Shown here piece by piece: positions 1 to 64,000 of a stretch of DNA of 64,000 nt. The DNA is from Bacteroidales bacterium (lineage in GTDB: Bacteria > Bacteroidota > Bacteroidia > Bacteroidales > UBA932): contig JAEESO010000004.1 in the NCBI GenBank assembly GCA_016286385.1, positions 1 to 64,000 on the forward strand, read 5' to 3'. The position numbers and the translations under genes were made by a program. The notes under the pieces were generated by a model that worked only from the letters and a program-made list of their open reading frames with translations, did no database searches and was not told the DNA's origin. Numbering within the stretch: position 1 is the first letter of the stretch; each line of letters starts with the position of its first letter.

Positions 1-1
1 A

Positions 2-733
2 ACAACCAATGCTTATGAGGGTACCGATAGTAAGCAGTGGGTCCTAAGAAGGTTGTCGACCGTAAAGAAGGCAAATGAGGGGACGGAGACGGGTGAGAGG
101 TTTTCTGCCTTGCTGGAGTCGTTAGTTTCGTTTGAGCGGAATGTTGCGTTGTCAAAGGATAACTATAGTTGTTGGGAGGCTTTTCTTTTAGTTACCCCCG
201 AGGAGTTCCACGCCATTGCAGAAAGACATATTGATAGTCTGAACAGGACTCTGTTTGGAAACGAGGCACTCGGCTGGGAAACCGCAAGAAAGGCGAATAC
301 CTTGGATTATTATTTTAAGTACCTTGAATTGTATCCTGAAGGAGAGCATTCAAACTTAGCCAAGAAGAAAACAATTGATCTGAGGGTCGGCAATTGGTCC
401 ATGGATAAGTACGATGATTATCCTGCTGATTGGAATCGTGGAATTCCATCTGGTGATAGTTGGATAGACATAACCAACAGGACCGATAGCGAAATCGAAT
501 TACTGTTCAGCGGAAAGAAATCTTATTCCATTATTGTACCGGGACATGGGATAACTACTATTAAAGTAGAAAATGGCAATTATATGATGCGGATGTTTTC
601 AAAAGAACAGTCTGTCTATGACATTTTTTCCAAGAAAGCTACTTTTACTGGCGGGACCTATTCCTATGAATGTTCCTTTACTAATAGGGATCTTGAACGG
701 ATTAAAAAATTGACTAATTCTAACTCTTATTAA
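2..733 (+). CDS. Hypothetical protein, 5' end outside the window
   Basis: The ORF track starts this at a TTG at 53, but the same frame is open back to the first bases of the window, so the gene most likely begins upstream and is truncated here. I do not recognise a catalytic domain. The middle has a helical stretch with a segment like YFKYLELYPEGEH, typical of TPR-type repeats in Bacteroidota proteins. The last ~90 residues look beta-rich (WIDITNRTDSEIEL, then FTGGTYSYEC), like small beta-sandwich tails of hypothetical surface or effector-associated proteins. Codon use is AT-rich, unlike the housekeeping genes further right. It ends 23 nt before an AbiC-like gene on the same strand, so the two may be one transcript. 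Function unknown. Confidence 0.7.
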   Translation, partial: TTNAYEGTDSKQWVLRRLSTVKKANEGTETGERFSALLESLVSFERNVALSKDNYSCWEAFLLVTPEEFHAIAERHIDSLNRTLFGNEALGWETARKANTLDYYFKYLELYPEGEHSNLAKKKTIDLRVGNWSMDKYDDYPADWNRGIPSGDSWIDITNRTDSEIELLFSGKKSYSIIVPGHGITTIKVENGNYMMRMFSKEQSVYDIFSKKATFTGGTYSYECSFTNRDLERIKKLTNSNSY

Positions 734-756
734 GATATTATTAGTGTTAATAGGCA

Positions 757-2049
757 ATGAAACGAATTTATAAATCCCTTTTTTGGTCATTAATAAGTAT
801 ACTTACAGTTGCGACTATTGGCATTTTTATATGGAGACTGTTTAGTCTTCCCTTTGCTTCTTCACCAGAAGCGTTCGGAGTATTCGGCGATTACATCGGA
901 GGCGTTTTCGGAGCAATAACCGGATTGGTGAGCGTCATATTTCTGTATCTTACCTATGGGAAGCAGATAGCTATTTTCAAAGAACAAAAGCGTCAAATCG
1001 AAGAACAACAATTTGAGAATAACTTCTTCCACCTTCTAGAAAATTTCATGTCATTACAGACTGGTATCCGTAGCAAGTCAAGCGAAACGGGAAATAAGAG
1101 TTATGTGGCTTATGCCAGAGGACTGATTGAAGAGGAAATAGATTCCATATGTGGCGCGAAAAATGCGTTGTCAACTTTTGAGGCCCTAGAAACCAGAACT
1201 AAAATTGACAAGTTGTATCAGGAGTTCTTCCCTCTTTCAGCTGACAATTTGGGCCATTATTTCCGCTCTCTTTACCACCTTCTAAAATACATCGAAAGCC
1301 ATTGTAAGGGCACTAAACAAGATTACTCAGATTTAGTGCAGGCTCAGATGAACACTGATGAACTGTACTTGACATGCATCAATGGCTTAAGTAGCTATGG
1401 AAGAAAAAAACTATATCCTCTACTTAACAAATTCTCATTTCTTGAGAATCTTGCTATTGATGAGAATGAAAACATACGGAACCTCGTTTATTTCTTTTAT
1501 CCCAACACGAAAAAAAAGAATATCACGGGAGAACGGAATAATGTGGTTGTAATTGCGGGGACAGAAGGAGTTGACAAAGGTAGGATTATGAAAAGACTTA
1601 TATCCGAGCATATCACAGCCCGTGTTACATCTGTTCAAGCCATGCTCCTTAGCAGGAACAAGAACCCCAGGGAGTTGAGACAGAATCACGATACTATTAA
1701 GGAAATGATAGTAAAAACGCTTGATCCTGACGAGAATTATGTAATTTGCTGCAACTTTTGTCAGTTATATCCGGACGGCACAAATGAGCGTTTACCATTA
1801 TCGCTCTATGAGGATCTTCACCCAATCGCTATAGTATTGATGGAGCCACTGATTGATCATATGATAGGTAGTATTCGCATAGACGAGAGAATAAACTTGG
1901 ATAACACACAAGCTGAGCTATATTGGGAAAACGAGGAGACTACCGTTACTGATTATGCAGACGAAAAGAGCGTTCCTCTGTATCGATTTAGTGTAGAGGA
2001 AACAGATAAGGCGATCGAGAAGATAAAGCAATTGGTCGGTAATCAATAG
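757..2049 (+). CDS. AbiC-like (putative phage abortive infection family) membrane protein with P-loop-like C-terminal region
   Basis: 430 residues. Two membrane segments lie at about residues 8-30 and 44-67, the second within FGDYIGGVFGAITGLVSVIF. A basic, Gln/Glu-rich cytoplasmic helix follows, then ENNFFHLLENF and YFRSLYHLLKYIE. This arrangement matches the putative phage abortive infection (putAbiC) family as I know it. From about residue 262 the protein changes character: VVVIAGTEGVDKGRIMKRL resembles the strand, P-loop and helix of a nucleotide kinase, but the usual GK[ST] is replaced by DKGR, so nucleotide binding is uncertain. The rest of the C-terminus alternates strands and helices as in small kinases. 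Base composition is AT-rich, suggesting transfer. A hairpin terminator follows. Role in phage defence is inferred from family membership only. Confidence 0.65.
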   Translation: MKRIYKSLFWSLISILTVATIGIFIWRLFSLPFASSPEAFGVFGDYIGGVFGAITGLVSVIFLYLTYGKQIAIFKEQKRQIEEQQFENNFFHLLENFMSLQTGIRSKSSETGNKSYVAYARGLIEEEIDSICGAKNALSTFEALETRTKIDKLYQEFFPLSADNLGHYFRSLYHLLKYIESHCKGTKQDYSDLVQAQMNTDELYLTCINGLSSYGRKKLYPLLNKFSFLENLAIDENENIRNLVYFFYPNTKKKNITGERNNVVVIAGTEGVDKGRIMKRLISEHITARVTSVQAMLLSRNKNPRELRQNHDTIKEMIVKTLDPDENYVICCNFCQLYPDGTNERLPLSLYEDLHPIAIVLMEPLIDHMIGSIRIDERINLDNTQAELYWENEETTVTDYADEKSVPLYRFSVEETDKAIEKIKQLVGNQ

Positions 2050-2097
2050 TTATCAATCCTTCGTTCTCCCTCAAAAAAGAAAAACAAATAAAAAAAA

Positions 2098-2150
2098 GAA
2101 CCGCTACCCAAATCTTCCTTCATAATGGGTCTTAGCGGTTCTTTGTTCTT
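2098..2150 (+). terminator. Hairpin terminator after the AbiC-like gene
   Basis: Arms GAACCGCTA and TAGCGGTTC pair perfectly, with an inner CCCA/TGGG extension. A run of A precedes the stem and TTTGTTCTT follows it, so it could terminate in either direction. It lies about 50 nt after the stop at 2049. Confidence 0.7.
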
Positions 2151-2168
2151 ATCATATATCCGGCTACA

Positions 2169-2291
2169 TCAGAGGGTCGGGTTCGGCAATGATACAACTT
2201 GAGTGTCCTGCCTCTCCTTTCCCGGCTCCTGATGTTCTTCCATAATCCTCCTCGGCATGGCATCAAGGGCTTTTTCTGGTGTCCGGATGTT
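2169..2291 (-). pseudogene. Possible remnant of a coding sequence
   Basis: On the minus strand a 40-codon open stretch, bounded upstream by an in-frame TAG, reads as ordinary protein (for example EKALDAMPRRIMEEHQEPG). It could be the tail of a decayed gene or a small ORF starting at an internal ATG. I do not recognise the family. Support is only the plausible amino-acid composition. Confidence 0.2.
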
Positions 2292-2383
2292 CTATTTCAT
2301 AACGGTTTCTTTTCTACAATTAAGGTTTTAGTGGTTTTTGGGACGGTGCTGAGATGATGATTAAGCGCGGATCCAAGGTCAGA

Positions 2384-2415
2384 GTCGTAAAGATGGATAC
2401 TGCCGGCGGAATGGA
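2384..2415 (+). repeat. 32-bp direct repeat, left copy
   Basis: Matches 3691-3722 at 31 of 32 positions (shared core AGATGGATACTGCCGGCGGA). The two copies bracket the 2551-3603 gene in the same orientation. Confidence 0.85.
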
Positions 2416-2550
2416 AAAGCCCCCTCTTTTCTGCGACAAAGCGGTATCCTCAAACATTTCCGACGAGGTTCGCTGATTATCAGTGCGTTGTGATTGCTTG
2501 ACTAAAACTTCTTTTTTTACGGTTCGGAAGATAATCGGTATCTTTGCTAT

Positions 2551-3603
2551 ATGAAAACAGACAAGGCTCCCTTCGATTCCGGTATTCTCAAGAAAGTCAC
2601 CGACCTGTTGTATTTCTTGGCTTTTGACTATCTGCTGGCTTCTTTCATCTATGAAAAGGGTCATCCGGTGGCCGCCGGCATCGCCGCCGTCTTTCTGATG
2701 GCCATATCCGTGATAACGGTTTTCAGGGACCGCCAGTTCCCAGACATGGCCTTTCCCGAGAGCACGCTGGCGTTTGATGGAACATTGATGATTCTGGCTA
2801 TCCTGTATATATGTTCCCCTTCCGCAGAAACGAAGAGAGATGGCCAGTTTCTGCCGATCATGGCCCTTGGTTTCGTGGCGTCCTTGCTGGATGTTTTCCG
2901 TCTGATCATGCAAGGTGCATTCAAGGACCGGTCATTCGGGACTCTGTTCCATGAGCAACTCCGCCTGCCCGTCTGGGTCGATGTCGTACTCCTGTTCTGG
3001 CCGGTCTACAGCGGATTTACGGACGGGTGGAACACTCTTGGCGCTGTCGGCTTTGCGGCCATAGGGCTTCTCGTCCTGGACTTGATCCATAATGTGGTCA
3101 TCCTGCCATCCGTCATCCGCAAGGAAAAACAAATCTATGCCGATTATATCCGGGACTTGCAGAATGAGAAAACAGCGCTGGCCCGGGTCGATACCGACAA
3201 AGCGGCTTTCGACGAAGAAACGAAGGCGTTGCTGGTTGACCGCATCGAGCTGATCGACCGAATCCTGATTGGCAGGATTTCTGGGAATGCCGTTTTCAAC
3301 CGCCGGACGGACAGAGAAGTCGAGAAGGTCATAGCCGACCGTTCTTCTTTTATCGAAAGCCTTGCCCTGCATTTCTCCTTCAGCCACCCCAGGGCCATCG
3401 AGCAGTTGCAGAAGCAAGGGTTGTCCCGGTACGAGATCGGACTATGCTGCCTGTATTTCATGGGCTATAATGGGAAGGAGGTGAAGGACATTTCCGACAC
3501 CGCCATGATCTACCACGTTAACAGTGCCATCCGGCAGAAACTCGGCCTGAGTGCCAACGACGTCAACCTTTCCACCTATATCCGGGCGCTGTTCGATGCC
3601 TGA
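2551..3603 (+). CDS. Membrane protein with C-terminal helix-turn-helix (putative one-component sensor)
   Basis: 350 residues. Roughly five hydrophobic segments lie between residues 16 and 184 (for example FLMAISVITVF, ALGFVASLLDVF, FAAIGLLVLDLIHNVVI). A charged coiled-coil-like linker follows at about 190-215. The C-terminal ~60 residues read LSRYEIGLCCLYFMGYNGKE then DISDTAMIYHVNSAIRQKLG, which resembles the LuxR-like HTH that ends many Bacteroidota membrane or TPR regulators. The likely role is to sense something at the inner membrane and bind DNA directly, but no ligand or target is apparent. It stands alone between accessory genes, and near-identical 32-bp direct repeats flank it on both sides. 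Confidence 0.6.
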   Translation: MKTDKAPFDSGILKKVTDLLYFLAFDYLLASFIYEKGHPVAAGIAAVFLMAISVITVFRDRQFPDMAFPESTLAFDGTLMILAILYICSPSAETKRDGQFLPIMALGFVASLLDVFRLIMQGAFKDRSFGTLFHEQLRLPVWVDVVLLFWPVYSGFTDGWNTLGAVGFAAIGLLVLDLIHNVVILPSVIRKEKQIYADYIRDLQNEKTALARVDTDKAAFDEETKALLVDRIELIDRILIGRISGNAVFNRRTDREVEKVIADRSSFIESLALHFSFSHPRAIEQLQKQGLSRYEIGLCCLYFMGYNGKEVKDISDTAMIYHVNSAIRQKLGLSANDVNLSTYIRALFDA

Positions 3604-3690
3604 TGAATGCCGTCCACCATAAAAACAACATTATCAATGAGGTGAAGGATGCTTTTGAGAAGTCATATTGATAGAACGAATCAAAACAGG

Positions 3691-3722
3691 GTCGTGAAGA
3701 TGGATACTGCCGGCGGAATGGA
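3691..3722 (+). repeat. 32-bp direct repeat, right copy
   Basis: Second copy of the 2384-2415 repeat, with a single mismatch. It starts 88 nt after the stop of the 2551-3603 gene. No integrase or recombinase lies between the copies. Confidence 0.85.
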
Positions 3723-3750
3723 CTGGCAGGCGTATGGTGGCAGATACGAA

Positions 3751-3774
3751 AAGCCAGCCCCGAAAGGCTGGCTT
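3751..3774 (-). terminator. Hairpin, probable terminator of the 3868-4389 gene
   Basis: AAGCCAGCC pairs with GGCTGGCTT around a short loop. On the minus strand the stem is followed by TTTTCG, a short U-tract, about 95 nt beyond the stop of the minus-strand gene. Confidence 0.45.
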
Positions 3775-3867
3775 GCTGTGTAGACCAAACACTCCGAATC
3801 TCGAATCTCCGGTTCCTGGAGGGGTTACAGGAAATCCAGGCTTTTTTAGTCAATCTGATGAGCTAAA

Positions 3868-4389
3868 CTAAAAATACAGAGCATTTTTCGATGAGTGAGG
3901 GAAATGCTCCACATCAGATCTATGCTTTCTTGCCCATGCCTCCTTGGCAATATATAAAACTCCTTCGCTCTCATTCGCCCAGAAATCCTTTTCCTTTCCC
4001 TCGAGAACTCGTTTGAAAAAGTCTACCCCATGAATCATAGCCGTGCAACGAGCATACAAGAATGAATCATCGTGACCAATGTTCTTCTGAGTGAAAGAGT
4101 GAATAAAGTAAGGCTTGTTTAACAAGGATAGCAAATCTGCCAATGTGTCCTCGAATCTGAAAATCACGTCGTCCTCTTCTTGAGACAAGCGGATAACAGC
4201 TGCGTTGGTTTCAACTTCATATTCGGAAACTGGTCGGCAAAGAGACAGGATTTCCCAGAATAACGGATCTTGCTGGGATTCCGTCAATGTGACTGGATCC
4301 GGTCTGCCTCTTCGTTGATAAATAAAAAGAGCCACACCCGCTAAAACCAGGAGGATAATCAAAACAGTTTTGGTAGACATTATTCTCAT
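3868..4389 (-). CDS. Membrane-anchored DUF4240-like hypothetical protein
   Basis: 173 residues (171 if it starts at the third-codon-in ATG, MSTKTV). The N-terminal hydrophobic helix TVLIILLVLAGVALFIY is followed by a basic stop-transfer RRGR, so the rest is probably cytoplasmic. The body opens with DPLFWEIL and continues with LSQEEDDVIFRFEDTLADLL and a MIHGVDFFKRVLEGKEKDF segment. That order resembles the DUF4240 family (FW..., then EE/F...L, then a segment on a restricted length of the chain), but the match is by eye and moderate. No catalytic role is known for that family. Composition is less GC-rich than the core genes. It is a lone gene in the accessory segment. Confidence 0.5.
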   Translation of the reverse strand: MRIMSTKTVLIILLVLAGVALFIYQRRGRPDPVTLTESQQDPLFWEILSLCRPVSEYEVETNAAVIRLSQEEDDVIFRFEDTLADLLSLLNKPYFIHSFTQKNIGHDDSFLYARCTAMIHGVDFFKRVLEGKEKDFWANESEGVLYIAKEAWARKHRSDVEHFPHSSKNALYF

Positions 4390-4423
4390 TGTTGGATTTC
4401 ACATGCATCTTTGGCAAAGATAA

Positions 4424-4459
4424 GAAAAAAAAGAAAGCCGGTCAATTTGACTGGCTTTC
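4424..4459 (-). terminator. Intrinsic terminator of the toxin-antitoxin operon
   Basis: Read on the minus strand, GAAAGCC...GGCTTTC closes a stem with an inner TCAA/TTGA extension, directly followed by a run of eight T. It lies about 110 nt beyond the toxin stop. Confidence 0.8.
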
Positions 4460-4571
4460 ATTGCTATGTAGACTACCATAACGAATTATCTAACTTTTAT
4501 GCCTCCTACGCACGTCTGGTGAGGCTTGGGGAGTACTTGGAGCGTCGCGGAATAAGGATTATACTTTGCAA

Positions 4572-4913
4572 TTAAGCATCTATTTCCAAGTGCTGGGCAG
4601 CAACGTGGTTGTTGGTTAGATACCTGACAAGGAAGGTCGTTTCGCCATCTATGTCATGAACGCTGTAGAAAACATACCAAACGGTTTGTTTATTGTGTTT
4701 AAAGGCAGAGTAAAATAGGTCGGTCCCATAACGCTCGAAATAAGCGGGAGCCCCCTTCCGTACCTTTAGAGGAAGATTTGTCTGAATATCTCTAAACAGT
4801 TGCTCCGAATACGCGATGGCCGCATCTTTAAAGCCAAGATACCCTTCATCGTAGAGTACTTGGGCAAGTTCAAGGAATTGATTGACGACTTCTGGAAGAA
4901 ATAGGACCTTCAT
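4572..4913 (-). CDS. RelE/ParE-type toxin of a toxin-antitoxin pair
   Basis: 113 residues, the usual size for the RelE/ParE superfamily. It opens MKVLFLPEVVNQFLEL, followed by a helix rich in Leu and Ala. The C-terminal half has YFERYGTDLFYSAFKHN and VWYVFYSVHDIDGE, matching the strand pattern of these small RNase or gyrase-directed toxins (R-x-Y-x-F-like strands). I cannot decide between ribosome-dependent mRNA cleavage and gyrase targeting. It follows its antitoxin by 3 nt, so the two are surely one transcript. The gene sits in the AT-richer accessory segment, consistent with horizontal acquisition. Confidence 0.75.
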   Translation of the reverse strand: MKVLFLPEVVNQFLELAQVLYDEGYLGFKDAAIAYSEQLFRDIQTNLPLKVRKGAPAYFERYGTDLFYSAFKHNKQTVWYVFYSVHDIDGETTFLVRYLTNNHVAAQHLEIDA

Positions 4914-4916
4914 AAA

Positions 4917-5153
4917 CTACGCACTTCTCTCTGCCTCTTTCTTCTCAAACATCTGCGTAAGGCCCTCACGAACGCGTTCAATCACGTCATCGACAGTGAT
5001 GGCACGTGCTAAATCGGCATCCGATGCATTGTTTTGTGCGACAAGTACAAAAGACTCATCGCGGCCACGCTGGATTATAACCCGCTCCGTACGGGCCAAG
5101 TCCAGATACTTCTTCATATTGTTGCGGAGTTCCGCCGAACTGATGACAACCAT
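4917..5153 (-). CDS. Phd/YefM-type antitoxin
   Basis: 78 residues. The N-terminus VVISSAELRNNMKKYLDLA followed by ERVIIQRGRDESFVLV is the standard Phd/YefM fold, which binds operator DNA as a dimer. The acidic, helical C-terminus (TVDDVIERVREGLTQMFEKK) is the part expected to wrap the toxin. It is the first gene of the pair, as usual for this type. A perfect 16-bp palindrome starts 8 nt upstream of its start codon and is the obvious autoregulatory operator. Confidence 0.85.
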   Translation of the reverse strand: MVVISSAELRNNMKKYLDLARTERVIIQRGRDESFVLVAQNNASDADLARAITVDDVIERVREGLTQMFEKKEAERSA

Positions 5154-5160
5154 AACACAA

Positions 5161-5176
5161 GTACATTATAATGTAC
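5161..5176. promoter_or_regulatory. Palindromic operator of the toxin-antitoxin operon
   Basis: GTACATTATAATGTAC is a perfect 16-bp palindrome just upstream of the antitoxin start on the minus strand. Phd/YefM antitoxins repress their own operons by binding such sites, so binding here is a strong inference. Confidence 0.75.
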
Positions 5177-5202
5177 AAAAGTAGATAGAATAATTGAAAA
5201 AA

Positions 5203-5237
5203 CAAAAAAAGAGGACAAATCTTTCGATTTATCCTCT
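5203..5237 (-). terminator. Terminator after tRNA-fMet
   Basis: On the minus strand AGAGGA...TCCTCT with inner AAATC/GATTT forms a long stem around GAAA, then TTTTTTTG. It begins about 5 nt beyond the tRNA 3' end. Confidence 0.85.
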
Positions 5238-5241
5238 GTAG

Positions 5242-5314
<73 letters not shown>

Positions 5315-5360
5315 GTTTGGGATTGCAAAGGTAAGGAGATTTTTTTAATTCTCCAAATTT

Positions 5361-6368
5361 TTATGCCAGTTCTATTCCGGCGGCGGCGCACTGGCGGCGC
5401 ATTTCTTCCGGCCACACGGCCGACTGGATTTCCCCAATGTGGGCTTTCCTGAGAAGGAACATACACAGGCGGGATTGGCCGATACCTCCTCCTATTGTCT
5501 GGGGAAGTTTCCCTTCCAGAAGGAGCCTGTGGAAGTAGAGATTCTCTTTCCACAGCTGGTCACGGGCCGATAGTTGACTATGGAGGGTGGGGGCGTCTAC
5601 CCTTATACCCATTGAGGATATCTCGAAGGCGCTCTCAATGATGGGATTCCAAAGGAGGATGTCTCCGTTGAGGGACCAGTCGTCGTAGTCGGCGGCGCGG
5701 CCGTCGTGGGGCTCACCGTTGGATAGCGGCCCGCCTATTCCCATCACAAAAACGGCCCCATACTCACGCGTAACGGCGTTTTCACGCTCCTTTGGACTCA
5801 TCCCGGGATAGCGCTGGAGAAGCTCCTCCGCGGTAATGAAATAGATATCCTCCGGAAGGATAGGGGTAATCTGGGGGAACTCAACATAGAGTTTATTCTC
5901 CGTAACCTTCACGGCTTCATAGATACGGCGGACGGTCTTACGGAGATACTCCTGATTCCTTTCCTGAGGCAGCATCACCTTCTCCCAGTCCCACTGGTCC
6001 ACATATATTGAATGTATATTGTCAAGGTCTTCGTCCGGGCGCAGGGCATTCATATCCGTATAGATGCCGCGGCCGGGAGCGGTATGTAGTTCTGCCAGTT
6101 TGAGCCTTTTCCACTTTGCAAGCGAATGAACCACCTCTGCGGGGGCCTCATTCATGCTTTTCACCGGGAAACGCACCGGGCGCTCCACTCCGTTTAGGTC
6201 GTCGTTGAGGCCCTGCCCGGAGAGAACCATCATAGGGGCGGTAACGCGAAGCAGCGCAAGCTGGGCGCTTAGGTTTACCTGGAACATGTCCTTGACGGCT
6301 TTGATGGCCTTCTCTGTCTGTTCCACACCGCCAAGGATGTTGCGGTAGTTCTTGGGTATAATGAGCAT
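5361..6368 (-). CDS. asnA: Aspartate--ammonia ligase
   Basis: 335 residues, normal for AsnA. It makes asparagine from aspartate, ammonia and ATP through an aspartyl-adenylate, on a class II aminoacyl-tRNA-synthetase-like fold. Visible signatures are the N-terminal QTEKAIKAVKDMFQ, the VERPVRFPVK segment, SIYVDQWDWEK, GPLSNGEPHDGRAADYDDW, and the motif-3-like GGGIGQSRLCMFLLRK near the end. The start codon overlaps the last base of hisS, so the two are translationally coupled and co-transcribed from the hisS promoter. tRNA-fMet lies downstream on the same strand and may be read from the same transcript. Confidence 0.95.
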   Translation of the reverse strand: MLIIPKNYRNILGGVEQTEKAIKAVKDMFQVNLSAQLALLRVTAPMMVLSGQGLNDDLNGVERPVRFPVKSMNEAPAEVVHSLAKWKRLKLAELHTAPGRGIYTDMNALRPDEDLDNIHSIYVDQWDWEKVMLPQERNQEYLRKTVRRIYEAVKVTENKLYVEFPQITPILPEDIYFITAEELLQRYPGMSPKERENAVTREYGAVFVMGIGGPLSNGEPHDGRAADYDDWSLNGDILLWNPIIESAFEISSMGIRVDAPTLHSQLSARDQLWKENLYFHRLLLEGKLPQTIGGGIGQSRLCMFLLRKAHIGEIQSAVWPEEMRRQCAAAGIELA

Positions 6369-7690
6369 TATGACAGGAAGTCCAGGATGGAGTTTATATC
6401 ATTGGCGGGGAAGGCCTTCTGCTCTCCGCTCACAAGATTCTTGAGGTTCACGGTGCCGGCCTCAATTTCAGTTGATCCATTGATTGAGATGAACGGAATG
6501 GCCTTTCTATCGGCATAATCAAACTGTTTTTTGAGTTTGGTGGCCTCAGGGTACACCTCAACTGCAACGCCGGCTTCACGAAGAGCCTTTGCAAGAGGCA
6601 GGACATAGCGGAGTTCATCGGCCCCCATAACTGCAAAAAGAAGCCTGGTGGACTGCTCCAGGGCGGTAGGGAAGAGTCCGAGGCCCGTTAGGACGTCGTA
6701 GATTCGGTCTGCGCCAAAGGAGATGCCAACTCCGGAAAGGTCAGGAAGGCCGAATATTCCGGTGAGGTTGTCGTACCTTCCGCCGCCGCAGATACTGCCG
6801 ATTTCCCAGTCCTGAGCCTTTACCTCGAAGATTGCGCCGGTGTAGTAATTGAGGCCTCGGGCAAGGGAAAGGTCCATCTCCACGGGCGCTTTTACGCCGG
6901 CGGCTTCAATGAGGCCGAAAAGCTCCTCAAGCTCTTCAAGGCCCTTGAGGCCGGTCTCGGAGGCTTCAAAGAGAGCCTTCATGGCGCCGATCTTATCGGC
7001 CGAACTGCCCTGGAGGGAAAGGATCTTCTCGATGACGGCAATTCCCGCTGCCGGGATGCATTTTTCGGCCATCTCTTCCTTAACTTTCTCAAGGCCGATC
7101 TTATCCAGTTTGTCGATGGCCACGGTGATGTCCACAACCTTGTCCGGGGCTCCGGCAATCTCTGCGATGCCGGTGAGGACCTTGCGGTTGTTGATGTGGA
7201 TCTTGACGCGCACTCCAAGTTTTCCGAATACGGCGTCTACCATCTGGACCAGTTCCAGTTCATTCACCTGGGAGCGGCTGCCGATAACGTCTACGTCGCA
7301 CTGGTAAAACTCACGGTAGCGGCCCTTCTGGGGGCGGTCCGCCCTCCAGACGGGCTGAATCTGGAAACGCTTGAACGGGAAGGAAATCTCATTCTGATGC
7401 TGGACCACGAAACGTGCGAAAGGCACGGTTAAGTCATACCTGAGGCCCTTTTCCGGAGCAAGTTCCGCTTTTTCACCGCTGTTCTGGATGCGGAAAAGGA
7501 GTTTGTCTCCTTCCTCTCCGTACTTTCCAAGAAGGGTGCTGAGGCCCTCCATTGCGGGGGTCTGGATTTCCTGGTAGCCGAAGGTGCGGAAGACACTGCG
7601 GATGGTGTCGAAGATGTAATTGCGGCGGGACATATCGGCCTGGCCGAAATCACGGGTGCCTTTGGGTATGGATGGTTTCTGGATGGCCAT
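6368..7690 (-). CDS. hisS: Histidyl-tRNA synthetase
   Basis: 440 residues. Class II motifs are in order: motif 1 around [33 protein letters not shown], motif 2 in the [20 protein letters not shown] segment, the HisRS-specific [15 protein letters not shown], and motif 3 in [13 protein letters not shown]. The C-terminal anticodon-binding domain follows at about residues 345-440. It charges tRNA-His with histidine. It is first in a two-gene operon with asnA and divergent from tRNA-Gly, with overlapping promoters in the gap. Confidence 0.97.
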
Positions 7691-7701
7691 TTCACAAAAA
7701 T

Positions 7702-7736
7702 TTTGACAAAGTTACAATTTTTTGTGTTATCTTTGC
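7702..7736. promoter_or_regulatory. Divergent promoters for tRNA-Gly (+) and hisS (-)
   Basis: For the plus strand, TTTG at 7702-7705 is followed 22 nt later by TATCTTTG (7728-7735), 12 nt before the tRNA. For the minus strand, TAACTTTG is read at 7714-7707, with a weaker TTG about 21 nt upstream of it. Both fit the Bacteroidota housekeeping sigma consensus TTTG...TAnnTTTG. Confidence 0.7.
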
Positions 7737-7747
7737 AATCCACTCAA

Positions 7748-7823
7748 GCGAGATTAGCTCAGTTGGTAGAGCGTTGGCTTCCCAAGCCGAAGGTCGCGAG
7801 TTCGAGACTCGTATCTCGCTCCA
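7748..7823 (+). tRNA. tRNA-Gly (anticodon CCC)
   Basis: 76 nt including an encoded CCA. The acceptor stem GCGAGAT pairs with ATCTCGC, and the anticodon loop TTCCCAA gives anticodon CCC for GGG codons. D-arm AGCTCAGTTGGTAGAGC and T-arm TTCGAGA are standard. Confidence 0.95.
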
Positions 7824-7826
7824 TTT

Positions 7827-7855
7827 CGCCAGCCCTTTGAAAGGCTGGCGTTTTT
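7827..7855 (+). terminator. Terminator of tRNA-Gly
   Basis: CGCCAGCC pairs with GGCTGGCG around a 8-nt loop, followed by TTTTT. It starts 3 nt after the tRNA. Confidence 0.9.
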
Positions 7856-7908
7856 CTATGCTTCCCGGTGCATCCAGAGGCCCTGGAGTAGTCTACAAGG
7901 CTTCTTTA

Positions 7909-8817
7909 TTACCTGTAGGCCGACGGCGACATCCCTGTGTGTGACAGGAAAAACTTGTAGAAGAGGCTCTGGCTGTTGAAGTTAAGGGCCGCTGCTATTT
8001 CCTTGACAGACATTCCGGAATACCTCAGGAGACTCTTCGCCTCCAGCACCACAAAACCGTCTATCCACTCCGGCGCAGAGCGCCCGGATACCTTTTTTAT
8101 AACCTTTGACAGGTATTTTGGAGAGAGGTTGAGCCTGTCGGCATAATAGCCTACACCCCTTTCCTTTACATGGTGCTTTGAAACCAGGGAGATGAAGGAT
8201 TCGTAGATGGCGTCTTGCCTGGTGTCACTTCCTCCGCTTCCGTCCCTTATCTCAAATGCCGCGGAAACAATGTGGGTGTAAGATGAAAGGAGCGGGACAA
8301 GGATGTCTTCCTTGTGCTTCCTTCCGGATCTGAGGATATCCCTTGCCAGCTTGAAATATATCTCTGAAATGGAGCAGTCTTCGTCGGAAAGCACAATGGA
8401 AGGGTTTCTGAGCACAGAAGAACTCTTGTGGGAAAAGTTGTCCATGGTCAGTTGAAGTTTCCCCAGTATTTCCCCGGAGATAATAAGGAAATATAGCTTT
8501 GTCCCTGCCACCTTGCCCTTGTCATAGTCCGATATGTGGATTATGCTTCCGGGATAAGTGACAAGCACGGATTTATCGTGAAGCTCGTACCCCGTGAGGT
8601 TGAGCTCCAGGCGTACGTGGCCGCTTCTCAGGAAAAAGAAAGCGTAGCCGTCCAGCCTCACCGGCGACTTCAGGGCATCCAGGATGTCCTGCTCCTTTTC
8701 AAGGCGTTCCCCGCACGCCTCTCCAAGCACTATGTCTGTTCCAAGCGAAAATTCTTTTACCGCTCCTGTCAGCGCCAGCACGCGGGAAATATTAATGTCC
8801 AGTACTTTCCTATTCAT
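7909..8817 (-). CDS. AraC-family transcriptional regulator
   Basis: 302 residues. The N-terminal ~190 residues are a cupin-like sensing domain without a recognisable ligand signature. The C-terminal ~100 residues carry the two HTHs of AraC/XylS proteins: HVKERGVGYYADRLNLSPKY for the first, and SVKEIAAALNFNSQSLFYKF followed by GMSPSAYR for the second. It is divergent from the four-gene exporter operon that starts 105 nt away, and is probably its regulator, responding to an exported compound. The effector is not deducible. Confidence 0.9.
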   Translation of the reverse strand: MNRKVLDINISRVLALTGAVKEFSLGTDIVLGEACGERLEKEQDILDALKSPVRLDGYAFFFLRSGHVRLELNLTGYELHDKSVLVTYPGSIIHISDYDKGKVAGTKLYFLIISGEILGKLQLTMDNFSHKSSSVLRNPSIVLSDEDCSISEIYFKLARDILRSGRKHKEDILVPLLSSYTHIVSAAFEIRDGSGGSDTRQDAIYESFISLVSKHHVKERGVGYYADRLNLSPKYLSKVIKKVSGRSAPEWIDGFVVLEAKSLLRYSGMSVKEIAAALNFNSQSLFYKFFLSHTGMSPSAYR

Positions 8818-8922
8818 GGCGTAAAATTAGGAAAATTCTACCAAAATGCCAATTAAGGTTCCTTTTTGGTGCCTGACATCCCCATTTTAGGCAACTTTTT
8901 TGCATTATAACGTGCCGAAAAA

Positions 8923-10419
8923 ATGAATGGTAAAATGAAAAGGTTTTCATTATTTGTAGGACTCATGCTCCTCATGACCCAGGTCTCCCTGGCACAGCGT
9001 GTCCTCACCCTTGAGGACTGCCGCCGGATGGCAGTGGAGACAAGCCGCCAGCTGGACATGGACAAGGCCGCCGTGGAAATGGCCGGTTATGACAGGAAAA
9101 CAGCAGTCGCGAACTTCTTCCCTAAGGTTACGGCCGTGGGCGGATACATGTATAACAACAGGGACATTGCACTTGTGAGCGACGACCAGTCGGAGCGGAT
9201 ACGTACCATGGGCTCCACCATAGATGAAAAAATCTGGGACAGGGCCGAACTCGACGCATCTGAGCGCGGCAAGGCTATCCTGGAGGCGCTCAGGACCTCC
9301 GGCGCCATGCCCGACATCGCCACTCCGGTGAATGCGATAGGCGAAGAGATAGACGCCGCCCTTCACCCGGACCTCCACAACCTCTTTGGAGGTGCCGTCA
9401 TTGTTGAGCAGCCCGTTTTTGCCGGCGGCAAGATTGTGAACAGCACAATCATGGCATCAAAGGCCGAAAAACTCGCCGAAAGCCGTTACGAGACCAGCCT
9501 CCAGGGGATTGTCACCGATGTGGAGAAGGCCTATTGGCAGATTGTCTCCATCTCCGACAAAGAAAAACTTGCCCGTAGCTACTCCGAACTCCTTCATAAA
9601 ATGGAGAAGGATGTCATTCGCTCTGAGCAAGCCGGCGTGAGCACAATGTCGGATGTCCTTCAGGTAAAGGTGAAGGTTAATGAGGCCGATCTTCTCCTCA
9701 GCAAGGCTTCAAGCGGCCTTGGGCTTGCAAAGATGCTCCTTTGCCAGAAAATCGGCCTTTCTCTTGACACCGAAATCGTGCTTGCCGATGAAACCGCGGA
9801 CGGCGTCCCGGCTCCGGGTTTTCTCTCCGGGAAAAGCATTGAAGATGTCTACGACTCCCGCCCGGAGATAAGGAGCCTTACCCTTGCTGCCGACATTTAT
9901 GACAGGAAGGTTAAGATAGCGGCCGCCGACATGATGCCCGTGGTGGCTCTTGTGGGCGCATGCAGCATAACAAACCCCAACTGCTTCAACGGCTTCCAGA
10001 ATAATTTCCAGGGATGTGCGCTGTCGGCCGGAGTAATGGTGAAAATTCCCATCTGCCATGGCGGAGAAGGCATCTGGAAGGTGAAAAAAGCCAAGGCCGA
10101 AGCCCGGCAGTACCGTGACCGCCTCTCCGAGACCAAGGAACTCATCGCCCTGCAGGTGGCCCGTCAGAGGGTCATCGTTCAGGAAGCGAAGGAAAAACTC
10201 ACTATGACGGAGAGCGCCGTCGAGGTGGCCGAAGAAAACCTTAGGCGGGCCAACATAGGCTTCGAGGCCGGTGTGGTGACAACCTCCACCGTGCTTGGAG
10301 CGCATACCGCGTGGCTCAGCGCCCACAGCGACTGGATAGATGCCGGAGCGGAACTCCAGTCGGCGGTGTCGGAGCTGAGGAGCGTGGAAGGATACGACAA
10401 TTTGGAAAAACTTCTTTAG
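8923..10419 (+). CDS. TolC-family outer membrane efflux protein
   Basis: 498 residues with a signal peptide (FSLFVGLMLLMTQVSLAQ). It has the two-fold repeat of TolC proteins: long helical stretches (YETSLQGIVTDVEKAYWQIV and ANIGFEAGVVTTSTVLGAH) and the conserved VLTLEDCRRMAVETSRQLDM opening. An insertion of about 80 residues after YMYNNRDIALVSDD is longer than in minimal TolC proteins. It should form the outer-membrane and periplasmic tunnel for the following HlyD-like adaptor and ABC-2 permeases. The next gene starts 1 nt after its stop. Confidence 0.93.
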   Translation: MNGKMKRFSLFVGLMLLMTQVSLAQRVLTLEDCRRMAVETSRQLDMDKAAVEMAGYDRKTAVANFFPKVTAVGGYMYNNRDIALVSDDQSERIRTMGSTIDEKIWDRAELDASERGKAILEALRTSGAMPDIATPVNAIGEEIDAALHPDLHNLFGGAVIVEQPVFAGGKIVNSTIMASKAEKLAESRYETSLQGIVTDVEKAYWQIVSISDKEKLARSYSELLHKMEKDVIRSEQAGVSTMSDVLQVKVKVNEADLLLSKASSGLGLAKMLLCQKIGLSLDTEIVLADETADGVPAPGFLSGKSIEDVYDSRPEIRSLTLAADIYDRKVKIAAADMMPVVALVGACSITNPNCFNGFQNNFQGCALSAGVMVKIPICHGGEGIWKVKKAKAEARQYRDRLSETKELIALQVARQRVIVQEAKEKLTMTESAVEVAEENLRRANIGFEAGVVTTSTVLGAHTAWLSAHSDWIDAGAELQSAVSELRSVEGYDNLEKLL

Positions 10420-10420
10420 A

Positions 10421-11422
10421 ATGAAACAAGAAAAAAGCAATTACAATATCCTCATCGGCATAACTGCCCTTGTGGTGATAGTTCTCACAGTTTCAGTGGT
10501 GGGATATGTGGTCTCCAAGCCCAAGCCCTACGTAATCCAGGGTGAGGCCGAGGCTACGGAATATCGCGTGTCCGGAAAGGTCCCGGGCCGAATAGAGGAA
10601 TTCCGCGCCGAGGAAGGCTCTACGGTGCAGAAAGGCGACACCCTTGTCGTTATAGATTCCCCTGAAATACGCTCCAAGATAGCCGAGGCAGCTGCGGCGA
10701 AGGCCGCCGCTACCGCCCAGAAGGACAAGGCGTACAACGGAGCCCGCAGCGAGCAGATCACCGGAGCCTATGAAATGTACCAGAAGGCCAAGGTCGGGGA
10801 GCAGGTGATGCGGAAATCCTACGAGAGGATAAAGAGCCTCCACGACGAAAAGGTTGTCTCTGACCAGAAATACGACGAGGTCCTGGCCCAGTACCAGGCT
10901 GCAAAGGCAACTACGCGTGCTGCCAGAAGCCAGTGGGAAATGGCCGTAAAGGGAGCCCGCCAGGAGGATAAGGATGCTGCCGTGGCACTTGTGGAAAGGG
11001 CGAACGCCGCCGTGGAACTTGTGAATTCGTATCTGGACGAAATTCGCCTTACATCCCCATGTGACGGGGTTGTGGCAAGCATTTATCCCAAAGTTGGCGA
11101 ACTTGTGGGACAGGGTTCTCCTATTATGACCATAGAGGATCTCTCGGACATGTGGTTTACATTCAATATCCGCGAAGACCGCCTTCACGGCATGCAGAGC
11201 GGAGACCGCATAGACCTTACTATCCCGGCACTTGACGACAGGCGGATATCGGCCACGGTCTATTATATTTCGGCCAGGGAGTCTTATGCTACCTGGAAGG
11301 CTACACGCGAAACCGGCGAGTTTGATACGCGTACTTTTGAAGTCCGGGCCCGTCCGGATTATCAGATACCGGGGCTCCGTCCGGGGATGAGCGCCATAAT
11401 GACAGTTGAATCTGGAAAATGA
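10421..11422 (+). CDS. HlyD-family periplasmic adaptor (membrane fusion protein)
   Basis: 333 residues. One N-terminal membrane anchor (IGITALVVIVLTVSVVGYVV) is followed by a split biotinyl-lipoyl domain (KVPGRIEEFRAEEGSTVQKG and later SPCDGVVASIYPKVGELVGQ) around a coiled-coil hairpin at about residues 85-195. A beta-barrel part (MWFTFNIREDRLHGMQSGD) comes next. This is the layout of EmrA/HlyD/YbhG adaptors that bridge an inner-membrane transporter to TolC. Its stop overlaps the next gene by 4 nt (ATGA), so it is coupled to the permeases. Confidence 0.93.
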   Translation: MKQEKSNYNILIGITALVVIVLTVSVVGYVVSKPKPYVIQGEAEATEYRVSGKVPGRIEEFRAEEGSTVQKGDTLVVIDSPEIRSKIAEAAAAKAAATAQKDKAYNGARSEQITGAYEMYQKAKVGEQVMRKSYERIKSLHDEKVVSDQKYDEVLAQYQAAKATTRAARSQWEMAVKGARQEDKDAAVALVERANAAVELVNSYLDEIRLTSPCDGVVASIYPKVGELVGQGSPIMTIEDLSDMWFTFNIREDRLHGMQSGDRIDLTIPALDDRRISATVYYISARESYATWKATRETGEFDTRTFEVRARPDYQIPGLRPGMSAIMTVESGK

Positions 11423-12582
11423 CAGGAAAGTTTGTCAAAGTGCTCCGACGGGAGTTTCTCATTATCCTTAAACGGCCGGTGTATATCCTATCGTCCGTCG
11501 GGGTGCTAATTGTGAATGCGGCGTTCTACACGACGTTCATGAAGGACGGCCTCCCGCATGATCTTCCCATAGGGGTGGTGGACCTTGACAACAGCTCTAC
11601 TTCCCGGATGTTTGCAAGGGAGCTTGACGCCACCCAGCTTGGAAAGACCGTGTGGTATGATGACCTCCATCTTGCCAGGGAACACATGGAAACGGGAAAA
11701 ATAACCTCGTACATCGTTATCCCCGAGGGGTTCAATTCCGATGTCCAGTCTTTCCGGCAACCCCATATCGGCTACTATGTGAACTCCCTTTATTTTGTTG
11801 GAGGGGCCCTGGCATACAAGGATATCCTTACCATGGTAAACCTCACAAACGGGGCGGTCCAAAGGGAGGTGATGCGCCTTAAAGGAATGAACGAGCGGGA
11901 GATAATGGGCAAAATCCAGCCGATAGTGCTGGACCAACACCAGATAGGGAATCCGGCCGTGAATTACGGCGTTTACCTTAACGGTGTGCTTCTTCCCGGT
12001 ATCCTTGAGATGATAGTCATCCTGATTACGATATATGCCGTGGGGTCAGAGCTTAAGTATGGAACATCTAAGCATCTCCTTAAAACGGCAGGCGACTCGA
12101 TGGTGACGGCGCTGGTGGGAAAACTGGTGCCATACAACATCATTTTTACGGTGCTTGGAATAACCCTGGAGATGCTGCTTTTCCAGTGGCTGAAATATCC
12201 GGTAAAGGGAAGTATCTTCTGGATGTTCCTGGATATCCTTCTCCTTGTAAGCGCATCGGAGGCCATGGGGCTTTTCATAGTGGAACTGTTCCCGGTCCTG
12301 AGGCTTGCCATAAGTGTGGGCGCCATTATCAGTGTGCTGGGATTCTCGCTGGCAGGGTTCTCTCTCCCCGTTGAGGCGATGCCCCCGTATGTTCAGGGCT
12401 TCAGTGCCATTTTCCCGCTAAGGCACTATTACCTTTTCCATGTCCAGGAGACAATCTGGGGCAGCGGATTCGCCGGTTGGTGGAAGGAGGCGGTGCATCT
12501 TCTGCTTTTCCTGTTCCTGCCTTTCACGCTTATAGGGAGGCTGGGCCACGCATATAAATATCAGGATTATGAAAGGAATTAG
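11419..12582 (+). CDS. ABC-2 type permease (YhhJ/YbhR-like), first of two
   Basis: 387 residues. One N-terminal TM helix (VYILSSVGVLIVNAAFYTTF) is followed by a large extracytoplasmic domain with the LPIGVVDLDNSS and ITSYIVIPEGFNSDVQ strands. About five further TM helices lie between residues 195 and 375, with the ABC-2 signature region around LAISVGAIISVLGFSLAGFS. This is the ABC2_membrane_3 family found with HlyD and TolC partners. It overlaps the next gene by 14 nt. No ATP-binding-cassette gene lies in the operon. Confidence 0.9.
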   Translation: MTGKFVKVLRREFLIILKRPVYILSSVGVLIVNAAFYTTFMKDGLPHDLPIGVVDLDNSSTSRMFARELDATQLGKTVWYDDLHLAREHMETGKITSYIVIPEGFNSDVQSFRQPHIGYYVNSLYFVGGALAYKDILTMVNLTNGAVQREVMRLKGMNEREIMGKIQPIVLDQHQIGNPAVNYGVYLNGVLLPGILEMIVILITIYAVGSELKYGTSKHLLKTAGDSMVTALVGKLVPYNIIFTVLGITLEMLLFQWLKYPVKGSIFWMFLDILLLVSASEAMGLFIVELFPVLRLAISVGAIISVLGFSLAGFSLPVEAMPPYVQGFSAIFPLRHYYLFHVQETIWGSGFAGWWKEAVHLLLFLFLPFTLIGRLGHAYKYQDYERN

Positions 12583-13849
12583 TTACCTTGGTACCTGGGT
12601 AAGGAACTGGTACAGCATATTTGTGAACGAACTCCGGCTCATCTTCTCGGATTCCGGCGTAATGGTCATTTTCTTTGTGGGCGGCCTGCTCTATCCTGTC
12701 CTCTACAACCTTATCTACATGAACGGTACCGTTGACGAAATGGACGTTGCCGTAGTGGACAATTCGGGCGGGGCCTACAGCCGCCGGTTTATCCGGAAAG
12801 TGGATGCCACAAGGGAGTGTAACATCCTCATCTACTGCGCATCCATGGAAGAGGCCAAGGCCCTGATGCAAAAGGGGACTGTCCACGGGATAATCTATGT
12901 TCCAGAGGATTTCGACAGCCGTCTGGTACGCGGGGAGCAGGGCGTCATATCCACTTATGCCGACATGTCCAGTTTCCTCTACTACAAATGCCTCACCATG
13001 GGGACAAACCTCACGATGCTGGATGAAATGCACCAGATCCAGCTTGAAAGATACACTGCGTCCGGGATGGATGCGCAGGCGGCCTGGCAGGCCGTTCAGC
13101 CGGTGCTATCTGACGAAAGCCTGCCGTACAACAAGCCTTTCTCCTATACAATCTTCTTCATTTCGGCCGCACTCCTTCTTGTGATTCAGCAGACAATGTT
13201 CTACGGGGAGTCGCTCCTTGCCGGAACGCTCAGGGAACAGAATCGCAGTTTTGCCTCAATGCCGGGGAAACTGCAGGGGCTGGGTATAGGCCGTGTGCTT
13301 CTTGGAAGGGGCGCGGCATACTTTTCCATATACATGGTTACGGGGACGCTCATCGCGCTTCTAATTCCATGGCTGTTCCGACTTCCTCAACGCGGAGAAT
13401 GGACGGACATAATGGTTCTCCTGTTGTTCTTTGTCATTGACTGCATTTTCTTCACCTTCACGTGGTCGTCACTTATCACAAGGAGGGAAACCGTGTTTGT
13501 GCTGTTTCTCAGCGTGTCTCCTATATGTCTTTTCCTCACGGGATTCTCATGGCCGCAGACATCCATACCTGAGTTCTGGAGGTATGTAAGCTATATTTTC
13601 CCCTCCACTTTCGGGTGCCGCGCCTTCATAAACCTCAATACGGCCGGAGGCTCCCTTGCCCTCATTGCTCCTGAAATAAGGGCCATGACAATCCAGACGG
13701 CCGTGTACTATGTCCTTTCAAGCGTTTCCGTGTTCATTGAAAACAAGGTAATTGAGAACAAGGAAAAAATTGACAGGCTCAAGGATAAGGCATTGGAACT
13801 CCGTGGAATAGACCCCGACGAAGCCCGTAAAGTCATAGCTGGAAAGTAA
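12569..13849 (+). CDS. ABC-2 type permease (YhhJ/YbhS-like), second of two
   Basis: 426 residues, paralogous in layout to the previous gene: an N-terminal TM helix (GVMVIFFVGGLLYPVLYNLI), an extracytoplasmic domain with MDVAVVDNSGG and GTVHGIIYVPEDFDSRL, then about six TM helices from residue 195. The C-terminus is cytoplasmic and charged (ENKEKIDRLKDKALELR). The two permeases probably form a heterodimer. Whether they use an ATPase encoded elsewhere or work without one cannot be told from here. It is last in the operon, and palindromic repeats begin 50 nt after the stop. Confidence 0.88.
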   Translation: MKGISYLGTWVRNWYSIFVNELRLIFSDSGVMVIFFVGGLLYPVLYNLIYMNGTVDEMDVAVVDNSGGAYSRRFIRKVDATRECNILIYCASMEEAKALMQKGTVHGIIYVPEDFDSRLVRGEQGVISTYADMSSFLYYKCLTMGTNLTMLDEMHQIQLERYTASGMDAQAAWQAVQPVLSDESLPYNKPFSYTIFFISAALLLVIQQTMFYGESLLAGTLREQNRSFASMPGKLQGLGIGRVLLGRGAAYFSIYMVTGTLIALLIPWLFRLPQRGEWTDIMVLLLFFVIDCIFFTFTWSSLITRRETVFVLFLSVSPICLFLTGFSWPQTSIPEFWRYVSYIFPSTFGCRAFINLNTAGGSLALIAPEIRAMTIQTAVYYVLSSVSVFIENKVIENKEKIDRLKDKALELRGIDPDEARKVIAGK

Positions 13850-13898
13850 AGGAAAGCGGTTTTCTTTAAGAAAAGTTTTGTTTTCTTTTGCGTTTCGA

Positions 13899-14000
13899 GG
13901 GTACTGAGCGTACACGTTTTGGGGCGTTTTTGTGTATGGCAAGTACCCGCTGGTACTGATCGTACACGTTTTGGGCTGTTTTTGTGTATGGCGAGTACCC
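13899..14000. repeat. Two tandem 50-bp palindromic repeats
   Basis: Copies at 13899-13948 and 13951-14000 differ at only a few positions. Each folds on itself: GGGTACT pairs with AGTACCC at the ends and CGTACAC with GTGTATG inside. The loop ACGTTTTGGGGCGTTTT matches the core of the 36-bp repeat family near the transposase gene (21.3-22.7 kb), though the stems differ. They lie between convergent genes and may also act as a terminator. Confidence 0.85.
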
Positions 14001-14008
14001 TGCTGGGA

Positions 14009-14476
14009 TTATTTTGCCAACCTGAAGATTCCATCCCTGTCCCATTCCCGGGCATAGCGGATGGCAAGGTCTTCCACGTATTTCCAGTACTGAGGGCCGT
14101 GGGCGTAAAGCTCTACGCCGCGGCGGATATCGGCCTGGATTTGGGACTCATATTCCTGCTTCAGGGCTACTGAAATGCTCTTTTCCCCGCAGGTGAAGGT
14201 GGCTTCGGCGCGGGGCGGGGCAGAGCTTTCCGCTACCTTTATGAGCCCGTGGCCAAGGGTGGAGCCGGTGCTGGCCTGAAGGCCGTCAAGGAGGCAGCTC
14301 ACTGGGGGAACGCTACCGGTGTATGCAACAATGCCGATATGCCCCGTGAGGCCATCGGCATTAAAAATATCTTTAACGTAAAGGCCCATCTTGACACCCA
14401 GCATTGAATATATGCCGATGTGCCCGTGGAACCTGTTGACAAGCTCTACAAGCTGCCTTTCCCTCTCATCTACCAC
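14009..14476 (-). CDS. FmdE-family (formylmethanofuran dehydrogenase subunit E-like) protein
   Basis: 155 residues. The N-terminal RFHGHIGIYSMLGVKMG is the FmdE signature (FHGH plus a Gly-rich turn) in the variant that lacks the Cys after HGH. The HGH histidines are likely metal ligands. Despite the family name, no methanogenesis-type enzyme is expected here. Its start overlaps the end of the adjacent ECF S-component gene by 7 nt, so the two are coupled and probably act on the same substrate. The order (membrane S component first, FmdE second) is what is read on the minus strand. Precise function unknown. Confidence 0.75.
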   Translation of the reverse strand: MVDERERQLVELVNRFHGHIGIYSMLGVKMGLYVKDIFNADGLTGHIGIVAYTGSVPPVSCLLDGLQASTGSTLGHGLIKVAESSAPPRAEATFTCGEKSISVALKQEYESQIQADIRRGVELYAHGPQYWKYVEDLAIRYAREWDRDGIFRLAK

Positions 14477-14979
14477 TTTTCAATGGCTTTGAGAAGGAAG
14501 TAGCCGCCTACGATCTGGATGGCTATTCCGGGCCAGCCGATGCGCACGTCCTGAAGGGCATAGAAGAAGTCTCCGGTCATGATGAACTCGAAGGTCATGC
14601 CGATGATCTGGTAGGAAAGCACTGCAAGGGCGACGGACCATATTGAGAAGCGCATTTTGCGGGCAATTACGGCTGCTGCAACGGCGAGGGTGATGCTCTT
14701 CACAAGTATTGCGGGCAGGGATGCCACGGGCGGCATTCCAAACAGGGCGCAGTTCACAAGAGGGGAGAGAACCGCAGTGAGAAGGCCCACTTTCCAGCCG
14801 CATTTATAAGCGCCGATAAGCGTGAAAAAGTAAATGGGAAGCAGCATAAGGCCGCCGTTAGGGATAAGATGGCAAAGTTGAGGAATGGCTATATTGCCGA
14901 TGATAAAAATCCCTGCAGCCAGGTATGTCCTTAGTGAAGCAAAGCCGTACTTACTGTGCTGTAATGCTATAGATGTCAT
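14470..14979 (-). CDS. ECF-type transporter S component-like membrane protein
   Basis: 169 residues with about five or six TM helices (TYLAAGIFIIGNIAIPQLCH, LLPIYFFTLIGAYKCGWKVG, a VGLLTAVLSPLVN segment and more). Size, helix spacing and the LLPIYF...GLLTAVLSPL run match substrate-binding S components of energy-coupling factor transporters. The EcfA and EcfT energising subunits are not in this window. The substrate is unknown. Coupling to an FmdE-like metal-binding protein hints at a metal or metal-containing cofactor, which is inference only. A TATTTTTG promoter box lies at 15008-15001 on this strand. Confidence 0.7.
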   Translation of the reverse strand: MTSIALQHSKYGFASLRTYLAAGIFIIGNIAIPQLCHLIPNGGLMLLPIYFFTLIGAYKCGWKVGLLTAVLSPLVNCALFGMPPVASLPAILVKSITLAVAAAVIARKMRFSIWSVALAVLSYQIIGMTFEFIMTGDFFYALQDVRIGWPGIAIQIVGGYFLLKAIEKW

Positions 14980-15020
14980 AGTTTCTGTGGTTTTCAGTGC
15001 AAAAATAGCAAATTATTGCT

Positions 15021-15028
15021 AACTTTGC
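15021..15028 (+). promoter_or_regulatory. Promoter -7 box of the acyltransferase-like/AMP-ligase operon
   Basis: TAACTTTG fits TAnnTTTG and lies 22 nt before the start at 15051. No strong -33 TTTG is visible. Confidence 0.5.
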
Positions 15029-15050
15029 AACTGACTAAAACCAACCTATT

Positions 15051-15935
15051 ATGACGCAGAGAAAAAAGCGTTGGGGAGACAGGTGGGACGCATATCGTCT
15101 CCGCGGCCTGGACCCCGTACACGTGATGATGCCTTATCTATTTGGCGAAAGAACTGCCAACGAGGCAGTTTTAGGAGAGACTTTTGACCTTACTGAGGTT
15201 GATAAGTACCTTGCAGAGAAAAACGCTCAGAACCCGGAATTCAAATACACCTGGTTCCATTTCATAACCGCAGCAGTTGCCAAGACCATCTATCTGAGGC
15301 CCAAGATGAATTATTTCATCGCAGGTGGGCATTACTATGAGCGTGACTCAATCCAGGTGGCTTTCAACATGAAGAGAAAGTTTGCCGATGAAGCGGAGGA
15401 AGCTATGGCAAAGTTCGTTCTCCGCGAAGACGGCGAATCCCCCCTGGAGCAGGTCCATACCTATGTTCATAAGATGGTTACCAAGGTTCGCGGAGAAAAC
15501 AAGGCCGTGGGCGTAGATGATCTTCTTAAGATTATAAGCCACCTGCCGCGTTTTGCCTGGCGCATAATGGCCTGGAGCCTCAGGAAGATGGAATATTACG
15601 GAATCTACCCCAAGGCCCTGGCCGATGACGATCCCACTTATTCCAGCGCATACCTCACCAACCTCGGATCCATAAAGATGAATGCCGATTACCACCATCT
15701 TTTCAACTGCGGTACGGTGTCCTTCTTTGTGACCATCGGCGAGGTAAATAAGATTCCCTATTACCTTGAAGACGGTACCTATGAGCTCAGGAACTCCATA
15801 AAGCTTGGTCTTACAATTGATGAGCGCATCGCGGACGGCTATTATTTTGCAAAGACTCTGCGTCTTATCCGCAAGATCTTCCAGAATCCGGAGCTCCTTG
15901 ACCTTCCGGCAGCAACTCCTATTGAAATAGATTAA
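15051..15935 (+). CDS. 2-oxoacid dehydrogenase E2-like acyltransferase domain protein lacking the catalytic His
   Basis: 294 residues, corresponding only to the C-terminal catalytic (chloramphenicol-acetyltransferase-like) domain of E2 enzymes. There is no lipoyl or E1/E3-binding domain. Recognisable parts are YTWFHFITAAVAKTIYLRPK, SSAYLTNLGSIKMNADYHH and VSFFVTIGEVNK. In true E2 enzymes the motif near the end is DHRxxDG with the catalytic His. Here it reads TIDERIADGYYFAK, with Glu in place of His, so the normal acyl transfer chemistry is probably lost or altered. It is 5 nt upstream of an acyl-AMP ligase, suggesting the two act together on an acyl substrate. Confidence 0.75.
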   Translation: MTQRKKRWGDRWDAYRLRGLDPVHVMMPYLFGERTANEAVLGETFDLTEVDKYLAEKNAQNPEFKYTWFHFITAAVAKTIYLRPKMNYFIAGGHYYERDSIQVAFNMKRKFADEAEEAMAKFVLREDGESPLEQVHTYVHKMVTKVRGENKAVGVDDLLKIISHLPRFAWRIMAWSLRKMEYYGIYPKALADDDPTYSSAYLTNLGSIKMNADYHHLFNCGTVSFFVTIGEVNKIPYYLEDGTYELRNSIKLGLTIDERIADGYYFAKTLRLIRKIFQNPELLDLPAATPIEID

Positions 15936-15940
15936 CCCCT

Positions 15941-17653
15941 ATGAAATATCAGATTGATAACATTTCCGCTCCGTGGATGGAAAGCTACGGTGGCGTGAAC
16001 CCGCATCTTGACTATTCAGAGAAAACAATATCGGAGGCAGTCCTGGAAACTGCCGCCAGGGAAAAGGATTTCCCGGCCCTCACATTCATGGGCAAGGCCA
16101 CAAGCTACACCCGCCTTGCGCAGGAGATTGACAAGGTTGCACGCAGCTTCTGGGCATTCGGTGTCCGTCCCGGCAACCGTGTCCTGGTTTGCCTTCCCAA
16201 TGTGCCCCAGGCGGTTTTCTGCCTCTATGGCCTCAACAGGATAGGCGCCATTCCTACAATGGTGCATCCTCTGTCGGCCGTAAGTGAGCTCACCTTCTAT
16301 ATGAACGAGGCCGGCTGCGACATTGTCGTAACCCTGGATCAGTTCTATGCCAAGTTCCTGGAGGTGAAAAGGCAGCGCCAGGTGAAAAAGGTCATCGTGT
16401 GCCGCGTGTCGGATGAGCTCCCGTTCCCCCTTAATATCGGCCAGAAACTCCTTACGGAAAGGAAGTTCCCCAAACTCCAGGATGAGGATATCGCGTGGCA
16501 TGCTTTCATTGCGATGGGCAGCTGCGTGACAGGAGGGTATGTGGCAAAGAAGGATTACCGCTCCGAGGCTGTGGTCCTCTTCTCCGGTGGCACCACAGGC
16601 ACCACCAAGGGCATCATGCTCAGTGACCTTAACTTCAACGCCCTGGCCTGGCAAACCGCCAACATGGCCCAGGAGGAGGTCCACCACTCCAAGATGCTGG
16701 CCGCAATGCCGGTGTTCCATGGGTTCGGCCTTGGCGTGTGCATCCACACTATGCAGTTTATCGGCGGCACATCCATCCTTGTGCCCCGCTTCAACGTGAA
16801 GAGCTATGCAAAGCTCATCCGTAAGACCCAGCCCAACTTCATTGCCGGCGTGCCCACCCTCTTTGAGGCAATTACGCGCAACCGCTATCTTGACGGGGCC
16901 GATCTAAGCTGCCTGAGGGGCGTTTTCTCCGGCGGAGACTCCCTTACGATAGAGCTCAAGAAGAAGTTTGACGCCTTCCTTAAGGACCATAACGCCCGCG
17001 TACGTGTACGCGAAGGATATGGTACCACTGAATGCGTCACCGCCTGCTGCCTTACTCCCCACGACAAAGAGAAGGAAGGCTCCATCGGCATTCCTTTCCC
17101 GGATACCTATTTCAAGATCTGCAAGCCCGGCACTACGGAGGAAGTCCCCTATGGAGAGGAGGGCGAAATCTGCCTCACCGGTCCTTCGATGATGCTTGGT
17201 TACATCGGCCATGAGGAAGAGAACAGGCAGACTATGCAGGAGCACCCGGACGGCCACGTGTGGCTCCACACCGGAGACCTTGGCAAGATGGATGAGGAAG
17301 GTTTTGTGTACTTCCGTCAGCGCATCAAGAGGATGATAGTGACAAGCGGATACAACGTGTATCCTTCTCAGCTTGAGAACATAATCGAAGGCCATCCCGC
17401 CGTCCAGCGCAGCTGCGTGATTGGCGTGAAAGACGCCCTCAAGATGCAGAGGGTGAAGGCTTTCATCGTTCTGAAGGACGGCTACACTCCTTCTGCAGAA
17501 ATGGAAGAAGAGCTCCGTGCATACTGCAAGAAGCATATCGCAAAATACGCTCTCCCTTCAGAGTTTGAGTTCCGCGATTCCCTTCCCACCACCCTTGTGG
17601 GCAAGGTGGCCTACACCAAGCTTGAGGCCGAAGAAGCCGCCAAAGCGGTCTGA
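15941..17653 (+). CDS. AMP-dependent acyl-CoA synthetase/ligase (ANL family)
   Basis: 570 residues. ANL motifs are intact: LFSGGTTGTTKGIMLSD (phosphate loop), REGYGTTECVT (A5), LHTGDLGKMDEEGFVYF (A7), RIKRMIVTSGYNVYPSQLEN (A8 hinge) and the catalytic Lys in TLVGKVAYTKLE (A10). It activates a carboxylic acid as acyl-AMP and likely transfers it to CoA or another thiol. It most resembles long-chain fatty acid or branched acyl-CoA ligases. It follows the E2-like gene by 5 nt. Its stop codon lies inside the first palindromic 36-bp repeat, so the repeat overlaps the gene's end. Confidence 0.9.
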   Translation: MKYQIDNISAPWMESYGGVNPHLDYSEKTISEAVLETAAREKDFPALTFMGKATSYTRLAQEIDKVARSFWAFGVRPGNRVLVCLPNVPQAVFCLYGLNRIGAIPTMVHPLSAVSELTFYMNEAGCDIVVTLDQFYAKFLEVKRQRQVKKVIVCRVSDELPFPLNIGQKLLTERKFPKLQDEDIAWHAFIAMGSCVTGGYVAKKDYRSEAVVLFSGGTTGTTKGIMLSDLNFNALAWQTANMAQEEVHHSKMLAAMPVFHGFGLGVCIHTMQFIGGTSILVPRFNVKSYAKLIRKTQPNFIAGVPTLFEAITRNRYLDGADLSCLRGVFSGGDSLTIELKKKFDAFLKDHNARVRVREGYGTTECVTACCLTPHDKEKEGSIGIPFPDTYFKICKPGTTEEVPYGEEGEICLTGPSMMLGYIGHEEENRQTMQEHPDGHVWLHTGDLGKMDEEGFVYFRQRIKRMIVTSGYNVYPSQLENIIEGHPAVQRSCVIGVKDALKMQRVKAFIVLKDGYTPSAEMEEELRAYCKKHIAKYALPSEFEFRDSLPTTLVGKVAYTKLEAEEAAKAV

Positions 17654-17754
17654 GTCACGTTTCAGCCCCATTTCATGACCAAGATCGTCTGACGCGACGA
17701 ACAAAGTCACAAAACGGCATTGAAACGTGACTAAGATGGTGGATTAGGGCGTGG
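17649..17754 (-). repeat. 106-bp inverted copy of the 36-bp palindrome cassette (two units)
   Basis: Two 36-nt palindromic units (17649-17684 and 17701-17736) are separated by exactly 16 nt. The segment is the reverse complement of 21281-21386, including the non-repeat flank TGGTGGATTAGGGCG and a similar 16-nt spacer. Unit ends are TCTNAGTCACG and CGTGACTAAGA. The first unit covers the stop codon of the AMP-ligase gene. Confidence 0.9.
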
Positions 17755-17761
17755 ATGGAAG

Positions 17762-19036
17762 TTATTTAATTGCCATAATCTGCAGATATTCCCCGGTGAG
17801 GCCGCCCTGGCCGTTCTGGGAATCGGCAATGAGGAGGAGCGCCTGGCGGCCGCCGGAAAGTTTGGGACCAAGGCACATTCCTTCATAATTGGCAAGGTTG
17901 AGGGCCGATGTAACAATGCGGGTCACAAGCTTTTTCTCAAGGATACCGCCCTTGTCGTTGAGGGGATCCACAACGTAGAGAGTGCTGAGAGTGAATGCTC
18001 CCAGCGCTTTTTCTATGATGCTTCCGCCGGGGACCAGAACCTCCCTCTCAAGCATGATGATGCGCCCGTCTTCAAGGACGGTCATAGCAGAAAGGCCGTG
18101 GACATAGGCCTGGGCCGATGAAATCTGCTCATCAGTAGCCAGCGGCTGACCCATCATATAGAGGTACCGGGCATCGGGATCAGTGCCTGAAAAGCGCTGG
18201 AGCCTTATGATGCTTTTGTGAAGGCCTTCTTCCTGGAGGGACTTCTCAGTGGCGGCCCAGAAATAGCCGCGGTCTGCGTCATATGCCAGGGCCTCGAAGC
18301 CGGCGTTGGGCTGGATGGCCTTAAGGTCTTCAGGGACTTCCATGGCGCGCCCGGTGGGTTCCCCCTCTACGGTGTATTCACGCACGGACTGGTCACCTTC
18401 AGCGCTCACATAGAGAGTGTTGGATGAAGGAACGTAAACTATGTCTTCGTTGTCCTTGCCGCCAGCCTTCCCGGCATTACCGGGGACTTCCTTGGCCTGG
18501 ATGGTGCCCACAACGCCCGCATTGTCAATGGGGATGTTGAAAAGGTGGATGCCGCCGCCGGTGCTTTTATCGTGCACAAGGGCGTATACGTCGTCTTTCA
18601 CGTGGGTGATGCCGGAATATTCACCGGAAGCAACGGGCATGCGGTGCTGACGGAGGTATTCGGCCTTTATATCGGCCTGAGGGGCCGATTCCTCATACTT
18701 CAGAGGCTCAAAGCTGCCGTCCTTTTCCAGCCTTGCCGTCCAGAGAGAGCCGTCGTCCATCTGGATGAAGGCCACCATAGGGTATGTGTCCTCGTTTGCG
18801 AGGGTATCTTTGATCTGGACCTTGCCGGAGACGCCCTCCAGGCTCTTTGCAAGGAGGACAGGCTTATTGTCAAGCGAGTGAAGCTCCAAAGCCGTAGCTT
18901 TGTGCTTTGACGGCACCTTGAACTCAAGGTTCACTTCATTGACGCCGTCGTCATCGGCCTTTGACTGCCCAGCCGATACCCCGCAACTCCACAAGGAGAG
19001 CCACGCCAGGAGCAGCCCAATGACTTTTGTGCTCAT
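17762..19036 (-). CDS. Secreted lipoprotein with esterase-like (phytase-like) beta-propeller domain
   Basis: I chose the ATG at 19036 (424 residues) over the ORF's upstream start because it gives a clean lipoprotein signal (VIGLLLAWLSLWSC). Residues ~115-424 read as the esterase-like domain of phytase (a beta-propeller): SGEYSGITHVKDDVYALVHD, NEDIVYVPSSNTLYVSAEGD, NAGFEALAYDADRGYFWAAT, LANYEGMCLGPKL. The domain name is historical, and the actual substrate is unknown. It probably sits at the outer membrane or periplasm. Its ATG overlaps the tdk stop codon, so it is co-transcribed with tdk. Confidence 0.8.
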   Translation of the reverse strand: MSTKVIGLLLAWLSLWSCGVSAGQSKADDDGVNEVNLEFKVPSKHKATALELHSLDNKPVLLAKSLEGVSGKVQIKDTLANEDTYPMVAFIQMDDGSLWTARLEKDGSFEPLKYEESAPQADIKAEYLRQHRMPVASGEYSGITHVKDDVYALVHDKSTGGGIHLFNIPIDNAGVVGTIQAKEVPGNAGKAGGKDNEDIVYVPSSNTLYVSAEGDQSVREYTVEGEPTGRAMEVPEDLKAIQPNAGFEALAYDADRGYFWAATEKSLQEEGLHKSIIRLQRFSGTDPDARYLYMMGQPLATDEQISSAQAYVHGLSAMTVLEDGRIIMLEREVLVPGGSIIEKALGAFTLSTLYVVDPLNDKGGILEKKLVTRIVTSALNLANYEGMCLGPKLSGGRQALLLIADSQNGQGGLTGEYLQIMAIK

Positions 19037-19617
19037 CAGCCTTCTGCGTCTTCTTTGAGGGCCTTCTGGTAGCATTCGCGGCAGAGGGGCTCATAGGTAT
19101 CCTTCTCTCCCAGGACCACCAGTTTCTTGGAGGCAGATAAACGGTGGGAGTGGTTTGCAAGCGCCCCGCACCTTACGCAGATTGCATGCACCTTCTGGAC
19201 ATCCTCCGCGATGGCCATAAGGCCGGGCATGGGGCCGAAAGGCTTGTCCATGAAGTCAGTATCCAGGCCTGCGATTATCACGCGTACGCCGCGTTTGTTG
19301 GCCAGTTCCTGGACTACTTCTATGATGTTTTCATCGAAGAACTGGGCCTCGTCAATGCCCACAACCTGAACGTCAGGCTCTATCTGGAGCATCCTGGACG
19401 GGGATTTGATGGGCGTGCAGGAAATGCTGTGGGAGTCATGGGACACCACGTCAAGGTCTGAGTAACGCTTATCTATGGTAGGTTTGAAAGTGGCTATCTT
19501 CTGCTTTGCAAACTGTGCCCTTTTGAGCCTTCTGATGAGCTCTTCCGTCTTACCTGAGAACATGGACCCGCAAATAACCTCAATGCAGCCCGATTTTTTT
19601 GCATTTTCCAAAAACAT
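19036..19617 (-). CDS. tdk: Thymidine kinase
   Basis: 193 residues, a type II thymidine kinase of the E. coli kind. P-loop [15 protein letters not shown], lasso/DEAQ Walker B in [12 protein letters not shown], and two Cys pairs for the structural zinc (CVRCGA and CRECYQ) are all present. It phosphorylates thymidine to dTMP for salvage. It is divergent from rsmI with well-formed facing promoters, and overlaps the downstream lipoprotein gene by 1 nt. Confidence 0.96.
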
Positions 19618-19677
19618 TTCCGTAACTTTGTTAGTGTTGACTTATGCAAAGTTAGTCAATTATGGAGAAAAGTCAAA
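19598..19677. promoter_or_regulatory. Facing promoters of rsmI (+) and tdk (-)
   Basis: Plus strand: TTTG at 19598-19601, 21 nt, TAACTTTG at 19623-19630. Minus strand: TTTG at 19677-19674, 19 nt, TAACTTTG at 19654-19647. Both are close to ideal Bacteroidota promoters and overlap, so the two genes may compete for polymerase. Confidence 0.8.
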
Positions 19678-20408
19678 CAGGAAAACTGTACATAGTTCCA
19701 ACTCCGGTCGGGAATCTGGAAGATTTTACCTTCAGGGCCGTCAAAGTCCTTAAGGAGGCCGATCTAATATTGGCGGAAGACACCCGCACAACCTCCGTGC
19801 TCCTCAAGCACTATGACATCCATGTCCCTTGCCAGAGCCACCACAAGTGGAATGAACACCAGACCGTGGAGGCCGTCAAGGAACGCATCCTGGGCGGGCT
19901 CAACGTAGCACTTGTCTCAGATGCCGGCACCCCCGGAATATCAGACCCCGGATTCCTCCTTGCCCGCGCCTGCGCAGAAGCGGGAATTGAGGTCCAGACA
20001 CTCCCAGGGCCCACTGCCTGCATCCCTGCCATAGTGTCTTCCGGCCTTCCCTGCGACCGCTTTGCCTTTGAGGGGTTCCTTCCACAGAAAAAGGGCCGCC
20101 AAACGCATCTGCAGGCGCTTTCCACAGAATCGAGGACTATGATTTTCTACGAATCTCCATACAGGCTTGTGAAAACTCTGGAGCAGTTCGGGGAGTATTT
20201 CGGCCCGGACCGTCAGTGCTCCGTTGCCCGTGAAATCTCCAAGATGTTCGAGGAGCACCGTCGCGGCACCCTTCAGGAGGTTGCCGCATGGTACCGTGAA
20301 CATGAGCCAAAGGGAGAGATTGTGATTGTTGTCGCCGGCGCAGTGCCGGAAAAGTTATCTAAAAAGAAGCGCTATGGAAGAGGGGAAGATGAAACGGAAA
20401 CCGCTTAG
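19662..20408 (+). CDS. rsmI: 16S rRNA (cytidine(1402)-2'-O)-methyltransferase
   Basis: 248 residues. The tetrapyrrole-methylase-like fold is clear from LYIVPTPVGNLEDFTFRAVK, DLILAEDTRTTSVLL, ALVSDAGTPGISDPGFLLA and TLPGPTACIPAIVSSGLP, all diagnostic for RsmI. It uses SAM to methylate the 2'-OH of C1402 in the ribosomal P site. The 3' end overlaps the following HhH gene by about 20 nt, depending on that gene's start. Confidence 0.95.
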   Translation: MEKSQTGKLYIVPTPVGNLEDFTFRAVKVLKEADLILAEDTRTTSVLLKHYDIHVPCQSHHKWNEHQTVEAVKERILGGLNVALVSDAGTPGISDPGFLLARACAEAGIEVQTLPGPTACIPAIVSSGLPCDRFAFEGFLPQKKGRQTHLQALSTESRTMIFYESPYRLVKTLEQFGEYFGPDRQCSVAREISKMFEEHRRGTLQEVAAWYREHEPKGEIVIVVAGAVPEKLSKKKRYGRGEDETETA

Positions 20409-21291
20409 TGCAAGTTTCGTCACCGGGGCAATCGCCCTTGTCTTTCTTATTATAGGTTATGAGGTGGCCGTGTTCATCCACAAGGCCGCCGTTACCCGCA
20501 TTGAGGCCAACCGTGACCATCCGGACACCGTGTATGTGTACGTGAATGAGACCCCCGGTCAAGCCGGGGGTGACGAAAACATTTCCGTCATGCCCGGCCC
20601 CGACCGGGCATCTCATACCATAATGAGAAAGAACGCCAGGCACAGTCCGGTTGTGGAGGCGGTGAGGGCCCGGTCCCGCCGGGTGGAGAGTTTCCGCTTC
20701 AACCCCAACACCGTGAGCGTTGAAGACCTCCAGCGGCTTGGTTTCAGTGAGAAGCAGGCCCAGTCCATTGATAATTATAGGCAGAAGGGTGGCCGGTTCC
20801 GCCGCAAGGAGGACTTTGCAAAATCCTATGTGGTGGCAGATTCCGTCTATGACCGCCTTGAGCCATATATCGTCATCCCAAAACTGGACATCAACAAAGC
20901 CGATAGCACTGCGCTTTTGGACCTTCCCGGTATCGGCCCTTATTTTGCCGGCAAGATAGTGAGTTACCGCACTAGCCTCCGCGGCTATTCCGCCCCGGAG
21001 CAGCTTATGGAAATCTATCACTTTGACCGTGAGAAGTATGACGGCCTGAAAGACCTTATAACCTGCTCCGCCCCAGAGCCTTACCCTATCTGGACCCTTT
21101 CAGAGGATGAACTGTCAAAGCATCCTCACATTTCCCGTGCCGAGGCCCATTCCATTGTCATTTACAGGGAACACCACACCCCCTCCGAATGCACTTTCAA
21201 AGGGTTAAGGAAAGCCGGCACGCTCTCTGAGGAGCACGCCGGCAGACTATCCCTATGCAAACTGCAATCTGCCGCTGCCGCCACGCCCTAA
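20389..21291 (+). CDS. Membrane-anchored helix-hairpin-helix (ComEA-like) protein
   Basis: 300 residues from the ATG at 20389, which follows AGGGGAAG; an ATG at 20374 is possible and the ORF-track start at 20326 is too far inside rsmI. One TM helix (VTGAIALVFLIIGYEVAVFI) is followed by several HhH motifs: VEDLQRLGFSEKQAQSIDNY, INKADSTALLDLPGIGPYFA (the classic ComEA-type LPGIG) and DGLKDLI. Such proteins bind DNA non-specifically and ComEA relatives help DNA uptake. The role of this longer form in Bacteroidales is not settled. Residues ~54-76 are encoded by a palindromic repeat pair inserted in frame. The stop codon lies within another inverted repeat. Confidence 0.8.
   Translation: MKRKPLSASFVTGAIALVFLIIGYEVAVFIHKAAVTRIEANRDHPDTVYVYVNETPGQAGGDENISVMPGPDRASHTIMRKNARHSPVVEAVRARSRRVESFRFNPNTVSVEDLQRLGFSEKQAQSIDNYRQKGGRFRRKEDFAKSYVVADSVYDRLEPYIVIPKLDINKADSTALLDLPGIGPYFAGKIVSYRTSLRGYSAPEQLMEIYHFDREKYDGLKDLITCSAPEPYPIWTLSEDELSKHPHISRAEAHSIVIYREHHTPSECTFKGLRKAGTLSEEHAGRLSLCKLQSAAAATP
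20548..20614. repeat. Palindromic repeat pair in frame inside the HhH gene
   Basis: Two palindromes: 20548-20574 (ACCCCCGG...CCGGGGGT) and 20587-20614 (ATGCCCGG...CCGGGCAT), in opposite orientation 12 nt apart. The second, with its flanks (20584-20615), matches the reverse complement of the rlmN element at all but one of 32 positions. The pair is read through without a stop. Confidence 0.85.
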
Positions 21292-21438
21292 TCCACCATC
21301 TTAGTCTCATTTAAAGGCCATTTTGTGACTTTGTTCGTCGCCTCAGACAATCTTAGTCATGAAATGGGCTCAAAACGTGACTTAGATCGGTTCCATAGAC
21401 AATCTTAGTCACGAATAGCGGGCTAAACGTGACTAAGA
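21281..21438 (+). repeat. Left array of three 36-bp palindromes downstream of the transposase gene
   Basis: Units at 21299-21334, 21351-21386 and 21403-21438, each 36 nt and separated by exactly 16 nt. The cleanest unit folds TCTTAGTCACG with CGTGACTAAGA. The 21281-21386 part is repeated in inverted orientation at 17649-17754. The third unit matches 22624-22659 at 35 of 36 positions. Confidence 0.92.
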
Positions 21439-21475
21439 CCGTTATAAAGGGCAGAGGCAAGGGCCGGGTAGGGGA

Positions 21476-22396
21476 TTAGAGCGGCTTGATGCCATAATCC
21501 TTTGACCGAATGGCCTGTGAGATGGTGAGTTCTGAAAGATACAGCGCCTGGGATAGCTGCAGCGGCGTGAAGCCAAGCCTTTCGTTAAGACTTACGGCCA
21601 CGCGGCACTTTTCCTCCCTTGAGAGAGTCTTGAACAGCCGTCCGGGATATTCATTTCGCAGCTCCGTGTTGGCAATGTCACGGATTTCATTCATTGAGAA
21701 AACAACTTCCTCATCAAGTGCCCTTGCAATGACTACCGCTGTCTCATATTCTTTCACAAGACGGGTATGGAAGTCTTTTGCCGATTCAAACAGCCTCATA
21801 ACTTCCTCTACCTTGACAAAGCATTTAGGGAGGATCCCCAGTTCCGGATGGATTTCCCAATCTGGCGGCAATACCTCTTTTGATCCGATCAGCGCACGGA
21901 CCTTAGCCTGGGACAGGGAAGACACCTTATCCCCGCGGATAATATCTGCCAATTGGTTGAAATACAGGTAGCCGCTGCCCCATTTATGACCTCCCGGGCC
22001 GCAAAAATCCTTCTCATACGGGTTCCTGACGGTATAGAGGACCTGGTCTTTTAAATCTTTGTCATTCAGGATTGGTTTTAGTATGCAGCCATAGTCTTCC
22101 GGAAGTGGCGGAAGACCATTTTTTATCATCTGCTCAGAAATCCTTCTCTTTTGGAACGAAAAGACCTGCATACACTGCTCACCCGTCCCGCGAAGGACGT
22201 CGTGGATGTGGTTTGGCATAAGGTCAAAAGCAAACACGTCTACCCCAAACTTCAGAGTGGAAAGCGCTATTCCAGCCATCCCCAGTCTGTAATCCTCATC
22301 TGTGGTGAAAAGATTACGGTCCTCAAGGCGGTCAAAGCACAGGTGATAACAGCCAAAGGGCATATTCTTATATTCTTCTTTTGTAATTCTGTTCAT
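21476..22396 (-). CDS. REP-associated tyrosine transposase (RAYT, Y1/IS200-like)
   Basis: 306 residues from the ATG at 22396; the ORF track uses a TTG at 22426 that abuts a repeat. The HUH motif is MPNHIHDVL (His about 63 and 65) and the candidate catalytic Tyr is in YTVRNPYEKD (about 121), the position and context of the Y..NP motif in TnpA/RAYT proteins. The C-terminus (LSREEKCRVAVSLNE then TPLQLSQALYLSELTISQAI) looks like an HTH. These enzymes cut and rejoin single-stranded palindromes. Here the gene is bracketed by arrays of 36-bp palindromes, the expected substrates. It does not have the ends of a simple insertion sequence and is probably chromosomally fixed. Confidence 0.85.
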   Translation of the reverse strand: MNRITKEEYKNMPFGCYHLCFDRLEDRNLFTTDEDYRLGMAGIALSTLKFGVDVFAFDLMPNHIHDVLRGTGEQCMQVFSFQKRRISEQMIKNGLPPLPEDYGCILKPILNDKDLKDQVLYTVRNPYEKDFCGPGGHKWGSGYLYFNQLADIIRGDKVSSLSQAKVRALIGSKEVLPPDWEIHPELGILPKCFVKVEEVMRLFESAKDFHTRLVKEYETAVVIARALDEEVVFSMNEIRDIANTELRNEYPGRLFKTLSREEKCRVAVSLNERLGFTPLQLSQALYLSELTISQAIRSKDYGIKPL

Positions 22397-22426
22397 AATT
22401 TGGTCAATTGAAGTGTTAAAGCGCAA

Positions 22427-22659
22427 TCTTAGTCATGAAAACGCTGCAAAATGTGACTTTGATGGTCAGTGAAGACAATCTTAGTCAAGAAAACGCCTCA
22501 AAACGTGACTAAGACTTTTGCGGGAAGCAATCTTAGTCATGAAATAGGGCCAAAACGTGACTTAGACCGGAGCAAACAGCGGTTTTGATCACGAATGGTG
22601 AAATCAAATGTGTAGGGAAACAATCTTAGTCACGAATAGCAGGCTAAACGTGACTAAGA
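22427..22659 (+). repeat. Right array of 36-bp palindromes between the transposase gene and recA
   Basis: Units at 22427-22462, 22479-22514, 22531-22566 and 22624-22659, plus a shortened, stem-changed unit at 22583-22607. All gaps between successive units are 16 nt. Units share the TCTTAGTCA...TGACTNNGA ends, and most are preceded by CAA. The third and last resemble units two and three of the left array, so the arrays are duplicates. Confidence 0.92.
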
Positions 22660-22684
22660 TTGTAGAACAGATATAAAAGGAGAA

Positions 22685-23710
22685 TTAATCCTGGACCTTC
22701 ACAAGGGCCTCGCGGATTTTGGCTTCAATTTCCTCTGCGAGTTCAGGGTTGTCCAGCATGAGGTTCTTGACGGCTTCACGGCCCTGGGCAAGTTTGGAGT
22801 CATTGTAGCTGAACCAGGAACCGGACTTCTGGATGATGCCAAGCTCCACGCCAAGGTCTACGATTTCTCCGCTGCGGGAGATGCCTTCACCAAAAACTAT
22901 GTCGAATTCTGCCTTGCGGAAAGGCGGGGCCATCTTGTTCTTTACCACCTTTACCTTCACGTGGTTTCCAAGGGCGTCGTCTCCGTCCTTGATCTGGGTG
23001 GTGCGGCGGATGTCCAGGCGCACGGAAGCATAGAATTTGAGGGCGTTGCCGCCGGTGGTGGTTTCAGGATTGCCGAACATGATGCCGATTTTCTCACGAA
23101 GCTGGTTGATGAAAATGCAGCATGTGCCGGTTTTGGAGATGTTTGCGGTGAGTTTGCGGAGAGCCTGCGACATGAGGCGGGCCTGGAGGCCAACTTTATT
23201 GTCTCCCATCTCTCCCTCGATCTCTGCGCGGGGCGTGAGGGCCGCTACGGAGTCAATGACCACGATGTCTACTGCGCCGCTGCGGATAAGGTTGTCTGCA
23301 ATCTCAAGGGCCTGCTCTCCGTTATCCGGCTGTGAAATGAGGAGAGTGTCCAGATTTACGCCAAGGGACTTTGCATATGTGCGGTCAAAGGCATGCTCTG
23401 CGTCAATGATGGCAGCGATGCCGCCATTTTTCTGTGCCTGTGCGATTGCGTGGATGGCCAGCGTGGTTTTACCGGAAGACTCCGGGCCGTAGATTTCCAC
23501 AATCCTGCCTTTTGGATAACCACCGATTCCAAGGGCGTGGTCCAGGGCTATTGAGCCGCTGGGGATAACCTGGGAGGCGTCCCATTCAGGCTGGTCTCCC
23601 AGCTTCATGATGGTACCCTTGCCGTAGTCTTTCTCAATTTTGTCAATTGTTGCCTGAAGCGCCTTCAGTTTGGCTGCATTCATCTGGGCTCCGTCTGCTT
23701 CTTTTGCCAT
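22685..23710 (-). CDS. recA: Recombinase RecA
   Basis: 341 residues, typical length. Walker [20 protein letters not shown], Walker B-like [20 protein letters not shown], loop L1 [19 protein letters not shown] and loop L2 [19 protein letters not shown] are all intact. It forms ATP-dependent filaments on single-stranded DNA for homologous recombination and repair. It is monocistronic with its own promoter. The 3' end is 25 nt from the palindrome array, which may form its transcript end. Confidence 0.98.
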
Positions 23711-23756
23711 TTCTTTACTAAATTAATTGTTAGCGGTTATCCTGCATCCGCATTTA

Positions 23757-23787
23757 CAAAGATAGGAAAAACTCCGCTAATACCAAA
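23757..23787 (-). promoter_or_regulatory. recA promoter
   Basis: On the minus strand TTTG (23787-23784) is followed after 19 nt by TATCTTTG (23764-23757), a near-ideal Bacteroidota promoter about 50 nt upstream of the recA start. No obvious LexA-type palindrome is next to it. Confidence 0.8.
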
Positions 23788-23873
23788 TCTTTTCTGAGTG
23801 CAAAATTAGCCCCTTCTTGCGCCAAACCATTGCACAATGATGAAAAATACAATAAAATGTGTAATTTTGTGGT

Positions 23874-24935
23874 ATGAAAGAACGTCTGCTGGGGAAAACG
23901 CCCGAAGAACTTAAACAGATAGCCCTCCAGGCTGGCCTTCCGGCATTTGCCGGGAAGCAGATTGCGCGTTGGCTATACGTGAGCCGCGTACGCACCATCG
24001 CAGAGATGACAAATCTCTCCAAGGCCGGCCGTGAAGCCCTTGAGGCCATTGCAGAGGTTGGGCTGCAGGACCCCATAGACGTTCAGGTATCGGCCGATGG
24101 AACAAAGAAGTACCTGTTCCCGGTGAGATGCCCGGTCGGTGCCGGGCATGACGGAGTAGCGGCGCGTGTGGAAGAGTCCTGCGTTGAAGCCGTGATGATC
24201 CCTGACGCAGACCGCAAAACCCTCTGTGTGAGTTCCCAGGCAGGCTGCAAGATGGGCTGCAAGTTCTGCATGACCGGCCGTCAGGGCTTCCACGGAAACC
24301 TCAGCGCCGCCGATATCCTGTCCCAGTACTTCGCCATCCAGGAGGCAGGGGAGCTCACAAACACCGTCTTCATGGGTATGGGAGAGCCCCTTGACAACTG
24401 GGATGAGGTAAAAAGGGTTATCACCGTCCTTACGGCCGATTGGGGCCTAGCCTGGAGTCCCAAGCGCATCACGCTGAGCACCATCGGCGTCATTCCAAAC
24501 CTGAGGAAATTCCTGGACGAGTGTAAGTGCCACCTTGCCGTGAGCCTTCACAACCCCTTCCCTGAGGAGCGCCTTGAGATGATGCCCGTCCAGAAGGCCT
24601 GGACAGCTTCGGAGGTTATCCGCCTAATAAAAACCTACGATTTCACCGGACAGCGCCGCGTGAGTTTTGAATACACCGTCTTTGAAGGCTGGAACAACTC
24701 TCCCCGCCATGCAGAGGCCCTGGTAAGGCTCTTGCGGGGTCTTGAGTGCCGCGTGAATCTTATCCGCTTCCATCGTATCCCGGATTTCCCGTACGGCCCG
24801 GCATCGGCCCGTGCAATGGAGGAGTTCCGCGACATGCTCACGGAGGGCGGCCTAACCGCAACCATCCGTGCCTCCAGGGGAGAGGACATCTTTGCGGCCT
24901 GCGGCCTTCTTGCCGGAAAACACAACAACGGATGA
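23874..24935 (+). CDS. rlmN: Dual-specificity 23S rRNA/tRNA adenine C2-methyltransferase
   Basis: 353 residues. The radical SAM cluster CKMGCKFCMTG (CxxxCxxC) is preceded by TLCVSSQAGC. GMGEPLDN, RITLSTIGVIPNL, LAVSLHNPFPEERLEMMPV and the terminal ASRGEDIFAACGLL with the mechanistic Cys are all as in RlmN. It methylates A2503 of 23S rRNA and A37 of some tRNAs. Residues ~84-93 (RCPVGAGHDG) come from a palindromic repeat in the N-terminal domain, just before VEESCVEAVMIPD, in frame. A TAATTTTG promoter box lies only 4 nt before the ATG, so the message may be nearly leaderless. The stop overlaps the next gene's ATG. Confidence 0.95.
   Translation: MKERLLGKTPEELKQIALQAGLPAFAGKQIARWLYVSRVRTIAEMTNLSKAGREALEAIAEVGLQDPIDVQVSADGTKKYLFPVRCPVGAGHDGVAARVEESCVEAVMIPDADRKTLCVSSQAGCKMGCKFCMTGRQGFHGNLSAADILSQYFAIQEAGELTNTVFMGMGEPLDNWDEVKRVITVLTADWGLAWSPKRITLSTIGVIPNLRKFLDECKCHLAVSLHNPFPEERLEMMPVQKAWTASEVIRLIKTYDFTGQRRVSFEYTVFEGWNNSPRHAEALVRLLRGLECRVNLIRFHRIPDFPYGPASARAMEEFRDMLTEGGLTATIRASRGEDIFAACGLLAGKHNNG
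24125..24152. repeat. Palindromic repeat in frame inside rlmN
   Basis: GAGATGCCCGGTC...CCGGGCATGAC. With its flanks it is the reverse complement of the element at 20584-20615 in the HhH gene, differing at one of 32 positions. Confidence 0.88.
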
Positions 24936-27328
24936 AAAAGCTTCTTTTCATATTGGTATCGGCCTTTGCCGCTGTCCTCACGGCGGCGGCTCAGGAACTG
25001 CCTGTCACGGAACCGTCGTCTTCAACTTTCGGCCTCAGTCCCTCCGACGAAGCCTTTGTTAAGCAGATGCGCCACCGTATGGATTCTATCCGGAAGCACA
25101 GGCCCACCGTGGCCCTGGTCCTTTCCGGCGGCGGGGCAAAGGGTGCGGCAACCATCGGCGCCCTCCAGTATATGAAGAAGTACGATTTCCCCATTGATAT
25201 GGTTGCCGGAACCAGTGTGGGCGGTCTTATCGGCGGCCTTTATGCCCTTGGATACACACCCAGTGAACTGGAAACTCTCATCCGCACCACAGACTGGGAC
25301 ATGGCCATGTCAGATAAGGTGGACAAGTCATACATCCCTTATTCAAGGCTGCGCTATAAGGAGAAATACCTGCTCTCCATACCGTTCTATTATAAGTCCG
25401 ACGACTACCGCCGTTTCATAACCGGAGACGCCTCCCTCAGCGACGGTCTTCCCCGAAAATTCGACATAGGCGCTACTACCGATGAGGTCAAGAATAACCT
25501 CCTCGGCAGCCTTCCTTCCGGATTTGTCTACGGCCAGAACGTAAATCAGATATTCACTTCCAGGACGGTTGGCTACAGCGATTCCCTGGACTTTGCCAAG
25601 CTCCCCATACCCTTTGTTAGCGTTGCTACGGACATGGTTTCAAGCAGGGCAAAAATCTGGCACAGCGGCTCCATAAACACAGCCCTCCGCTCCACCATGT
25701 CCATCCCCGGACTCTTTGTGCCGGTTCGCACGGATGGGATGATCCTTGTGGACGGCGGCATGCGCAACAACTATCCCGCCAACCTTGTGAAGAGGATGGG
25801 GGCCGATATTATCATCGGCATAGACCTTGCCGGCGCCAGCCCTTCCGCCGAGCAGATCCAGAACCTTGGGGATATCCTGATGCAGAGTATGGACCTCTTC
25901 TCCAACGACGCCAGGGAATATAGCCTGCCCCTCTTCGATGTCTCCATACGTCCGGACCTTACGGGCTACAATATGCTCAGCTTCAATGAAGAGGCTGTTG
26001 ATGCCATGTACTGGATGGGCTTCAAGGCTGCCGCTGAGAAAACCCGCCAGCTGGATTCCCTGCGCCGTGTCCTGGGGAAGTCACATTTCACGCTGCAGGC
26101 CCCTCACGCCGTTGATATAGAGCATAATCCCGTGGTCATCGAGGCCATAGACATAGTGGGCGTGTCTTCAAAGGAGGCCGATTACATCCGCTCCCGCATG
26201 TACATAAAGCCCGGCTCGATAGTGAACAAGAGGGTCATCGAGGAGGATGTGGCAAAGATATTCGGCCGCGGCGCTTATGATTATGTGAACTATGAACTCC
26301 GCGGCACCCAGGAGCCCTACAGGTTGAGGATCATCTGCAAGAGAGGCCCCATGCATCAGTTCGGCCTTGGCGTAAGGCTGGATTCCCAGGAGCTTGTGAG
26401 CATACTCCTCAATGTGGGTCTCAATACCAACGCCATGAGCGGCCACTCCCTGGATTTCACGGCCAGGATAAGCACCAGCCCGTACGCTGAGCTTCATTAC
26501 GCGTACAATGCCCCCATCTTTGCTACCTTCAACGCCAGGGCGTTTGTGCGTTACACCAACAGCAACCGCTTCCTCTCCGGCAGCGACCGCTTCAATATTT
26601 CCTTCATCCAGGGCACCCAGGAGCTGTATATGTCCAATATGCGCTGGTCAAACCTGGACGTGAAACTGGGCTTCCAGAACCAGTTCCACAAGGTCCTCAA
26701 CGTGCTCTCTAGCGGGACTCAGGGAGACTATCAGTATCCGGTGGAACTGAAGGATTACCCCGGTGCATTCCTCACAGGCCGTGTTGAAACCCTTGACAAT
26801 ACCTATTTCCCAACCAAGGGCGTGTCGGCCGGATTCAGGGGAGACCTCTTTACGCGCGTCATCTATGAAGGAGAACCGGCCCTGTTCGGTGTTATGGCCG
26901 CAGATTTCACTGTTCCTGTGTCCTTTGGCCGATTTGCCCTCATACCCCAGGGAAGCATGCGCTTCCTCTTTGGAGACGACATCCCCATCCAGTACGCTAA
27001 CGTGATAGGCGGTGATATGTGGGGCCGATACGTAGACCAGCAGATCCCCTTCGTGGGCCTGGGTAATTCCGCGTTCCGCCGCAACTGCCTGGCTATTGCC
27101 CGCCTGGACGCCCGTGTGCGCGTAGGTAACAACCATTACTTTACGCTTATGGGCAACGTGGGCTATGACTTTGTGGGGTTCAACGAGTTCGCAGAAGGAG
27201 AATTCATGAGCGGCGCAGGCCTCAGCTATGCCTACAATTCAATCTTCGGCCCCCTTAAACTGCAGCTACACTGGTCCTCCATTACCCAGAGGGTAGGCGC
27301 CTATCTTTCACTTGGTTACGTGTTCTAG
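24932..27328 (+). CDS. Patatin-like phospholipase with C-terminal POTRA/beta-barrel (PlpD-like)
   Basis: 798 residues from the ATG at 24932, which overlaps the rlmN stop and gives a clean signal peptide (LLFILVSAFAAVLTAAAQ); the longer ORF from 24746 is rejected. The N-terminal patatin domain has the oxyanion loop LSGGGAKGAATIGAL, the nucleophile in GTSVGG and the Asp in LVDGGMRNNYP. After about residue 400 comes a POTRA-like stretch (IDIVGVSSKEADYIRSRMYI), then a long beta-rich barrel to the C-terminal LSLGYVF. This is the type Vd/PlpD plan: a lipase fused to its own BamA-like outer-membrane barrel. It probably acts on phospholipids at or outside the outer membrane. Confidence 0.9.
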   Translation: MKKLLFILVSAFAAVLTAAAQELPVTEPSSSTFGLSPSDEAFVKQMRHRMDSIRKHRPTVALVLSGGGAKGAATIGALQYMKKYDFPIDMVAGTSVGGLIGGLYALGYTPSELETLIRTTDWDMAMSDKVDKSYIPYSRLRYKEKYLLSIPFYYKSDDYRRFITGDASLSDGLPRKFDIGATTDEVKNNLLGSLPSGFVYGQNVNQIFTSRTVGYSDSLDFAKLPIPFVSVATDMVSSRAKIWHSGSINTALRSTMSIPGLFVPVRTDGMILVDGGMRNNYPANLVKRMGADIIIGIDLAGASPSAEQIQNLGDILMQSMDLFSNDAREYSLPLFDVSIRPDLTGYNMLSFNEEAVDAMYWMGFKAAAEKTRQLDSLRRVLGKSHFTLQAPHAVDIEHNPVVIEAIDIVGVSSKEADYIRSRMYIKPGSIVNKRVIEEDVAKIFGRGAYDYVNYELRGTQEPYRLRIICKRGPMHQFGLGVRLDSQELVSILLNVGLNTNAMSGHSLDFTARISTSPYAELHYAYNAPIFATFNARAFVRYTNSNRFLSGSDRFNISFIQGTQELYMSNMRWSNLDVKLGFQNQFHKVLNVLSSGTQGDYQYPVELKDYPGAFLTGRVETLDNTYFPTKGVSAGFRGDLFTRVIYEGEPALFGVMAADFTVPVSFGRFALIPQGSMRFLFGDDIPIQYANVIGGDMWGRYVDQQIPFVGLGNSAFRRNCLAIARLDARVRVGNNHYFTLMGNVGYDFVGFNEFAEGEFMSGAGLSYAYNSIFGPLKLQLHWSSITQRVGAYLSLGYVF

Positions 27329-27331
27329 CCC

Positions 27332-27790
27332 ATGGAGTACTCCCGTAGCCTTTCCCGCCTTCAGCGCCTCTGCTCAAAGGCAGAGTATTGCAGGGCCGAT
27401 ATCTACCGCAAGGCCCTGAAGGACCTTGACGGTGATGCCTCTGAAGCAGCCCGTCTTGTAGAGGAACTCATCCGGGACAGGTATGTGGACGATGCCCGGT
27501 ATGCCCAGGCCTTTGCCCGTGAAAAGGCGTCCCTGCAGGGCTGGGGCCCCGTTAAGATCCGCTTCCAGCTAAGGGCTAAGGGCGTTTCAGATGCAGTTAT
27601 CACTGCCGCCCTTGAGGAGATAGATGATGCTTCGGCCGATGCAAGGCTCCAGCGCCTCCTTGCCGCCAAGGCTCGCACCCTGGAGGGAGACCCCCAGTTC
27701 CGTCTCAAGCTCATTAAGTTCGGCCTCTCCCGGGGGTATGAATACTCCCAGGTTGAGGATGCGCTTGCTTTTCTCACCAATAAACGCTAA
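27332..27790 (+). CDS. recX: RecX-family regulatory protein
   Basis: 152 residues, all helical, with RecX-type three-helix repeats: LVEELIRDRYVDDARYAQAF, REKASLQGWGPVKIRFQLRAKGV (split here by repeat boundaries), and LIKFGLSRGYEYSQVEDAL. RecX proteins bind and modulate RecA filaments. It lies 3 nt after the patatin gene, so it is co-transcribed with rlmN and that gene, about 3.6 kb from recA and not next to it as in many other bacteria. rnpB begins 19 nt downstream. Confidence 0.88.
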   Translation: MEYSRSLSRLQRLCSKAEYCRADIYRKALKDLDGDASEAARLVEELIRDRYVDDARYAQAFAREKASLQGWGPVKIRFQLRAKGVSDAVITAALEEIDDASADARLQRLLAAKARTLEGDPQFRLKLIKFGLSRGYEYSQVEDALAFLTNKR

Positions 27791-27809
27791 TTTTGCGGTC
27801 CAAAATAAT

Positions 27810-28124
27810 GGCAGGACGATCTGTCGCGGGAAACCGAGGAAAGTCCGCACAGGACAGGGCACCCGTCTGTGGAAAGCACAGTGGGGAGTAATCTTCAAAA
27901 TGCGTAACAGAGAATAACCGCCGGAGTTTTTCTTTTTTTTCTCCGGTAAGGGTGAAAACGCGGGGTAAGAGCCCACGACGCTTTGCGGCGACGTAAAGCG
28001 GGTACGCATCCGGGCCTGCAAGACCAAATATACCGGCAGCTGAGGGCTGCCCGCCTGATGCCGGGGGGTAGGTTGCGAAGATAAATGACAGATTTAAAAA
28101 CAGAAAGCGGCTTACGGCCCTGCC
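27810..28124 (+). ncRNA. rnpB: RNase P RNA (bacterial type A)
   Basis: Conserved blocks in order: GAGGAAAGTCCGCAC, ACAGAGAATAACCGCC, GGTAAGGGTGAAAACGCGG, GTAAGAGCCCAC, AGATAAATGACAG and ACAGAAAGCGGCTTA. The 5' GGCAG pairs with the 3' CTGCC, fixing the ends. It is the catalytic RNA that matures tRNA 5' ends. A poly-pyrimidine stretch of the P12 region (TTTTTCTTTTTTTT) is unusually U-rich. Confidence 0.95.
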
Positions 28125-28136
28125 ATTTTTACAAAA

Positions 28137-28165
28137 AGAGGTTGACTCCACCGGAGCCAACCTCT
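28137..28165. terminator. Bidirectional terminator between rnpB and pgi
   Basis: AGAGGTTG pairs with CAACCTCT, with inner CTCC/GGAG around ACC. On the minus strand TTTTTGT follows, ending pgi. On the plus strand it lies 12 nt after rnpB. Confidence 0.85.
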
Positions 28166-28184
28166 CTTATTATGATTAATTGTA

Positions 28185-29522
28185 TTACAACCTTTCGCGG
28201 ATGGCCTTTGTGGCTTCCTCGTAGCCGGGCTTTTCAAGAAGGGCGAACATATTCTTCTTGTATGCCTCTACGCCGGGCTGGTTGAAAGGATTCACGCCAA
28301 GGACGTAGGCGCTGATGCCGCATGCAAACTCAAAGAAGTAGAGAAGGCCGCCAAGGTTGAAGGCGTCTACGACTTCCATGTTCACGGCAATCTGGGGCAC
28401 GCCGCCGTCAATGTGGGCAATCTGAGTGCCAAGTTCTGCCATATGGTTGCAGTGCTCCACGTGCTTTCCGGAGAGGAAGTTGAGCTGGTCAAGGTTCTGG
28501 TCATCGGCCTCGATGACAACGCTGCGCTGGGCGCGCTCCACGTGAAGGACGGTCTCGAACATAATCCTGGAGCCTTCCTGGATGAACTGACCCATGGAGT
28601 GGAGGTCTGCGGTGTTGTTCACGCTGGCGGGGTAGATACCCTTGCCGTCCTTGCCCTCTGATTCTCCGTAGAGCTGCTTCCACCATTCTGCCACGTAGGT
28701 GAGCTTGGGGTTGTAGTTCACAAGGATCTCAGTGCTCTTCCCAAGTTCAGAGTGCAGGAGGTTACGCATTGCGGCGTAGATGATGGCGGGGTTTTTCTCG
28801 CTCTTGATCTCAAGGCCCTTCATGGCATCAAGGGCACCTGCAACAAGGGCGCGGATGTCAAAGCCGGCTACGCAGATGGGAAGAAGTCCCACGGGAGTTA
28901 GGACGCTGAAACGGCCGCCTACATTGTCCGGAACAACAAAGCTTACGTAGTTTTCCTGGGTGGAAAGGGTTTTGAGGGCTCCCTTCTTTGCGTCTGTGAT
29001 GGCAACAATGCGGTCTGCGGCGTCCTGCTTGCCGTATTTGCTCTCAAGGTACTGCTTCACTACGCGGAAAGCAACTGCGGGCTCAGTGGTGGTGCCGCTC
29101 TTGGAGATGACTATGCAGGCGGTGTTGCGCTCTGCTGCAAGGTCCATGAGCTCTGCAAGGTATTCCTCAGAGAGGTTGTTGCCGGCAAAGACCACCTCAG
29201 GGGCGTCCTTGCGCTTAAGCTGCTTTGCAAAGTTGTGGCTGAGGGCCTCCATGACGCATTTTGCTCCAAGGTATGAACCGCCGATGCCGATGGCAATCAC
29301 AAGGTCTACGCCCTTTTTCATCCACTTGTCACGGATGGCTTCATAGTCTTCAAGTTCACGGTCAGTGATCTGGCTGGGGAGTTTCTTCCAGCCAAGGAAG
29401 TCGTTGCCGGCGCCGGTCTCATTCTTCAGAACGTCAAAGGCATCAAGGGCCTTGGCTACATAGGATTCATACTTTGCTGCATCAACAAATGAGGAGCAGC
29501 CCTTTACATCTACTTTAATCAT
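28185..29522 (-). CDS. pgi: Glucose-6-phosphate isomerase
   Basis: 445 residues, the shorter form found in Bacteroidota and Firmicutes. GIGGSYLGAKCVMEALS binds the sugar phosphate. VISKSGTTTEPAVAFR and FVVPDNVGGRFSVLTPVGLL are the PGI signature regions, and the catalytic Glu/His/Lys context is present (MGQFIQEGSR, VNPFNQPGVEAYKKN). It interconverts glucose-6-phosphate and fructose-6-phosphate in glycolysis. Monocistronic, convergent with rnpB. Confidence 0.97.
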   Translation of the reverse strand: MIKVDVKGCSSFVDAAKYESYVAKALDAFDVLKNETGAGNDFLGWKKLPSQITDRELEDYEAIRDKWMKKGVDLVIAIGIGGSYLGAKCVMEALSHNFAKQLKRKDAPEVVFAGNNLSEEYLAELMDLAAERNTACIVISKSGTTTEPAVAFRVVKQYLESKYGKQDAADRIVAITDAKKGALKTLSTQENYVSFVVPDNVGGRFSVLTPVGLLPICVAGFDIRALVAGALDAMKGLEIKSEKNPAIIYAAMRNLLHSELGKSTEILVNYNPKLTYVAEWWKQLYGESEGKDGKGIYPASVNNTADLHSMGQFIQEGSRIMFETVLHVERAQRSVVIEADDQNLDQLNFLSGKHVEHCNHMAELGTQIAHIDGGVPQIAVNMEVVDAFNLGGLLYFFEFACGISAYVLGVNPFNQPGVEAYKKNMFALLEKPGYEEATKAIRERL

Positions 29523-29584
29523 TGTTTATAGTGTTGTTGTTATATTCAATCTTGCGAATTTACGTAAAATCCCGGAATAATCCT

Positions 29585-29592
29585 TATCTTTG
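29585..29592 (+). promoter_or_regulatory. Promoter -7 box of the glutaminyl cyclase gene
   Basis: TATCTTTG, 8 nt before the ATG at 29601, implies a very short leader. No clear -33 TTTG at the usual spacing. Confidence 0.45.
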
Positions 29593-29600
29593 CATAGAAA

Positions 29601-30356
29601 ATGAGACTGTCAAGAATCATACTTCCCGTAATCCTCATGTGCCTGAGCGCCTGCTCCGGAGCCCAGGTGAAGCATTACGGCGTAAAGGTTGTGAAAGAAT
29701 ACCCCCACAGCCGTGACGCCTATACCCAGGGCCTCTTTTTCCATGACGGAACCCTCTATGAGACCACAGGCCAGTACGGTGAAAGTTCCATCCGCACAGT
29801 AGACCTTCAGACAGGCAAGCCCATAATCGTAAAGCGCCTCAGTGAGAAATACTTCGGTGAAGGCAGTTGCATCTTTGACGGAGACCTGTACGTTCTCACC
29901 TGGACCAACCGTGTAGCATTCCGCTACAACCCTGATGGTCTTGAATACAAAAAGACCGTGGGCTACGGCAGGGAAGGCTGGGGCCTTACCACCAACGGTA
30001 AAAGCCTCATAGCCTCCGACGGCAGCTCCAACCTCTTTTTCCTCAACGCCAACCTCACACTGGAAAAGAAACTGCAGGTTACCCTTAACGGCCGCCCCTT
30101 ACGCAATCTCAATGAACTTGAATGGATTGACGGCAAGATATGGGCAAACGTCTATCTCACGGATACAATTGTGGTGATAGACCCCCATTCCGGCAAGGTA
30201 ACCGCCACCATAAACTGTAAGGGCCTTCTCCCTGAAAAGGAAAAGCGCCGTGACACGGACGTTCTCAACGGCATTGCCGTAGACGCCAGCGGCCGCATCT
30301 ACCTCACCGGCAAGAACTGGCCCAAACTCTATCAGATAGAACTTTTAAATAAATAG
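29601..30356 (+). CDS. Glutaminyl-peptide cyclotransferase lipoprotein
   Basis: 251 residues. The signal peptide ends in a lipobox-like LMCLSAC. The mature part is a five-bladed propeller of the bacterial/plant glutamine cyclotransferase type: YPHSRDAYTQGLFFHDGTLY, YGESSIRTVDLQTGK, EGWGLTTNGKSLIASDGSS, NLNELEWIDGKIWANVY and DVLNGIAVDASGRIYLTGK. It converts N-terminal Gln of exported proteins to pyroglutamate. In Bacteroidota, signal peptidase cleavage often exposes N-terminal Gln, which gives the enzyme many substrates. It is followed directly by the TPP riboswitch of the next gene. Confidence 0.93.
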   Translation: MRLSRIILPVILMCLSACSGAQVKHYGVKVVKEYPHSRDAYTQGLFFHDGTLYETTGQYGESSIRTVDLQTGKPIIVKRLSEKYFGEGSCIFDGDLYVLTWTNRVAFRYNPDGLEYKKTVGYGREGWGLTTNGKSLIASDGSSNLFFLNANLTLEKKLQVTLNGRPLRNLNELEWIDGKIWANVYLTDTIVVIDPHSGKVTATINCKGLLPEKEKRRDTDVLNGIAVDASGRIYLTGKNWPKLYQIELLNK

Positions 30357-30425
30357 GGGTATCCGGAAGGTCCGGATTGAGATTATACCCTCATAACTTG
30401 ATACGGTTCATACCGTCGTAAGGAA
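30357..30425 (+). promoter_or_regulatory. TPP (thi-box) riboswitch
   Basis: All aptamer parts are visible: GGGTAT pairing with ATACCC (P2), CCGGAAGGTCCGG (P3), ATTGAGATTAT (the CUGAGA region), AACTTGATACGG...CCGTCGTAAGGAA (P4/P5, canonical GAACCUGAU...CGUAGGGAA). It fills the whole 69-nt gap and ends at the ATG of the TonB receptor, so TPP binding most likely blocks translation initiation. Confidence 0.92.
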
Positions 30426-32603
30426 ATGAAAAAAGAACTGCTTTTTGCTGCAGCGCTTGCGGTGCTGCCTCTCTGTGCAGGTGCACAGGAAATGACGGAG
30501 CGTCTGGACTCCGTGGTAATATCGGCCTCACGTGCCGGTGACAAGACTCCCGTAACCCATACAGACGTTGGAAAAGAGGCTCTGAGGGCCTCCAACCCGT
30601 CTTTTTCTCTACCGATGGCCCTGGAACTCCTGCCGTCCGTTGTGACTTACAACGAGGGCGGAACCGGCCTTGGAAACTCCGCCATGACAATCCGCGGAAG
30701 CAAGGGCTCCCAGATCAACGTCACCCTCAACGGAATCACCCTCAACGACGCAGAGTCCCAGGAGGTGTTCTGGGTGAACATCCCGTCCATCACGGCGCTG
30801 GTTTCCGGCGTGCAGGTCCAGAGGGGCCTTGGAACAACAATGAGTGGCGCGGGGGACTTCGGCGCATCCATCAATATGAATACCGCCCTTGTGCAGCCTG
30901 ATCCTTCGGGCCGATTAACCCTCTCCGCCGGCTCCTTCGGCACAAGGATGCTCCAGGCGCAGACATCAACCGGCCTTCTTCCGGGAAGATGGTATATGGA
31001 CCTTTTCTTCTCTGCCGGCCACACGGACGGATACATCCGAGGGGCAAACGTAGAGAGCGCATCGCTCTTTGGGGTGCTGGGCTGGCTTGGGAAACGTAAT
31101 TCCCTGAGGCTCACCCTCCTTCACGGGCAGCAGAGAAGCGGCATCACCTGGGACGGAATAGACCTGGAGCAGTATCAGAAGGACAGAAGGTACAACGGCG
31201 CCGGAGAGTACGTTGACGACAGCGGCAATATCCGGTATTACCCCGGTCAGACGGATAACTACATCCAGACCCACCTTCAGCTTAACTACACCCACTCCTT
31301 TGGGAGCGCCCTCACCTGGACTTCCACCCTCAACTATACCCGCGGAGACGGCTACGACGAGTACTACAAGATGAACCGGAAACTTGCTTCCTTCGGCTTT
31401 CCCGGCGTGACGGAAGTTCCCGCAAAGAGCGACATGATCTACCGCAAGAAGATGGACAACGACCTCTGGGTGCTCAGCTCCTCCCTCCGATACCGCTCAG
31501 GCACAATCAATGCCACCGCCGGGGTGAACCTCTCCCATTACCGCGGCGGCCATTTCGGGGAAGTACTCTGGGTAAAGAGCCTTGAGGCGGCGGGAATCGG
31601 CCTTAAGGACAAGTTCAAGGGCTGGTATGACAATACGGGTATAAAGGCCGATGCCAGCGCCTTTGCCCGCGCCGAGTGGAGCCCGCTGGAGTGGCTCACA
31701 GCTTATGCCGACCTCCAGTACAGGGCCATCAATTACTCTATGGCCGGCCCCGATGACGACGGCGTGTCGCTGGACTACGCCTCCGTCTGGCGCTTTTTCA
31801 ACCCCCGCATGGGCGTCACCTTTGAGAAAGGCCCGCACAGGGTGTTCCTCTCCGCGGCTATCGGCCAGAGGGAACCCGGCAGGGGAGACATCAAGGAGAA
31901 CATAAAGGGGGAGGTAAGCCCCATTGCGCCGGAAAAGATGCTGGACGTGGAGCTTGGCTACCGCCTGAGCCTTGAGAGGTTCTCTTTCCAGGCCAACCTC
32001 TACGCCATGGAGTACAAGGATATGCTTCTTGAGACGGGCCGATTGTCAAACGCCGGCTATGCCATCAAGGAGAATATGCCCCGGGCCTGGCGCCGCGGCG
32101 TTGAGCTCCAGGCCGCCTGGATGCCCGTAAGGTGGCTGGCCCTTGACGGAAACGCAACTCTTTCTATGAACCAGATCAAGGATTTCACCTCATACGTTCC
32201 CTATGACGACGATTCCGGAAGGATGTACCCCGTGAACTACGGCCTTACAACCATGCTCATGAGCCCCGGTGCCATCGGGATGGCCCGCGTGCGCGTAATG
32301 CCCTGGAAGGGAGGGGAGATCTCAATGAATGCAAAATTTGTCGGTAAGCAGTACCTTGACAACTCCATGAGGGAGGAGATGGCCGTGCCGTTTTACTGGA
32401 CGGCAGGGGCTTCCGTCTCCCACGAATTTAACTTCGGCCTTAAGTTAAGTGCCTTTGTGAACAATATTTTCAACCGAATGTACTACGCCGCCGGCTGGCG
32501 CTGGGAAAGCTACAATGAGGCGGAAAATGTGGTCTACAGTGGCATAGGAGTGTACCCCCAGCCTCCTGTCAACTTCATTGTCAAGGCCGAATATTCTTTT
32601 TAA
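30426..32603 (+). CDS. TonB-dependent outer membrane receptor, predicted thiamine uptake
   Basis: 725 residues with a signal peptide (LLFAAALAVLPLCAGAQE). It has a TonB-box-like/plug region (RLDSVVISASRAGDK, AMTIRGSKGSQINVTLNG, VQVQRGLGTTMSGAGDFGAS) and a 22-strand-type barrel ending in the aromatic KAEYSF. The barrel alone does not reveal the ligand. The TPP riboswitch abutting its start codon does: thiamine or its phosphates are the likely cargo, as proposed for Bacteroidota Omr1/OMthi receptors with the same control. No inner-membrane thiamine transporter or kinase (PnuT, TnrC/tnr3-like) is next to it. Confidence 0.92.
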   Translation: MKKELLFAAALAVLPLCAGAQEMTERLDSVVISASRAGDKTPVTHTDVGKEALRASNPSFSLPMALELLPSVVTYNEGGTGLGNSAMTIRGSKGSQINVTLNGITLNDAESQEVFWVNIPSITALVSGVQVQRGLGTTMSGAGDFGASINMNTALVQPDPSGRLTLSAGSFGTRMLQAQTSTGLLPGRWYMDLFFSAGHTDGYIRGANVESASLFGVLGWLGKRNSLRLTLLHGQQRSGITWDGIDLEQYQKDRRYNGAGEYVDDSGNIRYYPGQTDNYIQTHLQLNYTHSFGSALTWTSTLNYTRGDGYDEYYKMNRKLASFGFPGVTEVPAKSDMIYRKKMDNDLWVLSSSLRYRSGTINATAGVNLSHYRGGHFGEVLWVKSLEAAGIGLKDKFKGWYDNTGIKADASAFARAEWSPLEWLTAYADLQYRAINYSMAGPDDDGVSLDYASVWRFFNPRMGVTFEKGPHRVFLSAAIGQREPGRGDIKENIKGEVSPIAPEKMLDVELGYRLSLERFSFQANLYAMEYKDMLLETGRLSNAGYAIKENMPRAWRRGVELQAAWMPVRWLALDGNATLSMNQIKDFTSYVPYDDDSGRMYPVNYGLTTMLMSPGAIGMARVRVMPWKGGEISMNAKFVGKQYLDNSMREEMAVPFYWTAGASVSHEFNFGLKLSAFVNNIFNRMYYAAGWRWESYNEAENVVYSGIGVYPQPPVNFIVKAEYSF

Positions 32604-32637
32604 AATATTTTATTAATAAAAAAGTAATTACAAAAAT

Positions 32638-32668
32638 TTTGTAGATATAAATATTTAATTTATATTTG
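32638..32668 (+). promoter_or_regulatory. Promoter in the 32.6-32.8 kb gap
   Basis: TTTG (32638-32641), 19 nt, TATATTTG (32661-32668): an ideal Bacteroidota promoter pointing into a region with no ORF and ending at a strong terminator. Confidence 0.7.
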
Positions 32669-32674
32669 CATTAG

Positions 32675-32797
32675 CAAACGGGTGAAAGCTCCTTTGCAGG
32701 CAATAAACGCTTCTTCTAACCAACAAATTAACCTTCTAAGGTAAGAATACACTACTAACTAACCAAAATAAAAGCTCGCTGTGAAGCGAGCTTTTAT
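32675..32797 (+). ncRNA. Candidate small RNA, about 120 nt
   Basis: Bounded by the promoter at 32638-32668 and the terminator at 32769-32796. No ATG-started ORF lies inside; a 20-codon GTG frame is the best alternative, so a leader peptide is possible. I do not recognise an Rfam family. Confidence 0.45.
32769..32796. terminator. Bidirectional terminator
   Basis: AAAAGCTCGCT pairs with AGCGAGCTTTT around GTGA, with T-rich flanks on both strands. It ends the candidate small RNA on the plus strand and, lying just beyond the stop at 32798, the radical SAM gene on the minus strand. Confidence 0.9.
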
Positions 32798-33850
32798 TTA
32801 TTGGATTATCTTTGAATAGTGGCACTGAAGTACTTCACCTTGGGCACCGTGCCAGTTGTGCATGCCGTTTCCAAGGCAGTCTTTCCAGACTTTGCATCCT
32901 GCACATCGGCCTGTCTTGGCCCAGCTACGCTTGCGGAAGCTCTGGAAGCGGGTTTCCCATACCTCATACAGATTGTCCTCATAGATGCTGCCCTGTGAGA
33001 ATAGATCACGGTCTATATTTGGGCAGGCGCAGATCCGGCCGTCTATGAGAACGGATGCGATGTTCACTCCGGCACGGCAGAAGTAGCGGGTATCGCGCAC
33101 CTTCTCCTCATACTCTCCAAGGTATCCCTCACAGCTGAAAGTGACTTTCATGGGCCCGCCTTCCGCACGTTTTGAGCGTATAAACTCCATAAGGCCGGTG
33201 AACTGCTCCGGGGAAAGACGCATTTCAGGGTCATTTGCCGCCCGGCCGATGGGAATGACGGTAAAAAGCCGCCACTGCTTGACGCCAAGGCCTTCAAGGA
33301 GCTTGTGAATTCTGGGTAATTCGGCAAGGTTCCTCTGGTTGACGCAGGTGACTACATCGGCATTGAGCCTTGGTTCTGCAGCCATGAGGCCGATTGCTTC
33401 CACCGCCCTGGCGTAACTGCCGGGGACACCCCGCATCCAGTCGTGAGAGGTCTCAAGCCCGTCAAGGCTCACTGTGGCCGATCCCATTCCTGCTGCCATG
33501 AGTTCTGCATGCTTACTCTCGTCGTAGAGCCAGCCGTTAGAAACCATTCCCCAGCCAAAGCCCCTGCGGCGGATTTCCCGCCCGGCGCTGGCAAGATCTG
33601 GTCTCAGGAGGGGCTCCCCGCCTGTAAGCACCACTATGAAATCCTTTGGCCGATGGCTCTGTGGTATGGTGTCCAGCGCCTTAAGGAAGTCTTCAAGGGG
33701 CATATCCTTTTCACGGCTTTGGACGGAGCAGTCGCTCCCGCAGTGGCGGCAGCGGAGCATACAGCGGGTAGTGCATTCCCAAAACAGGTAGTTCAGTTCA
33801 TGCACCCTTATTTCATTGTCTCTGAAAAGACGGAAAAGCAGCGGGTTCAT
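32798..33850 (-). CDS. Radical SAM/SPASM protein paired with a lipoprotein (TIGR04133-like)
   Basis: 350 residues from the ATG at 33850, preferred over the ORF start at 33904, which lies in the divergent promoter region. The [4Fe-4S] motif CMLRCRHC (CxxxCxxC) is preceded by YLFWECTTR. The C-terminal SPASM domain has the expected Cys pattern (YFCRAG, RICACPNID, GRCAGCKVWKDCLG). Such enzymes often modify peptides or proteins. The divergent gene encodes a small lipoprotein beginning with ACYG, the partnership described for the TIGR04133/TIGR04134 families in Bacteroidales, from memory. The reaction is unknown; the lipoprotein is the obvious candidate substrate. Confidence 0.85.
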   Translation of the reverse strand: MNPLLFRLFRDNEIRVHELNYLFWECTTRCMLRCRHCGSDCSVQSREKDMPLEDFLKALDTIPQSHRPKDFIVVLTGGEPLLRPDLASAGREIRRRGFGWGMVSNGWLYDESKHAELMAAGMGSATVSLDGLETSHDWMRGVPGSYARAVEAIGLMAAEPRLNADVVTCVNQRNLAELPRIHKLLEGLGVKQWRLFTVIPIGRAANDPEMRLSPEQFTGLMEFIRSKRAEGGPMKVTFSCEGYLGEYEEKVRDTRYFCRAGVNIASVLIDGRICACPNIDRDLFSQGSIYEDNLYEVWETRFQSFRKRSWAKTGRCAGCKVWKDCLGNGMHNWHGAQGEVLQCHYSKIIQ

Positions 33851-33871
33851 GGTTTTACGGCTGATTACTTG

Positions 33872-33909
33872 CAAATTTATTGATTTTTTCGTTAATTTGC
33901 TCAAAAACA
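33872..33909. promoter_or_regulatory. Divergent promoters of the radical SAM gene and its lipoprotein
   Basis: Minus strand: TAAATTTG at 33879-33872 with a T-rich TTTTTG about 22 nt upstream. Plus strand: TAATTTG at 33893-33899, a slightly imperfect box, 17 nt before the lipoprotein ATG. Confidence 0.55.
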
Positions 33910-33915
33910 GGGCTT

Positions 33916-34308
33916 ATGAAGATATTGCATAACATACTGAAGGGAGTCTCTCTCACCGGAGCTCTCTTTGTGTTCCAGGCCTGCTACGGGGTGCCGCAGC
34001 CTTCAATTCATGAAAGCGGGGAAGCCCCCATGTCATTCACCTTGCTGTCAAAGGATACTGGCCAGCCGTTGAAGGGCATCCAGATTTACGGGCGGGTATG
34101 GAATAGTACCCAGAACCCCCAGACCCCCGGCTTGCTTGGAGAAACCGATGCTTCAGGAAAATGCCGTGTGTCAATCCCATATGTCATGGACGTGGAAGGT
34201 CCCTACCTTCGTTTTGAAGACCCCGGTAATGTATATTCTGTCAAGGACACCCTCATCACAGACCTCAGGGAAAGGGATATCGTAATCAAACTGAATCCAA
34301 AACAATGA
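33916..34308 (+). CDS. Radical-SAM-associated putative lipoprotein (TIGR04134-like)
   Basis: 130 residues from the ATG at 33916; the ORF-track start at 33880 has no support. The signal peptide KILHNILKGVSLTGALFVF is followed by QACYGVPQP, where the Cys would be lipidated and the CYG context is typical of this family. The mature part is a small Ig-like/CarboxypepD_reg-type beta fold (FTLLSKDTGQPLKGIQIYGR, GETDASGKCRVSIPY, DRDIVIKL-like tail RERDIVIKLNPKQ). It is divergent from the radical SAM gene and overlaps the next gene by 4 nt (ATGA). The role is unknown; it is probably modified by or works with the radical SAM enzyme. Confidence 0.8.
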   Translation: MKILHNILKGVSLTGALFVFQACYGVPQPSIHESGEAPMSFTLLSKDTGQPLKGIQIYGRVWNSTQNPQTPGLLGETDASGKCRVSIPYVMDVEGPYLRFEDPGNVYSVKDTLITDLRERDIVIKLNPKQ

Positions 34309-34967
34309 AAGCGCTGTCCTCCATATTCCTCTCTGTGATGCTCCTTTTCTCTTTCAGTGCAAAAGCGGCCAACACAGATGAAGGAGATAAGCCTGAGGTC
34401 CCCTTCCGCCCTACTTTCTCCATAGAGGCTGGTGTGGGTCCTGCACCCATCCATCTCATTTTGGAGTCACGCAATTATTCTTCTGGCATTGGGAGTGGAA
34501 AGAAATTGGTAGAAGCCGGTAAGGAGTTCAATCCCAGACAAAGCGCATCCAAATCCCCATCGCTTAGCATTTCAGCTGCTTACAGGCCTTTTCAGCGTTG
34601 GGAGTTCACAGTCACGGCCGGGGTATCATGGGTTAACGGCCAGATTATCCAGCACACGCTTTTTGGAACCGCTCCTGACGGCTCGCCAAGATATGACTGG
34701 AATAAGACAGAGTCCACCCAGGATTATTTGATGTTGGCTATCTCCGTTACACCGCAGGCGCGCGTCTTCTGGAATCCCAGATGGAAAGTCCAGGCCTATT
34801 CCGGGTTTGGTCTTGGCATGGTGATTTTTAAGGATCACTCGTTTATAATTCCATCCCTTGTGCTTGCAGGCGCCAAATTTGGCGGCAAGCGCGTCTACTT
34901 TTTTGCTGAAAATACCTACTCTCCTTTTGCTACCGTGCTTCACGGCGGCTTGGGCGTGAGGTTCTGA
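34305..34967 (+). CDS. Hypothetical exported beta-rich protein
   Basis: 220 residues with a clear signal peptide (SSIFLSVMLLFSFSAKA). The mature protein alternates polar and aromatic residues (FSIEAGVGPAPIHLIL, WEFTVTAGVSWVNGQ, KVQAYSGFGLGMVIF) and ends FATVLHGGLGVRF. This pattern and the terminal Phe suggest a small outer-membrane beta-barrel, like OmpW/OprF-sized proteins. I do not recognise a specific family. Translationally coupled to the TIGR04134-like lipoprotein, so it may belong to the same surface system. Confidence 0.65.
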   Translation: MKALSSIFLSVMLLFSFSAKAANTDEGDKPEVPFRPTFSIEAGVGPAPIHLILESRNYSSGIGSGKKLVEAGKEFNPRQSASKSPSLSISAAYRPFQRWEFTVTAGVSWVNGQIIQHTLFGTAPDGSPRYDWNKTESTQDYLMLAISVTPQARVFWNPRWKVQAYSGFGLGMVIFKDHSFIIPSLVLAGAKFGGKRVYFFAENTYSPFATVLHGGLGVRF

Positions 34968-34972
34968 CGCTC

Positions 34973-35659
34973 CTATTTCCCTTCGTTCAAAAGATTGGGA
35001 CGGCGCTCGCGTGTGCGCTGGACAGCCTGCTCGTCCTGCCAGGCCTGGATGAGCTTGGGGTTGCCGGAAAGAAGGACGTCCGGGACCTTCCAGCCGTTGA
35101 ATTCTGCGGGGCGGGTGTAGACGGGAGGGGACACAAGGCCGTCCTGGAAGGAGTCACTCAGGGCCGATGTTTCGTCGGTCAGAACCCCCGGAACCAGGCG
35201 GATGATAGAATCGGCCAGAAGGGCGGCGGGGATTTCTCCTCCGCTTACCACAAAGTCTCCCACAGAGATCTCACGGGTGATGAGGTGCTCCCTGATACGC
35301 TCGTCGATGCCCTTGTAGTGGCCGCAGAGGATGATTATGTTCTCCTTCAGGGAAAGCTCGTTGGCTATTCCCTGGGTGAGGGTTTCCCCGTCCGGGGCCA
35401 TATAGATCACCTCGTCGTAGCTTCGCTCCGCCTTGAGGTCATTGATGCAGTTGAAAACCGGCTCCACCATCATCACCATTCCGGCGTCTCCGCCGTAGGA
35501 GTAGTCGTCCACGGTCTGGCGGCTCCCAAGGCCGTATTTGCGGAGGTCATGCACATGGATCTCCACTAGACCCTTTTTCACGGCCCTCCCTGGAATGGAA
35601 TAGCTTAAGGGGCTTCCAAGGAGTTCCGGTACAACTGTAATTATATCTATTCTGAGCAT
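34973..35659 (-). CDS. trmD: tRNA (guanine(37)-N1)-methyltransferase
   Basis: 228 residues, normal for TrmD. The knotted SPOUT fold is marked by MRIDIITVVPELLGSPLSYS-like N-terminus, YGGDAGMVMMVEPVFNCI, IILCGHYKGIDERIREHL and ISVGDFVVSGGEIPAALL. It methylates N1 of G37 in tRNAs reading CUN, CCN and CGG, keeping the reading frame. Here it is not in the usual rpsP-rimM-trmD-rplS operon; it is a single gene convergent with the 34305 gene. Confidence 0.96.
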   Translation of the reverse strand: MLRIDIITVVPELLGSPLSYSIPGRAVKKGLVEIHVHDLRKYGLGSRQTVDDYSYGGDAGMVMMVEPVFNCINDLKAERSYDEVIYMAPDGETLTQGIANELSLKENIIILCGHYKGIDERIREHLITREISVGDFVVSGGEIPAALLADSIIRLVPGVLTDETSALSDSFQDGLVSPPVYTRPAEFNGWKVPDVLLSGNPKLIQAWQDEQAVQRTRERRPNLLNEGK

Positions 35660-35678
35660 AAGCTTGGCTTTTACCCTG

Positions 35679-35717
35679 CAAATATAGTTAGAATCTTCTG
35701 AAAAATGTTTATCTTTG
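35679..35717. promoter_or_regulatory. Divergent promoters of trmD (-) and the DUF349-yidC operon (+)
   Basis: Minus strand TATATTTG at 35686-35679, 20 nt before the trmD start. Plus strand TATCTTTG at 35710-35717, about 42 nt before the DUF349 gene. Neither has a strong -33 TTTG. Confidence 0.6.
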
Positions 35718-35759
35718 TGATTCAGACTATATGTTAAACTTTAAAAGCATTACTTTTAA

Positions 35760-37337
35760 ATGAGCGAAGAAATTAAGCCTGTGGCCCTCCCCGAGGAACA
35801 GCCCGCAGATGTAGTGGAAACTGTCAATTACGCAGAAAAAACCCTTGCAGAGCTCTCTGAGCTTATGCAGAGCCTCACAGAAAGCGAGGACCGCATGAAA
35901 AGGTCCAAGGAGGCGGAGGCCATAAAATCGGCCTTCTACAAGAAGCTTTCAAAGGAAAAGGCCGATGCCGGAGAGGACGCTCCGGTAGAGGAACCGGATG
36001 AATCGGCAATCGCAGAAGAAAGCACCGTCCCCCTGCAGAGCGGCCCCGTAAGTCCCTTTGCAGCCATTGAGGCGGGCTTTAAATCCCTATACGTAAAATA
36101 TAAGAAGGAAAGGGCCGAATACAATAAGGAGCAGGATGCCCAGCGTGAGGAGAACCTCAAGGTTAAGCAGGGTATCATAGAGGAGCTCAAGGCCCTTGTG
36201 GAAGATCCCGGAGACATTGGAGGCGCATTCCCCAAGTTCCGTGACATCCAGAACCGCTGGAGGGAGACAGGTCCTGTTCCCCAGCAGAATTTCCGTGACG
36301 TCAATGACACATATCAGCTCTTTGTCACAAAGTTCTATGACCTTGTAGATATCAACCGTGAGCTCCGTGACCTTGACTTCAAGAAGAATCTTGAGGCCAA
36401 AACCGCTCTCTGCGAACGCGCAGAGGCTCTTGCAGAAGACAAGGACGTAGTTGAGGCCTTCAAGGAACTCCAGAAGCTCCACGAGCAGTGGAAGGACCTT
36501 GGCCCTGTTGCAAAGGAGTTCAGGGATGAAATTTGGGAGCGTTTCCGCGCCGCCACAACCCTCATCAACAAGAGCTACCAGGCCCACTTTGAGGAGATCA
36601 AGGGCCGTCAGGAAGAGAACCTCAAGGCAAAGGTGGCCCTCTGTGAGAAGGTAGAGGAAATCGCCGCCCGTGAAATCACTTCCTCCACCCAGTGGAACAA
36701 CCTCAGCAAGGAAATAGAGGCCATTCAGGCCGATTGGCGTAAGATCGGCTATGCCACCCGCAAGGAAAACCAGAAGGTCTACGACCGCTTCCGCGCCGCC
36801 TGTGATAAATTCTTCGAGAGAAAGAGGGCTTCCTTCTCTGAGTTCAAGGACTCCATGAACGAGAACCTTTCCAAGAAGTTGGCTATCATCGAGGAAGCAG
36901 AGTCCCTTGCCGCCAGCACTGACTGGAAGGCCACCGGAGACCGCCTCATTGAGCTCCAGAAGCAGTGGAAGGAGATAGGCGCCGTTCCCCGTAAGAAGTC
37001 AGAGCAGCTCTGGAAGCGTTTCCGCACGGCCTGCGACACCTTCTTCCAGGCGCGTGAGGCCGCCCGCAAGGAGGCCCACGCCCGCCGTGAATCGGCCCGT
37101 GACAACCGCCGTCCCCAGGCTAGTCCCAAGGACCGCCTCAGGGAGCAGTACGCCCAGCTTCAGCAGGAAATCCAAACCTATGAGAACAATATCGGTTTCT
37201 TCGGCCTTTCTAAGGGCGCAGAGAAACTGAAGGCTCAGATGCAGGAGAGGATTGACGCCGCCAAGGCAAAGCTGGAAGACCTCAAGAAACAGATCCGCGC
37301 CAAGGAGCAGGAGGAAGCAGCAGCAGGGGAGGAATAG
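35760..37337 (+). CDS. DUF349 repeat protein
   Basis: 525 residues, almost wholly helical and charged. At least four DUF349 repeats are visible from the recurring W-x3-G-x-V/A-x-R pattern: NRWRETGPVPQQNFRDVNDT, EQWKDLGPVAKEFRDEIWER, ADWRKIGYATRKENQKVYDR and KQWKEIGAVPRKKSEQLWKR, spaced by about 75 residues. The acidic N-terminus (ALPEEQPADVVE) and basic, coiled C-terminus are low-complexity. The family is common in Bacteroidota upstream of essential genes, but no molecular function is established that I can cite. It is 3 nt upstream of yidC and surely in its operon. Confidence 0.88.
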   Translation: MSEEIKPVALPEEQPADVVETVNYAEKTLAELSELMQSLTESEDRMKRSKEAEAIKSAFYKKLSKEKADAGEDAPVEEPDESAIAEESTVPLQSGPVSPFAAIEAGFKSLYVKYKKERAEYNKEQDAQREENLKVKQGIIEELKALVEDPGDIGGAFPKFRDIQNRWRETGPVPQQNFRDVNDTYQLFVTKFYDLVDINRELRDLDFKKNLEAKTALCERAEALAEDKDVVEAFKELQKLHEQWKDLGPVAKEFRDEIWERFRAATTLINKSYQAHFEEIKGRQEENLKAKVALCEKVEEIAAREITSSTQWNNLSKEIEAIQADWRKIGYATRKENQKVYDRFRAACDKFFERKRASFSEFKDSMNENLSKKLAIIEEAESLAASTDWKATGDRLIELQKQWKEIGAVPRKKSEQLWKRFRTACDTFFQAREAARKEAHARRESARDNRRPQASPKDRLREQYAQLQQEIQTYENNIGFFGLSKGAEKLKAQMQERIDAAKAKLEDLKKQIRAKEQEEAAAGEE

Positions 37338-37340
37338 CGG

Positions 37341-39218
37341 ATGGATAAGAATTCAATCATCGGCTTTGTGCTCATAGCCCTCATCATGATGGGCTTTTTC
37401 GGGTACCAGAGCGTACAGGTTAAAAAACAGCAGGCCTACCAGGCACAACTTGATTCAATTGCCGCCGCCGAGGCTTACGCCCAGTGGCAGCTTGACAGCG
37501 CCTGGAGGGCAGAGCACCCTGAAGAGGCAATTGCCGCTTCAGAGCCCGTGGCAAGCTCCGTACAGGCTCCTGTAGCACCTGTTTACTCGGATTCCCTTCT
37601 TAATGCTGCAGCACGCAGTGAGGCATCCATCATCACCCTTGAGAATGAGAAACTTAAGGTGGAATTCACAACGCGCGGCGCCCAGCCTTATTCCGTGCTT
37701 GTGAAGGATTACCTCACCTACGGCAAGGAGCCGCTCTACCTTCTTCAGGAAGGGAAGTCGGAACTTGGATACATTGTGTATGCACCTACGGCGGTAGATA
37801 CCCGGAAGTTCAACTTCCAGGTCACCGAAACCACGGACAGCACCGTTGTGATGAGGCTTCCTTTCAGCGGCGGCGGTTACATTGAGCAGCGCTACAGCCT
37901 CCTCCCGGACTCCTATTCCGTGAATGAGACCCTCTCCCTTGTGGGTATGGGTCACCTCATTCCCCGCAACGTCTCCTCCATCGACGTAGACTTCAGCGCC
38001 ACTATCGGCCGTATGGAGAAAGGCTATAAGAATGAGACGCAGTACTCCCGCCTCAACTATTATTTCCCGGACGACAAAAAGCCGGCAAATATCGGCAATG
38101 GCCGTAAAGGTGAGAAGCGCTTCAACAATAACATTGAGTGGTTTGCGTTCCAGCAGCAGTTCTTCAGCGCCATCATGCGCGCTCCCGGCAACTTCAGCTA
38201 CGGAGAGTTCAAGATTGACTTCGTCCCCAAGGAGAGTGAGTCCGGAGACCTCATGAACTGCAGCGCCCTCCTGAGGGCCGATATTACCCCCGGTGAAAGG
38301 GTTGACGTTCCCTTCGAGTTCTACTTCGGCCCCAACGACTACAAGGGCCTGAAGGCTTACGGACACGCCTATGAGAAGGTGATTCCTCTGGGCGGTAAGA
38401 TCATCGGCTACTTCACAAAGTGGGTTATCATCCCTCTGTTCGACTGGCTGCACAAGGGCATCTCCAACTTTGGCATAATCATCCTCCTGATGACCATCTT
38501 CATCAAGATAGTGGTGCTGCCGTTTGCCTACAAGAGCTACTCTTCAAGTGCCAAGATGCAGGCCCTGAAGCCCTACATGGACAAGATCAACGCCAAGTAT
38601 CCCAAGCAGGAAGACGCCATGAAAAAGCAGCAGGAGACCATGGACCTTTACAAGAAGGCAGGTGTATCTCCTATGGGAGGCTGTCTCCCCATGCTTCTCC
38701 AGATGCCTATCCTGTGGGCCATGTTCCGCTTCTTCCCGGCTTCCATAGAACTGCGTCAGCAGCCCTTCCTTTGGGCTCAGGACCTCAGCGCCTATGACGA
38801 CGTAATCCATTGGGGCACCAGCATCCTTGGAATGGACCACATATCCCTGTTCGCCCTCCTTATGGCGGTGTCCATGTTCTTCTACTCCAAGGTTCTCCAG
38901 ACCCAGACTTCCGCAGGCAATGACCCTAACGCCAAGATGATGCAGGTGATGAGCCTCTACATGATGCCCATCATGATGTTCTTCATCTGTAACAACCTCT
39001 CATCCGGCCTTAGCTACTACTACCTCCTCAGTAACCTTATCACCATGCTTGAGACCTTCATCATCAAGAAGTGGATTGTGAAGCCGGAAGAAGTTGTGGC
39101 AAAGGTTGAGGCTGCCCAGAAGGAGAACAAGCCCGCTCCCAAGAGCAAGTGGCAGCAGCGTCTGGAAGAGGCCCAGAGGATGCAGCGTGAGATGGAAAAG
39201 AACAAGAAACGTAAGTAA
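37341..39218 (+). CDS. yidC: Membrane protein insertase YidC
   Basis: 625 residues, the long Gram-negative form. An N-terminal TM anchor (IGFVLIALIMMGFFGYQSV) is followed by a large periplasmic beta domain (residues ~90-350), then the conserved insertase core of five TM helices: FGIIILLMTIFIKIVVLPFA, the coiled hairpin KMQALKPYMDKINAKYP, SPMGGCLPMLLQMPILWAMF and LSYYYLLSNLITMLETF. The C-terminal tail is strongly basic (KWQQRLEEAQRMQREMEKNK), which can contact the ribosome. It inserts and folds inner-membrane proteins with or without SecYEG. The stop overlaps the next start (TAATG). Confidence 0.97.
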   Translation: MDKNSIIGFVLIALIMMGFFGYQSVQVKKQQAYQAQLDSIAAAEAYAQWQLDSAWRAEHPEEAIAASEPVASSVQAPVAPVYSDSLLNAAARSEASIITLENEKLKVEFTTRGAQPYSVLVKDYLTYGKEPLYLLQEGKSELGYIVYAPTAVDTRKFNFQVTETTDSTVVMRLPFSGGGYIEQRYSLLPDSYSVNETLSLVGMGHLIPRNVSSIDVDFSATIGRMEKGYKNETQYSRLNYYFPDDKKPANIGNGRKGEKRFNNNIEWFAFQQQFFSAIMRAPGNFSYGEFKIDFVPKESESGDLMNCSALLRADITPGERVDVPFEFYFGPNDYKGLKAYGHAYEKVIPLGGKIIGYFTKWVIIPLFDWLHKGISNFGIIILLMTIFIKIVVLPFAYKSYSSSAKMQALKPYMDKINAKYPKQEDAMKKQQETMDLYKKAGVSPMGGCLPMLLQMPILWAMFRFFPASIELRQQPFLWAQDLSAYDDVIHWGTSILGMDHISLFALLMAVSMFFYSKVLQTQTSAGNDPNAKMMQVMSLYMMPIMMFFICNNLSSGLSYYYLLSNLITMLETFIIKKWIVKPEEVVAKVEAAQKENKPAPKSKWQQRLEEAQRMQREMEKNKKRK

Positions 39219-39991
39219 TGAAAAGGCTCTTTGCGCTTGTGGCCTTCATGGTGGCCGTTATGCCGCTGAATGCCCAGCGCAGAGATTCCGTCTACACCTC
39301 ATCTGAACAGTTTAAGGTTACAAAACTGATTGCCCCCGTGTCCCTTATGGGCGTGGGGGCAGTCTGTGCTTTTACCCCGGCCATCCACAGCGGTATGGAT
39401 ATGGAGGTAAGGGGATGGGCCCTTGCAAATAACGGGGGAGTATACAACCTTCCCATTATGGACTGCCCGGAGACATATCTTCAGTATGTGCCGTCGGCTG
39501 CCTACGGAATAGCGGCCCTCTGTGGGGCGGGGAAGCACAGCCTCCCGGAGCAATTTGTTGCAGGGGTTACTGCATTTGGGCTGATGCTTGCCAGCACCCA
39601 GGCCATAAAATATGCGTCACACGTCACACGCCCCAATGACAACCCCCGTTCCTTCCCTTCAGGCCACACTGCAACAGCCTTTATGGGTGCGGAGCTTGTA
39701 AGGCTTGAATATGGCATTTGGTGGGGTCTGGCTGCGTATTCCGTTGCTGGAGCCACGGCCTTTCTCCGCGTATGGAACAACTGGCACTGGACCTCTGACG
39801 TAATTGCAGGCGCAGGCGTAGGCATCCTCAGCGCCAACGCCGCATATTGGCTTCTTCCGCTGGAGAGGAAGCTCTTCAGCATGGATTCCAAGCTTGCCGG
39901 AGCCACCCACTACCAGTGGCAGGCTCTTCCTTATGCAGCATCAACTCCAGTTGGTGCCAGTTATGGACTTACTCTTGCTGTGCAATGGTAG
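39218..39991 (+). CDS. PAP2-family membrane-associated phosphatase
   Basis: 257 residues with a signal peptide (LFALVAFMVAVMPLNAQ). The three PAP2 motifs are present: KYASHVTRP (K-x6-RP), FPSGHTATAF (PSGH) and NNWHWTSDVIAGAGVG (SRx5HxxxD variant with H and D kept). Such enzymes hydrolyse phosphatidate, undecaprenyl pyrophosphate or lipid A phosphates in the periplasm; the substrate here is not deducible. It overlaps yidC by 1 nt upstream and yggS by 7 nt downstream. Confidence 0.9.
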   Translation: MKRLFALVAFMVAVMPLNAQRRDSVYTSSEQFKVTKLIAPVSLMGVGAVCAFTPAIHSGMDMEVRGWALANNGGVYNLPIMDCPETYLQYVPSAAYGIAALCGAGKHSLPEQFVAGVTAFGLMLASTQAIKYASHVTRPNDNPRSFPSGHTATAFMGAELVRLEYGIWWGLAAYSVAGATAFLRVWNNWHWTSDVIAGAGVGILSANAAYWLLPLERKLFSMDSKLAGATHYQWQALPYAASTPVGASYGLTLAVQW

Positions 39992-40788
39992 CAAAGGCTC
40001 TTGAATCACTTCGCGCCGCTCTCCCCGCCGGGGTAGAACTGGTTGCCGTTTCCAAGTTCCATCCTGTAGAGCGCCTTATGGAAGCATATGACGCCGGTCA
40101 GCGCGTCTTTGCCGAGAGCCGTCCCCAGGAACTTGCCGCAAAGGTGCCCCAGATGCCGTCTGACGTCAAGTGGCATTTTATCGGCCATCTCCAGACCAAT
40201 AAACTGAAGCTGGTCCTCCCTTACGTGGACCTGGTCCAGTCCGTGGATTCCCTTCACCTCCTTCAGGCTATAAACGCCTGGGGCGCCACCAACGGCCGCA
40301 TCATCAACGTCCTTCTGGAACTCCACCTTGGTGCGGAGGACACCAAGCAGGGCTTCTCCGCGGAGGAGATTCTCTCTGTTGTCAGTTGGGCAGGCACACC
40401 CTCTGAAACCCATGGCCACCCTCGGCCGTGTAAGAGGGAGGGGCCCGCAGACTGGAGGGCCAGTGAGCAAGCTTGCTTGGTCACTGGCACTGCAGGCTGT
40501 GGGAGGGGCCTGAGCGAAGCGAAGGAGGTTTCAGAGGGTGTGCCAGCCCAACTGAAGAATGTCAGAATCTGCGGGCTCATGGGGATGGCAACCAATACAG
40601 ATGATATGGCTGTGGTGGAAAGGGACTTTGAGCGTATTGAGAGGCTGTTTCTTGAGATCAGGGAGATGGGAATACCTGGTTTTGATGAGCTATCCATCGG
40701 CATGTCCGGAGACTGGCCCGTGGCAGTGCGTCATCACGCCACAATGGTTCGTATCGGCACCGATATCTTTGGCCCGCGGGAATATTAG
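39985..40788 (+). CDS. yggS: PLP homeostasis protein (YggS/YBL036C family) interrupted in frame by a palindromic element
   Basis: 267 residues from the ATG at 39985, 7 nt inside the PAP2 gene; the ORF-track start at 39847 is antisense-like extension into the previous gene. The PLP lysine is in LVAVSKFHPVE, followed by WHFIGHLQTNK, then after a gap NVRICGLMGMATNTDD and LSIGMSGDWPVAV...GTDIFGPREY, as in YggS. Residues ~133-190, between the first half and NVRICG, are foreign: they are encoded by a 174-bp element with inverted ends. Without them the protein would be about 209 residues, close to the family norm of ~220-230. YggS binds PLP and buffers B6 pools. Whether this copy still folds is unknown. 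Confidence 0.88.
   Translation: MVAKALESLRAALPAGVELVAVSKFHPVERLMEAYDAGQRVFAESRPQELAAKVPQMPSDVKWHFIGHLQTNKLKLVLPYVDLVQSVDSLHLLQAINAWGATNGRIINVLLELHLGAEDTKQGFSAEEILSVVSWAGTPSETHGHPRPCKREGPADWRASEQACLVTGTAGCGRGLSEAKEVSEGVPAQLKNVRICGLMGMATNTDDMAVVERDFERIERLFLEIREMGIPGFDELSIGMSGDWPVAVRHHATMVRIGTDIFGPREY
40382..40555. repeat. 174-bp palindromic element with 29-bp inverted ends, in frame inside yggS
   Basis: The left end TCAGTTGGGCAGGCACACCC and the right end, read in reverse complement, match at 28 of 29 positions (40382-40410 and 40527-40555). The centre holds another palindrome, CCAGTGA...TCACTGG. The length is a multiple of three and the frame stays open, also on the other strand. It resembles a MITE or a coding-sequence palindromic element. 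Confidence 0.9.
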
Positions 40789-40824
40789 CTGTGGGGCTAA
40801 CTTGCTTATTTACAGATATTTATA

Positions 40825-40860
40825 CAAAAACGTCTACCATGTTTCAGGTAGACGTTTTTA
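40825..40860. terminator. Bidirectional terminator between yggS and the V-ATPase operon
   Basis: AAAACGTCTACC pairs with GGTAGACGTTTT around a 6-nt loop. A-rich and T-rich flanks make it functional on both strands. It lies 37 nt after yggS. Confidence 0.88.
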
Positions 40861-40907
40861 TGTAAGCGCTTAATTGTCAATCTTTTACATCCACGCTGCA
40901 GCTTCGA

Positions 40908-41018
40908 TGCGCCTGCAGGCGCACGGCGGAGGGCGTGTCTTTGCCTATGGACCGCGACGTCGAGCAAAGACATACTAGCCCGAGAGCCGCGGGGGTGTAT
41001 GAGGGGGCAGAGCCCCCT
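40908..41018. repeat. Cluster of palindromes after the V-ATPase operon
   Basis: Three hairpins in 111 bp: TGCGCCTGCAGGCGCA (40908-40923, perfect), TGTCTTTGC/GCAAAGACA (40936-40944 with 40964-40972, the loop itself containing CGACGTCG) and AGGGGGCAGAGCCCCCT (41002-41018). The last is 4 nt from the ntpK stop and may help end the operon, though no U-run follows. Confidence 0.7.
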
Positions 41019-41021
41019 GTA

Positions 41022-41474
<453 letters not shown>

Positions 41475-43256
41475 TTATTTCTTTAGCGGGTTGTAACTGC
41501 GTCCGGAGGCCTCGTAGCCGGAATTCTTGAAGAATTCCAGGAAGTTAAGACGCAGCGGGTGTACAAAGGCACCAAGTGCGCACATGGCAATGTTAAGGGT
41601 ATGGCCGATAATAACAAGCAGGATGAACGGCAGCCATAAAATGGCGTTGGAACCGTCTCCCAGAACCATCAGGCCCATGTCGTTGAAGGCCATACCAAGC
41701 ATGCTGCCGGCAAGGCCCAGAGCATACAGGCGGAGGTAGCTGAGGACATCTCCCATAAGACCGGTAATCATATTGTAGGTATCCCAGAGGCCCATGCCGA
41801 TATTGGCAAACTTGTTGCGCTTGGGGTCGTTGAACACAAAGATTCCCAGGGCGCTTACTACACCCAGGACAATCACTATCAATTTTGTGAGATTTGCATC
41901 CATAACGCCGGCCAGCGCAAAGGCTGCCACGGTGACGCCGCCAACAATCAGGAGCGTCCATCCCCAGGTTCCCAGCGAGGCAAAAAAGCCTTTTGTGCGG
42001 GTCTGATGGATGGTTTTGACCACCATGGCAAGGCATATGTGAAGTATACCCACAACCAGTGCCAACACCATTGTGGCATCGTTGCCGGCTATCTTGGCCG
42101 GGAGGAAAATGCCCTTTATAGGGGCAAAGACCTGCCACTGCGAGATGTCCATAGAGAAGAAGGTGTGGAAAAGGAAGCCAATCACCATAGTGGCCACTCC
42201 AAGGATTACCACAAGGGGAGCCATATCCTTGAAGGAATCAACTTTCTTCAGGAGAAGGCCCGCCGCTAACAGCACCAGTCCGTAGCCGCAGTCGCCCATA
42301 CAGAAGGCGAAGAACAGCATGAAGAAGATGCTTATGAACGGCGTAGGATCAAATCCGTCGTAGCCGGGGCGGCCGTACATATCTGTAAGCGTCTCAAACT
42401 GCTTTACAAACCAGTTGTTCTTAAGGGAGATGGGAGGATTGTCCTCAACCTTTGCATTCTCCTTTATATAAAGGAATCCGGCCTGGTCCAGTTTGGCCGA
42501 TATTTCCTCTTCACTTTCCGTAGGAGCGTATCCCACATATGTGAGGAGGGTATCTTCTGCTGCTGGAACCGCGGTGCAGCCTGCAAGGTATTTGTCAAGC
42601 TCAGAGTAGCACCGTGCCCTTTTTTCCTCAAGTTCAGGAATCCTGGCCTTGGCGCTTGCAACGCGCCTGAGGACGTGTGAATAGTGCTTCTCACGGTCCC
42701 TGAGATCCTTCTCAAGCTGCGCTGCGTTCTGTGTGGGGAGTGGAATCTCTCCGGGGAGAGTGTCATCTCCTGCCACTACAAACCAGGTGTGTGTCTTATC
42801 CGTATCAATTACGGAAAGAGGGTATTCATCGGCCCAATTGGGCATGAACTGCTTGGTGGGGAGAGAGTGGAAGTGGATGGGCACGCCGGCCTCTTCCAGT
42901 TTATGGAGGATTTCGGGGTTGAAATTGCCCCAGATCTTAAGCTGGTGAAGCTGCTTCCGGATGCCGTTTATTTCCACGGCGTCGTCGGTGTAGCGCATGA
43001 GCATGCCGCCGGCAAGGCGTTCTATGTCTCCGTCTATGTACTCCGGCTCGGTTCCTTCCGGAACTTCTGCTTTCTGAAGCCCCTTGATGAGGCCGTCCAG
43101 AAGCTCAATCTCTGCGACAAGCTCCCTGGAGTGGTCGTCCACGGGCTTAGAACTGCGGGAGATGTCCACAAGGCCCGTCTCCTGAAGGGTGTCCATCAGG
43201 GTATCCTGCATTCCGCTAAGGAGAATGAAGGAGTATTTGGTCATGGGTGCTATCAT
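41475..43256 (-). CDS. ntpI: V-type ATPase subunit I (stator/ion channel)
   Basis: 593 residues. The N-terminal ~300 residues are cytoplasmic and partly coiled (ELVAEIELLDGLIKGLQKAE, LRDREKHYSHVLRRVASAKA). The C-terminal half has about seven TM helices, including TPFISIFFMLFFAFCMGDCG, the GDVLSYLRLYALGLAGSMLG helix with the essential Arg, and ILLVIIGHTLNIAMCALGAF. These match NtpI/Vph1-type a subunits. It contacts the K ring and forms the ion half-channels. The start overlaps ntpD by 4 nt. Confidence 0.95.
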   Translation of the reverse strand: MIAPMTKYSFILLSGMQDTLMDTLQETGLVDISRSSKPVDDHSRELVAEIELLDGLIKGLQKAEVPEGTEPEYIDGDIERLAGGMLMRYTDDAVEINGIRKQLHQLKIWGNFNPEILHKLEEAGVPIHFHSLPTKQFMPNWADEYPLSVIDTDKTHTWFVVAGDDTLPGEIPLPTQNAAQLEKDLRDREKHYSHVLRRVASAKARIPELEEKRARCYSELDKYLAGCTAVPAAEDTLLTYVGYAPTESEEEISAKLDQAGFLYIKENAKVEDNPPISLKNNWFVKQFETLTDMYGRPGYDGFDPTPFISIFFMLFFAFCMGDCGYGLVLLAAGLLLKKVDSFKDMAPLVVILGVATMVIGFLFHTFFSMDISQWQVFAPIKGIFLPAKIAGNDATMVLALVVGILHICLAMVVKTIHQTRTKGFFASLGTWGWTLLIVGGVTVAAFALAGVMDANLTKLIVIVLGVVSALGIFVFNDPKRNKFANIGMGLWDTYNMITGLMGDVLSYLRLYALGLAGSMLGMAFNDMGLMVLGDGSNAILWLPFILLVIIGHTLNIAMCALGAFVHPLRLNFLEFFKNSGYEASGRSYNPLKK

Positions 43257-43864
43257 AGGGCCGAGGCCTCCTCTTCCTCAAGGGCGTGCCTGTTTTTAAC
43301 TATCTTGGAAGATGCCTTGGAGAGGTTCTCCTCATCTTCCATATATCGCTTTATCTTACGGATGGCTTCCTGATAGCCGGGAATCTGGACTTTCTCATAA
43401 AGATTCACCTTCTGGGTGGTCTTCTTGCGGTTGTAGTCCAGGATGCGGGCCTTTTCAAGGTAAACCTCACTCTCAATGCCAAGGCGGCTGAGCTCCTGAA
43501 GGATCCTCACGCCGTCGGGGTACCATGCGGGCTTCACGAAGGCGTTGAAAGGCCTTATCTCGTAGTGGATCTCACCAAGGGCCGGGGTTTTTACTCCCGC
43601 CACTTTCTTGGTGTAGAGGTCCACGTCCGTTATGGCTATGAGACCTGGCTCAAATTCGTTCCAGAGGGCGGCAAGGTAGTCGTAGTCCTTCAGGGCCTTA
43701 TCCAGGCTCTCCAAAAGGCGCGTACTTTCTTCCTTGGCCTTCCTTACCTCCAGCCTCAGGGCGCTCTCCTTGTTCTGAAGGGTAGGGAGAGCCCTCTGAC
43801 GGACTTTCAGCTGCTTGCCCAGTTCCGTAAGCGACGTTTTGTTATATTGGAATTTAACTGCCAT
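43253..43864 (-). CDS. ntpD: V-type ATPase subunit D (central shaft)
   Basis: 203 residues, long antiparallel helices (LTELGKQLKVRQRALPTLQN, RKAKEESTRLLESLDKALKD and at the C-terminus YQEAIRKIKRYMEDEENLSK). The middle part around TDVDLYTKKVAGVKTPALGE is the usual D-subunit loop. It forms the rotating shaft between the A3B3 head and the membrane ring. Its start overlaps the ntpB stop by 1 nt. Confidence 0.9.
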   Translation of the reverse strand: MAVKFQYNKTSLTELGKQLKVRQRALPTLQNKESALRLEVRKAKEESTRLLESLDKALKDYDYLAALWNEFEPGLIAITDVDLYTKKVAGVKTPALGEIHYEIRPFNAFVKPAWYPDGVRILQELSRLGIESEVYLEKARILDYNRKKTTQKVNLYEKVQIPGYQEAIRKIKRYMEDEENLSKASSKIVKNRHALEEEEASAL

Positions 43865-45180
43865 TATTTAACCCAATATTTGTCTATAAGGGCCTGTTTG
43901 ATACCGGTTTCTGCGGGGGAGAAGTACTTTGCGAACAGCTTCCAGGCAGTGTCCAGCATTTCAGTGATGGTAATGTTTACGTCAATTGCAAGGAGCTCAC
44001 GTGCATAATCCTTTGCGTATGCAAGGCAGCGGTGGTCGTAGTCGGAGAGGTCAAAGCCGTTCTCCAGCTTTGTCTTGGCGTTCTGGGCATCGGCATATAG
44101 ACGCACGGAGGCGTTCATCACCTGGGAGTGGTCCTCCCTGGTTTTCTTGCCCTGCACCAGCTGTTTCAGACGGGAAAGGCTGCGGAAAGGATCGATGATT
44201 ACCTTGCCAGTGTCGGAATCGGCCCTGAGGAAGAGCTGACCTTCCGTAATATAACCGGTGTTATCCGGGATGGCGTGTGTGATGTCTCCGTCGTTGAGGG
44301 TGGTGACGGCAATGATGGTGATGGATCCGTCCGTGGGGAGCTGCACGGCTTTCTCGTAGATCTTTGCAAGGTCACTGTAGAGGGAGCCCGGCATGGAGTC
44401 CTTGGAGGGAATCTGGTCCATACGGTTGGACACGATGGAAAGGGCATCGGCATAAAGGGTCATGTCCGTGAGGAGCACCAGCACTTTCTCATTCTTGTCC
44501 ACGGCAAAGTATTCTGCTGCGGTGAGGGCCATATCCGGCACCAGGAGGCGCTCCACAGGGGGATTCTCCGTGGTGTTGATGAAGCAGATGATCTTGTCAA
44601 GGGCGCCTGCCTCCTCAAAGCGATGGCGGAAGTAGAGGTAGTCGTCGTTGGTAAGACCCATTCCGCCCAGGATGATCTTGTCTACATCGGCGCGGATTGC
44701 TACGTCGGCCATGACCTGGTTGTAGGGTTGGTCGGGGTCTGCGAAGAACGGGATCTTCTGGCCGGAGACGAGGGTGTTGTTAAGGTCTATGCCGGCAATA
44801 CCGGTGGGGATGAGCTGTGAAGGCTGACGGCGCTTGTAAGGGTTTACGGAAGGGCCGCCGATCTGGCGATCTTCGCCTTCAATCTCAGGGCCTCCGTCAA
44901 GGGGATGGCCGTAGGCGTCGAAGAATCGGCCGGCAAGCTGGTCACTCACCTTCAGGGTAGGGGGCTCTCCAAGGAAAGTCACCTCTGCGTTTGAAGGGAT
45001 ACCTTCCGTGCCGGAGAATACCTGCAGGGTGATGAGGTCTCCCTTGATGCGTACAACCTGAGCAAGACGGCCGCCCACAACGGCTAGTTCATCGTTGGAA
45101 ACGCCTTTTGCACGTAATGAAACCGTGGCCTTTGTAATGCCTTCCAGTTTTGTATATACTTTTTGGTATGCTTTGTTCAT
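43864..45180 (-). CDS. ntpB: V-type ATPase subunit B (non-catalytic)
   Basis: 438 residues. It has VVGGRLAQVVRIKGDLITLQ, the VNPYKRRQPSQLIPTGIAGI segment, NTLVSGQKIPFFADPDQPYN and VLLTDMTLYADALSIVSNRM. The P-loop is absent (SGQKIPFF in its place), which marks the regulatory B and not the catalytic A subunit. It alternates with A in the hexameric head. It is 4 nt after ntpA. Confidence 0.96.
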   Translation of the reverse strand: MNKAYQKVYTKLEGITKATVSLRAKGVSNDELAVVGGRLAQVVRIKGDLITLQVFSGTEGIPSNAEVTFLGEPPTLKVSDQLAGRFFDAYGHPLDGGPEIEGEDRQIGGPSVNPYKRRQPSQLIPTGIAGIDLNNTLVSGQKIPFFADPDQPYNQVMADVAIRADVDKIILGGMGLTNDDYLYFRHRFEEAGALDKIICFINTTENPPVERLLVPDMALTAAEYFAVDKNEKVLVLLTDMTLYADALSIVSNRMDQIPSKDSMPGSLYSDLAKIYEKAVQLPTDGSITIIAVTTLNDGDITHAIPDNTGYITEGQLFLRADSDTGKVIIDPFRSLSRLKQLVQGKKTREDHSQVMNASVRLYADAQNAKTKLENGFDLSDYDHRCLAYAKDYARELLAIDVNITITEMLDTAWKLFAKYFSPAETGIKQALIDKYWVK

Positions 45181-45184
45181 AAGG

Positions 45185-46927
45185 CTATGCGATCATTTTC
45201 TTAACGGAGTCATTGTAGGCCTTGAACTGCTCACTCTCATAGGCGGAGTAGTTCATCTGGCGAAGCTCGTTGATGAGTGTCTTGAAGAACTCACGGCACT
45301 TCTCAAAGTCTTCGAAGTCATAGTCCTTTGCGCAGATTTCAAGGACAAGGTCCAGCATATAGCGCTGGCGTTCAATGGGGCAAAGGGCGTCGATGGCGTC
45401 AAAGGCGTCCTGCTGCAGGATGACAAAGTCCACAAGCTCACTCTTCCAGAAGTTAACGTGATAACTCATGGGAACTCCGTCGTCGCCAAGGATGTTGATC
45501 TGTTCAGAGGCTTCCTTTCCGCGGCGGATGAGGTTCTTTGCGGTGAGCACTTTATCCACCCATCCGGGCTCAACTGTCTCATCCAGATACTGGCGGATTT
45601 CAGGGTAATCCAGGTACTTGGAATAGGACTCCAGGGGGCCTACGGCGGGGTAACGCTTTTGGTCGGCGCGGTTCTGCTCCAGTGCATAGAAGCAGCGAGC
45701 GGCCTTCTTGGTGCTCTCCGTAACGGGCTCTTTGAGGTTACCGCCGGCAGGGGAGACAGTGCCGATAAACGTGACGGCTCCGGTCTGTCCGTTATTGAGG
45801 ACCACCATACCTGCGCGGGCGTAGAAGTTTGAGATGATGGCCGACAGGTCCACGGGGAAGGCGTCGGCACCGGGGAGTTCCTCCATTCGGTTACTCATCT
45901 CACGGAGAGCCTGTGCCCAGCGGGAGGTGGAATCGGCAAGGAGGAGGCATTTGAGGCCCATGGCCCTGTAGTACTCGCAGATGGTCATGGCGGTGTAGAC
46001 GGATGCCTCACGGGCTGCAACGGGCATGTTTGACGTGTTGCAGATGATGGTTGTACGCTCCATCAGGTGACGGCCGGTGTGGGGATCGATGAGCTCAGGG
46101 AATTCCGTGAAGATTTCCACAACCTCGTTGGCGCGCTCGCCGCAGGCTGCCATCACAATTACATCGGCATCACCCTGCTTTGCAATGGCGTGCTGAAGCA
46201 CGGTTTTACCGCAGCCGAAGGGGCCCGGAATGAAGCCCGTACCGCCTTCTGCGATTGGGTTGAGGGTGTCTATCACGCGTACGCCCGTTTCCATGATCTT
46301 GTTGGGACGGGGCTTTTCCTTGTATCCCTTGATGGCAACTTTCACAGGCCATTTCTGTGTCATGGTGACGTTCACCTTCTCACCTTCCTCATTGCGGAGG
46401 ACGGCAATCACGGTGTCTACGTTGTACTGGCCCGCCTCCTTGATGGATTCAACGGTGAATGTGCCCTTGAAGCTGAAGGGGACCATGATCTTGTGGGGAA
46501 GCCAGCCTTCCTTCACCTCGCCAAGCCAATCGGCCGCAATAACGCTGTCACCGGGCTTTGCGATGGGGGTGAAGTCCCAAAGTTTTTCGCGGTTAAGGGG
46601 ATCCGTGTATTCTCCTCTTTTAAGGAATACGCCGGTCATGGTGGTAAGGTCGTTCTGAAGACCGTCATAGGTGCTGGAGAGAAGGCCTGGGCCAAGGGTG
46701 ACTTCAAGCATCCTGCCCTCGAATTCCACTTCATTTCCGCCCTTGAGGCCGCGGGTGCTCTCGAACACCTGCACGGATGCAAGGTTTCCGTTCACCTTGA
46801 TGACCTCTGCCATCATCTTCACGCCTTCGGAGGTGATGTAGCAGATCTCGTTCTCGGAAACCGGGCCGTCTACCTCTACGGTAACAAGGTTGGAGACGAT
46901 TCCCTTTACAATACCTTTCGTTTTCAT
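45185..46927 (-). CDS. ntpA: V-type ATPase subunit A (catalytic)
   Basis: 580 residues. The nucleotide-binding loop GPFGCGKTVLQHAIAKQGDA lies at about residue 235. ADVIVMAACGERANEVVEIF and LLADSTSRWAQALREMSNRM are the catalytic Glu and arm regions, and the bulge domain around VMTQKWPVKVAIKGY-type residues separates it from F-type beta. It hydrolyses or makes ATP. Its start is 6 nt from the DUF2764 gene stop. Confidence 0.97.
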   Translation of the reverse strand: MKTKGIVKGIVSNLVTVEVDGPVSENEICYITSEGVKMMAEVIKVNGNLASVQVFESTRGLKGGNEVEFEGRMLEVTLGPGLLSSTYDGLQNDLTTMTGVFLKRGEYTDPLNREKLWDFTPIAKPGDSVIAADWLGEVKEGWLPHKIMVPFSFKGTFTVESIKEAGQYNVDTVIAVLRNEEGEKVNVTMTQKWPVKVAIKGYKEKPRPNKIMETGVRVIDTLNPIAEGGTGFIPGPFGCGKTVLQHAIAKQGDADVIVMAACGERANEVVEIFTEFPELIDPHTGRHLMERTTIICNTSNMPVAAREASVYTAMTICEYYRAMGLKCLLLADSTSRWAQALREMSNRMEELPGADAFPVDLSAIISNFYARAGMVVLNNGQTGAVTFIGTVSPAGGNLKEPVTESTKKAARCFYALEQNRADQKRYPAVGPLESYSKYLDYPEIRQYLDETVEPGWVDKVLTAKNLIRRGKEASEQINILGDDGVPMSYHVNFWKSELVDFVILQQDAFDAIDALCPIERQRYMLDLVLEICAKDYDFEDFEKCREFFKTLINELRQMNYSAYESEQFKAYNDSVKKMIA

Positions 46928-46933
46928 ATAAGT

Positions 46934-47581
46934 TTACTTTTCTTTATAATCTACTCCTTTGAATGTGCCGCGGACTTCCTGCACAAGCTTCTGGAACTTC
47001 TCACGTCCCCTTTCCTCATCCAGTTCCAGCCAGCGGTCCACTATGTGCAGCTTGGCAACATAGCAGAGGACTGCCGTGATGTCAAAATAGTGGAAGGTAC
47101 CAAGGGAGTCTATGACTTCCCAGGTTACGTCGTCAAGGGCCTGCTCCCTGTCAAGAAGGCTTGAAAGGGCAAGGGCGGTCTGGACCTTGGCCTCTTCCTT
47201 GAATTCTCCGCCGGTGAAGCGGTAGCCGTCAATGTCCAGGCCTTCGTCCGCGTCTTCACCCCTGCCGTCAAGGATATCCTGGCCGGCAGCCCTGCCAAGT
47301 GCGTCATTGATATAGCTCACCTTGGCGTTACGGAGGTTTAGGTCATAGCGGAAGTACTCCCTTATGAACTTCACGGGGTGAGAGAGGGCCTTTGCGTAAA
47401 AATCGGCATTCAGGTTTTTCTCCTCAAATCCGGCCAGCAGCGCATCCAGAACCTCGGTGTCCTTTTCACTCAGGTTCTCCTTTATCTCCTCTATCACGCT
47501 TTCCCATTTATGGCCGTCCTCATACTTGTAATCAATGGTGAGGAAGGGCAGGGAGGCGATAATGTACTCGAAATTGCTCAT
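46934..47581 (-). CDS. DUF2764 family protein of the V-type ATPase operon
   Basis: 215 residues, mostly helical. It opens NFEYIIASLPFLTIDYKYED, with LDALLAGFEEKNLNADFYAK and HYFDITAVLCYVAKLHIVDR further on. This gene is a regular member of Bacteroidota V-ATPase operons between E and A. The canonical subunit C (the socket between shaft and ring) has no separate gene here, and the position and helical nature make DUF2764 a candidate replacement, which is inference. It lies 3 nt after ntpE. Confidence 0.88.
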   Translation of the reverse strand: MSNFEYIIASLPFLTIDYKYEDGHKWESVIEEIKENLSEKDTEVLDALLAGFEEKNLNADFYAKALSHPVKFIREYFRYDLNLRNAKVSYINDALGRAAGQDILDGRGEDADEGLDIDGYRFTGGEFKEEAKVQTALALSSLLDREQALDDVTWEVIDSLGTFHYFDITAVLCYVAKLHIVDRWLELDEERGREKFQKLVQEVRGTFKGVDYKEK

Positions 47582-47584
47582 ACA

Positions 47585-48184
47585 CTAGCCAAAGAGGATC
47601 TTCTTGGTGGCGGGGCGCATGTATTCCCCTATGAGGGCCTTGAAGGATTCTTCCGTGAGGCTGATGAAATAGCTGCCGTCCTTGGGGCCGATAGAGAAGC
47701 CGCCAGCAACCTTCTTGGAGAAGGATGCCTCTACGCCTTTTCCAACGGCTTTTGCAAGCTCTCCCTTCACGAAGGGCTCAAGCTCACCCTGAAGCTTTTC
47801 AGGAAGGATGAGTGAGAGGTCCTGGGGCTCCTCTGCGCTGAAGCGCTTTGCAACCTCAGTGATTACGCTCTTCAGGAAATCGGGGTCCTTGAGGGCGGCA
47901 CCGGCGGGCTCCACGGCCTTTGCGACTATGAGGGACTCTATATCGGCCTTTGTGGCCTGGAGGGCCTGGGCCGATGCAGTCTTGACGTCTCCCTCCACCC
48001 TTACGCGAAGGTCATCGGCCTCCTTGCGGGCCTTGGCAAGGATAGCCTCTGCCTCTTGGGTGGCCTTTTTCACAATGGCCTCAGCGTCTGCCTTGGCCTT
48101 GGAGAGGATGGCCTCTCCTTCCTGCTTTCCTTTTGAAAGACCCTCTTCATACAGTTTCTGGGTCAGTTCCTGGAGTTTATCCAT
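47585..48184 (-). CDS. ntpE: V-type ATPase subunit E (peripheral stalk)
   Basis: 199 residues. The N-terminal half is a long Ala/Lys/Glu coiled coil (AILSKAKADAEAIVKKATQE and on), and the C-terminal globular part has FLKSVITEVAKRFSAEEPQD and GGFSIGPKDGSYFISLTEES. This is the standard E-subunit plan. It would form the stator with a partner G/H subunit, which is not seen. It is the first V-ATPase gene, 25 nt after the serine hydrolase gene and without a clear promoter of its own. Confidence 0.9.
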   Translation of the reverse strand: MDKLQELTQKLYEEGLSKGKQEGEAILSKAKADAEAIVKKATQEAEAILAKARKEADDLRVRVEGDVKTASAQALQATKADIESLIVAKAVEPAGAALKDPDFLKSVITEVAKRFSAEEPQDLSLILPEKLQGELEPFVKGELAKAVGKGVEASFSKKVAGGFSIGPKDGSYFISLTEESFKALIGEYMRPATKKILFG

Positions 48185-48209
48185 ATCTTTATTGTTTAGT
48201 TATATTCTT

Positions 48210-49409
48210 TTATATTATGGCCGATGCCGTTATGGATGCTATAATTCCGCGCATACGGCTGACGGAACCTTTATCCTTGGGGTGAACCCTGTGTGTGAGG
48301 ATTATCAGAATTGTGGAGGTGTCCGGGTCTATGAGCACGGACGTGCCGGTATAGCCGGAGTGGCCCCTGAGGTTCTGAGTCTCAAATATGTCACCGGACA
48401 TGAAAGGATCGGTGTAGTAGGTGTCCCAGCCAAGGGCGCGGGCCACCTTTGGATCGTTTTCTGAAGGGACCTCGAAGATTTTTTTGACCGTCTGGGGCGC
48501 CAGGATGCGTTTTCCCTTCCACTCACCGCCGTTAAGAAGGGCAGAGCAGATGACGGCTATGTCTTCTACGTTGGAGAACATGCCGGCATTACCGGAATTG
48601 CCTTTCATCACAAGGCGTGCGGTGGGGTCATGGACCTGCGCCTTCAGAAGGAGGGTGTCTCCCACAAATTCAGTGGGGGCGCATAGCTCTGCGAGTTCCG
48701 GCTTTATGGGCTTGCCGTCCAGCGGGAAGAAGCAGGTGTGCTCCAGGCCAAGGACGTCAAAGACATTCTCCTGGAGATAGTCACAGAGGCGCTCCCCGGT
48801 GACTTTCTCCACTATTTGCTGAAGCATGATGAAATTGAAACAGCTGTAGAGTACATCCGTTCCGGGAGCAAATGCCCTTGGAGATTCTTCTTCTATGTAC
48901 TGGACAAGGCGCTCCGAATTACCCTCTCCATACTGTTTGACAAATCCGGGGACGTCCTTGAGGAATGCTTCCAGGCCGGATGAGTGGGTAAGAAGGTGCT
49001 TTACCCTTATCCTTTCCAGTTTCCTGGTCTTGGGATCACGCCAGTCTCTGAAACGAGGGAGATAGTAGTCCACGGGGTCCATGAGGCGGATCTTGCCCTT
49101 CTCTACAAGCTGCATGACGGCTATGGTGGTGCCAAGGCACTTGGTGAGGGAGGCTAGGTCGAACATGGTCTGGGTGGTCATGGGCTCTGTTTCCGGAATG
49201 AGGGTCTTGCTGCCGAAGCACTTTTCATAAACCATCTTTCCGTCCTTGACTATGCCCACAACCGCACCGGGTATGGTCTTTTGCAGAATGGCATCAACTA
49301 TCACGCTGTCAATCAGTTCCAGCCTTTCTTTGTCCATTTTCTGGGCATTGGCTGCAGAACATGCCATAAGGAGCATGAAGCCTACCAGTATGAGAGAACG
49401 CCCTTTCAT
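48210..49409 (-). CDS. Beta-lactamase-family (class C-like) serine hydrolase
   Basis: 399 residues with a signal peptide (LILVGFMLLMACSAANAQ). The catalytic SxxK is in DLASLTKCLGT, the Tyr motif is YSCFN (YxN), and the third motif is HSGYTGTS. Class C-like and PBP4*-type hydrolases with this pattern are usually D-amino-acid peptidases or esterases, rarely true beta-lactamases. It overlaps mmdB by 1 nt and sits between the Na+ decarboxylase and V-ATPase genes, a place with no evident functional link. A cell-wall housekeeping role is the safest guess. Confidence 0.85.
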   Translation of the reverse strand: MKGRSLILVGFMLLMACSAANAQKMDKERLELIDSVIVDAILQKTIPGAVVGIVKDGKMVYEKCFGSKTLIPETEPMTTQTMFDLASLTKCLGTTIAVMQLVEKGKIRLMDPVDYYLPRFRDWRDPKTRKLERIRVKHLLTHSSGLEAFLKDVPGFVKQYGEGNSERLVQYIEEESPRAFAPGTDVLYSCFNFIMLQQIVEKVTGERLCDYLQENVFDVLGLEHTCFFPLDGKPIKPELAELCAPTEFVGDTLLLKAQVHDPTARLVMKGNSGNAGMFSNVEDIAVICSALLNGGEWKGKRILAPQTVKKIFEVPSENDPKVARALGWDTYYTDPFMSGDIFETQNLRGHSGYTGTSVLIDPDTSTILIILTHRVHPKDKGSVSRMRGIIASITASAII

Positions 49410-50569
49410 TATCCAAGGAAACTAAGGAGGATACCTGCTGCCACCGCAGAACCGATTACGCCGGCTACGTTTGGAGCCATGGCGTGGGTGAGGAGGTGGT
49501 TGGAGGGATCTGCTTCCAGGCCCACGGTCTCAGAAACGCGCGCTGCATCCGGCACGGCAGAAACGCCTGCATTGCCAATGAGAGGGTTGATCTTCTTGCC
49601 CTCCGGCAGGAAAAGGTTCATGAACTTGGCGAAGCTAACGCCAAATGTGGTTGCAATCACAAAGGACGCAAGGCCAAGGCCGAAGATGAGGACTGAGCGG
49701 CCGGTGAGGAATACATCGGCCTGAGTGGACGCACCAACCGTAAGGCCGATGAGCGTTGTCACCACGTCTATCAGTGACCCGCCGGCGGTTGCGGCAAGGC
49801 GCTTTGTGACTCCGCTTTCCTTCAGGAGGTTACCGAAGAACAGCATCCCAAGCAGCGGAAGACCGCTGGGAACTATGAAGGCCGTGCAGATGAAGCCAAT
49901 GATTGGGAACACAATCTTTTCCCTCTGGCTTACCTCACGGGGCTTTTTCATACGGATGAGGCGCTCCTTCTTGGTGGTGAGGAGCAGCATGATAGGTTTC
50001 TGGATAACCGGTACCAGGGCCATATAAGAGTAGGCCGATACAGCGATGGCACCCATCAGTTCCGGAGCAAGTTTGGAGCTGAGGAAAATGGCCGTAGGGC
50101 CATCTGCGCCGCCGATAATGCCAATGGCTCCGGCCTCGTTGGGCAGGAAGCCGAACAGAAGGGCCAGAAGATAAGCGCCGAATATACCAAGCTGGGCCGC
50201 GGCACCAATAAGGATGAGCCTGGGCTGGGAAATGAGCGCGCTGAAATCCGTCATGGCGCCTATACCAAGGAAGATAAGGGGAGGATACCAGCCATTCCTT
50301 ACGCCGTGGTAGAGGATGTTGAGAACGGATCCCTCCTCATAGATGCCAATCCTGAGCCCTGCACCGGTTGCGGGGTCAAAGAAAAGGGGAATGTTGCCCA
50401 CAATCATGCCAAAGCCGATAGGCACAAGAAGGAGCGGCTCCCATTTCTTTACTATTCCCAGCGTAATGAAAACAAGGCCGATGAGGATCATCACCAGATG
50501 CTGCCAGGTGCAGTTGGCGAATCCCGTGTACTGCCAGAATTGCTGGAGGCTGTCTAAGATTGTATTCAT
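49409..50569 (-). CDS. mmdB: Sodium-pumping decarboxylase beta subunit (methylmalonyl-CoA/oxaloacetate type)
   Basis: 386 residues, about nine TM helices. Signature segments are AIGIIGGADGPTAIFLSSKL (with the ion-binding Asp), SYMALVPVIQKPIM, and the C-terminal NPLIGNAGVSAVPDAARV, where the Asn and Ser are known to be needed for Na+ transport. It decarboxylates the carboxybiotin carrier and exports Na+. It overlaps the carrier gene by 1 nt upstream and the serine hydrolase by 1 nt downstream. Confidence 0.96.
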   Translation of the reverse strand: MNTILDSLQQFWQYTGFANCTWQHLVMILIGLVFITLGIVKKWEPLLLVPIGFGMIVGNIPLFFDPATGAGLRIGIYEEGSVLNILYHGVRNGWYPPLIFLGIGAMTDFSALISQPRLILIGAAAQLGIFGAYLLALLFGFLPNEAGAIGIIGGADGPTAIFLSSKLAPELMGAIAVSAYSYMALVPVIQKPIMLLLTTKKERLIRMKKPREVSQREKIVFPIIGFICTAFIVPSGLPLLGMLFFGNLLKESGVTKRLAATAGGSLIDVVTTLIGLTVGASTQADVFLTGRSVLIFGLGLASFVIATTFGVSFAKFMNLFLPEGKKINPLIGNAGVSAVPDAARVSETVGLEADPSNHLLTHAMAPNVAGVIGSAVAAGILLSFLG

Positions 50570-51018
50570 CAGCCGATGGTTACTATGTCTGCGCCTTCAA
50601 GGACGGAATCTCCCTTGGCTGCGTGGATGGCGGTGATGGTGCCGTCACACTCGGCAAGGATGTCGTTTTCCATCTTCATGGCCTCTATGACGGCTACTTT
50701 CTGGCCGCGGGTGACGGCCTGGCCTTCCTTCACGTTGATGCTGATGATGATGCCGGGAAGCGGGCTCTTGATGGTCTTTCCCGCGCCGGCAGGAGCTGCC
50801 TTGGGTGCAGCAGGGGCGGCAGCAGGAGACACCTCCGCCGGAGCCGAAGGCGTCTTTGTCATTTCGACCGGAGCCGAAGGCGCAGCGGAGAAATCTCCTT
50901 CCGATAACTCCACCTGATAATCGGCCCCATTAACGTTCACCGTAAGGCTGCGGCCGCTGGCCTCTCCTATTTTGACGGCGTAATCTTTTCCGTTAATCTT
51001 GAATTTATATTCTTTCAT
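50569..51018 (-). CDS. Biotin carboxyl carrier subunit
   Basis: 149 residues. The C-terminal biotinyl domain has LPGIIISINVKEGQAVTRGQ and the biotinylated Lys in VIEAMKMEND (about residue 113). The N-terminal part (KINGKDYAVKIGEASGRSLT) precedes an Ala/Pro linker. Part of the linker, residues ~41-54, is encoded by a 40-bp palindromic repeat (DFSAAPSAPVEMTK), so the linker has been lengthened by an intergenic-type repeat. It shuttles CO2 from the carboxyltransferase to the membrane subunit. It lies 2 nt after the OadG-like gene. Confidence 0.93.
   Translation of the reverse strand: MKEYKFKINGKDYAVKIGEASGRSLTVNVNGADYQVELSEGDFSAAPSAPVEMTKTPSAPAEVSPAAAPAAPKAAPAGAGKTIKSPLPGIIISINVKEGQAVTRGQKVAVIEAMKMENDILAECDGTITAIHAAKGDSVLEGADIVTIG
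50858..50897. repeat. 40-bp palindromic repeat inside the biotin carrier linker
   Basis: GTCATTTCGACCGGAGCCGA and its continuation to GGAGAAATCTC has ATTTC/GAAAT ends. From memory it resembles an intergenic repeat common in Bacteroidota genomes. Here it is in frame within a flexible Pro/Ala linker. Confidence 0.6.
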
Positions 51019-51020
51019 AT

Positions 51021-51467
51021 CTATCTTGGTAATTTTCTAAAAGTGAGTTCCTTACTATTCCAGGCCGAATCCTTTCTGATGATGGTGACAATACCGGGCT
51101 CAATGTCATGGACAGTGTCGGAGAGATAAAGGTGCACGGCAGCGGCTATTGCTGCGTAGGTGTCACCGCCCTTTTCCATGTCAAGGGCCATGGCTATTGC
51201 CGCAGCAATCTCATTGGATTCCTCATTTGAGGAGCCGGGAATGACTGCACGGGTAAGGCGTTTTCCTGCGCGTGCGGCCTTTTTTGCATCGGCCTTAAGT
51301 TCTCCGGAGAAAACCCTTCCGGAGAGGCTGTACAGGCCGTACAGTATGATGAGGGCAATGAATACCACGCCCACGCTTATTATGGTGAGAGTCCAGCCGT
51401 GGGGGTCTGTGGCGGCCATTCGGTCTGCGCCCGCAGTGAGAACTATGTTACAGAGGCAGGTTGTCAT
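51021..51467 (-). CDS. OadG-like gamma/delta subunit of the sodium-pumping decarboxylase
   Basis: 148 residues from the ORF start, which overlaps mmdA by 20 nt; an ATG at 51419 would give 132 residues. One TM helix ([20 protein letters not shown]) is followed by a charged cytoplasmic tail with [20 protein letters not shown] and [17 protein letters not shown]-like end, the pattern of OadG proteins in Bacteroidota. It anchors the soluble carboxyltransferase and carrier to the beta subunit. Confidence 0.88.
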
Positions 51468-53004
51468 GTTTCTTTGCGGGGATTTCCTGACGTTTGGTTG
51501 AAAGCTGCTCCAGGGCGCGGATTACGCGGAAGCGGGTGTTGCGGGGCTCTATCACGTCATCAATATAGCCCTTCTGGGCGGCCTGATAGGGATTTGAGAA
51601 GAGGTCTTCGTACTCTTTCTTCTTTTCCTCGAATATGGCCTTGGCGTTTTCGGGGTCTGCCTTGATTTCCTTGGCGTAGAGGACGTTCACTGCGCCGTCG
51701 GCACCCATGACTGCAATCTGGGCGCTGGGCCAGGCGTAGTTGATGTCTCCGCGAAGCTGCTTGCAGCTCATCACAATATGGGCACCGCCGTAGCCTTTAC
51801 GGAGGGTGACGGTGACCTTGGGAACCGTGGCCTCACCGTAGGCGTAGAGGAGCTTTGCGCCGTTTGTGATGATGGCGCCGTACTCCTGCTGGGTGCCGGG
51901 AAGGAAGCCGGGAACGTCTACAAGGGTGACAAGAGGGATGTTGAAGGCGTCGCAGAAGCGGACAAAGCGTGCGGCCTTTCGGCTGGCATTGATATCAAGT
52001 ACGCCTGCAAGTACCTTGGGCTGGTTGGCTACAATGCCTACGCTGCGGCCGTTAAAGCGTGCAAAGCCCACTATGATGTTCTTTGCAAAGTCCTTATGGA
52101 TCTCAAGGAACTTTCCATTGTCCACTATGCTCTCTATGACACCGTACATGTCGTAGGCCTTGTTGGGGTTGTCCGGCACAATGGAGTTGAGGGAGTCGTC
52201 CACCCTGTTAAGGGGATCTGATGTTTCCTTGAAGGGGGCGCACTCCATATTGTTCTGGGGGATGTAGCCAAGGAGTTCCTTGATGGTAGCAATTGCTTCC
52301 TTCTCATCCTCTGCGGCAAAATGTGCTACGCCGCTCTTGGTGGCATGAACGGATGCGCCGCCAAGCTGCTCCTGGTCCACAACCTCACCGGTGACGCTCT
52401 TTACAACGGCCGGGCCGGTAAGGAACATATAGGAGGTGTTCTTGACCATGAGGGTAAAGTCCGTGAGGGCGGGGGAGTAAACCGCACCGCCTGCGCAGGG
52501 ACCCATGATGCAGCTTATCTGGGGAACAACGCCGCTTGCTAGGATGTTGCGCTCGAAGATCTCTCCGTAGCCTGCAAGGGCGTCTATGCCTTCCTGGATA
52601 CGTGCGCCACCGGAATCATTGAGGCCGATGCACGGCGCTCCGGCCCTGAGGGCCATATCCTGGACCTTGCAGATCTTCTCACTCATGGTTTTGGAGAGGG
52701 AACCGCCGCTTACTGTGAAATCCTGGGCGAAGACGTAGACTAACCGGCCGTTAATGGTGCCGCAGCCTGTCACAACGCCGTCTCCGTCAGGGTGGGAAGC
52801 GTCCATCCCGAAGTTTGTGCAGCGGTGCTGGACAAACATGTCAAACTCCTCAAAGCTGCCGGGATCCAGAAGGAGGTCCAGGCGCTCCCGGGCAGTGAGT
52901 TTACCCTTTGCGTGCTGAGCCTCAATCCTTTTCTCACCACCGCCAAGGCGTGCCTTTGCGCGGCGCTGAACCAGTTTTTCTATATTATCTGACTGTATAC
53001 TCAT
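51448..53004 (-). CDS. mmdA: Methylmalonyl-CoA decarboxylase alpha subunit (carboxyltransferase)
   Basis: 518 residues, the two crotonase-like halves of biotin-dependent carboxyltransferases. The first half has [20 protein letters not shown] and [20 protein letters not shown]; the second has [20 protein letters not shown] and [20 protein letters not shown]. It best matches propionyl-CoA carboxylase/methylmalonyl-CoA decarboxylase alpha chains. With the carrier and mmdB it removes CO2 from methylmalonyl-CoA and drives Na+ export, the last step of the succinate-to-propionate route. It heads the 12-gene run and has a good promoter. Confidence 0.95.
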
Positions 53005-53036
53005 TATAATTGATATATATTCTCTTTAATAACCCA

Positions 53037-53068
53037 CAAATATACTACTTTTGCAGGGCTTATGCAAA
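53037..53068 (-). promoter_or_regulatory. Promoter of the mmdA-V-ATPase gene run
   Basis: On the minus strand TTTG (53068-53065), 20 nt, TATATTTG (53044-53037), 33 nt before the mmdA start. It is the only strong promoter I see for the twelve collinear genes. Confidence 0.75.
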
Positions 53069-53107
53069 TTTGTGTATCCTGGCGCATAACTGCCTGCCTC
53101 TCAGCTA

Positions 53108-53144
53108 TATATACAAAATCGGGTACACCTGCAGGTGCACCCGA
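53108..53144 (-). terminator. Terminator of the GH3 gene
   Basis: TCGGGT-g-CACCTGCAGGTG-t-ACCCGA is an almost perfect palindrome; on the minus strand it is followed by TTTTGTATATAT. It begins 26 nt after the stop of the GH3 gene. Confidence 0.75.
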
Positions 53145-53169
53145 GGATTCGTATTTGACTGAGTGTCTG

Positions 53170-55491
53170 TTACTTCTGAGGCAGGCAGGCTTCGTGGGCG
53201 GGCCAGGACTGGGCCTTGGTCAGTTTGAAGGCCGCTGTTGCGCGGATATCGGCCACGGAAGCGCCGAAGGAGGCCTTGTAGGCACCTGCTGCGGTTTCCC
53301 ATGCGCTTGTGGAAGGGTTGAAGGAAGCCAGGGTGTAAGGGGTGATTGTCATGGTTAGGGTCTGGCTCTCACCGGGCTGGAGTTCCTTTGTCTTGGCGAA
53401 TGCCTTGAGCTCACAGGCGGGTTTTTCAAGACCGCCGGCGGGAGCGCTCACATAAAGCTGGACGGCTTCCTTGCCGGCCACCTTACCTGTGTTCTTCACG
53501 ATTATGGTGGCAGTCACGGTTCCGTCCTTTGCCACCTTCACGGAAGGCTTGCCGTACTCGAAGGAAGTATAGCTAAGGCCATAGCCGAAGGGATAGGAAA
53601 CACCCTTCCCGGCAGTGGTGAAGTAGCGGTAGCCTACATTCAGGCCCTCGGCGTAATCCGTATAGTCAACGTTCTTCCTGGGCTGCCGTGCCATCTGGGC
53701 CGATGAAGCGAACGGGTTGAAGGAGGGTTCGCTCTTTACGTTTGCAGGGAAGTTGGAGGATGAGGGGATGTCATAGTATGCCATGGGGAAAGTCATGGGG
53801 AGCTTTCCGGAAGGATTTGCAGCGCCGGAAAGGACATCGGCCACGGCATAGCCGCCTTCCTGACCGGGAGTCCAGGCAAGGAGGATGGCATCCGGGATGT
53901 GCTTCCAGGAGGCTGTTTCAATGACACCGCCGATATTCAGGACCACAATCAGCTTCTTGCCTGCTGCGTGATAGGTGTCGGCAAGGTTCTGGAGGAGATC
54001 GCGCTCCAGGGCGGTGAGGTTCCAGTCTCCGTTGGCGGCCTTCCTGTCGTCTCCTTCACCGGCGTTGCGGCTGATGGTGAGGATGGCGATGTCTGAGGCT
54101 GCTTCCTTCTTTTCAATGAATGAGCGGGAAACGTTCATCTCCGGGACTACGGGGTCTCCAAGGAGGATTCCCCAGTTGCTGGAAGCGTTGTTGCCGGCCT
54201 CAGTCTTTGAAAGGGTGATGTACTGACCGTACCATTTTTCAATGTCGGGATCCACCTCATAGCCATTTACGCGGAGGCCTTGGGCAATACTGCGTACATA
54301 AGCCTTGTTCACGTTGCCGGAACCGGTACCGCCGGCTATGAAATCATATGAGCCGATGCCGTAGAGGGCGACTTTCTTCACGTCCTGAAGCGGCAGGACG
54401 CCGTTATTCTCCAGGAGCACGAGGCCTTCGGGGGTGGCGGCGCGCACAAGCTTTGCGTGAGCGGCAAGGTCGGGCTTGTTGCTGAACTTGTATCCGGCAA
54501 AGCGGGGAGTGCGAACAATATACCTGAGCATATTGCGTACGTTGCGGTCAAGGTCGGATTCGCTGAGGGAACCATCCTTGACGGCGGCGATGATGCGCTG
54601 GATTTCCTGGTCCATACCTGGTTCCATAAGGTCATTCCCGGCGTGTACGGCGGCTACGGTGCCTTCCTTGAAGCCCCAGTCGGTCATTACGATGCCGTTG
54701 AATCCCCATTCGTCGCGGAGGATGGTTGTGAGGAGGTCATAGCTCTGCTGGGTGAAAACGCCGTTGAGGCGGTTGTATGAGGACATTACAGTCCAGGGGT
54801 CACTCTCTTTCACGGCAATCTCAAAGCCTTTGAGGTAGAGTTCACGGAGCGTACGGACATCCACGCGGGAGTCGTTGTTCATACGGTTCACCTCCTGGTC
54901 ATTGGCGGCGAAATGCTTGATGGATACGCCCACGCCGTTGCTCTGGATGCCGCGGACATATGCCGCCGCCATCTTTCCGGTAAGGAGCGGATCCTCGGAG
55001 AAATACTCGAAGTTGCGGCCGCAGAGGGGATTGCGGTGAAGGTTAAGGCCGGGAGCCAGGAGGACATCGGCGCCATATTCCTTGACCTCTTCACCCATTG
55101 CGGTGGTGAGCTCCTGGACAAGGTCCGTGTTCCATGTAGATGCCAGCACCGTGCCCACAGGGAAACCGGTGCAGTAGAAGGTCTGGCTGGTTCCGGGGCG
55201 GGTGGGATTGATGCGGAGACCGGCAGGGCCGTCAGCCAGCACCGTGGTGGTGATTCCAAGGCGCGGGATGGCACGGGTTGTACCGGCGGCGCCGGAAACA
55301 AGGGTTTCATTGGAAGCCGTAAGTGAACCGGCTGTCATCGAGCCCCAGCCGCCGCCCACTACCAGGGTGGCTTTCTCTTCAAGGGTCATGGCCTTAAGGA
55401 CGTCTTCAATGTTGTCCTTGTTCAGCCTGGGCTGTGCAAAAAGGGAGAGTGTGCAGAGAACGGCTGCACCCGTGAGGAAGATTTTTCTCAT
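53170..55491 (-). CDS. bglX: Periplasmic GH3 beta-glucosidase-like glycosidase
   Basis: 773 residues with a signal peptide (KIFLTGAAVLCTLSLFAQ). The GH3 (alpha/beta)8 domain has AGLRINPTRPGTSQ, VSIKHFAANDQEVNRMNND and the nucleophile Asp in GIVMTDWGFKEG (about residue 267). The alpha/beta sandwich follows, then the C-terminal fibronectin-III-like domain (EAVQLYVSAPAGG, GESQTLTMTITPYTLASF). This is the plan of BglX-type enzymes. Activity may be on beta-glucosides or beta-xylosides. It sits behind the hybrid two-component regulator on the same strand and belongs to the utilisation locus. Confidence 0.92.
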   Translation of the reverse strand: MRKIFLTGAAVLCTLSLFAQPRLNKDNIEDVLKAMTLEEKATLVVGGGWGSMTAGSLTASNETLVSGAAGTTRAIPRLGITTTVLADGPAGLRINPTRPGTSQTFYCTGFPVGTVLASTWNTDLVQELTTAMGEEVKEYGADVLLAPGLNLHRNPLCGRNFEYFSEDPLLTGKMAAAYVRGIQSNGVGVSIKHFAANDQEVNRMNNDSRVDVRTLRELYLKGFEIAVKESDPWTVMSSYNRLNGVFTQQSYDLLTTILRDEWGFNGIVMTDWGFKEGTVAAVHAGNDLMEPGMDQEIQRIIAAVKDGSLSESDLDRNVRNMLRYIVRTPRFAGYKFSNKPDLAAHAKLVRAATPEGLVLLENNGVLPLQDVKKVALYGIGSYDFIAGGTGSGNVNKAYVRSIAQGLRVNGYEVDPDIEKWYGQYITLSKTEAGNNASSNWGILLGDPVVPEMNVSRSFIEKKEAASDIAILTISRNAGEGDDRKAANGDWNLTALERDLLQNLADTYHAAGKKLIVVLNIGGVIETASWKHIPDAILLAWTPGQEGGYAVADVLSGAANPSGKLPMTFPMAYYDIPSSSNFPANVKSEPSFNPFASSAQMARQPRKNVDYTDYAEGLNVGYRYFTTAGKGVSYPFGYGLSYTSFEYGKPSVKVAKDGTVTATIIVKNTGKVAGKEAVQLYVSAPAGGLEKPACELKAFAKTKELQPGESQTLTMTITPYTLASFNPSTSAWETAAGAYKASFGASVADIRATAAFKLTKAQSWPAHEACLPQK

Positions 55492-55550
55492 ATTTGTGTT
55501 ATTGTATGGTTTTTCCAGTGACGAATATAGTCTCTTTTTTCATACGCGCA

Positions 55551-55582
55551 AAGCGTGGCGCCCAAGATTGAACGCCACGCTT
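55551..55582 (-). terminator. Hairpin after the hybrid two-component gene
   Basis: AAGCGTGGCG pairs with CGCCACGCTT around a 12-nt loop, 21 nt beyond the regulator stop. No U-run directly follows, so termination may be partial. Confidence 0.6.
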
Positions 55583-55603
55583 AACATTTAAACAAACAGA
55601 CAA

Positions 55604-58600
55604 CTACCCGCCGTATTCTGAAGGGGGGACGCCGAACTGTTTCTTGAAGGAGGTGGAGAAGTGGGAGAGGGTGTTGAACCCCGTCATGTAGGCAATCTCA
55701 CTCATGTTGAATTTGCCCTCCTTCAGGAGATCGGCGGCGCGGTTCAGTTTGTAGCGCTTGAAGAACACGGACGGATTCTCGCCGGTAAGGCCCTTCACCT
55801 TGTAGTAGAACTTGGTGCGGGAAATCTTCATCATCTCCGTGATGCGGGTGATGTCAATGTCCGTGTTGGCAAGTTCCTTTTCCATAAGTTCATAAAGTTC
55901 CTTCATGAAGGCGGAGTCGCGGGGTGAAAGCGCCTCAGGGGCAATGTCTTCGGTGGTAGTGACTGAGCCAAGCTGGCGGTGCAGCTTTTCCCTGTTCTCC
56001 AGGAGGGATTTCACCAGGGCCGTAAGGTAGGCGGGCTGGAAGGGCTTGGTCACGTATGCATCGGCCCCCTTGTCCAGGCCCTGTACCTGGCTTTCCACGG
56101 CCACCTTGGCGGTGACAAGGATGACGGGGATGTGGCTCAGCTGGATATTGCCCTTGACTGCCTCGCAAAGGGCGTATCCGTCCATTCCGGGCATCACGAC
56201 GTCTGAAATGACAAGGTCCGGGGAATTCTCTTCCATTCCCTTAAGGGCCGATGCCGCATCAAAGTACAGGGATACCTTATACTGCGGTTTAAGCAGGATC
56301 TTAAGGTAGTTGGCGATGTCTATGTCGTCGTCCACGACGGCAATGTGGCGCTTGGCCCCATCTTCGTCGGGGGTGCTTTCCTGTGGCTGGGACTGCTGTG
56401 CCGATATGAGCAGCTGGGGCTTCTGGTCCGTGCGTTCTTCCTCAGGGTAGGAAGAGGCGCTAACGGGCAGGATAAGGCAGAATTCGGCTCCTCCTCCCTC
56501 AAGGTTCCAGGCCTTGATGTATCCGTGGTGCAGGTTGCACAGGGCGCGCGCATAGTACAGGCCGATACCGGATCCCTGCAGTTTATGGCTGGTGGACGAC
56601 TGGTAGAAACGCTCGAATATCTTCTCCAGATCATCCTCAGCTATGCCCGGGCCGTTGTCAGATACGCTGATTGAGGCGTACTGGCCGTCGGTGTCTTTCT
56701 CGGTGAGGGGGAAGCGGGCGGCGGCATCGCCCCTTGGAATTACGTCGAATCCAAGCGTTACCCTGCCTCCAGAGGGGGTGAACTTAAGTGCGTTTGAAAG
56801 GAGGTTCATGACCACTTTCTGCACTTTATCCGCATCTACCCACATGGTGAAAGGGTCTTCCAGGCCGTATGTGGCAAGTTCTATTCCCTTGGAACTGGCG
56901 TTGTAGCGGAACAGCTCAGCTATGTCACGGAGCGGTTTCACTACATCCATCTTGGCAACCTTCATCTGGAGCTTGCTGTTGCCTATGCGGTTGAAGTCCA
57001 GAAGCTGATTCACAAGGGAAAGCATCCAGGTGGCGTTGCGGTTTATGATGTCCACCAGCTGGCGGTCCTGCCCCTTCACGCCCTCCGACACGCTGAGCTG
57101 CTGCGCGGGCCCCGCTATCATGGTGAGGGGGGTGCGGAATTCATGGGCCACATTGGAAAAATAGTTCATCTGGATCTTGTTCAGGGCCTTTTCCGCTTTC
57201 TCCGCCTCTTCTGCCTTCTCCCTTTCACGGCGCACCTCACGGATGCGTCTGGCGGCCTCCTTGCGCACGCGGCGCACGTGGCGGTAGAAGGTGTATATCA
57301 TAGCCAGCAACAGTAATCCCGCCAGGGAAAACAGAAGTATAGCCCACCAGGAGCGGTGCCAGGGCGGGAGAACGTGTATCCGGAGGGATTCTTCGGTTTC
57401 CGTTACTGAATGACTGCCGTTTGCTATACGTACGCGGAGGGTGTATTTCCCGGGAGGAAGGTTTGCGAAATAAGCGTCGTGGCGGGTGCCGATCTTCACC
57501 CAGTCCCTGTCAAATCCTTCCAGTTTGTAGGCATAGCGGATCTGCTCATACTCGCTGTAGTCAAGAGCCGCAAAACTAATCCCGAATCCGTTCTGGTTGT
57601 GTCTTATGGTGACTGTGGGTTTCTCGCTCAGGAGTTTGTCTATGGGGCCGTTTTTCGTCGGAGCGACAATATGGCCGTGGACGGTGAGGTATTCAAAGAC
57701 AAGTGGCACGGTACGTTTGCCTCCAAGGTCAAGGGGGTTGAACCAGGTGATGCCGTGAGTGCCGCCGAACACCAGGGTTCCGTCAGGCAGGATGCATGAG
57801 GCGCGGTCATTGAACTGGTCTCCGCCAATTCCATCGGCCTCATAATAGTGTACGAATGAACCCACCGTGCGGTCATATTTGCCAAGGCCGGCCATGGTTG
57901 CCACCCATATATTGCCCTGTCTGTCTTCCTGGATGGAACAGATGTCCTGGCAGGGGGTGCCCGGAATGGGGCGTTTGTGTCCGCTTTCGTTTTCGCTTAG
58001 TAAGAGGCCGTTACCGTATGTCCCAATCCAGATATCATTTTTGCTGTCTTTGAAAAGGACGTTGGGAATAACAATGGACCGTTTCAGGCAGGCGGCCTTT
58101 TCCTCCGGGGTGATAGGCGCCAGACGGCACTCGTAGGAGTAAGTGTTTACGTGGACGGGAGTTGTGCCGAAGCAGGAGGCCACAAGGACGCCGGGTTCCT
58201 TGAGAACAAGGTCTGTGACAAACGTCCATCCTCCATTCTGGGCCACTGAAACCTCTCTGGTGGTTTTGTCCTTCTTGTCATAGCGCACAAGGCTGGGGGA
58301 GAATCCGCCTATCCAGATAGCGCCCCGGTCGTCTTCCAGGACAGTCAGGGGAGTTGCGGCGAATACCACATCCTTCCCGGTGAGATGCTTTCCGTCCCAT
58401 ACGCAGCGTATGATGCGGTTCTTCTCCATAAACACAAACCAGAGGTCCCCGTCAAGGTCTGAGTAGACTCTTGAAATACGGGTATAACCAACCTGGGCGT
58501 CCGGGATGAGGTGTGCGATGGGAACCTCGCGTAATTCCTTTGTCCCCATGTCATATCGGAAGAGGCCGTCCCTCTGGGTGCATATCCAAAGGCCGCCGTC

Positions 58601-59671
58601 TTTGTCCGTACTGAGGGCCGTGACGTTTTTCCCCTTCAGGGCCGATGTGAGGTATTTATTGCTACCGAACAGGCTTTTGTCGCTGTAGGAGACGTGGTAG
58701 CCGTGGTCTGTGGTTCCCATCCACAGATTGCCCCTTTTGTCCAGGAACAGGGACCTTATGTCCTCCTGGGGGATGTCGTAGGGGAAATCTGTGTCGGATT
58801 CAAAAGTTACGCGCCCACGCGTGGAAGAATAATGGAAGAAACCCTTCCCGATTACGTTCAGGAGAAGGGAATAATCGTTCAGGGGATAGAGAATGTCTAT
58901 GTCTCCGCTCATGAGGCGTTTTTCGGCCGATATTGCGGCGGGAAGAGGCTGCCAGGCAAGGTTCCTTGTGTCCAGGATACTCAGGCTGCCCATACCGGAA
59001 AGCCACAGCTGGTCCGTCCCAAATGTACAGATATGGTATGCCTGGTGGGGGATGGGCAGGGATTCAATGATGGCGAAACTCTCTGTGGAGTAGCAGTTGA
59101 GACGGAAGCCTCCTTCCGAAATTACCCAGAGCCGGCCGTCTGGCTGCAGGACCGCGGAAGGTGGTGCGCCGAAAGCGTTGACTTCCCTCACGACGGGACG
59201 GATAAGGTCATTCTCCCTGTCGTATTTGTATAGGGTATTTCCGCCGATGAAAAGGAGGAGTCCGGAACGGCTTTCCAGTATCTGGCTCATATTCTTGTTG
59301 TCTCCAAGAACCTTTATGCGCCTGAAACCTCCTTTGTCGGAATGTACGGCCACTCCGTAGAACGTGGTTATCCACAGCGAACCGTCCTGGGAGGCGTGAA
59401 CGGCATTTATCTGGTTGTCCGGGAGCCCCAGGGAATCCTCCGTGCAGAAGAACTGCTGGTACTCCATTCCGGTATATTTGTCCAGACCGCGGCCGGTGGC
59501 TATCCATATGTGGCCGTCCTTGTCCTGGGCGAATCCGTTCACCTTCTGGTTGGAAAGGCGTTCACTTACAACCATGCTGCCATCCTGGACGGAAGGCGTG
59601 AAGGACCCTTCATATCTTTTGCAGGCCAGGGAGGCCAGAAGCAAAAGTGCGGTTATCAGTTTAATTCTCAT
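55604..59671 (-). CDS. Hybrid two-component system regulator (HTCS)
   Basis: 1355 residues in one chain. Signal peptide (LITALLLLASLAC), then a long periplasmic double propeller of two-component-type repeats (GHIWIATGRGLDKY, GNLWMGTTDHGYHV, GNIWVATMAGLGKY), a Y_Y_Y domain (about 700-765), one TM helix (about 775-797), a HisKA with NVAHEFRTPLTMI (His about 843), a HATPase with DNGPGIAEDDLEKIFERFYQ, a receiver with DLVISDVVMPGMDGYAL (Asp about 1154), and an AraC-type HTH (ISRTKFYYKVKGLTGENPS, then FNTLSHFSTSFKKQFGVPPS). HTCS proteins bind oligosaccharides in the periplasm and switch on the adjacent utilisation locus. It is divergent from the esterase-susC genes. Confidence 0.96.
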   Translation of the reverse strand: MRIKLITALLLLASLACKRYEGSFTPSVQDGSMVVSERLSNQKVNGFAQDKDGHIWIATGRGLDKYTGMEYQQFFCTEDSLGLPDNQINAVHASQDGSLWITTFYGVAVHSDKGGFRRIKVLGDNKNMSQILESRSGLLLFIGGNTLYKYDRENDLIRPVVREVNAFGAPPSAVLQPDGRLWVISEGGFRLNCYSTESFAIIESLPIPHQAYHICTFGTDQLWLSGMGSLSILDTRNLAWQPLPAAISAEKRLMSGDIDILYPLNDYSLLLNVIGKGFFHYSSTRGRVTFESDTDFPYDIPQEDIRSLFLDKRGNLWMGTTDHGYHVSYSDKSLFGSNKYLTSALKGKNVTALSTDKDGGLWICTQRDGLFRYDMGTKELREVPIAHLIPDAQVGYTRISRVYSDLDGDLWFVFMEKNRIIRCVWDGKHLTGKDVVFAATPLTVLEDDRGAIWIGGFSPSLVRYDKKDKTTREVSVAQNGGWTFVTDLVLKEPGVLVASCFGTTPVHVNTYSYECRLAPITPEEKAACLKRSIVIPNVLFKDSKNDIWIGTYGNGLLLSENESGHKRPIPGTPCQDICSIQEDRQGNIWVATMAGLGKYDRTVGSFVHYYEADGIGGDQFNDRASCILPDGTLVFGGTHGITWFNPLDLGGKRTVPLVFEYLTVHGHIVAPTKNGPIDKLLSEKPTVTIRHNQNGFGISFAALDYSEYEQIRYAYKLEGFDRDWVKIGTRHDAYFANLPPGKYTLRVRIANGSHSVTETEESLRIHVLPPWHRSWWAILLFSLAGLLLLAMIYTFYRHVRRVRKEAARRIREVRREREKAEEAEKAEKALNKIQMNYFSNVAHEFRTPLTMIAGPAQQLSVSEGVKGQDRQLVDIINRNATWMLSLVNQLLDFNRIGNSKLQMKVAKMDVVKPLRDIAELFRYNASSKGIELATYGLEDPFTMWVDADKVQKVVMNLLSNALKFTPSGGRVTLGFDVIPRGDAAARFPLTEKDTDGQYASISVSDNGPGIAEDDLEKIFERFYQSSTSHKLQGSGIGLYYARALCNLHHGYIKAWNLEGGGAEFCLILPVSASSYPEEERTDQKPQLLISAQQSQPQESTPDEDGAKRHIAVVDDDIDIANYLKILLKPQYKVSLYFDAASALKGMEENSPDLVISDVVMPGMDGYALCEAVKGNIQLSHIPVILVTAKVAVESQVQGLDKGADAYVTKPFQPAYLTALVKSLLENREKLHRQLGSVTTTEDIAPEALSPRDSAFMKELYELMEKELANTDIDITRITEMMKISRTKFYYKVKGLTGENPSVFFKRYKLNRAADLLKEGKFNMSEIAYMTGFNTLSHFSTSFKKQFGVPPSEYGG

Positions 59672-59675
59672 ATGA

Positions 59676-59683
59676 CAAATATA
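59676..59683 (-). promoter_or_regulatory. Promoter -7 box of the HTCS gene
   Basis: On the minus strand TATATTTG lies 4 nt upstream of the HTCS start, implying a very short leader. No strong -33 element. Confidence 0.4.
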
Positions 59684-59710
59684 GACAAGAAAACGTGATT
59701 ATCGGCATAT

Positions 59711-59742
59711 TTTGAACAAATAGAAAGACATTTGAACAAATA
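59711..59742 (+). promoter_or_regulatory. Two direct repeats, candidate HTCS binding site
   Basis: TTTGAACAAATA occurs at 59711-59722 and 59731-59742, exactly 20 bp apart start to start (two helical turns), in the gap between the HTCS gene and the esterase-susC genes. A tandem site for an AraC-type dimer is the natural reading, but it is not proven. Confidence 0.55.
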
Positions 59743-59841
59743 AAAATTTTAAATAAAACGCTAATGAAAGCATTTGACAATGGTAAAAAGAGTTTGGGCG
59801 GCATAATCCCCAACTTTGCACCAGTAAAAACCGCATTTGTT

Positions 59842-61311
59842 ATGACACTCAGACCCTGCTTCGCAATTTTTGGAATTTCCCTTCTTCTGGCCGCCTGCGG
59901 ACAGCCTGTCCGCCGTTCAGCCGGAGAATGCCTTTCCTCTGTTGAAACATCGGCAAAATCCACAACCGTCCTCTCTCAGAGCGGCCCAGTTGCCGGCTAT
60001 ATCGATGACGGCGTATACATCTACAAGGGTATCCCTTATGCCAGAGCCGGCCGCTTCCAACTTCCTGAAAGTCCGGAGCCGTGGGCCGATGTCCGCGCCA
60101 GCCGCGCTTACGGTCCCACCTGCCCCCAGGACAAGCGTATGGGCTGGTATGACGACAACCAGGCCTTCGCAATGCACTGGGACGACGGTTTCCCGGACGA
60201 AGACTGCCTCCGCGTCAATGTCTGGACCAGCGCCATCAGGGCCGATGCCAAGATGCCTGTCATGGTGTGGCTTCACGGAGGCGGTTTCCGCGCCGGTTCA
60301 GGCCAGGAACTCATTTCCTACGACGGCAGTAACCTCGCACGCAGCCACGGCGTGGTGGTGGTTACGCTCAATCACAGGCTCAACGCCCTGGGTTTCCTGG
60401 ATCTCAGCGCGTACGGCGCCAGGTATGCCCTGACCGGCAATCTTGGAATGCTGGACATAGTGAAAGCCCTGGAGTGGGTACGTGACAATATATCGGCCTT
60501 CGGCGGAGATCCTTCCAACGTCACGGTCTTCGGGCAGAGCGGCGGCGGCGGCAAGGTGAGCACTCTGATGGCAATGCCTTCGGCAAGGGGCCTTTTCTCC
60601 AAGGCCATAGTCCAGAGCGGCTCCATCACCAGCCTCCTCAGCCCCAAGTATTCCCGCCGGATAGGCACCTACACCGTAGATGCCCTTGGCATCGTCCCTT
60701 CCAGGATAGAAGAGATTGAGAAAGTCCCGTATGATAAACTACTTGCCGCGTACAACGGCGCCCTCGCACGCGTAAGAGAAGAGGCAAAGGCCGATGGTGA
60801 ACTGCCGGAGAATATCCTTGACCAGATTCTCTTCGGTCAGACTCCCGTTGTAGACGGCGTTGTCATACCTTTCCAGCCATCCACTCCCGAAGCTCTGGCC
60901 ATTTCCAGGGAAGTCCCCGTCATTATCGGCACCGTCTATAACGAGTTTACTCCCAATATGGAGGATCCTATCTTCAAGCCTCTGGCCTTCAGGCAGGTGG
61001 CCGACAGGATTGCCGCAGGTTGCGCGCCGGTATACCATTATATATTCAACTGGGCTTCTCCCGTCCTTGACGGAGCATTCGGCAGCACCCACTGCCTGGA
61101 GATCCCCTTTGTGTTTGACAACGTCCTCCTTCACCGCACCTTCACCGGCGGAGCGGAAGACGCCATCCAGCTGGGCCATCGCGTGAGTGCCCTCTGGACC
61201 AGTTTCGCCCGTAACGGCGTCCCTTCGGCTGCAGGAATACCCACCTGGGTGCCCGCCCAGAAGGGTATCCTTCAGATAGATATTGAATCTACAATACTAA
61301 ACAACAATTAA
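59842..61311 (+). CDS. Type-B carboxylesterase lipoprotein
   Basis: 489 residues from the ATG at 59842, chosen because it gives a lipoprotein signal (TLRPCFAIFGISLLLAAC); the ORF start at 59764 adds 26 uncharacteristic residues. The alpha/beta-hydrolase of the COesterase family has the oxyanion WLHGGGFRAGSGQE, the early EDCLRVNVWTS, the nucleophile elbow FGQSGGGGKVS and the His region GSTHCLEIPFVFDN. It likely removes ester groups (acetyl, feruloyl or similar) from plant glycans at the cell surface or in the periplasm, before or along with the GH3 enzyme. It is 24 nt upstream of susC. Confidence 0.9.
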   Translation: MTLRPCFAIFGISLLLAACGQPVRRSAGECLSSVETSAKSTTVLSQSGPVAGYIDDGVYIYKGIPYARAGRFQLPESPEPWADVRASRAYGPTCPQDKRMGWYDDNQAFAMHWDDGFPDEDCLRVNVWTSAIRADAKMPVMVWLHGGGFRAGSGQELISYDGSNLARSHGVVVVTLNHRLNALGFLDLSAYGARYALTGNLGMLDIVKALEWVRDNISAFGGDPSNVTVFGQSGGGGKVSTLMAMPSARGLFSKAIVQSGSITSLLSPKYSRRIGTYTVDALGIVPSRIEEIEKVPYDKLLAAYNGALARVREEAKADGELPENILDQILFGQTPVVDGVVIPFQPSTPEALAISREVPVIIGTVYNEFTPNMEDPIFKPLAFRQVADRIAAGCAPVYHYIFNWASPVLDGAFGSTHCLEIPFVFDNVLLHRTFTGGAEDAIQLGHRVSALWTSFARNGVPSAAGIPTWVPAQKGILQIDIESTILNNN

Positions 61312-61335
61312 TACTAACCCATTAAAACTGATCAC

Positions 61336-64000
61336 ATGAGTAAATCTTTGTTCAGGAAAATGGCAGCCTTTACGCTGTCTATCCTAATGGGATGGACACT
61401 TGCCGCCCAGCAGCAGGTGACCGTCTCAGGTGTGGTTGTTGACGATCAGAACCAGCCCATGATTGCTGCAGGTGTTGTCCAGAAGGGCACCACCAACGGC
61501 ACCATCACGGACTTGGACGGATCCTTCACAATCACGGTTCCCGCAGGTTCAGTCATTGAATTCTCCTCAGTTGGTTACACCACCCAGGAGTATGTGGCTG
61601 CCAGAACGGAAAAAATCAGCATCACTCTGCCCACAGACACCCAGATGATTGAAGAAACTGTGGTTGTGGGTTACGGTGTCCAGAAGAAGTCAGACCTCAC
61701 CGGAGCTATCTCCCAGGTTAAGTCCGACGACATCTTGAACCGTACCATCACTTCTCCCGAGGCTGCCCTCCAGGGTAAGACCGCCGGTGTCCAGGCTTTT
61801 GCATCATCTGCAGCTCCTGGATCCACCCCGGCTATCCGTGTCCGTGGTATCTCCTCCAACAACGACGCCAACCCTCTGTACGTAGTTGACGGCCGTATCA
61901 CTTCTTCCATCGCAGGTATCGACCCTAACGATATCGAGTCCATGGAGGTCCTCAAGGATGGTGCTTCCGCTGCTATCTACGGTGCCGAGGCCGGTAACGG
62001 TGTTGTGATGATCACCACCCGCCGCGGTAAGGGCGATGGCAAGATCAGCTACTCATACCAGCTCTCTTCCCAGAGCCTTGGCAAGACTCCCAAGGTGATG
62101 AACGCGGAGCAATACCTCCAGTTCTACCTTGAGAAGGGTAACTTCACCCTCAACGATGTCTACACCAAGTGGGATCAGAAGACCAATACCGACTGGATCA
62201 AGGAATCTTATGAGAATTCCTTCATGCATCACCATAACCTCACCTTCCAGGCCGGTAACGACCGCGGAAGCCTCTACATCTCCGGCTCCTACCTGGACAA
62301 CAACGGTATGTTCAAAGGCGATGCCGATGTCTACAACCGTGTAACCGGTATGGTCAACGCTTCCTGGAAATTCAAGCCCTGGCTGGACATCCAGACCAAC
62401 AACCAGGTAGAGTACTACAAGGCCCGTTCGATATCTGAAGGTTCCGACTACGGCTCTGCAGTTCTGGGCGCCCTTCAGCTTGACCCCATGACTCCTGCAG
62501 TCTATGAAATCGGCCAGGAGCCTGATTTCATCAAGCAGTACCTTAACGACGGCAAGGTCCTCCTCCGTGACGAGTTTGGCCGCGTCTATGGTATCTCCCA
62601 GTTCCTTATCTCCGAGAACGTGAACCCTCTGGTCCAGCGTGACCGCAGCTACGGCGTTTCAAAGGGCTTCAATATCAACGGTGCCACCGCCATCAATTTC
62701 CGCCCCATCCCCGAGCTCACCTTCACTTCCCGCCTGGGATATCGCCTCAGCTCCGGTGACTCCTACAGCTACAGCCACGACTACTTTGTGAATGAAGGTT
62801 ATGCCCACCAGTATTTCATGAGCGTAAACTCATCAACTTCCAACAGCATGTACTATCAGTGGGAGAACTTTGTGAACTGGTTCCACCAGTTTGGCAAGCA
62901 CAGCGTCAGCGCCATGGCCGGTGTCTCCTACAGCCAGAACCGCGGCTACAGCACCTCCGGCGGCGTTACCGGTACCGATAACGGCGGCGTAGTTGACTTT
63001 GGTCTCAAGAGAGACGACCCTCTGTTCTACTACATCAGCCAGGCTACTCCTACCGCTACCAAGAACATCAACGGCGGCCAGGAAAGCTATACCCGCAAGT
63101 ACTCATACTTCGGCCGTGTAGGCTGGGGCTTCATGAACCGCTATAACGTTCAGGCTACCCTTCGTGCTGATGCTGCCGACCTCTCCGTCCTTCCCAAGCC
63201 CATGCGCTGGGGCTTCTTCCCCTCCGTATCAGGTGGTTGGACTATGTCAGAGGAAGATTTCTTCTCAGGCATCAAGTCTGTCGTCAACTTCGCCAAGCTC
63301 CGTCTAAGCTGGGGCCAGAACGGTTCCATCGCAGGTCTGGGCGGCTATCAGTACGCCAACGACATCACCTCTTCAGGTCAGTATCCTACCGGCCTCGTCA
63401 ACGCTGACGGCTCCTTCCAGTATATTATCGGTTACGCTCCTTCAGCTTCCGGTAACCAGGAGCTCAAGTGGGAAACCTCAGAGCAGTTCAACGTAGGTCT
63501 GGACCTCCGTTTCCTCCAGGACCGCCTGGCCGTAACCTTCGACTGGTTTGACAAGGCTACCAAGGACCTGATCGTAACCGGTATCACCACTTCCACCATC
63601 GTGGGTATCGGCGCATCTCCCATGAATGCCGGTAACATCGACAACCAGGGTGTTGAACTTGAAATCCGCTGGAAAGACCAAATTGGTGATTTCAACTACG
63701 GCGTAAGCGCCAATTTCTCTACCCTTAAGAACAAGGTTACCTATCTCCATCCCACCCTTAAGAACGGTATCGACGGCACCGGTGTCCGTAACTACGGCTC
63801 CGTAACCCGTTTCGAGATTGGTTATCCTGCATGGCACCTCTATGGTTATGAATATGCCGGTGTAAAGCCGGAGACCGGTGAGGCCCTCTTCAATGCTTAC
63901 GATGCAGAAGGCAACCTTCAGCCCGAACCTACCACCACTCCCGACGATGACGACAAGCGTCACCTCGGCTCCGGTATCCCTACCTATAACTATGGTGTCA
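61336..64000 (+). CDS. susC: SusC-type TonB-linked outer membrane receptor (3' end outside window)
   Basis: No stop before the window edge, so it is absent from the ORF track. It starts MSKSLFRKMAAFTLSI, with a signal peptide ending near LAAQQ. The CarboxypepD_reg domain follows (VTVSGVVVDDQNQPMI, TDLDGSFTITVPAGSVIEF), then the SusC signature plug (VVVGYGVQKKSDLTGAI, TPAIRVRGISSNNDANPLYV, MEVLKDGASAAIYGAEAGNG). More than 880 residues are visible, most of the barrel. It imports oligosaccharides with a SusD partner that should follow just outside the window. Regulation by the nearby HTCS is likely. Confidence 0.96.
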   Translation, partial: MSKSLFRKMAAFTLSILMGWTLAAQQQVTVSGVVVDDQNQPMIAAGVVQKGTTNGTITDLDGSFTITVPAGSVIEFSSVGYTTQEYVAARTEKISITLPTDTQMIEETVVVGYGVQKKSDLTGAISQVKSDDILNRTITSPEAALQGKTAGVQAFASSAAPGSTPAIRVRGISSNNDANPLYVVDGRITSSIAGIDPNDIESMEVLKDGASAAIYGAEAGNGVVMITTRRGKGDGKISYSYQLSSQSLGKTPKVMNAEQYLQFYLEKGNFTLNDVYTKWDQKTNTDWIKESYENSFMHHHNLTFQAGNDRGSLYISGSYLDNNGMFKGDADVYNRVTGMVNASWKFKPWLDIQTNNQVEYYKARSISEGSDYGSAVLGALQLDPMTPAVYEIGQEPDFIKQYLNDGKVLLRDEFGRVYGISQFLISENVNPLVQRDRSYGVSKGFNINGATAINFRPIPELTFTSRLGYRLSSGDSYSYSHDYFVNEGYAHQYFMSVNSSTSNSMYYQWENFVNWFHQFGKHSVSAMAGVSYSQNRGYSTSGGVTGTDNGGVVDFGLKRDDPLFYYISQATPTATKNINGGQESYTRKYSYFGRVGWGFMNRYNVQATLRADAADLSVLPKPMRWGFFPSVSGGWTMSEEDFFSGIKSVVNFAKLRLSWGQNGSIAGLGGYQYANDITSSGQYPTGLVNADGSFQYIIGYAPSASGNQELKWETSEQFNVGLDLRFLQDRLAVTFDWFDKATKDLIVTGITTSTIVGIGASPMNAGNIDNQGVELEIRWKDQIGDFNYGVSANFSTLKNKVTYLHPTLKNGIDGTGVRNYGSVTRFEIGYPAWHLYGYEYAGVKPETGEALFNAYDAEGNLQPEPTTTPDDDDKRHLGSGIPTYNYGV

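Follow-up and report, generated by a model that had tools for sequence, protein, structure and literature searches.

The 174-bp palindrome that interrupts yggS in this Bacteroidales genome is one copy of a family of palindromic elements, inserted in frame and in a translation-compatible manner in unrelated protein-coding genes. The copies have a small hairpin core in common, and each is enclosed by long complementary arms private to its site; the arms of orthologous copies evolve in a mirrored fashion, cores flip between arms and the same protein loops are reused. The family probably represents a non-autonomous mobile element of rumen and gut Bacteroidales, in which the core would be copied and the outer arms made anew at each site.

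The yggS copy

The features of this copy are given below. Positions are those of the window, i.e. the whole stretch of 64 000 nucleotides that was analysed.

39985..40788, + strand: yggS, of the PLP homeostasis protein family, 267 codons, the reading frame continuing across the element; TIGR00044 at 150.8 bits, PF01168; PDB homologues 6kzw, 5nlc and 1w8g
40382..40555, + strand: whole palindromic element, family F1, with its core on the coding strand of yggS
40382..40410, + strand: 5' arm, 29 nt, private to the yggS site; only the orthologous copy of genome G175 has the same arm
40411..40430, + strand: first core hairpin, CATGGCCACCCTCGGCCGTG; GCCACCCTCGGC does not change across 34 aligned copies, while the flanking pairs do
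40431..40446, + strand: conserved linker TAAGAGGGAGGGGCCC, whose TAA closes one of the core's reading frames
40444..40503, + strand: variable middle hairpin, longer here than is usual
40501..40508, + strand: conserved GGGAGGGG
40509..40526, + strand: small hairpin, the third of the core, CCTGAGCGAAGCGAAGGA; most copies have TCGCGAAGCGA
40527..40555, + strand: 3' arm, complementary to the 5' arm

The original prediction of a palindrome of 174 bp (3 × 58) at 40382–40555, with 29-bp arms paired at 28 of 29 positions and an internal hairpin between them, was confirmed. The element is exceptionally stable compared with dinucleotide shuffles, both as RNA (−115 against −73.6 kcal/mol, z = −8.8) and folded as DNA (z = −11). 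Downstream of yggS, positions 40820–40865 of the window contain an inverted repeat of 19 bp, paired at 17 of 19 positions and accompanied by T-runs, which is likely to be an ordinary terminator.

As predicted, the element splits the PLP-binding protein with neither stop nor frameshift: the match to TIGR00044 (YggS family, cut-off 106) falls in two stretches, one on each side of the insert. Query residues 129–189 are spanned by about eight residues in the PDB homologues, and alignment with orthologues, including those of the same genus, gives about 50 extra residues. The sequence gained is therefore closer to 150 bp than to the 174 bp first proposed, a figure that holds for the palindrome only; the remainder of the palindrome overlaps native codons. 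The extra residues are absent from most relatives; together with the other copies described below, this means that neither of the two grounds originally stated for rejecting the idea applies. In an AlphaFold2 model computed with the insert present, the barrel is kept and most residues have pLDDT above 90, with the insert (residues 139–186) below 50, between the helix 126–136 and the strand 193–200.

Family members and their distribution

Other copies of the element were found both in this genome (G000) and in other rumen and gut Bacteroidales. The search of G000 recovered 22 copies, 17 of family F1 and five of a sister family, F2, which has a related layout. Of 150 genomes sampled from the taxonomic family, 12 contain the pattern GAGGGGCCC-N4..34-GGGAGGGG, with 20 matches in G000 and 33 in G053; the same pattern reversed, used as a control, gave none across the 150 genomes. 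When 84 980 species genomes were scanned, the matches listed came mostly from rumen and gut Bacteroidales MAGs, and in all 172 of 194 distinct hits carry inverted arms beside the core. Matches in GC-rich Proteobacteria were judged to be due to chance, at most one of ten such matches having even a weak inverted repeat; the other matches are likewise few and have no convincing arms.

Alignment of 34 copies shows no change in GCCACCCTCGGC, the AGAGGGAGGGGCCC linker or GGGAGGGG; variation is found instead in the pairs flanking the first hairpin and in the middle hairpin, with pairing mostly kept. The two GGGAGGGG tracts recall a putative G-quadruplex. In F2, GTAG adjoins a G-rich stretch. Neither the yggS element nor eight loci matched an Rfam family at its gathering score. 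No match to the element was detected in phages, and PHROGs gave no match of note with the insert peptides; three weak Azospirillum matches among plasmids were attributed to chance, and the single viral contig matched holds GC-rich sequence repeated in tandem and not the element.

Private and paired arms

Over 106 copies, the arms of about 27 bp are 96 per cent complementary within a copy, as against 41 per cent identical between copies. Pairing by position (57 copies) is mostly 89–100 per cent as far as position 25, with a dip to 72 per cent at position 6; it falls to 58 per cent at position 28 and to background beyond about 29, indicating a fairly fixed stem length. Sequence information in the same 57 copies is confined to a few inner positions. 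The separation of core and arm is clearest in G053, where copies with near-perfect arms and cores 95–99 per cent identical have, in many pairs, outer arms of 0–57 per cent identity, and inner 10 nt that are 70–80 per cent alike. Nearly identical cores with unrelated outer arms are most easily explained if the core moves with a short inner arm and the outer arm is copied inverted at the site. One G053 subfamily has arms common to several sites, which may reflect either element-borne arms or landing in a repeated target.

Comparison with empty sites designates the native arm clearly in tilS (the 5' arm, no shuffle being as good) and suggestively in some yggS and murB cases. For yggS, a first reading of the 5' arm as native was dropped, since the comparison with locus L212 favours the 3' arm. 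The comparisons with empty sites, in which most relatives are strongly diverged, revealed no target-site duplication.

When orthologous copies are compared, 46 of 54–58 substitutions in the arms have a mirrored counterpart (13.8 expected; 0 of 20 000 permutations reach this), a count in which the ribF G175 and ygiQ L129/L160 pairs may be separate insertions, mirrored by construction. In single loci, mirrored changes amount to four of 4–5 in CYTH, four of 4–5 in folP (G175/G176) and six of six in ligA.

These mirrored changes also fit an alternative in which the element carries its complete arms with it, as a MITE does, the parental 27-bp arms diverging fast and being kept paired by template switching in the hairpin. 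The fixed arm length, the weak consensus over the 20 innermost nucleotides and the arms shared within the G053 subfamily agree with this alternative as well. It would require arm turnover far exceeding that of the core to account for unrelated outer arms on nearly identical cores, and we consider it rather unlikely. Our preferred reading remains that of a mobile core with outer arms made at each site.

Turnover at orthologous sites

The same insertion has been inherited at orthologous yggS, ygiQ, truA and MFS sites. At CYTH, ligA, SAM-MTase and folP, the core is flipped between arms that remain significantly similar, and both orientations are in frame. At truB, tilS and murB, the same loop contains a different family or unrelated arms; a possible persistence of arm homology through replacement of F1 by F2 was rejected at these three loci, which show no excess similarity; independent insertions into a common loop were therefore assumed there.

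The core flips seen at several loci between conserved arms, together with the maintained pairing of the arms, would be expected of an insert selected for a function, for example a hairpin with a regulatory role or an invertible segment whose phase variation exchanges one peptide for another. However, presence, family and orientation of the element all differ between close species, and five frames are in use, so that no peptide is conserved; a selected function is thus improbable.

Several other repeats were observed at these loci. In ribF of G000 (L005) and G176 (L309), a second small palindrome, GTCATTCCCGGCCTGACCGGGAATC (VIPGLTGNP), lies in frame and adjoins the F1 copy; ribF of G175 (L296) has a repeat of the TGTCATTCTGAGCG type in its place. 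Further small palindromic repeats (TGTCATTTCGAGCG..., CCCGGTCAGG.CGGG) occupy the loops of truA in G178 (L325) and of the MFS gene in G168 and G175 (L112, L286), and these two loops thus collect several repeat families. Inverted repeats devoid of an F1 or F2 core are present at element sites in truA of G168 (L108), the MFS gene of G154 (L118) and tilS of G168 (L114); they are possibly remnants or further core families. The SAM methyltransferase gene of G176 (L304) carries a tandem GGTGGACCAGGTCCA array, in frame, at the site of F1 in G000.

In-frame placement

Of the 22 copies in this genome, 16 are intragenic and all 16 are in frame; the remaining six lie between intact genes. The host genes, identified by protein-family profiles where scanned and otherwise read from the sequence, are yggS, dapF, ribF, ligA, ygiQ, folP, trmB, truB, tilS, truA, murB, murE (in two contig-end versions) and the genes for a SAM methyltransferase, a CYTH protein and an MFS transporter. 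The murE copies on the two contig ends (L008, L009) are near-identical, with element arms that differ; they probably represent two co-binned strains rather than a duplication (contamination, 5.6 per cent). Empty orthologues were found for 12 genes, in which alignment reveals the extra segment, of some tens of residues in genes other than yggS. In the close relatives G175 and G176, all 25 testable sites are in frame, a 26th being cut by a contig end, and no gene-breaking copy was found among the 22 copies here and the testable sites of these two relatives. In other genomes, copies are found in RsmH, AroB, AroK, MiaB, ApbE and other proteins.

Five frames are used (two forward, three reverse). 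These are all the stop-free frames of the core; the one blocked by TAA is never used. The use of all five open frames indicates that it is the open gene, and not the encoded peptide, that is selected.

The very stable fold and the location in conserved housekeeping genes recall hairpins that are removed from the mRNA like an intron or skipped by the ribosome like a mitochondrial byp. Such processing would not require the frame-keeping and the avoidance of the stop-blocked frame seen in every testable intragenic copy, and the core is tolerated in both orientations without any Rfam match; we judge it very unlikely. An artefact of metagenome assembly, in the form of spurious hairpins or chimaeras, is hardly credible even though the genomes are mainly MAGs and contigs end inside or beside hairpins at L052, L062 and L300 (which suggests assembly breaks at the element), because identical insertions are present in independent assemblies (yggS L001/L300, ygiQ L013/L288, truA L021/L287/L315) and frames are never broken.

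Host enzymes such as MurB, MurE, DapF, LigA, TruA and TruB show the extent to which random inserts are tolerated in core enzymes, and turnover of the element illustrates the recurrent rewriting of enzyme loops. Annotators should bear in mind that mobile DNA can account for additional segments in Bacteroidales enzymes and that these hairpins may interrupt contigs.

Proposed mechanism

The private but matched arms raise the question of how a mobile element gets arms copied from its own site. In the reading that we favour, the unit recognized and copied would be the conserved core of three small hairpins. It would be enclosed by a stem of about 27 bp, of which the inner 10 bp or so (CTCYNGAAACC) may loosely be the element's own; the outer 17 bp or so, presumably of target origin, would be picked up anew wherever the element lands, with one arm produced by inverted copying of the other. 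As the core is free of stops in five of six frames, frame-keeping insertions would survive in genes and frame-breaking ones would be lost. The insert would be translated as some 40–60 residues located in loops and probably disordered. A helper enzyme would be expected to act in trans. In its full form, this scheme is put forward tentatively: an element that carries only the hairpin core, builds terminal inverted repeats from about 17 bp of target, keeps its arms matched and flips its core. We know of no case in which transposition results in an inverted instead of a direct target duplication. After insertion, template switching in the hairpin might homogenize the arms, as proposed for the coding palindromes of nematomorphs (PMC6649704); such switching would explain both the mirrored arm changes and the core flips.

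The search for a mobilizing enzyme, directed at the Y1 transposase family, linked none to the element. Y1/RAYT transposases were rejected as candidates, given that Y1 genes occur both with and without F1/F2. The Y1 genes of G000, G175, G176 and G053 were examined with their flanks, and the six regions scanned contain other, unrelated palindromes; a single F1 copy (L327) lies near a Y1 gene, about 1.1 kb outside it. At the Y1 loci L328 and L332 (in G000 and G175), the transposase genes are flanked by tandem arrays of another repeat, in inverted orientation on either side.

Comparison with known systems

Rickettsia palindromic elements (RPEs) were originally proposed as the nearest parallel, and the resemblance holds for behaviour: in both cases, a mobile palindrome is inserted in frame in unrelated housekeeping protein genes. 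It does not extend to shared arm sequence, a conserved peptide or decaying arms. Copies of an RPE family share sequence, palindrome arms included, whereas the Bacteroidales arms are only 41 per cent alike between copies and the core alone is shared. RPEs are mobile repeats of about 150 bp, found in frame in unrelated metabolic genes, with a conserved encoded peptide reported (PMC10969869); the Bacteroidales element, in contrast, is read in five frames on both strands and has no conserved peptide. RPE arms are reported to lose their identity over time (PMC6649704), unlike the mirrored changes seen here. The element thus works like an RPE, but does not match RPEs in the conserved peptide and the arm decay.

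Among small bacterial repeats, REP/RAYT systems and their TIRs include small palindromes, at times intragenic, with GTAG or CGTC tags (PMC3733652). F2 resembles them in having GTAG. REPs differ in being 20–40 bp long with family-wide sequence, and the RAYT-like genes examined are flanked by other palindromes and do not track F1/F2 in their presence. Bacterial MITEs such as ERIC and RU are short non-autonomous repeats, some with ORFs fused in frame to genes (PMC2759123, PMC10969869); they share terminal inverted repeats of 15–30 bp (PMC3733652), whereas the terminal arms described here are not common to the copies.

Two mitochondrial systems are also comparable (PMC6649704). The byp elements of Magnusiomyces, cited there, are palindromic hairpins interrupting coding genes; they are bypassed and untranslated, unlike the testable intragenic copies of Bacteroidales, which always keep the frame. 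In Nematomorpha, long locus-specific inverted repeats lie in coding genes and are kept matched, for which repeat conversion by template switching was proposed. Locus-specific matched arms maintained over evolution are common to both systems. However, both nematomorph arms encode conserved native protein, and we know of no conserved core described for them, whereas the Bacteroidales element is a dispersed family marked by a conserved core and adds residues to its hosts.

In agreement with the original prediction, we found no description of such an element in Bacteroidales in the open-access literature; an earlier account outside open access is possible. In-frame palindromic elements have so far been reported mainly from Rickettsia, and gut Bacteroidales provide an independent case on a larger scale.
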